Source of the DNA: Agmasoma carcini (nom. nud.) | Lineage: Eukaryota; Microsporidia; Thelohaniidae | DNA length: 30,381 nt | Direction: 5' to 3' | Assembly (NCBI GenBank): GCA_029232285.1 | Contig: JAOXFI010000039.1 | Location: 1-30,381, forward strand | Part shown: one piece after another, positions 1 through 30,381 of the stretch | How the letters are laid out: each line of letters begins with the position of its first letter | Numbering within the stretch: position 1 is the stretch's first letter | Program-made: the position numbers and the translations under genes | The notes under the pieces: generated by a model | Database searches by the model: none | Told to the model about the DNA's origin: nothing | What the model saw: only the letters and a program-made list of their open reading frames with translations

Positions 1-180
1 TGTCTGAGCTCAGGGCTTTGGTGGTAAAAGACATGACTTGTTAAAAATAAATAAAAATTTTACATTTTATGATACTATTATCCTTTTAATATAATTGACA
101 GTAAATTATTATATATTCTTTCTAAAACCTGCCATTTGATCAAAAAAATAATATTGAGAGTCTTTTTACTTCTTATAATA

Positions 181-742
181 ATGATTGGTGTTATAGCATT
201 AGGAGCTCTAAGAATATCATTTAGTGCTAATTTTGTTACATTTATAATAAAATCTCTAATAAAACCAAATATTATTTCAGAGGACAATTTTCTAAGTTGT
301 GTTGAACATCATTGCTATGAATCAATATATTATAAAAAAGACTTAAAAGATGCTACAGTTCATTTAGTATTATGTCCAAATGCTATGGGTGGTTCTGTAT
401 TAATAAAATCTGACATTGATGATTTAACATTTGCTGTAATAGACTATAGGGTCATAAATAATGATTCTACAACATGTTTTTTTCTAAAAGACTTTGTCTT
501 TATTATAGAAAAAATATTTTTAGTGGGTTTAAGTTTAGGATCGGCTTGTGTATTTGATTATTTATCTATAAATGATAAGTATGATGTATGGGATATAGCT
601 CCATTCAGTTCAATAAGAGATATAATCAATAATAGAAGATATTGATTATGATAATATAAAAGCAGCCCAAACTATAAAATCTAATCTTAAAGTTATTTGT
701 TCGCCTAATAATGATGGTATGCTTATTAAAAATGATTTTTAA
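181..742 (+). pseudogene. Broken alpha/beta-hydrolase-like gene
   Basis: The reading frame runs from 73 without an ATG until 181, continues to a stop at 643-645, and resumes in another frame (644-742) with plausible protein ending in SPNNDGMLIKNDF. The N-terminus is a hydrophobic, membrane-anchor-like stretch. Further on come DYRVINNDST, which resembles the DYRGxGxS segment of BEM46/ABHD12-13-type hydrolases, and VGLSLGSA, a GxSxG nucleophile elbow whose Ser is about residue 118 counting from the ATG at 181. The segment IAPFSSIRDI fits the region after the elbow. The catalytic acid and His cannot be placed with confidence. The lack of a good start, a short middle section and the frameshift point to a decayed gene, though a single sequencing error could explain the shift. 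The family assignment is an inference from motif spacing. Confidence 0.55.
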
Positions 743-1106
743 ACTGAACTTGAAATACAATTGAACGTTTTTATATAAATAATATTAACCAAAATATTGG
801 ATATTTATATTTAATTTGTATATTATTTTACTATATTGTAGGAGGGGTATTAATTGGTTGGGTTAACGAATTATATATAGAAATTAATGAAGAAGGTTTT
901 GTATGCTTAGCTGTATTCACAATTGATACTTTTTTAATTAAAAATACAAAATTAAATAAATTTGTTATAGTTTACATTATCATCATTATTGTTATGAATA
1001 TTTAAGATTATTTATAGCGGCAATGATAGGGTTACTCTAGCCATATCTTTAGTCATACTTACCCTACAAAAATCATATTTATTGATGATTAAAAAAAATA
1101 TTTTAT
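743..1106. other. Intergenic stretch with a short hydrophobic frame
   Basis: No supportable gene. A plus-strand frame from about 832 to 1005 reads as a short peptide (LIGWVNELYIEINEEGF, then a very hydrophobic tail) but has no ATG at its beginning and no promoter block. It may be a remnant of coding sequence. TAGGGT near 1026 and ACCCTA near 1060 could form a small hairpin, but nothing identifies it as an RNA gene. Confidence 0.3.
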
Positions 1107-2171
1107 TTATTTTAAAATTATTATTATATTTCCCATCAAATTATTAAATAATTTATCTAAAGGATGTAAACACTCTTTAAAAAATTGAAAATTGTCATCA
1201 TCTACTGCAATCTCTGATAATTCTTTATCTATTCTTGTATTCCTTTCATTTATAAAATTTTTTAAAATATCATCAAATTTTGTATTTTTTTGATTTTTAT
1301 CAATCACCTTATATTTATTAATAAAATCTACTTCTATTAATCTCAGCAATCCAAATCTACACAAAATATTATCAATTTCATTTAAGCTATTAATATAAGA
1401 AATTAAAATATTATCTTTATTATTTTTTAATTTTATCAATTCATTAAAATAAGCTATAAAATTGTTGAAATATTCATTAAAAACAACATTTAATTGATAA
1501 AATAATAAAATTGGCATACTAATTCCAATGTTTTCAATAAAATCATCATGATTCTTCTTAACTAATACAAAATATGCGATATATTTCATAACATTCTCTA
1601 AACTAAAAAAATCTCTTTTTATAACCATTGAATCTTCATCATAAAAAATATTTTTTAATATTTTTTGTTCAAATTCTTCAAAATTCTTAATTGCAAAATT
1701 CTCATTACATTTATCATATTTTTTAAAAAATATTTCTCTTAAAAATTCATAATTTATAACAAAATTTTCTGAATCACAAAATTCAAGTTTAGGACATAAA
1801 TATTCTATTAAATAATCAATTCCTTGCCCTTCATTTGCATACATAAGAGATTTATTTATAAAATAAAAATAATTTTATATGAAAATACTGAAATTTTCTT
1901 CTGTAACAGGCATGCTTATATTTGCTTTTAAGTCTGATTTTATTTTGAAAAAAATAAGATTTTCTATCATTTTCTTTAAATTTTTACCCATTTTATTTAC
2001 ATTTACTGATATTTCATTTGAATACAAATACTTAGACATTATCTCACCATCTATTAACATTTCAGGTTCAAATATTGTCTCATTGCCTATTAACTTATTT
2101 AAATAATTCTCATATTCAAGATGTTTACAATATTCTAGACTCATACAAAATGAAACAAAATTAAATAACAT
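1107..2171 (-). pseudogene. Secreted-type hypothetical gene split by one in-frame stop
   Basis: Two open segments lie in the same frame: 2171-1875 (98 aa) and 1844-1107 (245 aa from its first ATG). They are separated only by a TAA at 1875-1877 and nine sense codons. The ATG at 2171 is preceded by an A-run plus AAATTTTA block like other starts here, whereas the ATG at 1844 has none, so one gene of about 354 codons with a nonsense codon is the simplest reading. The N-terminus MLFNFVSFCMSLEYC is a short hydrophobic leader, compatible with secretion. The remainder is Lys/Asn/Ile-rich and looks mostly helical (for example LLFYQLNVVFNEYFNNF). I recognise no family. Alternatives are a sequencing error, two adjacent genes, or a recently inactivated gene. 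Confidence 0.6.
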
Positions 2172-2229
2172 TAAAATTTTTTTAAAAAAGATTTTGTTTG
2201 TTATTTAATCAAATTTCTAAATAAAAATT

Positions 2230-2905
2230 ATATAAATAGTCTAAAGTAGTATCAATAGAAATCTTTCCGTTTATTTTCATCTTCTATAAATAATATTAAA
2301 ATATAAAATACTTAGAAAAGTGAAACTTTAAAGTAAAAACACCAAAGATTAGACAACAAGAATCAAAATAGTTTGTAGGAGGGACATACAGGTTGAATAA
2401 TTAACATACTCTTATCGTATTTTGATAAAAAAATTGTAAAAGCTTGTTTGTTTAGTGAAAGTAAGAATTTAAAGACACCATACAATATTGTAGCTAAATT
2501 TAGTGCTATTACGTCATCAACCATATTATATCTTCAAAGGGAGGTGACTGCCTATTGACCGCAATTTAGTTACTCAGAGTGAACAGACCTATCTTATCTA
2601 ACCGGTCTTGATTTTCCTTACCAACAAAGAAGAACAGTCTGTATATCAACATATTGAACAAGTCTATCGTATCTAACCGGTCTTGATTTTCCTTACCAAC
2701 GAAGGAGAACATTCTGTATATCAACATTGTGAACAATCCTATCGTATCTAACCGGTCTTGACTTTCCTTACCAACAAAGAAGAACAGTCTGTATATCAAC
2801 ATTGTGAACAAGCTTATCGTATCTAACCGGTCATGGTTTAGACCCTAACGCATTATAGTTCAACTGGTTTTTCCACTCTGCATCACTTCAAGGTCTGGAT
2901 CTTTA
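2230..2905 (-). repeat. Dispersed structured repeat, copy A (reverse)
   Basis: This non-coding stretch aligns by eye along most of its length with copy F (27150-27670). Shared landmarks are AGTAAAAACA near 2330, ACTCTTATCGTRTTTTG near 2410, TTTAGTGCTATTAC near 2497, TATATCTTCAAA near 2526, CTGTATATC, GTGAACA, GACCCTAAC near 2840 and AAGGTCTG near 2890. It belongs to the six-copy family described under findings. It differs from the other copies in carrying an internal 75-bp tandem amplification. Boundaries are approximate. I see no convincing coding content. Confidence 0.7.
2581..2840. repeat. 75-bp tandem repeat inside copy A
   Basis: Unit starts are marked by GAACA at 2581, 2656, 2731 and 2806, an exact 75-bp period over about 3.4 units. 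Each unit carries ATCTAACCGGTCTTG and CTGTATATCAACAT. Because 75 is divisible by three, an open frame passes through the array on the minus strand; it is an artefact of the period. The unit corresponds to one conserved part of the dispersed repeat, so this is a local expansion of that element. Confidence 0.85.
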
Positions 2906-3112
2906 AAAAATTGTAAATAAATAGAATACAATTGTAAGCAGTTGAAGAGATCAAAAAATATAAATTCATATAAAATGCTTTGCAGCAAAGTAAATTTTTA
3001 AAAAAATAAAATTATTGAGTGGTAATAAAAACATAGATAATGATATACAATTTTTTAATATATGTATAGAAATTTAAAAAATATGTTTATCATGTCTTAA
3101 AATAATTTTATT

Positions 3113-3250
3113 AATACTGCGGAACCAACCCTAAATAACGTTGACAAGACTATTTTATTCTTACAAGACTTAGGCTTGTTTCAAAGAAACCTTCGCTGCC
3201 CAAATAGTACAATATACTGGAAATGTTTAAAAAGGCGTTTCGGTGCTTAA
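3113..3250 (+). pseudogene. Merlin (ISXO2-like) transposase N-terminal fragment
   Basis: Translation of this 45-codon stretch contains TILFLQDLGLFQRNLRCPN, followed by an IYWKCLKRRFG segment, ending at TAA. It resembles the N-terminal zinc-binding part of Merlin/IS1595-type transposases (FLQE...R.C.NC...W.C...C), with one expected Cys replaced (CPNS). There is no start codon, and the catalytic core is not found downstream because the inverted-repeat element begins immediately after. It is a truncated relic. Confidence 0.55.
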
Positions 3251-3261
3251 ATAGAGCTTGT

Positions 3262-3400
3262 ATATATTGCGACAAAAGGTGTACCCCTGTTTATTCAATA
3301 AAAGAGCAAAATAAAATGAATTTATAGTGTTAATATTATAAAAATAGTGATTACAAAAAGTGTCTCCTTTTATTAATATATATATATATTTTATTAAATT
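3262..3400 (+). repeat. Left inverted terminal repeat of the Ginger-like element
   Basis: The segment runs from GTATATATTGCGACAAAA through TTATAGTGTTAATATT to ACAAAAAGTGTCTCC and an AT run. The reverse complement of 5026-5218 contains the same series of blocks in the same order with small gaps. Confidence 0.65.
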
Positions 3401-3830
3401 GCCTTGAAAGGTGGTCTAGCCTCCTACATGACAAAAAAATTGGAACGTTACCGAAACGACCAACTATACGATGTGTTTATTTGATAATTTATGCCCAGAG
3501 GAAAGCGATATATCAATGAGACCGTCAATGGTTTGATGAATCAAGTCTATAGTATGTATAAAATTTCTAATATTCGTGATAACAATGAAACCATCACAAA
3601 AATGTCGATAAAGCTATAATTGACATGACTAATTATGGTCATTACATATATTGAGTTCTCATAGAGGCTAATCCAGAGCATATATGAGCTACAAGTCTCT
3701 CTTTCTATGTCGGAAAATAATCTTGCAGTCAGGTAACAGACATTTCTTAGAATTTGCGTATTGACCAAATTTTGATTGGGGTGTTTTATACTAAATAGAA
3801 TGTCTAATAGCAATAAACATCGGTAAAATT
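3401..3830 (+). pseudogene. Unrecognised coding relic inside the Ginger-like element
   Basis: One plus-strand frame reads as protein-like sequence with only occasional stops over about 140 codons, including LKGGLASYMTKKLERYRND, MPRGKRYINETVNGLMNQV and YELQVSLSMSENNLAVR. Its composition is more protein-like than the overlapping minus-strand open frame. I do not recognise the family. It is oriented opposite to the integrase and could be an accessory protein of the element or captured sequence. Confidence 0.35.
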
Positions 3831-4029
3831 CTGTCCTTTAAAACTTAATAAACAGTTTAATTAATTATTTTAAATATATATTAAAATTATTAATTTTTTT
3901 TAATTTTATATGATCTGTTTTAATTTATATTTGAAATGATGAAATAGACAATAACAAAATATTTATCATCATAAAAAAGTGTGTCAAAGGATCGTAATCT
4001 TATCGCATTTTTTATATTTTATGTTTTTT

Positions 4030-5005
4030 AAAGAATGAAATTATCTCCTTCTATGATTTGGAAAGCACACCTTAGACTAATTCTCTTCGAAAAAAATCAC
4101 TATATATATTTGGTTTGTTTTGCAAGTTTATGTGTTCTACTTGTAGTATACCAATCATATTTGTAACCAAATTCTCCACTTATCCTTTAAACAATAAAAA
4201 GGTTTTAAAGCTGTAGCTCTGTGTTTAGAATTGTTGTAGCACAACTCTATCTAAATGATAATCTAATTAAATATTCTGGTCGGTATACTTTTTCTAAGCC
4301 TAGATTTTAAAGTTCGATTAGACCTTTTTACTTGCCCTTGACTTTGTTGATGATAAGGCCTCCCTTTTCCTATTTATGTTGAAGCTACTTAGTATTGTGT
4401 CTATTTTATTATTTATTTATTCTATAGGGTTTTTATCACTATTCAGTCATAAAAACCCTATAGAAAAATTTATTTTTTTAAAACTTTCATAAATAATTCT
4501 GATTTTTTTCTTTTACTCTTAAAAGCCCAAGGAAATTTAGTAAAAGAGTCTATATAAGTAAATATATATTTGTACCTATTATTGAACTCTTAATACACAC
4601 TCAAATCAATAGTATCAATAACTAGTCTTTCTCTTAGAAAACTTGCTACTATAGGTGTGATTGAGGGCACAGATTGTGAAAGAATTTCTCTTGAACAATT
4701 ATCATTATTTAAAATGTTACTTTGAACCCCATTGACTGATATTCCAACATAAACTGTTGATATTCTGTCAAAGGTTCCGCGAATCCCAATATGATCCTGA
4801 TTGTGAAACTTAATTAATATCTCTTCAATCAACTGAGTCTCAAATTCACAAATAGAACGGTTTTAAAATATTATCATCTAATATTGCAAGTTTATCATGA
4901 TGAATAATGTTTTTTTCTTTTTCTTTCTGCAAAGATTTTTGATATAATATATCTCAATATATCATTTTGCTCTTCAACAATCTTAAGTTTCACGTTTGTG
5001 ACCAT
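4030..5005 (-). pseudogene. Decayed integrase (KRBA2/Ty3-like, Ginger type)
   Basis: The ATG at 5005 lies just inside the right inverted repeat and begins MVTNVKLKIVEEQNDILRY. After a frameshift come HDKLAILDDNILKPF and FHNQDHIGIRGTFDRIS, the latter resembling the HHCC integrase zinc-binding domain (H...H.G...T...I). Next are RERLVIDTIDLSVY and, past a stop, YKYIFTYIDSFTKFPWAFK, characteristic of the rve catalytic core. SNRTLKSRLRKSIPT near 4300 corresponds to the conserved segment before the C-terminal domain. The region that should hold the remaining catalytic residues is decayed by stops and shifts, so the protein is not functional. The family normally cuts and joins element ends. Confidence 0.7.
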
Positions 5006-5025
5006 TAATGCAATTTTATTAAAAA

Positions 5026-5218
5026 ATATATATTAATAAAGGGTGACACTTTTTGTAAATATTTAAAAATTTTAATTTTAGTAGAAATTATAATAGAAAA
5101 TATATTAAAATAAAACGGGACACTTTTTGTTTCATCGGTTTTCATAACATTAACACTACAAATTCATTTTATTATACTCTTTTTGTTATGTCATTGTTTT
5201 TGCTACAACAGTATATAC
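5026..5218 (-). repeat. Right inverted terminal repeat, partly duplicated
   Basis: On the minus strand this reads ACAAAAAGTGTC twice, at about 5040-5058 and 5117-5132, each followed by a T-rich run and ATATAT. The outer copy continues into the ATGAATTTGTAGTGTTAAT block that matches the left end. Confidence 0.65.
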
Positions 5219-5299
5219 TATAAAAAAACAATTCGGTAATAAATTTTTTTGAGAATTTGACAGTTCAATTTTCAAAAATATTGAATCTATCAGATTTTT

Positions 5300-6400
5300 C
5301 TGATAGAACAATTTTAAAGATTTATTCTAAGATCAATACAAGGTGTTAAGATTGTTTTAAATTAAATCCAGTATAATTGGGTGAGTGTGGGTTTATATGT
5401 CAGGTTTATGAAAGTCAATTTAAACATAAAATAAACGTAACAGATAGAGATATTTAGATAACAGAATTCTAATATTAGTTGTTTCTGATATTATATCAAA
5501 GGCTTCAAAAGTATATATGGTGCATATATCAGATATGTGTGTATACACTCTAAATACTATAATCCAAAGAGTATGTCGCGAAAGTACTATTATACATTCA
5601 TATGAATAGAAATCATATGCAAGGATGTATCTTTATTTGGGTTTAATACGTGATACAGTGAATCAAAGTATCGTTTTTTGATCTTATAACCTTTGCTCAT
5701 AATTAAAACATTGGGTTCAATTAGTCAAAGGTTAAGTAATGAAAAGTTTGTTTCTATTGGAATAACTGATGTGTAAAGACTAAGTTTTAAAAGGTATTAT
5801 TGATATTTTATGTGATTATGTTTGTATAATCAATTATAATTTATACAAAAACGTTTAAAAGGATTAAATGGTAAAAATAATAAGCTATTTGATAAAAAAG
5901 TTGTATTTGTGCAGTATTGTGTGGAAAAGGGTCAATCGATATAAAACATGATTTAACTAAAAATTGTTTTTATTGAAAATAATGATGACTGTTAAAATAT
6001 CAAAAGTTCTAACTAATATGAGATTAAAACATATATTTTGGCTATTAAGTCTTTATTGAGGAACGAAAATTATATTTTCTGATAAACTTTATAGTTTATT
6101 CATCCGAATATTTCTAGTTTTATATTATGAAAATTAAAGCATGGTGTAGATCAATAATGGTATTGGGTTTACATCACAAAAAGAGTAAAAAGACTTGTTC
6201 TATTTTTAAATGTTGAAGAATCAGCATCTTTAACGTGAATTTTTGATATTATTACTCAAAAGGACAATATTACCAGTTATATTGACAGTCAGTTTCGAAA
6301 ATTTAAAGCTAATGTAATTACAGCCACAATCACATGATTTAAATCCTATTGAATAAATTATTACATACAATAAGTAAAATTCAATAATTTTTGATATTAA
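5300..6400 (+). pseudogene. Decayed Tc1/mariner transposase
   Basis: The plus-strand translation around 6130-6375 contains KHGVDQ, WYWV, KRVKRLVLFLN, ITSYIDSQFRKFK, then (after a shift) PQSHDLNPIE near 6333-6350. This order matches Tc1-like transposases: a KHGGGSVMVWG-like block, then GxxRL, then the SPDLNPIE motif before the last catalytic acid. The upstream part from about 5300 has many stops and only weak coding character. No terminal inverted repeats were found, so the ends are approximate. It is a dead copy, clearly older than the Tc1-like element at 22.0-23.3 kb. Confidence 0.55.
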
Positions 6401-6633
6401 AACCTTTTAAATATTTAACAAAAAAGGACAAAGTGTAATACTTTGAGATTTCAAAAAATAAATTAAACTTGTTTTTACTATAGGAAAGGCATATTTAGGT
6501 TTGAAGTTATATATAAAAAATTGTTTATTTATTATTTGAAGTTGCTTTATAATTATGTTATTCGTGATCTTTCTAGTTCATAATTTCATTTTTTTAAATA
6601 TTAACTTATAGTGCTATAAGTATTGATATTTTC

Positions 6634-6965
6634 CACCTTATCAAAGATTTACACACATGGTCACGGGTAACGACATGAAAAACGGTATAAAAATGTTTTT
6701 TTTCTTATATATTGTCACCTTATCAAATATTTACACACATGGTCACGGGTAACGACATGAAAAATGGTATAAAAATGTTTTTTTCTTATATATTATCACC
6801 TTATCAAAATTTACACACATGGTCACGGGTAACGACATGAAAAACGGTATAAAAATGTTTTTTTTCTTATATATTATCACCTTATCAAAATTTACAAACA
6901 TGGTCACAGGTAACACAGTCATAACAGAAATCAATATAAAATTATTATTGTTTTTCTTATATAAT
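6634..6965. repeat. 81-82 bp tandem repeat, four units
   Basis: Units start with CACCTTATCAAA at 6634, 6716, 6797 and 6878. Each contains ACACATGGTCACGGGTAACG and AACGGTATAAAAATG, then a T run. The first three are nearly identical and the fourth diverges after its first third. The array lies between a decayed transposon and the 3' end of the minus-strand gene at 7020-8435. GTCACGGGTAACGAC is the least AT-rich part and is conserved in every unit. Confidence 0.9.
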
Positions 6966-7019
6966 GCCTGGTTATAAATAACAATAAATTATTTACAACG
7001 AATTATGTTAAATATTTAT

Positions 7020-8435
7020 TTAAATTTCATACTCAAACTTAGCAAGATTTTCCTTTAAATCGTTTAATCCATTCTCAAAGATTTTAGTTACCTCTTTATA
7101 AGCTGATTTTGTCATATTTAGCTTAGAAAAAGTATAAACTATGTTAATTCTGTCATCAAAATAATCATCAAAAGAAGGTACTTCAATATTCATGAAATTA
7201 TTATTTTGAATTAAAGGACAATTACAAACCTTATACATTTCTTTGATCACATCTGTTCCAAAAAAGTTAATTATATAAAGATTTATGTTCAATAATGTGT
7301 CATTTTTCTGATCAGTAGTTATATTTAGTACATCATTATATAAAATACCATTTCCAGTTCCCATCACATGATCAATTGAACTAATTGTGATTTTTTTATT
7401 TTTTTTGCTATAATAAATTAAAGAATTTATAATTGAAATATTTTTAAGTAAGAAATTAGAGTTGTACGAATAATGAAAGAGGGATTGATTGTTTGGAATT
7501 ATTATCAATTTTAAAAATGCCATCTTTGTTGAAAAAGAACCATTTTTTATATGTCTAAAGAGTTTAGCAAGTTTTTTTATTTTGTTACGAAAAACAGGTG
7601 GTGCGTGGGTTTCAATGCTATCAACATATTTTAAAATAGCTTCAATTATTGAATTTGTCAGTTTCTCTAATTCTTTATTTTTTTCTTCCGTCTTTTTTAT
7701 ACTTAAAAAATTGATTAATTCATTTTTGAATCTTAACACGTTAAAATGCTTTAAAATCTTTCTAACGTGATATTTCAAGTTATTTTCATGTAAAAACTCT
7801 GGTAAATTATCTTTCGTAATTTTACTTAGTATTCCTCTTTTATATGTATGATAATAAATTGTACTGATCGGTTTTTGAAAAGCATTAGGAGAGGCAAACT
7901 GAAAACCAGCTGTTACATATGAAGTTATACCGTAAACTAATGAATAAGTCATTTTAGGAACATCATATTCATATTTTGATTCATTTAGGAATATAAGTAA
8001 TGATTCTTTACTTTTGTCCTTGACATTTTTCAGCTTTTCTTCATATTTAGTATAAAATTTATTAAAAACAGCATCAATTTCATTTTTATAAAAATTATCA
8101 ATATTATTTGACTTGTCAGCCTTTTCAATTAATCTTTCATAAAAATCGAAGTAATCTTCTTCATCATTTATAAATTTAAAGTATAAATAGCAAAATTTTA
8201 AATATTTTTGAATTAAATATTCAGAAAGCTCAGGATGTTGTTTTTTAAGCGTTATAGTTGTATATTCATCAATAGTATCTTTAAAAGCTTCATATTTATG
8301 TTGTCTATTATCAAAATAGTCAATTTCAAATAAAAGTACGTCAAGATAAGAACGTTTCTTCTCAGTGTTATTGTTACAAATAACCATTTCTAATAAAATT
8401 AATAAATTAAATAAAGAATTCTTAAGAAGGAACAT
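7020..8435 (-). CDS. Secreted-type hypothetical protein, 471 aa
   Basis: The start is taken at the ATG at 8435 because the in-frame codon at 8441 is TTG; the ATG is preceded by an A/T block and GACC, as at other genes here. The first about 20 residues (MFLLKNSLFNLLILLEMVIC) form a good signal peptide, followed by a charged, Asn/Lys-rich mature part. It contains many predicted helices (for example LTNSIIEAILKYVDSIE) and no long internal membrane segment. Cysteines are few, with a CNCP near the C-terminal quarter. I recognise no domain. Such genes are common in microsporidia as candidate secreted or spore-surface proteins; that role is an inference. The downstream side holds the 81-bp tandem array and the upstream side the dispersed repeat copy B. 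The frame is intact over 471 codons, so it is probably expressed. Confidence 0.75.
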   Translation of the reverse strand: MFLLKNSLFNLLILLEMVICNNNTEKKRSYLDVLLFEIDYFDNRQHKYEAFKDTIDEYTTITLKKQHPELSEYLIQKYLKFCYLYFKFINDEEDYFDFYERLIEKADKSNNIDNFYKNEIDAVFNKFYTKYEEKLKNVKDKSKESLLIFLNESKYEYDVPKMTYSLVYGITSYVTAGFQFASPNAFQKPISTIYYHTYKRGILSKITKDNLPEFLHENNLKYHVRKILKHFNVLRFKNELINFLSIKKTEEKNKELEKLTNSIIEAILKYVDSIETHAPPVFRNKIKKLAKLFRHIKNGSFSTKMAFLKLIIIPNNQSLFHYSYNSNFLLKNISIINSLIYYSKKNKKITISSIDHVMGTGNGILYNDVLNITTDQKNDTLLNINLYIINFFGTDVIKEMYKVCNCPLIQNNNFMNIEVPSFDDYFDDRINIVYTFSKLNMTKSAYKEVTKIFENGLNDLKENLAKFEYEI

Positions 8436-8452
8436 GGTCAATTTTTTAAAAA
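8436..8452 (-). promoter_or_regulatory. Start-proximal A/T block of the 471-aa gene
   Basis: On the minus strand the bases just before the ATG read as a T run, an A run, TTG and ACC. This fits the AAATTT-plus-CC arrangement seen before most genes in this window and supports the ATG at 8435. Confidence 0.5.
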
Positions 8453-8699
8453 ATATTTAAATAAAAATGTCAATATCAAATAAAGAAATATTATTAAGTC
8501 TTAAGCACAATAAGTTTATAAATTTTCATAAAAAAATTTAAAAAAGGAAAACTTAAAATGATTGATATATTAAATTTGAAGATGTGGTGAAGTAACTTAT
8601 ATATTAAATATGTAAACATAAACTAACTTAATATTGAATAAAGGGTTATCATAGTCTTATATGATAATCTCAAATATCCTTTTATGTATTAATTGATAG

Positions 8700-9240
8700 C
8701 AATCATACCAATAATAAAGCTCTGTGATGAGTCCAGACTTACATGTGGTAACGTTGGAAACTACGGCTAATTGGGCTTAAGCAGGTCGTGGGGATACGGA
8801 TAACCTTGTTCACTCTGGGAAACTAGTTTGTGGTCGATAGACAGACACCTCTTCTCCATTTACAGGGAAGTGCTACTTCTTAAAGATATAAGTTAGGACG
8901 TGCGTAATAGCACTAAGCCCAGCTTACAATATAAAATTGTCATCTTTAAAGTCTTTTTTGTCACCATCACAATCAAGTTTTTCTACTACCTTTTACCAAA
9001 GCACGAATAGTTTATGATATTTAATATATGATTTAGTCTCTTCTATATTTTATATTTTGTTTGATTTAGGTGTTTTTACTTGCTGGTTCGGCTTTTCTCC
9101 TATGGTAAATTTATTGATAATTAAGATTTTTTATAAAAAATGACCGGAGTGGTTTCCATTCGATACTACTTTGTGTCTTATTTCACACTTTTGCCTGAGC
9201 AAGCACATTGGACAACTAAACCTTTTATTATAAATTAAGA
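8700..9240 (+). repeat. Dispersed structured repeat, copy B (forward)
   Basis: This is the most GC-rich copy of the family. Landmarks in order are GCTCTGTGATGAGTCCAGAC, GGTAACGTTGGAAACTAC (8747-8764), TTGTTCACTCTGGGAAACTA (8808-8827), GGTCGATAGACAGACACC, AAAGATATAAGTTAGGA, CGTAATAGCACTAA, TACAATATA, AAGTTTTTCTACTACC, GTGTTTTTACTTG and GGAGTGGTTTCCATTCGATA. The reverse complement of copy F shows the same series. No open frame of note is present. It is convergent with copy C about 200 bp away. Confidence 0.75.
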
Positions 9241-9419
9241 ATGATAGTATTTTTTATGACATTGAGTTCAATTCCACGATTTGTCATTTTTTTAAATTTT
9301 AAGATTATAAGCTATAACAGAAATATAAATATTTTTAACTTAAATGTATAATTATTTAATATAACTAACTATGATGATTTAATATACAAATGTACAAAGT
9401 ATTACAATAATATCTTTGT

Positions 9420-9825
9420 TTTGAAATATTCTTGCACAAGCAAAAAGCATAAGTGATATCTATTGGAAGCATCTCCGTTCATATTCGCTTATTCTACAAG
9501 AATATTAAAGTATCAGTCAATCTAGAAAAACAAAAATATTCAAAATGGAATGTAAAAAGGATAATTAACAACCATACAATTAAGGTATTAGAAAAACTTG
9601 ATTGTCAAGCCTTTATAGATGCGACAGTAAGACTTTAAAGACTGCATAGTATATTGTAATGGGTTTAGTGCTATAACGCACATCTTAATTTATATCTTTA
9701 ATAAGAGGGGTGTCTGTCTATCAACCGAAAACCAATTTCCCAGAGTTAGCAAGGTTCACCTATCTTATCAGCCCTGTCATAACCCACATAGCTATCGTTA
9801 GCACGTGGAGGTCAAAACTCTTTAT
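9420..9825 (-). repeat. Dispersed structured repeat, copy C (reverse)
   Basis: The reverse complement carries CTAACTCTGGGAAATTGGTT, GATAGACAGACACCCCT, AAAGATATAAATTAAGATG, CGTTATAGCACTAAACCC, TACAATATA, AATCAAGTTTTTCTAATACC and GGAGATGCTTCCAATAGATA. These match the blocks and order of copy B. At the 5' end, GACCTCCACGTGCTAACG matches copy E (GACCTCCACGTGAAAACG). A 61-codon open frame at 9453-9638 is incidental. Confidence 0.75.
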
Positions 9826-10075
9826 AAAACTTTATAATTTAATGATACCTAATTTTATCTTTATGGGCTGTAAATTATTATAATTTTATCTATATATTGA
9901 CTTATATTCCATATCATCAATCTTTTAATTGTTAATATTGATCAGCCCCATAATATTTCATATCACCATCATGTACAATTCTAAACTAATAATCATAACA
10001 TGCCCCACTCATATCAAACTCAATAATAAACTAATTAATATTTAACATACCAAAAATAACATAAAATAAATTTAA
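9826..10075. other. AT-rich spacer 3' of MCM5
   Basis: No gene, tandem array or transposon relic is visible. The sequence is AT-rich with a few short C-containing words. Confidence 0.4.
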
Positions 10076-12073
10076 TTAAGGCAACTTAACAAATGACTTA
10101 CCATTATCTTTAGACAATAACTTATTCTTATTTACCAAATAATCAACTGCCATTTTTATCTTTGTTGGCTCAGAATTTATATTCTCTACAATCTTAGAAA
10201 ACTTAATAGTAGATCCAACAGGTATCTCATTTATCTTATCAACAATACTAGATATCTCTTCAAAGAATAAAGGTCTACTCATCCCTTCAAGGAAATGTCC
10301 TTGTGAAACAGCATTCATCGTACTCACTGAAAACAATCGCACCGCTTCATCAACATGATCAATACCAACAATAGGATTAAGTTCCATTTTAGCTAAACTC
10401 TCACTTATCCTAATAATAGCTTCAAGCTGTCTAACTGTAATAGGAATACTATTCCTCACCCCTAAAGAATACGCATCTTTACGTGCATTCACATAGAAAC
10501 TTTGCAACTTCTCTGATGCTTGTTGACTAAGCTTAGGAAATACTTTAGTCCTAGCAAATTGAATATAATTCCTCAATTCTTCAATTGATAAAGGCCCTTT
10601 TACAGAATCTAAATCACTTGCATGTAATTTAAGCACATGCTTTGCTATATTTATATCATTAGCACTAGCTTCATCCTTTAATATAAAAATACAATCGAAT
10701 CTGCTCAAAATCGTAGTACCAAACTCAATATTCTCAGTAGGCGTCTTGTAATCATCATATCTACCAAATTTAGGGTTGGCTGCTGCAAAAATTGATGTTC
10801 TTGAATTTAAAACTGTAGTTATACCTGCCTTCGCTATTGAAATAGTCTGTTGCTCCATAGCTTCATGGATGGCTGTCCTATCTGATAAATTCATTTTATC
10901 AAACTCATCAATACAACAAACACCCTTATCTGCAAGTACAAGTGCACCACCTTCCAAATAAAACCCCCGATTTGAATCCTTCAGAACACTAGCAGTCAAC
11001 CCTGCAGCTGAACTACCTTTACCACTGGTGTAAATAGCAATTGGTGACACTTTTTCAACAAATTTAAGCAACTGACTCTTAGCTATACCAGGATCACCTA
11101 ATAATAAAATATTGATATCACCTCTTAGATTAATTCCATCTTCTCTCTTTTTAGGATTACCACTGAAAATCATACATGCTATTGCCTTCTTAACATCATC
11201 AAGACCAATAATTGCAGGAGCGATGCTCTTTGCAATTTTGTTGTACACGTCATCCTTACTAATATCCAAGAATCTAGCTTGTTCAGCTTCTGAGAATATT
11301 TTTCTAATTTTACTTTTTTCATTTTCAATACCCAAAACTTTGATATATACTTGGCTTTTATTGTCTAAAGATCTTATCAAATAAACGCCTGTGGCTGTGA
11401 TGTGGTTTCCTGGTATAATGGAGTTAACTAAATCCTTTTCTACGATTAGATTGAAAGTTCTTGGGGTTTCTGCAATTGGACAATCCTCGAATGGTTCCTG
11501 AATTTTTATATATTGAGTGTCACTAACGATGCTGTCCTCAGGAATAACGATAAATGGGTCAAGAGGACAATCTGGTTTACAGCTTCTTGGTATTAAAGCT
11601 TCTACGAATTTAGATTCAAGACAATTTCTGCACATTACCTTAAGTAGTTTAGGTTTAGCGTATACTTGACTGCTTGATATTACGATTCCTTTAAAGGTGA
11701 TGATTTTGTTCATGAGTGAGCTTGTAAATTCCCTGATTCTTAAAGGGTTTGAGGTTGAAATGAGTTGAATTTGAAAGTTATCAAGGTTGTAAGTGTGTAT
11801 GAAGTGTTTTTCGAATTGAGAAATAAGTTTTTCTGGGTTTCTTACTATTTCGTCCAATAGTACTGAACTGTACATTCCGATATCATCAAGGACTATTCTG
11901 ATGTTATTGATATTTTGAGCGAGATTAGAGTGTAGTTGTGTGTAATAAATGTTAGTGTGGGTTTTGAACTCGTTTATAAAGTTAATAAACTTTAAAAGGA
12001 GATGTTCTGGTGTGATGGCTTGATCTGCATTGATTAAATCGACTGACTTTACCTCATCTGGATTAAATTTCAT
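10076..12073 (-). CDS. MCM5: DNA replication licensing factor MCM5
   Basis: A subunit of the MCM2-7 hexamer, the ATP-driven replicative helicase loaded at origins. At 665 aa it is slightly shorter than fungal and animal MCM5 (about 730-775). The N-terminal domain includes a zinc-finger-like Cys set at 148, 151, 165 and 169. The AAA+ core has Walker A GDPGIAKSQ (326-334), Walker B CIDEFDKM (387-394), the sensor-1 region AAANP (430-434) and the arginine-finger motif SRFD (457-460). Segments such as SIAPAIIGLDDVKKAIAC, KFVEKVSPIAIYTSGKGSSA and AIHEAMEQQTISIAKAGITT match MCM5 rather than other MCMs. A winged-helix-like C-terminus follows NSIPITVRQLEAIIRI. The start at 12073 has AAAAATTTACTCC just before it. 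TSR3 lies 227 bp upstream on the same strand with its own promoter motif. There is no intron or break. Confidence 0.96.
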   Translation of the reverse strand: MKFNPDEVKSVDLINADQAITPEHLLLKFINFINEFKTHTNIYYTQLHSNLAQNINNIRIVLDDIGMYSSVLLDEIVRNPEKLISQFEKHFIHTYNLDNFQIQLISTSNPLRIREFTSSLMNKIITFKGIVISSSQVYAKPKLLKVMCRNCLESKFVEALIPRSCKPDCPLDPFIVIPEDSIVSDTQYIKIQEPFEDCPIAETPRTFNLIVEKDLVNSIIPGNHITATGVYLIRSLDNKSQVYIKVLGIENEKSKIRKIFSEAEQARFLDISKDDVYNKIAKSIAPAIIGLDDVKKAIACMIFSGNPKKREDGINLRGDINILLLGDPGIAKSQLLKFVEKVSPIAIYTSGKGSSAAGLTASVLKDSNRGFYLEGGALVLADKGVCCIDEFDKMNLSDRTAIHEAMEQQTISIAKAGITTVLNSRTSIFAAANPKFGRYDDYKTPTENIEFGTTILSRFDCIFILKDEASANDINIAKHVLKLHASDLDSVKGPLSIEELRNYIQFARTKVFPKLSQQASEKLQSFYVNARKDAYSLGVRNSIPITVRQLEAIIRISESLAKMELNPIVGIDHVDEAVRLFSVSTMNAVSQGHFLEGMSRPLFFEEISSIVDKINEIPVGSTIKFSKIVENINSEPTKIKMAVDYLVNKNKLLSKDNGKSFVKLP

Positions 12074-12086
12074 GGAGTAAATTTTT
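12074..12086 (-). promoter_or_regulatory. Start-proximal promoter motif of MCM5
   Basis: On the minus strand AAAAATTTACTCC directly abuts the ATG. It combines the AAATTT-like and CC-like signals described in front of microsporidian genes and is among the clearest examples in this window. Confidence 0.7.
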
Positions 12087-12300
12087 ATTTAAAATATTTT
12101 TATTAAGTAAAAATAAGAAAGAGGGTTAGTAGAGTAAATGGGGTGTTAATTGATATTGAATTTTATATATCTTGTTATATATTGCATATCTTGTTATATC
12201 TTACATATCTTGATTTAATTAATTTAATATATACGAATAATTGTTAATAATTTTATATATCTTGATTTTAATATTTTAAAGAATAACAACATAAATAACT

Positions 12301-12825
12301 TTATTTTATTTTATTTTTTAGATTTTTTTGTAAATATTCATTCTGTTTCTCAACCAATTCCTTTGAATTTTCACATTTTCTATATATTTCCAATAATTCT
12401 TCATTAATTCTAAAAAACTCATCCTTGTATTGAAAACCTTCTAGAATGTTTTTAGATTCTTCTATTTCGTCAATGATATACAAAGCAGCTGCCAATGCTT
12501 CAGCACAATTCAGCTTGCAAGCTCTTCCATAATTAACGGGATTTGCGGGTATTAGAAATGGTAATAATCGTTCGTTATTTTTTCTGAATCTGGTGAAATC
12601 AAATTGATCTATTTTATTCCATGAACATTCAATAAGACCCAAGCCATATTTTAGAACTTTTTCTTTATCAGCCCTGCTTAAAGATTTAGCACCATTTGGA
12701 CTTAGCAATATGCAGTTATTGACTTTTGTTACTGATTTGATTTTGCCTAGCTTCTCTAATTTAACGCCAGAGCATCTTTTTCTATCGCATTGCTTGTAAT
12801 CATACATATATTTTCTTATAGTCAT
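12301..12825 (-). CDS. TSR3: 18S rRNA aminocarboxypropyltransferase Tsr3
   Basis: Tsr3 transfers the 3-amino-3-carboxypropyl group from S-adenosylmethionine to a hypermodified pseudouridine of the small-subunit rRNA in late, cytoplasmic 40S maturation. The diagnostic segments are present in order: CDRKRCSG (13-20), ILLSPNGAKSLS (39-50), ECSWNKID (66-73), RLLPFLIPANPVNYGR (86-101), KLNCAEALAAALYI (104-117) and FFRINEELLEIYRKC (137-151). At 174 aa it is near the conserved core and lacks the long acidic tail of yeast Tsr3. The minus strand upstream reads AAATTTTTAACTCC about 14 bases before the ATG at 12825. Met7 is a less likely alternative start because the family core begins there. MCM5 follows on the same strand. 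The low-complexity Lys/Asn C-terminus is typical of this genome. Confidence 0.94.
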   Translation of the reverse strand: MTIRKYMYDYKQCDRKRCSGVKLEKLGKIKSVTKVNNCILLSPNGAKSLSRADKEKVLKYGLGLIECSWNKIDQFDFTRFRKNNERLLPFLIPANPVNYGRACKLNCAEALAAALYIIDEIEESKNILEGFQYKDEFFRINEELLEIYRKCENSKELVEKQNEYLQKNLKNKIK

Positions 12826-13356
12826 TGTAGAACTTAAGGAGTTAAAAATTTGTATAAAATATTTTAAAATAAAAATTACAAAATTGTATTGATTGAAAAA
12901 AAATATATTTATTTAAAATAAGGATTATAAAGTGGTATTGATTCGAAATTTTCTATTTATTGGTTCGTTTTATAAAAAATAATATTTAGAATGGAACATG
13001 TGAGATAATAACAATATGATTTCATATATGATAATAATAAGACACTATGCTATATTATAGGTAGGTTTGGTGGTATTTAAGGAATAACCCTCCCTTGCCT
13101 ATCTATTTTAGTTAAAATGAACAATATTATATCAATATATTATAATAATATCAATATCATATATGTTATATCAGTATTATATATTATAATAATATCATTT
13201 ATTATTTATATTATTACAATATCATATATATCATAACAATATCAATATTATTTATATTATCTCTTTAATGCTTCAAAATTACCTAAATTCAAATCTTAAA
13301 ATTTGTATTATTAAAAATAAACAATATTTTGTTTTTTTAAAAAAAATCCAACGCAT
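12826..13356. promoter_or_regulatory. Divergent spacer between TSR3 and the CK1-like gene
   Basis: This 531-bp AT-rich spacer holds both promoters. An A-run followed by ATCC lies at 13338-13350 before the kinase start, and AAATTTTTAACTCC lies near 12840-12853 on the minus strand before TSR3. In between, 13100-13260 is a degenerate run of ATAATATCAATATCATATAT-like words. A GC-richer patch at 13058-13108 can pair ATAGGTAGG with CCTATCTAT and may form a hairpin. Confidence 0.5.
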
Positions 13357-14151
13357 ATGTCAATCTTTGGTGACTCAATAGCAATAGAGAAGGTACTTGG
13401 AGAAGGTTCATTTGGTATTGTTTATAGAATTAAAAAAAATGATAGAACAATGGCAATGAAGGTAGGTAAAAATTTTGAGCTAATAAAGAATGAAATAAAA
13501 ATATTAAAGTCTTTAAAGCATCCTAACATACCACAAGTCTATGAAGAGGGTCAAAGGTATTTTATTATTGATGCTTATGATTATAATTTAGAAGAAATGG
13601 TTTTTAAAAACCCGTCTTTCTTTACAGTTAAAAAAGTGATTGAAATTATGCAAGTGATGCTATCTGTGTTCAAATATATACATAAGAGTTATATATATTG
13701 TGATTGTAAGCCAGAGAACATTATGTATAAAGATGATAAGTTTTATCTTATAGACTTTGGACTAGCTAAAGAGAAAAATAGTAAGGAGAAAAGTATACGA
13801 GGAACGGTGCAATATGCATCAGCGAATGCACTTAGAGGTAATAGACCAGTGATAAAAGATGATATAGAAAGTTTAGGTTATGTTTGTATATATTTGCATA
13901 ATGGTGGTAAATTGCCATGGTGTAATGTAACGAGTGTAAAAAGGATAATAAATTATAAAAGCAGCATGGCTTTAGAAAAAATGGTTATGAAGTCAAAGTT
14001 TATGATTCCTTATATGACTTATGTTAAAGAAACAAAAAAAATTGAACATCATGAGCTTATTGAAAAATTTAATAAAATTTCAATTGATATTGATAAAGAA
14101 AGATGGTACGTAAGAATTATAACTAGACTTAGGATGTTCTTCTGTTGTTAA
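13357..14151 (+). CDS. CK1-family protein kinase with a C-terminal Cys-Cys
   Basis: A Ser/Thr kinase of 264 aa, little more than the catalytic domain. It has the glycine loop GEGSFG (15-20), the ATP-binding Lys35 in AMKVG, the catalytic loop YCDCKPEN (114-121, Asp116) and DFG (133-135). The CK1-specific stretch runs GTVQYASANALRGNRP, then DDIESLGYVCIYLHNGG, then LPW (149-188). The usual HRD reads YCD, so the His and Arg of that motif are lost. It ends FFCC, as yeast Yck1/Yck2 end in a Cys pair that is palmitoylated for plasma-membrane attachment, so lipid anchoring is a reasonable inference. The C-terminal lobe is shortened. The start has an A-run and ATCC 8-15 bases upstream. It is divergent from TSR3 and followed by a microsatellite and NOP10. 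I am sure of the family, not of the ortholog. Confidence 0.9.
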   Translation: MSIFGDSIAIEKVLGEGSFGIVYRIKKNDRTMAMKVGKNFELIKNEIKILKSLKHPNIPQVYEEGQRYFIIDAYDYNLEEMVFKNPSFFTVKKVIEIMQVMLSVFKYIHKSYIYCDCKPENIMYKDDKFYLIDFGLAKEKNSKEKSIRGTVQYASANALRGNRPVIKDDIESLGYVCIYLHNGGKLPWCNVTSVKRIINYKSSMALEKMVMKSKFMIPYMTYVKETKKIEHHELIEKFNKISIDIDKERWYVRIITRLRMFFCC

Positions 14152-14204
14152 ATAAAATATTAAAGAAACATGAATTATAGAAATATGATATTAAAGAAAT
14201 ATGA

Positions 14205-14390
14205 TATTTATACTATTATACTATTATACTATTATACTATTATACTATTATACTATTATACTATCATACTATTATACTATCATACTATCATACTACCATA
14301 CTATCATACTATCATACTATCATACTACCATACTATCATACTACCATACTATCATACTATCATACTATCATAACTATTATAACTATTATA
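14205..14390. repeat. 8-bp microsatellite (TATTATAC / TATCATAC)
   Basis: About 22 units of TATTATAC grade into TATCATAC and TACCATAC, and the array ends 35 bp before NOP10. Open frames run through it in two phases because the unit has no stop codon; these are not genes. T-to-C variation between units increases toward the 3' side. Confidence 0.95.
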
Positions 14391-14424
14391 ATGTCCTTTT
14401 ATCCTTTTATTTAAAATTATCCCA

Positions 14425-14595
14425 ATGATACATTTTAAAATGATTGATGGTAAAAAAGTTTATGGCTTAGAAGGAGAGATATCAGCACCTGCAAAGTTTT
14501 CACCACATGATACATACTCAAATGAACGTATTAGGATGAAGGCAAGGCATCAAATATTCCCTTTTCATCAAATAAACGAGAATGACTTGAAATAA
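14425..14595 (+). CDS. NOP10: H/ACA snoRNP protein Nop10
   Basis: A 56-aa protein, close to the usual 60-64 aa of Nop10, a core part of H/ACA ribonucleoproteins. With the pseudouridine synthase Cbf5, Nhp2 and Gar1 it guides rRNA pseudouridylation in the nucleolus. The sequence begins MIHFKMIDGKKVYGLEG, matching the zinc-less eukaryotic N-terminus (Y.....G.RVYTL). It continues SAPAKFSPHDTYSNERIRMK, which corresponds to the conserved SAHPARFSPDDKYSRxRxxxK segment. The linker and C-terminal helix are slightly shortened. The ATG at 14425 is preceded by AAAATTATCCCA, the standard promoter arrangement here. The next gene starts 35 bp after the stop. Identification rests on the SA.PA.FSP.D.YS motif and the size. 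Confidence 0.9.
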   Translation: MIHFKMIDGKKVYGLEGEISAPAKFSPHDTYSNERIRMKARHQIFPFHQINENDLK

Positions 14596-14629
14596 ATTTT
14601 TTATTAAATTTTTTAGCAAAATTTTTTAC

Positions 14630-15145
14630 ATGAAGGACCAAATAAAGATACCAAGCTACTATTCCTCTAATAAATATCCTTACGCTTTTTTTGAAGGCTT
14701 TGACGACAACAATATTTTAAAACAAAGAAATAAAATCGATGCTTTGGCTAAGATTCAACCTACAAATACAAATTTTAGAATGAAGATGAAGGAAATGGAG
14801 GAGGAAAGAGAATATTTGTATGATAAGTCAATAAGTAATGCTAGACAGACTTTGATAAGAAATGGATGTAGTATATTAGGAATAGATGCTAGTGTAGGTG
14901 ATCCAGAGACATTATTTGAGAATTATTTACATAATGATAATATTTTAGAAATTGCTTTAACTCTTAAGAAATTGAATTTGATACATCATCAGAAGAAGCT
15001 ACGGTATAAAGTGTCTTTAGCTATTAAGAATAATTTTACAGAGGAGTATTTGAAGGATATAGGGACTAATAAGAAGTTAGTTATTGATAATCTTAAAGAT
15101 GCATTGATTTATACTAGCTTAGAAGATTTATTTAACAATAAATGA
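14630..15145 (+). CDS. Unrecognised conserved-looking protein, 171 aa
   Basis: The frame is intact and its start is preceded by AAAATTTTTTAC immediately before the ATG. The protein is soluble and mixed-charge with no signal peptide or membrane segment. A charged helical stretch (MKMKEMEEEREYLYDKS) is followed by RQTLIRNGCSILGIDASVGDP and a helical C-terminal half. Its position 35 bp after NOP10 in the housekeeping cluster and its normal codon pattern suggest a conserved intracellular protein. I cannot assign a family. The 3' end borders directly on a long minisatellite. Confidence 0.75.
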   Translation: MKDQIKIPSYYSSNKYPYAFFEGFDDNNILKQRNKIDALAKIQPTNTNFRMKMKEMEEEREYLYDKSISNARQTLIRNGCSILGIDASVGDPETLFENYLHNDNILEIALTLKKLNLIHHQKKLRYKVSLAIKNNFTEEYLKDIGTNKKLVIDNLKDALIYTSLEDLFNNK

Positions 15146-15149
15146 AAAT

Positions 15150-15630
15150 ATTAGTAATTTTTGTAATTTGATATAAATATTTGTGACTTGATATAAATAT
15201 TTGTAATATGATAAGTATATTTTGTAATTTGATATAAATATTTGTAAGTTGATGTGCATATTTGTAATTTGATATAAATATTTGTAATTTGATATGCATA
15301 TTTTGTAAGTTGATATAAATATTTTATAGGTTGATATAAATATTTGTAAGTTGATATGCATATTTTGTAAATTGATATAAATATTTGTAATATGATAAGT
15401 ATATTTTGTAATTTGATATAAATATTTGTAAGTTTATATAAATATTTGTAAGTTTATATAAATATTTGTAATATGATATGCATATTTTGTAATTTGATAT
15501 GCATATTTTGTAAGTTGATATGTATATTTGTAATTTGATATAAATATTTTGCAATTTGATATGCATATTTTGCAATTTGATATAAATACTTGTAAATTGA
15601 TATAAATATTTGTAAGTTGATATATAAAAA
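15150..15630. repeat. 20-bp minisatellite, about 24 units
   Basis: The tandem units resemble TTTGTAATTTGATATAAATA with variants (AAGTTGATATGCATA, TATGATAAGTATA) and occasional one-base length changes. ATAAATA and ATGCATA unit types alternate in runs, suggesting higher-order duplication. The array fills almost all the space between the 171-aa gene and the next secreted-type gene. Minus-strand open frames through it are artefacts. Confidence 0.93.
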
Positions 15631-15705
15631 TAATATAAATATTTTTTCTTTAACTAAAATATTTTTGACAGGTTAAATTAAAAAAAAAATTTTAAATTTT
15701 AACCT

Positions 15706-16251
15706 ATGAATTTTATTTTTTTAATTATTTTATGCATTAAAACTGAGTATGAAACAAATAAAAAATTAGAATTGTTGTTTTATGATTCAAAGGTAATAAA
15801 AATAAAGGAAAAGGCTATAAAATGTCAAGAAAGTATAAATGAAGTATTAGATGAATGTATAATAGTTGAATATATTAAGAATTTGATTGATAGAAGTTTT
15901 ATGCAATTTTATAAAGAAATTAATTCAAATTATGAAAATTTATTTAAAAATTTATTTAAAGAAAATTATAAAAATTTACATGAAATTGATTTAATAATTT
16001 TTGAACTTAAATTTTCAATTGAATTACAAATATTGAAAAAAAATATATTTATTGAAGTAAAATGTCTTTTGAATTATTATAGTAATAAAATAGTTAAAAT
16101 TTTGGATGAATTGATTGAATTTAATGCATGTTTTGTTGAAAAGAAGGATGATATATTGAAAAATATGGGAAATGTTTTATCAAAAGAAATGATTGATGAT
16201 GAAATTGAATCTATAAATAAAAAATATTTATTTTATATAAATTTTATATAA
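15706..16251 (+). CDS. Secreted-type hypothetical protein, tandem paralog 1 (181 aa)
   Basis: It has a short hydrophobic leader (MNFIFLIILCIKT) and a mature part rich in Lys, Ile, Asn and Glu that looks almost entirely helical. It is paralogous to the next gene at 16464, with the same length and collinear segments. Compare LELLFYDSKVIKIKEKA with VKLIFYSEQVIRITNKA, INEVLDE with INKVLDD, IELQILKKNI with LEIQILKKNI, and IVKILDELI with IIKIFDELI. The start has AAATTTTAACCT directly upstream. No known domain is recognised. Tandem duplication and divergence of secreted helical proteins is common in parasite lineages; a host-interaction role is only a guess. Confidence 0.78.
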   Translation: MNFIFLIILCIKTEYETNKKLELLFYDSKVIKIKEKAIKCQESINEVLDECIIVEYIKNLIDRSFMQFYKEINSNYENLFKNLFKENYKNLHEIDLIIFELKFSIELQILKKNIFIEVKCLLNYYSNKIVKILDELIEFNACFVEKKDDILKNMGNVLSKEMIDDEIESINKKYLFYINFI

Positions 16252-16329
16252 ATTTATAATAGTCAAGAGTTCGATTCCTACCAAAGCCGGTTTTAATAAA
16301 ATTTAATAATTATGTGAAAAATCAACTGT

Positions 16330-16455
16330 CAATTTCAAAAAAATAATAAAAATTTCTAATATTATGAAAATTTCTATTATTATTCAATTTTCTATTATTA
16401 TAAAAATTTCCTATTATTATTCAATTTTCTATTATTATAAAAATTTTCTATTATA
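16330..16455. repeat. Short AT-rich repeats between the paralogs
   Basis: Alternating words AAAAATTTCTATTATTATT and CAATTTTCTATTATTATAA repeat about four times with a period near 33 bp. They end at the TATAAAATTATC block before the second paralog. Confidence 0.75.
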
Positions 16456-16463
16456 AAATTATC

Positions 16464-17009
16464 ATGTTTTATTTTCTATCCCTGGTTCTATTAATCAATA
16501 CAAATGAATATTATAAATATAGATCAGATCAAATAGTAAAGCTTATTTTTTATAGTGAACAAGTCATAAGAATTACAAATAAAGCAAAAGAAACTCAAAT
16601 CAATATAAATAAGGTTTTAGATGATGGTTTATTGTTTGAAAGTGTTAAAAAGGAAATTGAAGCTCATTTCAATAATTTTTATAATGTACTCAATTTTAAC
16701 TATAAAAATATTTTAAAAAAAAATGGTATTTTAAATTTAAATAATAAAATATTAAATAAAATTGATATTTCAATATTTGAACTTAATTTACTACTTGAAA
16801 TACAAATATTGAAGAAAAATATAATAAATGACACATCTTCATTACTAAATCAATATGTAGATAAAATAATAAAAATATTTGATGAATTAATTGGTCTAAA
16901 TATTATACTTGAATTCACTAAGAAAAAAATATTATCAGAATTTAAAGAAGTGGTAATGGAACAATTCCTTGAGATTTATTTAAGAAATTTAAATGAAAAT
17001 TTTAGTTAA
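16464..17009 (+). CDS. Secreted-type hypothetical protein, tandem paralog 2 (181 aa)
   Basis: It is also 181 aa and has a hydrophobic N-terminus (MFYFLSLVLLINT) and a helical Asn/Lys/Ile-rich mature part collinear with the gene at 15706 (shared QILKKNI and the KI-DELI motif). The regions around the leader and the C-terminal 40 residues have diverged most. The ATG is preceded by TAAAATTATC, a weaker form of the local start motif. It is convergent with eL33, with a repeat-rich spacer between them. I recognise no family. Confidence 0.78.
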   Translation: MFYFLSLVLLINTNEYYKYRSDQIVKLIFYSEQVIRITNKAKETQININKVLDDGLLFESVKKEIEAHFNNFYNVLNFNYKNILKKNGILNLNNKILNKIDISIFELNLLLEIQILKKNIINDTSSLLNQYVDKIIKIFDELIGLNIILEFTKKKILSEFKEVVMEQFLEIYLRNLNENFS

Positions 17010-17019
17010 AAATTGTTGT

Positions 17020-17290
17020 TAAATAGTTGTATATGATAGTTATATAGTTATATATGTATATAGATACATAAATGGTGATTTATTATTGTAATATTACAAC
17101 AATTAATCATTATTATTGCAATATTACAACAATTAATCATTATTTTTGCAATACCCCCTTTTATATCAAATAACATAAGAGAATATATAACAATAGCTTT
17201 ACTTATATATATATTAAGCAATATATACATTAATCAATACATACATTAAGCAATATATACATTAATCAATACTTAACTTAATCCTTCGCA
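17020..17290. repeat. Convergent spacer with two short tandem repeats
   Basis: At 17085-17155 a 34-bp unit containing AATATTACAACAATTAATCA occurs twice plus a partial copy. At 17213-17275 a unit with TTAAGCAATATATACA and TTAATCAATAC occurs about twice. The spacer separates two converging 3' ends, so no promoter is expected. Confidence 0.75.
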
Positions 17291-17311
17291 ATAAATTTAA
17301 AATTAAATGAT

Positions 17312-17641
17312 TTATTCACTCTCATAGAGCTTTACGAAAACTGGACTTCCAATAGCTTGAGCACATAAATTAGTCTTAAATTTAGCACACACCACTCCTT
17401 GTCTACCATGCACCTTCTTAACAACACCACCAACAGTAACGCACTCTCCATCTCCTTTCTTGTATCCATAAACAACAGCCTTTCCAACATACCTCTCAGC
17501 TCCTTCAACATTAGATACATTATCTATCCTAATCAATGCTCTATTATATCTAATATTCTTAGGACCTCTCTTGTGCGATATAAAAGTACCTCTAACCATA
17601 GTCTTAAGCAAATTTTCTGGGAAAACACCTTCAGTTGACAT
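17312..17641 (-). CDS. RPL33: 60S ribosomal protein eL33 (RPL35A family)
   Basis: A component of the large ribosomal subunit, 109 aa, the normal length of eukaryotic eL33 (yeast L33, human L35a). Matching segments are GTFISHKRGPKNIRYNRALIRIDNV (18-42), where the family has a GYKRG.RNQ...ALLKIEGV pattern, YVGKAVVYGYK (51-61) and KVHGRQGVVCAKFKTNLCA (76-94), corresponding to the family's HGN.G.VRAKF..NLP pattern. It ends in VKLYESE where the family has V.LYPS.I. The ATG at 17641 is preceded by AAAATTTTAGTCC. The stop of the upstream gene on the same strand is only 22 bp away, so the promoter fills the gap. No intron is seen, although ribosomal-protein genes are where microsporidian introns usually survive. 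Confidence 0.95.
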   Translation of the reverse strand: MSTEGVFPENLLKTMVRGTFISHKRGPKNIRYNRALIRIDNVSNVEGAERYVGKAVVYGYKKGDGECVTVGGVVKKVHGRQGVVCAKFKTNLCAQAIGSPVFVKLYESE

Positions 17642-17656
17642 GGACTAAAATTTTTA
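17642..17656 (-). promoter_or_regulatory. Start-proximal promoter motif of eL33
   Basis: On the minus strand AAAATTTTAGTCC is adjacent to the ATG. It sits within the 22 bp left between this start and the preceding gene's stop. Confidence 0.7.
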
Positions 17657-17663
17657 AAAATTT

Positions 17664-17957
17664 TTATTTTTTCTTTCTCTTAATTTTTTTTTTCAAATAA
17701 TCTTCCTCACAATAATTATTCTCTTTCGTACATCTAATCGATACAATCCTTTGTAAATCACTTATTATTTCTCTAAGTGTACCCAATTCTACATGATTTT
17801 TACTTTTATTAATAATTTCAATCAAAAAATATTTAAAATTCGGATCTAACGCATTATTCTCTTTCATTAACCTTTCAGACTCTTTCCTATAATGTTCCTT
17901 CGACAATTGCTTCTTAAAACTACACTTTAACAACTCTCTTAATATATCATCACTCAT
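17664..17957 (-). CDS. Small basic protein, possibly histone-fold (CENP-X/MHF2-like)
   Basis: The start is taken at the ATG at 17957, directly after CCC; the in-frame codon at 17963 is TTG. This gives 97 aa. The protein begins MSDDILRELLKCSFKKQ and has helices around FKYFLIEIINKSKN and GTLREIISDLQRIV, then a Lys-rich tail (KKKIKRKKK) that could act as a nuclear or nucleolar signal. The pattern of a short helix, a long helix, then a loop and an L-R-I-L-L-type helix recalls the small histone-fold protein CENP-X/MHF2, but the match is weak and the middle is degenerate. It is divergent from RPB5 with 37 bp between start codons. I am sure it is a gene, not of its function. Confidence 0.7.
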   Translation of the reverse strand: MSDDILRELLKCSFKKQLSKEHYRKESERLMKENNALDPNFKYFLIEIINKSKNHVELGTLREIISDLQRIVSIRCTKENNYCEEDYLKKKIKRKKK

Positions 17958-17994
17958 GGGCAATACTTTCTTTTTTTCCTAAAAAAAATTTACC
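17958..17994. promoter_or_regulatory. 37-bp bidirectional promoter, small basic gene / RPB5
   Basis: The whole space between the two start codons is 37 bp. On the plus side AAAAAAAATTTACC abuts the RPB5 ATG. On the minus side GCCC abuts the other ATG, with an A-rich run (GGAAAAAAAGAAAG) before it. Both start motifs are therefore packed back to back. Confidence 0.7.
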
Positions 17995-18594
17995 ATGGAT
18001 TCTCAATCTTTGTTCAGAGCAAGAAATACAGTTATTAAGCTGCTGAATATGAGGGAATACACTACAACACAGCAATTAATAGATTACAATGATTTTTCTA
18101 CGCGATATCCAAATGCTTCTTCAAATCCATCTTGTCTTAACTTTGTAGCTTCAAAATCAAATAATTCTATGGCCATCCACTTTGCTATGATGGAGAAAAT
18201 TAATAAGAAAAGCCTAGAAATCTTAGTTAATAATTATAACACACAAAATATTCAAATTATATTTTTAATATCAGTTGAAAAGCTTAACTCTTCATGTATT
18301 AGTTTTATTAAGACCACACCAGTAAGAGTTGAATCTTTTTTACTTAGTGAACTAAAAACAAATATTTTTGAACATAAATATGTTCCTTACATGAAAATTC
18401 TAACTGATGAACAGGTCAAGGCTGTATTACAAAAATATAGATGTGATAAATCAAAACTAATGAAGATGGAGTCTACTGATATTACAGCACGGTTGTTGGG
18501 TTGTAAAGTGGGTGATGTTGTGGGTATTATTAGACCTTCAGAAACAGCTGGTTATACGTTTACCTTCAGGGAAGTGATTGAAAATATTAAATAA
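17995..18594 (+). CDS. RPB5: RNA polymerases I, II and III shared subunit RPB5
   Basis: RPB5 (ABC27) is a common subunit of the three nuclear RNA polymerases and forms part of the lower jaw near downstream DNA. At 199 aa it is close to the 205-215 of other eukaryotes. An N-terminal jaw domain (about 1-110, beginning SLFRARNTVIKLLNMREY) is followed by the conserved C-terminal assembly domain. In the latter, FLLSELKTNIFEHKYVP (115-131) matches F...EL..NITEH.LVP, and GDVVGIIRPSETAGYTFTFR (173-192) carries the hallmark IIRPSETAG. The ATG at 17995 follows AAATTTACC. It is divergent from the small basic gene across 37 bp, and a 30-bp-class minisatellite follows its stop. Confidence 0.96.
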   Translation: MDSQSLFRARNTVIKLLNMREYTTTQQLIDYNDFSTRYPNASSNPSCLNFVASKSNNSMAIHFAMMEKINKKSLEILVNNYNTQNIQIIFLISVEKLNSSCISFIKTTPVRVESFLLSELKTNIFEHKYVPYMKILTDEQVKAVLQKYRCDKSKLMKMESTDITARLLGCKVGDVVGIIRPSETAGYTFTFREVIENIK

Positions 18595-18604
18595 AAATTT
18601 ATAT

Positions 18605-18830
18605 TTATTATTGTAGTGATAAATGATATGTGTTATTGTGGTGAATAATCAATAATACGTGTTATTGTGGTGTTGTAATAAATAATACGTGTTATTGTGG
18701 TGTTGTAATAAATAATAAGTGTTATTACGAGATATTGTAATAAATAATAAGTGTTATTGTAGTCATGTTACAAATAATACATATATGTGTTATTGTGGTG
18801 TTGTAATAAATAATACTGCTATATATATTT
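18605..18830. repeat. About 32-bp minisatellite 3' of RPB5
   Basis: Imperfect units of GTGTTATTGTGGTG, then TTGTAATAAATAATAC, occur about six times with some internal loss. It starts within about 10 bp of the RPB5 stop. Confidence 0.88.
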
Positions 18831-19422
18831 CACTATGAGGTATTATCAGTTTATATAGAAAAAAATGATAATTTCTTCAACTATAAAGGATTTACGAAGA
18901 ATAAGTATAAACGTGATGGTAAACCTTCGGGTGGTTATGTGAATCACTATAATAACAATAAGATAAATAAAATATCCTTAATAAACTCTTACCTGCTTTA
19001 TAGGTGGGTTACCTCAATATTATAAAATGAATTCAATTTTAAAACAAATCATTGGTAGTCGCAATTTTATTGTTCACTTTGATATATTTTTTTGTGTTAT
19101 TTCTCTAGAGCAACAAATGTATTATAGGTCTGACTTCGTACCATTAGTATCGAATCACTAAAATACTATTTGGACAAGACTAGGATTAAGTCAATATGAT
19201 TATAAGAGAGAAATATATTTAAGAGTTGATATAAAAATTTGTATTTAAATATTAATATAAGTTATATACCTAGTTAGGATCAACAACTAATAATGAAAAA
19301 GAAATGATATACTATAACTAATCACAAGTCATATATTCATTGCACTTTGGTCAAAGAGAATTTTTTATATATTTTTTCAATCTAGCACTAATTCATGAAA
19401 TTTAAAAAAATTAACTTTGATG
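18831..19422. other. Non-coding or decayed stretch
   Basis: A plus-strand frame near 18870-18990 reads FNYKGFTKNKYKRDGKPS and then YVNHYNNNKINKI before stops. It may be a transposase scrap but is too short to assign. The remainder shows no gene, tandem array or inverted repeat that I can support. Confidence 0.3.
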
Positions 19423-19870
19423 ATTCCAGACCCCCCTTGTCAGAGTAGTAACATAAAAACAAATGGGCTAAAGCATGCCATTTGAGAAACGTAAAACTTT
19501 TTTTATTTTTTTAATTGTTTTCAGGTCGATAGGTAGACACCCCTACTTAATTGGCAAGAAAATAAAGATATAAGTTAGGATGTACGTAATAGCACTAAGC
19601 CAGCACAACCGTATACTATTTAAGTCTTATTATCACAATCTATGATGGCATGATAGTCAAGTTTTTATTTTATTTTTTATAAAACAACGATGATTGTATA
19701 ATTTTTTATCATTTTTATAATTATTCAGCTTTTCTCATTTGTAGAAAATGTTAAAATAGATGGAAAAGTTTTAAATCACTAACACTTTATGTGTGTTTTC
19801 ATGCTTTTGTCTAAACGATCATACTAGATGATTAAAAGGTTTAATTATCTAAGGTTTAACCATTTAATTG
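19423..19870 (+). repeat. Dispersed structured repeat, copy D (forward, decayed)
   Basis: Family blocks in order are TTCCAGACC (19423), CAGAGTAGTAAC, GGTCGATAGGTAGACACCCC (19525), AAAGATATAAGTTAGGATG, CGTAATAGCACTAAGCC (19584), TCAAGTTTTT, CAGCTTTTCTC and an ATGTGTGTTTTCATGCTTTTG segment matching the 3' part of copy B. The GTTGGAAAC hairpin block is not preserved. Confidence 0.7.
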
Positions 19871-20009
19871 CAAATTTTCATATCAAAACTGCTAAGATTG
19901 TTCTATAAGAGAAGGTCTTTTTGAACCTTTTAATTGTGATATTCGTCTTGTTTTATTAATATTAATACGCTTTTGTTTAAACAAAGTCTAAAATAAATAA
20001 TTGGTTATG

Positions 20010-20340
20010 ACAGATAATCAACAAAATAATTGATACTTACATTGACAAAATTCTAGAAACTGATTTTCAACTAGAAAATTATGTGGGTACGATTTTAATG
20101 ATAAAGTTAATAGACCGTGCTTAACTTCAAAATTAAAGAATGTCTTTATTGAATAAAATAAATTCCATTTATATTGTAGAGTGTGATATTAGGATTATTT
20201 GTGTATTAGCCTGTGTCTTACCTGATAAAAATTTTTAACTGTCTTTAGACAAGAATCACTAGAAAATATCATTTATACCGATAGTAGTTTAAGTTGACAT
20301 ACAATTATACACAATAGTTTTTGTCATTAATCCAACTATA
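20010..20340 (+). pseudogene. Merlin (ISXO2-like) transposase core fragment
   Basis: The plus-strand translation includes NKINSIYIVECDIRIICVL, then ACVLPDKN, and after a frameshift SLENIIYTDSS. This corresponds to the middle of the ISXO2-like catalytic domain: a hydrophobic strand ending in E-D, then V.PDK...., then I.TD with the second catalytic Asp. Frameshifts and stops interrupt it and no termini are visible. It is a different copy from the relic at 23.3 kb, which has a similar block order. Confidence 0.6.
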
Positions 20341-20856
20341 AAAAAAAGAAAAGATCAAAGCACTGCTTTAAGACTTAAGTTTTTACGAGTATTTTTTAGT
20401 TCTTTAATAATTAAATTAAGAATGGTTTGGATTTGATTGATTTTTTCAATTGATTATTCTCTTAGATATTTTATATTTGAGAAATGATCTAAATTTTTTT
20501 CATATTAATAGATATATTAAAAATTTGCACGTATGTTGAAAAATTTGCAATTAGATTGAAAAACTGTTTATAAATTTATTATTTATATTCCTTTTCTTTT
20601 ATCTAAATTCTCATGACTTAAATTATAAAAAGGTTTTAAGTGATATTATAAGCAATTGTGGAAAATTCTTTTTGGTGTATTTTAAGGATATAATACAAGT
20701 GAAATTATTTAAATATTGCAATTTAAGTATCAAATTTATTTATTATTCAAGAAAATGATAATATCAAATAATTGATTAATAATTATAAAAAATCTTGCCT
20801 ATTGCTAAATCTTTTGATTCATATAGACGGAATGGATTGTTCGCATATAATTAGAA
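20341..20856. other. AT-rich stretch without a supportable gene
   Basis: Long AT-rich sequence with frequent stops in all frames. The first part may be the decayed 3' end of the Merlin copy. No inverted or tandem repeat was noticed apart from AAAATTTGCA-type words repeated near 20520-20560. Confidence 0.3.
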
Positions 20857-21819
20857 ATGTTAACACAAACAGAGTCCAAAAGAAATGAATCTGTAACTTT
20901 TGATCAAGTAAAAGAAAATATTTGTAGATCAATAGAGAATTATAATACAATAACAGAATTTTTTATAATAATAGATATGGTTGCTCTTATATTGAAAATT
21001 TAGAATCTAATCTAGGATCAAGTTGTGAAACTTCTGAATATTATTGAACAGGGTTTATATACTATAATACATAATAGTACAGTAAATCATTTAAATGTTA
21101 CTAAAGAATATATAAAGCATATTGTAGGATTATTATAGTGAAAAATTGAATCTTTATTAAGAGATTATGGTAATTGTTCATTAAAGTATTTGAAAATAAT
21201 TTAAAATATGAGGAACTTGAATCTACCATAAATTTTGATAATAATGATATTGGGAAAATGATATGATCTTACCTCAATAGAGCATATAATAACAATACAA
21301 ATCCTATAGAAGTGATTTATGATATAAGATTAAGGGTATTGGAACAACCCATGCATGATGTATCTCAAAAATCAGATAACAAACCTTACACCAACAAAAG
21401 ATAAAGGAATTAAATTATATAAAGATATGGTAAAAAGATTGATACTCGCATGTTTATGTGTAGGAATATTGATAAAATAAAACCATTAAATATTAAACAC
21501 ATTCATTCCACTAAAAAAACATGTAAACTTACCTTTAAGTCAAAATCCAAGTACTTCAACTTTATATGATGATATTATTAGCCATATACATCAAAAATAG
21601 GCACAAATGTTAAAAAGAGAAAAATCTTGTCACTAAGACGCTTTATCAAGTATAAAAATGCATTATATTGATCAAATTTATATAAATGATGAAGATTATG
21701 CAACTATCAGCACAAATAATGTTGACATTACTTTCTACACCGGTAATTATGAAACTGTAAACCATAAAGCCAAAAGTTATAATAACAAAATATTAATAAA
21801 TTTACAATTCAGAAACTAA
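20857..21819 (+). pseudogene. Decayed hypothetical gene
   Basis: A plus-strand frame from the ATG at 20857 reads MLTQTESKRNESVTFDQVK and stays protein-like for about 120 codons with a few stops, including LLNIIEQGLYTIIHNSTVNH and VTKEYIKHIVGLL. Further coding-like blocks follow in other frames: ELESTINFDNNDIGKM near 21220, KGIKLYKDMVKRLILACLCV near 21405, and MHYIDQIYINDEDYATISTN near 21658. It ends at a TAA at 21817. I recognise no family. It could be an accessory gene of a transposon or a dead lineage-specific gene. Confidence 0.4.
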
Positions 21820-22041
21820 TAAGATTAAAAATTAAGTTAGATTACTTAAATATCAATATGAAAGTTAAATATTGATAGAAATAAATTTAATATTTTTCTA
21901 TGTGATGGAAACAATCAAAATTTTATATTTGAAAAAGATTAACCACGTATATGACAAAGGTAATATTATTAAATTTAAGTGGATTTGAAAAAGGAAAGAT
22001 TCTCTTAATTATTGATTCAAGTGTTAGAATGGAACAAGTTA

Positions 22042-23267
22042 CAGGGTTGGCAAAAAAAAGGCCAGAAGTGCCATCATGGCTCTACCAGTGCATGTTGGAG
22101 CTATATTTCTTTATAAATAACACATTTTTTATTTTTTATAAGAATGTAAATTAATTGAATATACAAAAACATCAAATAATGTAGAAAAAAATCCCAAAAA
22201 TATATTTTAATAATCAATATGACCAACTTTCACAAAAATCAGAGCTTAGCGCCCTTTTTCATGCTTCTAACGAGGTTTTTGCAAATATTACTTGGTATGT
22301 CATACCAAATACGCTTTAATTTTTTGAAAAATCGCTATTTTAAGTTTAAACCCTGCATTTTTGATCCACAATAAGTCTAAAGATGTTCAATTGATTTAAA
22401 TCTGGGGATTGAGTTAACCATTCAAGTTTTTCAATCCTTTTTGAGCTAAAGAATTTTTGAGCATGTTTAGGATCATTATCTTTCTGAAAACATAATTTTT
22501 AAGGTTTAATTTATCTAAAAAGTATTCAAAATTAAAACATCAACATATTTGTATTTATCTATTTTACCTTCTCCGTGTTTTATTATTGGAATAAGATGTT
22601 TGTAATCATAAGCCGTACCTCCTCTTCGTCAACAATACTGTCTTTCATTGTTCACAAATGATTCAAATGATAATTCTATCCCACATGTTATTATTATAAA
22701 AAATTCAATTTTTGCCAATTTAAACCTATCCAAAATATTTCCGAAGAAGGGGCTTACGTATAGCAACACACCTTCTTAAACCTTCAAAATTCAACTTAAA
22801 TGAACTAAAATCTATATTTAAACCTCTACTAATTATTTTTGATGTAATTAGCGGAATCTTTTCCACAATTTTGATCAAGTTCTTCTTGTTTTGATTGTTA
22901 ATTAAAGCAGGCTTCTTCGATCCATTTTTCTTTCAATTGTACCATGAATATTATATTTTTACATATATCATGTACTGATAGATAGGTTAACCTTTTCTTT
23001 GAGTTTGAAATTTAATTTTTTAATGCTACAACCCGTCCTTTAGTAAAATCAAATGTTATTTTTACCCATATAAGGATGTTTTTATAAAATAATAACGTAG
23101 ATGCAGAGGGAATTCATTTTCCGGATTTTTTGCCACATTATTTGATGTTTTTTATAAAAAATAATAATCTGTGTTATATAATGTTATTATGTTTATTTAA
23201 AAAGGAATCTAGCTCTAACATACACCTGTAGAACCATAATGGATTTTCCGATTTTTTGCCAACCCTG
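22042..23267 (-). mobile_element. Tc1-like transposon with intact termini and TA duplication
   Basis: The element starts CAGGGTTGGCAAAAAA at 22042 and ends with its exact reverse complement at 23267. TA flanks it on both sides (22040-22041 and 23268-23269), the standard Tc1/mariner target duplication. The inverted repeats extend imperfectly to about 130 bp, with ATGGYTCTACMRGTGYATGTT near the tips and AAACATCAAATAATGT further in. The length of 1226 bp is typical of Tc1 elements. A decayed transposase lies inside on the minus strand. The good termini argue for a fairly recent insertion compared with other relics here. Confidence 0.88.
22240..22940 (-). pseudogene. Decayed Tc1-like transposase
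   Basis: The minus-strand translation in shifting frames gives GSKKPALINNQNKKNLIKIV (helix-turn-helix region), CVAIRKPLLRKYFG, RQYCWRRGGTAYDYKHLIPI, GKIDKYKYVDVLI, FQKDNDPKHAQKFF and WLTQSPDLNQLN, then SNICKNLVRSMKKGA. FQKDNDPKHAQ carries the second catalytic Asp of Tc1 enzymes. SPDLNQLN corresponds to the SPDLNPIE motif with its catalytic acid altered by decay. Several frameshifts mean the enzyme is dead, although the termini could be mobilised by a related transposase. Confidence 0.75.
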
Positions 23268-23293
23268 TAATTATATGAAAGGGTAAATTTCTG

Positions 23294-23870
23294 ATGGATT
23301 CGATATATATCAAAGTTATATTAAATAAAATATGTAACACAAGGCTAATGATTGGAGTTTCACTAGGTTTAAGTAGACATGCGACACTTAAAGTGGTTAA
23401 TAACCTTGTTTCATCTATACCACTTTCAGATTTTAGTATTTATAAATTAGGAATAAAAAGAAAATTATACATTTGATAAAGCGACGTTAAACTACAAGTG
23501 TAAATCATGTCATGATAGATCAAAATTGAATTTTATTGATGTTTTTTGTACCATTGAATATGATAAAAAGATCACAAGGGTTTATGCCAGCGTAATACCT
23601 GATAAGGAAGCTTCAACTATTCAAGGTTATGGAAATAGTACTATTTATACTGATGAAGCTTCGAGCTATATATATAACTAAAATTGGCTTTAATCATAAA
23701 AAGTATGCCACAAATATAATTCTATGATAGTATTACAAGGGTTAATACTCAAGAGTAGAATCATTTAACAATCAAGTTAAAAAGTCGATAAAAATCAATT
23801 GGGAATTAAAACATAAAACGGTGACGGTTTTTAATCGAGTTTTGTTTTATTTGTAACAATAAAATAAATC
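23294..23870 (+). pseudogene. Merlin (ISXO2-like) transposase, decayed
   Basis: The open segment 23294-23476 reads MDSIYIKVILNKICNTRLM, then GVSLGLSRHATLKVVNNLVS, the helix-turn-helix-like part upstream of the catalytic domain. After a frameshift come LNYKCKSCHDRSKLNF, IEYDKKITRVYASVIPDKEA and STIYTDEASSYI, then KVCHKYNSMIV. This block order is diagnostic of the microsporidian Merlin type (KCKSHRGRS; VxPDK; IxTDExxSY; HKY). VLFYL marks the decayed C-terminus near 23850. The Tc1-like element ends 26 bp upstream at 23267, so the N-terminal part may have been separated by that insertion. Confidence 0.7.
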
Positions 23871-24367
23871 TTTTAATGTCTCTATTTAATTATTTTGGTA
23901 AGAATTAAAAACCATGCTAAAGAAGCTTGTGTAAAATTTCTTCTTGAAATTAACTGACCACTTATATTAAAAAAAACTACACATCTTAAGTTTAGTTTTT
24001 TATATTTTACCCAATAGTAAAATATTTAATATTTGGCGACGTGTGATATATTTTGATGATATTGTATCGTATATCTTTATAAGGCTATAATTTACAAAAT
24101 AGTGGTAAATTCAACTTTTACCAAAGTCGTAGAGCAGCTTTATTTTGAAATTTATCAAAATCCTGATATGAGTAATAATGTCACATAAAACCATACAAAA
24201 ACAATTTGATATAATTGCTACTTTATATTTAATTAGGATGGTGGTTTCATATTACCATATAATGCTTTAATATGATTTCTAATTATATTTTCAATCTATA
24301 CAAGTAAAATTCATATATATTTGTTTATTATGATAAAGGTTTAAAATATTAATAAAATAAACGTTTA
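23871..24367. other. AT-rich spacer
   Basis: No supportable gene. It may include the 3' end of the Merlin element, but no terminal inverted repeat could be matched by eye. Confidence 0.3.
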
Positions 24368-24583
24368 TTAAATTTGTATGGATGGTGTCCACAAAGCAAC
24401 ACGAAGTATTGCAAACAATATTCTCTTCTTAAGACTCATTTTAGTGTCTATTTTAATCTCTTTTTCTTTTTTAGACTTTTTGGTATTTTTCTCCTTTTTA
24501 GTATAACTGCTTGTTTGGGTTTTTATTGAGGCTTTACTTGGGCTAGGATTAGGTATATGTGTTAAAGGTGATATATCAGACAT
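24368..24583 (-). CDS. Small protein with C-terminal KxILFA...LWxP signature, 71 aa
   Basis: The ATG at 24583 is preceded by AATAATTTAATAACC, the local promoter arrangement. A Ser/Thr/Pro/Lys-rich N-terminal half (TKKEKNTKKSKKEKE) leads into a C-terminal hydrophobic segment, KKRILFAILRVALW, then TPSIQI. The gene at 25586-25948 ends the same way (KKILFAAINFSLW, then VPPFDI), about 9 identities in the last 23 residues, while the N-terminal parts are unrelated. The tail could be an amphipathic or membrane-associating helix. No known family is recognised. Conservation of only the C-terminus between two neighbours supports both as real genes. Confidence 0.6.
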   Translation of the reverse strand: MSDISPLTHIPNPSPSKASIKTQTSSYTKKEKNTKKSKKEKEIKIDTKMSLKKRILFAILRVALWTPSIQI

Positions 24584-24929
24584 GGTTATTAAATTATTTT
24601 TTCTTTTAAGCTTAATTTTGATTAAATTTATGTCAAACCAGATTAAGATAATTGTTACTTTTATTATTTATATGACATAACTTGAATATTTTCATTTTAA
24701 TATATATTTATATGACAAAGAGAAGTTAAAACTAAAAGCTATTTTCTACTGTTAGTGATACTTACAAAGATAAATCTAAATACATTTTTACTTTATTTAA
24801 ATCTTTTTATAATTCGGAATCTTAAAATTTTTTGATGGCTCAATGTTAATAATATTATATAAGTAAAATAATATAATAAACAGATATTAACATTATCAAA
24901 ACTAAACTAATAGTGATTTTAATCACTTA

Positions 24930-25430
24930 GCCTTTCAATTCCCTTTAAGAAGATCATAACGAAATTGTACTTAACCGTAAAAAGGATAAAAGTATTTATT
25001 GCATGCAAAATCAAAAATATAATTCAAAGAGAAATAACAAACATATACCTAAGGGATAGCAATCATATATTTATCGTGCTTTGAATTAAAACAGCGTCAA
25101 AAACAAAATGCCATGCCCTCTTGAAAAATTTTATATGATGAAGCAAAACTTTCAAGACATACAATATGACGTGATTGTAGCTGAATTTCTCACATGGTTC
25201 AATTTTTTTGTGCTCTACTCCCACTGACCAGCTTGCATCTTCGAGCTACCAAGGTGGCTTTCTTTTTCCGTAAAAAAGTGTCTATTATCTACTACAGACA
25301 AGTTTCTCAGTCTTTAAGGTTATTCATAATCTTTTGATCTTATTATAAACCAATTAACTGTTGTTTACAACGTTTTCACGTGGAGGTCAAGACCCATCAC
25401 TGATCCCTCGTCTATAACCTGTCCAATTAA
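24930..25430 (-). repeat. Dispersed structured repeat, copy E (reverse, decayed)
   Basis: The reverse complement starts near GTCTTGACCTCCACGTG and continues AACGTTGTAAACAAC (GTTG, TAAA loop, CAAC), AATAACCTT, AAACTTGTCT and GTAGATAATAGACAC. The more distal part has CAGCTACAAT and AAAGCACGATAAATAT, matching the AAACACGATAAGAGTA block of copy F. The middle is highly diverged. It lies exactly between the two small genes with the shared C-terminal signature. Confidence 0.55.
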
Positions 25431-25585
25431 CGTGATTCCAGCCATACACTATATATATCTCATACTATATGATATAAAAGCTATTTTATTTATTAATATG
25501 GCATGAGTTACTTTATCTTATATTTTGATTATTCATATTATATTTTACTATTTGATATATTCATAAAAATTTAATAATAAATTCA

Positions 25586-25948
25586 TTAGATATCAAAAGG
25601 TGGGACCCACAGAGAGAAATTAATTGCAGCAAATAGTATTTTTTTCAATATACCAACTTTTTTTATCTTTGGCTGGTTGTTCTGTATATTCTCCTCCAAA
25701 GAACTTACATCCTGTTTACCATCACTTATACTGTTAGTTTGTACAGTTTCTTTATCTTTATCATCACTTATACTGTTAGTTTGTTCATCTTTATCATCAC
25801 TTATACTGTCAGTTTGTTCAGTTTCTTTATCTTTATCATTGAGAATTATATTCTCCATAGAATCAAAAGTTTGTTTACTTCCGCCCGACCCATTATCTGA
25901 GTATGATTGAGGATTAATAATAGCACAAACAGATGGTTGTAAATACAT
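25586..25948 (-). CDS. Small acidic-repeat protein with the same C-terminal signature, 120 aa
   Basis: The start is taken at the ATG at 25948 (the in-frame codon at 25954 is TTG), preceded by AAAAAAAATTGTCA. The N-terminal 25 residues are neutral. The middle has an acidic, Ser/Thr-rich repeat, about 2.5 copies of DKDKETEQTDSISD, probably disordered and variable. The C-terminus (KKVGILKKILFAAINFSLW, then VPPFDI) matches the neighbour at 24368-24583. This layout of a variable disordered body with a conserved hydrophobic end suggests the C-terminus is the functional part, perhaps for membrane association or partner binding. The family is unknown. Confidence 0.65.
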   Translation of the reverse strand: MYLQPSVCAIINPQSYSDNGSGGSKQTFDSMENIILNDKDKETEQTDSISDDKDEQTNSISDDKDKETVQTNSISDGKQDVSSLEENIQNNQPKIKKVGILKKILFAAINFSLWVPPFDI

Positions 25949-26870
25949 TGACAATTTTTTTTCAATTGTATTTATAGTTGATTTTTTATTAAAAAATATT
26001 TAATTAATTAAAAATTTGACAATATCATATATTTATCAATTCAATAATAAAATTGTATTATATAATTTAATTAATGTAGTATGTTTTACATAATTAAACA
26101 CTTTTGATAAAAAAAAATATTTTAAGTATAGATGAATTAATACAGGATTTTTTAAGACTTGATATATTATAAAATAGGTATATTAAAGGATTAGACTGAA
26201 AGACCATATAGCTAATATTAAAATATATATTTAATACTTATATTATTAAATTAATTATACAAATAATCAACTTGAAACATCAGAGATATTATTTTTAATT
26301 AATTAAATAAAGTTAAACCAAAAAGGTTTTAGTTCACTTATGATACATCAAATATGATTAATAACAAAATATAAAACTTTTTTTTATTTATCAAGGTAAT
26401 ATGATGACCATTAATAGTAAATATTTTTAGTTTTATCAGAACTTCTGATAATGAACTATTTTTAAGAATAATAAATAATTCTTATAAGGATACCATTTTA
26501 GATTTGAAATTTGTATTTACTGGGTATGTCTTAACAATATTCAATTATAGTAATAACATTTAAACCGTTATTTATCTATCTAACATATTTTTATATTATA
26601 CTTAATCAAAAATATTAAAAAATAAAATTGATATGATTTTTATGAGAAGGGTGTTTAGATAAGACTTTATGCTATTAAAAACAATTAAAAGTGTTCATAA
26701 AGGCATTTCTTTTGTTTATTACGTTATAAATATACTCCAATAATGATATTAATTATTTTTTGACTAATTATGATCAATTTTCCAATAAACGGTTTCATAC
26801 TGGACTACAGATAATCTAACAAGAATATTTATATGGTTATTAACTCATGTTAAGACATGAATTAATAATG
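25949..26870. other. Long AT-rich stretch, no gene seen
   Basis: No protein-like frame, tandem array or transposon relic could be supported. AATTAATTAAA-type words are scattered, and the first 60 bases contain the promoter of the 120-aa gene. Confidence 0.35.
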
Positions 26871-26968
26871 TATACACTACAATATATTCATATAGTACAT
26901 ATTATTGACTTATAATCAAAGTCAAATATGAATTATAATGTGTACCTATGAATATATTGTAGTGTATA
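26871..26968. mobile_element. MITE-like palindromic element, 98 bp
   Basis: A perfect 22-bp inverted repeat (26871-26892 and 26947-26968) flanks a 54-bp loop. Inside the outermost TA the tips read CACTACAATATATTCATA, and TA follows at both ends. This fits a miniature non-autonomous Tc1/mariner-type element with TA duplication. The tips differ from the CAGGGTTGG of the Tc1-like copy at 22 kb, so it would belong to another family. Alternatively it is simply a strong hairpin. Confidence 0.6.
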
Positions 26969-27149
26969 TGTCGGTGAGTAACACTTTAAATGTGATTGAA
27001 ATAAATAGATTTAATACAGTGTGGTGAGTATAAAAATTCTTAAATAATTGGAGGATAAGGTTAAGGCATATGAAAGTATTGTTATATTAAAAAATCGGAT
27101 TTTAAAAGATAAATATTAAGTACAATCATTTAACAACATCATAATAAAT

Positions 27150-27670
27150 AATAACAAGTTTAGTTATTAAATATGAATAAACACAAGCCAGTATAGATTG
27201 GAAACCTCTCCAATCATTTTCTACAATTAATTTTAAAGTTTCAGCAAACCTAGAAAAGTCAAACCCTTAAGTAAAAACATCTAAAACCAAACAACAGTAA
27301 ATAAAATGTAGAAGGGAAACAGCTGGAGATAACGACCATACTCTTATCGTGTTTTGTAAAAGAGAGTAGAAAAACTAGAGTGTAATGCCTTCATAGATGG
27401 TGAAAATAAGGTTTTAATGATATCTTACTATATTGTAGCTGTATTTAGTGCTATTACACAAACTGTGTAGCTTATATCTTCAAAAAGTGATCCTTCCTTG
27501 TCAATGAAGAAGAGCTGTCTGTATATCGATCGCAACTAGTTTCACAGAGTGAACAAAAATATCTGTATTCCCTTGGCAGACCCTAACCTGTTATAGTTGA
27601 ATTTATGTTGTTTCCAACGTTATCACTCTGCAGCGAGTGAAGGTCTGAACTATTACAGAGCCAATATCAC
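27150..27670 (-). repeat. Dispersed structured repeat, copy F (reverse)
   Basis: Read on the minus strand: GGCTCTGTAATAGTTCAGACC, CACTCGCTGCAGAGTG (hairpin), ATAACGTTGGAAACAAC (GTTG-GAAA-CAAC hairpin), TTAGGGTCTGCC, TTGTTCACTCTGTGAAACTA, GATCGATATACAGACAGC, GAAGATATAAGCTACAC, GTGTAATAGCACTAAA, TACAATATAG, AGTTTTTCTACTC, AAAACACGATAAGAGTATGG, TGTTTTTACTTAAGGG and GGAGAGGTTTCCAATCTATA. It is the best-preserved full-length copy and has no tandem expansion. CAGACC and GGTCTG in the 5' part can pair and enclose the two hairpins. Confidence 0.75.
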
Positions 27671-28149
27671 AACATATTTTATTATTAATCAGGGAAGTAA
27701 AGGTTTTATATATATTTATAAACAAATTATTAGAAATAAATAATTTTATTTATATTCAGACTTAAATTCTTTATCAGAAATCGTATCAATTATTCTAATG
27801 TGATATTATTCATAAGTATTGAACTCGTCTTTGATTTATTTTATACCTTTTCAAAAACACTCCTTTACACACCAAGAAAAATTAATACAATTTTCTAGAT
27901 AATTAAAAATTCATGAAAAAAAATCATTAAGCTTGAAACATATCATAGTCATTACAAACACTATTGGTTCTATATGACTTACTATTGACCTATCTCATAT
28001 CTTATGAATTAAAAATATATTTAGGAATAATAAATAAGTTTATTGTACCAATATAACCACAAATGTTAACTTTTTAAATATGAACTGCTTTAAATTTCAT
28101 AAATACACACATAACTTATGTTATTTAGGCACTAGCCATACACATCAGA
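27671..28149. other. AT-rich spacer, no gene seen
   Basis: No supportable coding frame or repeat was found between dispersed copy F and the tandem array downstream of the homeodomain gene. Confidence 0.35.
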
Positions 28150-28740
28150 CATGTTCCTCTATGTCAATCATACATATCATTATCTTATCATCAGCATGAT
28201 AAGAAACATCAGAGAAGTTCCTATATGTCAGTTACACACGTCTTCTCGCTATAATCAACATCACATATGTTCTTCTATAATAGTTATACACACCCTCCTA
28301 TTATCATCAATACGATAAGAAACATCATATATGTTTTTCTATGTTGGTATCCACCACCTCTTAATCTTATCATCAACATGATAAGAAACATCAGAATATT
28401 CGTCCCTTAATCGTATCTTTTACACACCTCTTAATCTTATAATCAACATGATAAGAAACATCAGAATGTTCGTCCCTTAATCGTATCTTTTACACACCTC
28501 TTAATCTTATCATCAACATGATAAGAAACATCAGAATGTTCCTTTATCATAACTACACACATCTCCCCATCATCATTAAGCATAAACATTTATCATAACT
28601 ACACACATCTTCCCATCATCATCAAATATATTCCTTTATCATAACTACACACATCTTCCCATCATTATCACCATATTATGCTTCCCTATGTATCTTATAC
28701 ACACATCATCCTCTTATCATCAATTTGATATGAAACATCA
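28150..28740. repeat. Composite tandem repeats with hairpin units, 3' of the homeodomain gene
   Basis: There are several related units. Three units of about 67 bp at 28365-28545 carry CTTATCATCAACATGATAAG (an 8-bp inverted repeat with a 4-base loop), AAACATCAGAATGTTCGTCC and TTAATCGTATCTTTTACACA. Older diverged units lie at 28180-28365. A shorter unit (TTTATCATAACTACACACAT, then CTTCCCATCATCATC) repeats three to four times at 28545-28670. ACACAC is common to all. Confidence 0.85.
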
Positions 28741-28849
28741 TTTATGCTTATTTTTGATTGATCAAATGGAAATTTTTTTAAAAATTTTAAATTTATCACA
28801 TTTTTCTTCATTAAATTGATTTTCACAAAAAAAAATAATTTGCAAAATT

Positions 28850-29623
28850 TTAATAACGTTTATCCTTATGATGCTGATTCATATCAGAATAATAATCTCC
28901 ATAGTCACTTTGCTCTCTCTGATTATACATTGGATCAATATTATAACATCCATCATGCAATGTATAATCAATAGGATTCATCTCCATTTCAGGAGAGATA
29001 TTCAACGTCTCATACAAATCATATGACTTACCGCCTTTTGTAACATTCTTCTCTTCAATAATCTTATTCTGTTGTCTCTTCATCTTAGCCCTATAGTTCT
29101 GAAACCATATCTGAACTTGTCTAGGTGTCATCTCAAGTTGATCACTCAACTTAAGTCTTTTTGTTCTATCAGGTTTAGGATCCTTTTCAGCCTCATTTAC
29201 GAGGATTTTCACCTTATCAGGTGATATACGACCTTTATTTCTATCAGTACTGCTAGAATATCTAGATTGTTTGGGTTTCCTCGAATATATTTGTCTCCTA
29301 GCATCGTCTACATTATATTGTATATATCCATTATGATCACCATTATATGTTGCTACTGTTGTAAAAAATTCATTATTAGAACCTCTAGTGTAGTATGGAT
29401 AGTGGCCAGGCTGAAAACTATCTAGCTTAGCGTAGTGATAGTCGTTGTATCTTTGGTTATAGTAATCATTGTATTGATATTGTTGAGGATATTGATAGAC
29501 ATATGGATCAACTTGAGGTAGTTGTTCTTGTGGAGTTATTGTTGGTTGTACTTCCTCTGAGTCATCATCTTTAATCATACATTTACTACTTCTCCTTTTA
29601 GTGCTTTTGTCCTGCTTAGACAT
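28850..29623 (-). CDS. Homeodomain transcription factor, 257 aa
   Basis: A DNA-binding regulator. The homeodomain spans about residues 126-186; recognition helix 3 reads RQVQIWFQNYRAKMKR (168-183). The invariant W, F, N51 and R53 are kept, while position 52, usually Arg or Lys, is Tyr. Helix 1 lacks the common LE..F pattern and helix 2 has RLKLSDQLEMTPRQ, as in divergent fungal and microsporidian homeodomain proteins. An N-terminal Tyr/Gln/Asn-rich stretch (YVYQYPQQYQYNDYYNQRYN) is probably a disordered activation or interaction segment. The C-terminus is acidic/Tyr-rich. The start at 29623 has AAAATTTTAGTCATCC on the minus strand just upstream. Composite tandem repeats follow the stop. The target genes are unknown. 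Confidence 0.92.
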   Translation of the reverse strand: MSKQDKSTKRRSSKCMIKDDDSEEVQPTITPQEQLPQVDPYVYQYPQQYQYNDYYNQRYNDYHYAKLDSFQPGHYPYYTRGSNNEFFTTVATYNGDHNGYIQYNVDDARRQIYSRKPKQSRYSSSTDRNKGRISPDKVKILVNEAEKDPKPDRTKRLKLSDQLEMTPRQVQIWFQNYRAKMKRQQNKIIEEKNVTKGGKSYDLYETLNISPEMEMNPIDYTLHDGCYNIDPMYNQREQSDYGDYYSDMNQHHKDKRY

Positions 29624-29645
29624 ATGGATGACTAAAATTTTTATT
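29624..29645 (-). promoter_or_regulatory. Start-proximal promoter motif of the homeodomain gene
   Basis: On the minus strand AAAAATTTTAGTCATCCAT leads into the ATG. It is the same AAAATTTTAGTC word as in front of eL33. Confidence 0.65.
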
Positions 29646-30274
29646 TTTTAACAAACTGTTTATCAAAAAGTAGATCAAAGGGGAGGTTAGTTAGATTAAT
29701 TTATAGAAGTTTATTTGAAGTTTATGAGATAATGTTTATATTTTTTGTATAAAATTTGAAAAGGAGAATATAAACAAAAGATTTTAGGATTGGAGGTAAA
29801 ATGAAAAAGGAAGGAAGAGGGTGAAAAAAGGGTAAGATTGTGATTATTTGTGTATGTTTAGTTAGTTAATGGTGTTGTGAATTGGATAATGAAGTCATAT
29901 GGGGTTTTTATTGTTTTTTAGAAATTTATTGATAAGATTGAAGTCTAAGAGTTTTTAATTAATTAAAAAATGTAATTATAGATAAAACACAATCAATTGT
30001 ATTTGATGAAATTAAGCCTGTGCATTAATTAATTAATTTTAATTAATGAAAATAAATTAAAAAATAAACAAAAAAATTAAAAATTTTTATTAGAAATGAT
30101 TTTTATTTAGATAAGATCTATTATATTTATTAATAGAAAGTATAATAATATGGTTAAGTGTTGTGTCTCTAGTGTTTGGTTTGAAGCTTTTTGAGCATTA
30201 AAGTTTATTATTTTAGAATATCAATTATTAAAGTTAATATTTAATAATATATTTATAATTGTTCGTTTTATAAA
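29646..30274. other. AT-rich upstream region of the homeodomain gene
   Basis: No gene seen. On the plus strand the part at 29750-29900 is purine-rich with G-containing words (GGAAGGAAGAGGGTG). 29950-30100 is built of TTAATTAATTAA-like palindromes. This longer-than-average 5' flank could hold regulatory sites, but no specific operator is recognisable. Confidence 0.35.
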
Positions 30275-30381
30275 AATTAGTTAGTCAAATATTTGGTTAG
30301 TTAGTTAGTTAGTCAAATATTTGGTTAGTTAGTTAGTTAGTCAAATATTTGGTTAGTTAGTTAGTTAGTCAAATATTTGGT
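30275..30381. repeat. 28-bp tandem repeat running off the window end
   Basis: The word TCAAATATTTGG occurs every 28 bp (30285, 30313, 30341, 30369), separated by four TTAG tetramers. CAAATATTTG is itself a palindrome. The array reaches the last base, so its full length is unknown. Confidence 0.93.

Follow-up and report, generated by a model that had tools for sequence, protein, structure and literature searches.

What are the six regions of this locus that share short blocks in the same order and encode no evident protein? The window, by which we mean the whole 30,381-nt stretch analyzed, is an entire contig (C63), one of 69 in a 4.26-Mb assembly whose MCM5 has Vittaforma corneae as its top-scoring named protein (57% identity). 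Most of the next-best proteins are also microsporidian, which makes the host a microsporidium. A sequence-only reading of the window had proposed either a non-autonomous mobile element with a structured RNA or a multicopy non-coding RNA gene. We conclude that the family is very probably a non-autonomous, promoterless non-LTR retroposon of the SIDE/NARTc-like kind, carrying a 5′ HDV-like ribozyme and presumably mobilized by a LINE.

A profile HMM of 30 genome copies, with copy A itself as 1 of the 30 training rows, recovered all six regions and found none in the reversed window, confirming the six copies. The E-values of the best piece per copy ranged from 1.3e-155 to 1.2e-23. The start of copy A, previously placed at 8700, was about 20 nt too early, and the envelope starts at 8719. 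The six copies are as follows:

8719..9235, plus strand: copy A, whole element from the 5′ G1 to the 3′ ATT-type tail (nhmmer 512 bits, model positions 1-551 of 553)
9398..9830, minus strand: copy B (nhmmer 180 bits)
2194..2911, minus strand: copy C (nhmmer envelope 2904-2194, in four pieces)
19412..19852, plus strand: copy D (nhmmer 146 bits)
25031..25405, minus strand: copy E, with its 3′ part unmatched (nhmmer 76 bits)
27144..27661, minus strand: copy F, whole element (nhmmer 300 bits)

A 75-nt unit that occurs three times within copy C (2579-2839) accounts for its four-piece match; this is a part of the element grown to three tandem units, a minisatellite born within the element. All six window copies are decaying. 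Copy F looks like an old copy; its standing as a subfamily of its own was considered and rejected, its top-scoring relative, among the 40 of 107 candidates that were scored, being 72% identical over about 416 nt, with up to 78% over shorter stretches of about 158 nt.

Further copies were sought across the genome, and merged searches identified a dispersed non-coding family of about 510-550 nt at approximately 118 loci on 51 contigs. The merge joined BLAST places, 3′-end words, ribozyme-end words, and exact core words lying no more than 450 nt apart, with a BLAST place present in 73 of the 118 loci; the total is approximate, as copies D and E of the window were added manually, tandem copies were joined as one, and each list of candidates had an upper limit. 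One such pair, at C21:10831-11966, consists of two head-to-tail copies about 70 bp apart. BLAST with copy A gave at least 47 genome-wide matches (40 of 160 candidates scored) and with L017, a fuller copy, at least 53 (40 of 165 candidates scored). The word GTAATAGCACTAAG, allowing up to 2 mismatches, occurred 167 times in the genome versus 36 for its reversed control, and a 26-base word from the 3′ end of the element occurred 40 times versus 0 for the control. The exact ribozyme core had no occurrence in viral contigs.

The ends and insertion marks were determined from the flanks of the best 30 copies, a set that, being made of the best matches, is biased to well-kept copies. At the sharp 5′ end, mean majority identity rose from 0.48 in the upstream 20 nt to 0.80 in the first 20 nt of the element, whereas the 3′ end reads ...GGACAAATAAACCTTTTATTATT, with extra ATT-type repeats in some copies. 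Median length was 513.5 nt among aligned genome copies, and GC content was 0.35 inside the element versus 0.24 in the flanks. The absence of a coding frame noted earlier was upheld, with the longest ATG open reading frame averaging 47 amino acids (maximum 85) versus 46 (maximum 88) in one letter shuffle per copy. The end of the 5′ flank often recurs after the 3′ tail as a target-site duplication of about 9-20 bp. A duplication score of at least 12 was reached by 9 of 30 copies versus 6 of 870 mispaired flanks, and a score of at least 8 by 21 of 30 versus 142 of 870; none of 10,000 permutations reached the observed sum of scores. Duplications were clear in L002 (14/14), L006 (21/22), L017, and L025, with no clear duplication in the remaining copies among the 30. 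These flanking duplications look like the products of target-primed insertion.

The sharp 5′ end, the ATT-type 3′ tail, and the target-site duplications, together with a lack of terminal inverted repeats and of open reading frames beyond chance, identify the element as a retroposon. A MITE or solo LTR would also be short and non-coding, but no terminal inverted repeat was found (best ungapped match 11/25) and the duplications vary over about 9-20 bp rather than keeping one fixed short size, so that we regard this explanation as extremely unlikely.

The first approximately 70 nt of the element appear to fold as an HDV-like self-cleaving ribozyme, with cleavage predicted from the modeled structure. 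In the consensus of the first approximately 75 nt, the two longest possible helices are P1 (8 bp) and P2 (7 bp), and P4 (5 bp, 3 of them G-C) is third in length, tied with seven other helices but having the most G-C pairs. With P3, P1.1 (the CC of L3 paired with the GG following P1), and a J4/2 reading GCUAA, these form a double pseudoknot of the HDV-like type, of which the extant copy L017 satisfies 24 of 24 pairs. Our alignment of 28 rows took in 23 of the 30 loci, to which four others and window copy F were added; L004, L006, L007, L012, L022, L028, and L030, which were truncated or hard to align, were left out, as was window copy D. The J4/2 C was kept in 25 of these rows, and 87.5% of cells were paired, falling to 31-46% when the pairing was slid by 1-3 columns. 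The predicted cut lies just 5′ of G1, at the 5′ junction of the element, and would coincide with the insertion junction, as it does in R2 SIDEs. A strict descriptor, drawn up after the motif was seen and passed by 1 of the 30 loci, had its sole match at L017:1501, the first base of the element, in 209 kb covering the 30 loci on both strands, with no match in the window and one in 2.0 Mb of random (Markov) sequence. Pseudoknot-free folding was uninformative: 5 of 6 sequences showed no gain over their shuffles.

A model (R1), trained on 14 sequences with copy F among them, detected the 5′ end of each window copy, scoring 71 bits for F, 53 for A, 29 each for D and E, 22 for C, and 20 for B. The ribozyme features of the window are as follows:

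8719..8783, plus strand: copy A ribozyme region, 10-nt deletion form (R1 52.9 bits, with A outside R1 training; alignment A4)
8719..8725, plus strand: copy A P1 5′ strand, with predicted cleavage immediately 5′ of 8719 (alignment A4 and structure)
8730..8736, plus strand: copy A P2 5′ strand (partner 8771-8777, 7/7 pairs)
8752..8765, plus strand: copy A P4 hairpin with GAAA loop (4/5 pairs)
8766..8770, plus strand: copy A J4/2 GCTAA, with putative catalytic C at 8767
8771..8777, plus strand: copy A P2 3′ strand (partner of 8730-8736)
9775-9830, minus strand: copy B ribozyme region, decayed deletion form (R1 19.9 bits, E 0.037)
2851-2911, minus strand: copy C ribozyme region (R1 22.1 bits, E 0.012)
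19414-19475, plus strand: copy D ribozyme region (R1 29.4 bits)
25341-25398, minus strand: copy E ribozyme region, deletion form (R1 29.3 bits)
27589..27661, minus strand: copy F ribozyme (R1 71.2 bits, with F in the R1 training set)

The copy A region has lost the 3′ strand of P3 together with 5 of the 7 nt that make up the 3′ strand of P1. Copy F forms 7/7 pairs of P1, 6/7 of P2, 2/3 of P3, 2/2 of P1.1, and 4/5 of P4, with its J4/2 mutated to ATAAA.

The Rfam model RF02682 (HDV-F-prausnitzii) matched 9 of 18 loci keeping the P1 3′ strand, namely 6 of 14, a subset of the 18 of 30 loci so labeled, and then 3 of 4 further loci. The other 9 of the 18 gave no match, nor did any of 4 deletion-form loci. 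All 9 matches cover model positions 1-74 and begin at the first base of the element; outside that place, the 22 loci gave no hit to the model at thresholds of E 10 and E 5. The best scores were 35.3 and 34.3 bits (E of about 0.006), the others having E-values of 0.2-1.3, and none of the 9 reached the gathering score of 44 bits. The window alone had no Rfam ribozyme match. Matches to drz-agam (E 2.6 and 3.3) were given no weight.

Other RNA identities were considered and rejected. The element contains TGATGAGTCC...GGAAAC, which recalls a hammerhead core, but on inspection the closure of stem II misfits a hammerhead ribozyme. The word GCGTAATAGC resembles LSU rRNA, but an rRNA-derived repeat was rejected, no Rfam rRNA match being found in the window or the loci searched. 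No box C/D snoRNA was identified within the element; a SNORD31 match in L010 (1246-1309, plus strand, near 82.5 kb of contig C20; 33.7 bits with E 7.8e-4, for a gathering score of 40) falls outside it, at a place also matched by GlsR4 and U31b, and is likely a host C/D snoRNA gene.

The size, dispersion, and target-site duplications of the family would also agree with an ordinary SINE derived from a tRNA, 5S, or 7SL RNA and driven by an internal pol III promoter, the likeness to HDV then being due to chance. The 3′-half word GGTTCGGCTTT resembles a B box by eye, but it breaks the B-box consensus, and the majority sequence holds no match to the B-box pattern and just two isolated A-box-like words. 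No tRNA was found in the window, and Rfam tRNA, 5S, and SRP RNA models had no match in the window or the 22 loci. Further, of the 18 loci retaining the P1 3′ strand, 9 match the HDV model in full length starting at base 1, and we consider an ordinary SINE improbable.

Eight of the 30 copies, including window copy A, lack the 10-nt word GTGGTGCAGA. Flanked by a GTGG repeat on either side, this word contains the 3′ strand of P3 and 5 of the 7 nucleotides on the 3′ side of P1. An automatic label had counted 10 deletion copies by adding L012 and L022, whose losses are different. Genome-wide, patterns of unlike length for the two forms, each allowing up to 3 mismatches, identified 37 full and 19 deletion ribozyme ends (19/56, about a third), with 0 in controls. 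On a tree of the copies, the deletion copies were no more clustered than shuffled labels, and 8 changes were needed for 8 copies; well-supported branches alone required at least 3 changes for the group of 10. The sisters L002 and L008 (support 100/99) differ in deletion state. Given the lack of clustering and these differing sisters, the deletion seems recurrent rather than spread from one master, and it probably recurs via slippage, reverse-transcriptase jumping, or selection.

These results bear on whether the element needs its ribozyme at all, or moves without it, the fold being a relic of a LINE ancestor. The 19 deletion-form ends among 56, and the extension to the 3′ end of all 8 such copies examined, would suit a relic. 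The scattered placement of the deletion copies and the discordant sisters speak against it, on a tree that is mostly weak (3 of 27 inner branches well supported), and we consider a relic unlikely. We would tentatively entertain, as a possibility with the odds against it, that the deletion breaking P1 and P3 is a favored disarming event, since a working ribozyme in a compact, read-through-rich genome would cut host mRNAs; alternatively, the LINE reverse transcriptase may slip on the P1/P3 hairpin between the direct GTGG repeats, so that many newborn copies would be inactive. If disarming were true, the family would amount to a natural experiment on hosts that put up with a ribozyme-bearing parasite only after its ribozyme has been disabled.

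We also analyzed whether the copies are kept by selection or simply decay. Majority identity differed little over the length of the element (0.83-0.95 in bins of 25 columns), and median copy divergence was 12%. G>A and C>T were the most frequent substitutions (together 778 of 1862), moving the copies closer to their AT-rich surroundings. The well-kept islands described by the sequence-only reading were not confirmed in wider sampling: across 29 genome copies, excluding A, the seven blocks were 0.894 identical to the majority versus 0.873 elsewhere, a value equaled or beaten by 60 of 553 circular shifts. Within the window, identity of blocks versus the rest was 0.94 versus 0.74 in F, 0.90 versus 0.70 in B, 0.86 versus 0.67 in C, 0.78 versus 0.67 in D, and 0.67 versus 0.58 in E, although the blocks had been chosen from those very copies. 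No covariation beyond shuffles was found on 16 rows. On 28 rows, the covariation score was 0.147 versus 0.135 in shuffles (26 of 500 as high), and 11 cells were changed on both sides versus 6.7 (30 of 500 shuffles as high), with P2 pairs so changed twice in L056 and once in copy F; neutral decay of copies from a few masters would give little more. The suggestion that the pattern reflects selection acting on RNA or DNA structure, and not mere decay, is not supported in view of the even identity, the AT-ward substitutions, the absent or weak covariation, and the P1/P3-breaking deletion.

Of the two possibilities first offered, a host non-coding RNA gene present in many copies and retained because it serves the host would fit the structured 5′ domain and the wide dispersal of copies. 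It is disfavored by the target-site duplications, by even decay with substitutions towards AT, and by the deletion that breaks the ribozyme, present at 19 of the 56 pattern-scored ends, and we give it hardly any credence. The mobile element with a structured RNA is the possibility that stands, on the duplications, the sharp 5′ end, and the modeled 5′ HDV-like fold.

As a retroposon of this kind, the element would be transcribed by read-through from host genes, and the ribozyme at its extreme 5′ end would cut just before G1 to yield an RNA with an exact 5′ end. A LINE reverse transcriptase and endonuclease would then copy this RNA into a new site by target-primed reverse transcription, with target-site duplications and an ATT-type tail as its traces. 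LINEs are known from some microsporidia (PMC4202319). Several broken copies of a LINE-type reverse transcriptase (PF00078) were identified in this genome, the best at C48:33687-34685, and such decayed LINEs may have mobilized the family. Several of them lie at 25.3-41.7 kb of C48 (L040, L041), in one orientation and near the contig end, with further copies on C6, C64, C15, C49, C27, C59, and C66; these are possibly a subtelomeric LINE cluster. No LINE with the ends of the element was found in the stretches examined (L036, L040, L041, L045): end scores in L036, L040, and L041 lay within those of 20 shuffles, except for a marginal L041 3′-end score of 17 versus a maximum of 15, and the strong scores in L045 come from the element itself. 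We infer the LINE partner from the type of insertion. The element would likewise work as a SIDE does, with the class in its strict sense calling for ends shared with a LINE.

The window holds other repeats. At 28169-28756, a 60-70-bp repeat containing a TTATCATCAAcATGATAAGAAACATCA dyad occurs six times near a gene that by eye looks like a homeodomain gene, and a 28-bp tandem array of TTAGTTAGTTAGTTAGTCAAATATTTGG at 30277-30381 reaches the contig end and is possibly subtelomeric. Tandem arrays with units of 8, about 20, and about 81 bp lie at 14170-14401, 15153-15630, and 6644-6889, respectively. Two adjacent 181-amino-acid frames (15706-16251 and 16464-17009) share a 93-nt stretch, 78% identical, and look like a tandem duplicate.

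Microsporidia are a textbook case of genome reduction. With about 118 dispersed loci bearing intact and recurrently broken ribozymes, the family offers a test of how promoterless retroposons exploit read-through, and lets one ask whether self-cleaving insertions are selected against. A literature search, made partly by title and covering little of the subscription literature, showed, among the papers listed, no report of a self-cleaving ribozyme in microsporidian mobile elements, and we make no claim of priority.

Known systems offer close parallels. In PMC3774820, R2 elements are described as bearing 5′ HDV-like ribozymes that cut at the 5′ junction in Drosophila and upstream of it in many other animals. 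Non-autonomous R2 SIDEs consist of a ribozyme and a 3′ end, depend on co-transcription, and belong to a class, non-LTR SIDEs, described as rare in PMC3414825. The same paper presents the Drosophila R2 and R2/R1 SIDEs as short non-coding retroposons with a 5′ HDV-like ribozyme that gives an exact 5′ end, using LINE machinery in trans, co-transcribed, and without a promoter of their own, all of which recalls our element; in contrast, they reside in rDNA and share ends with known R1/R2, whereas the microsporidian element is dispersed and no LINE was matched to it. The small non-autonomous retrozymes also carry a self-cleaving ribozyme, of the hammerhead type (PMC4918200), whereas our element has an HDV-type fold and duplications of varying length. 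RF02682 shares with the element its P1/P3/P4 geometry, a similar L3, and the J4/2 GCUAA, and its model was matched end to end; it bears the name of a bacterium, whereas here the ribozyme heads a eukaryotic retroposon, and its top score of 35.3 bits falls short of the gathering score of 44. In trypanosomatids, a lineage unrelated to the microsporidian host, the non-autonomous NARTc, RIME, and SIDER likewise begin with an HDV-like ribozyme of about 77 nt and include many degenerate, inactive copies, with Pr77 ribozymes carried by NARTc and SIDER and common to the autonomous L1Tc/ingi (PMC4035085). Pr77 also drives transcription (PMC8190864, PMC4748587), whereas our element is taken to be promoterless and no autonomous partner was matched to it. 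The element joins a known kind, the non-autonomous retroposon with a 5′ HDV-like ribozyme, in an unexpected host.
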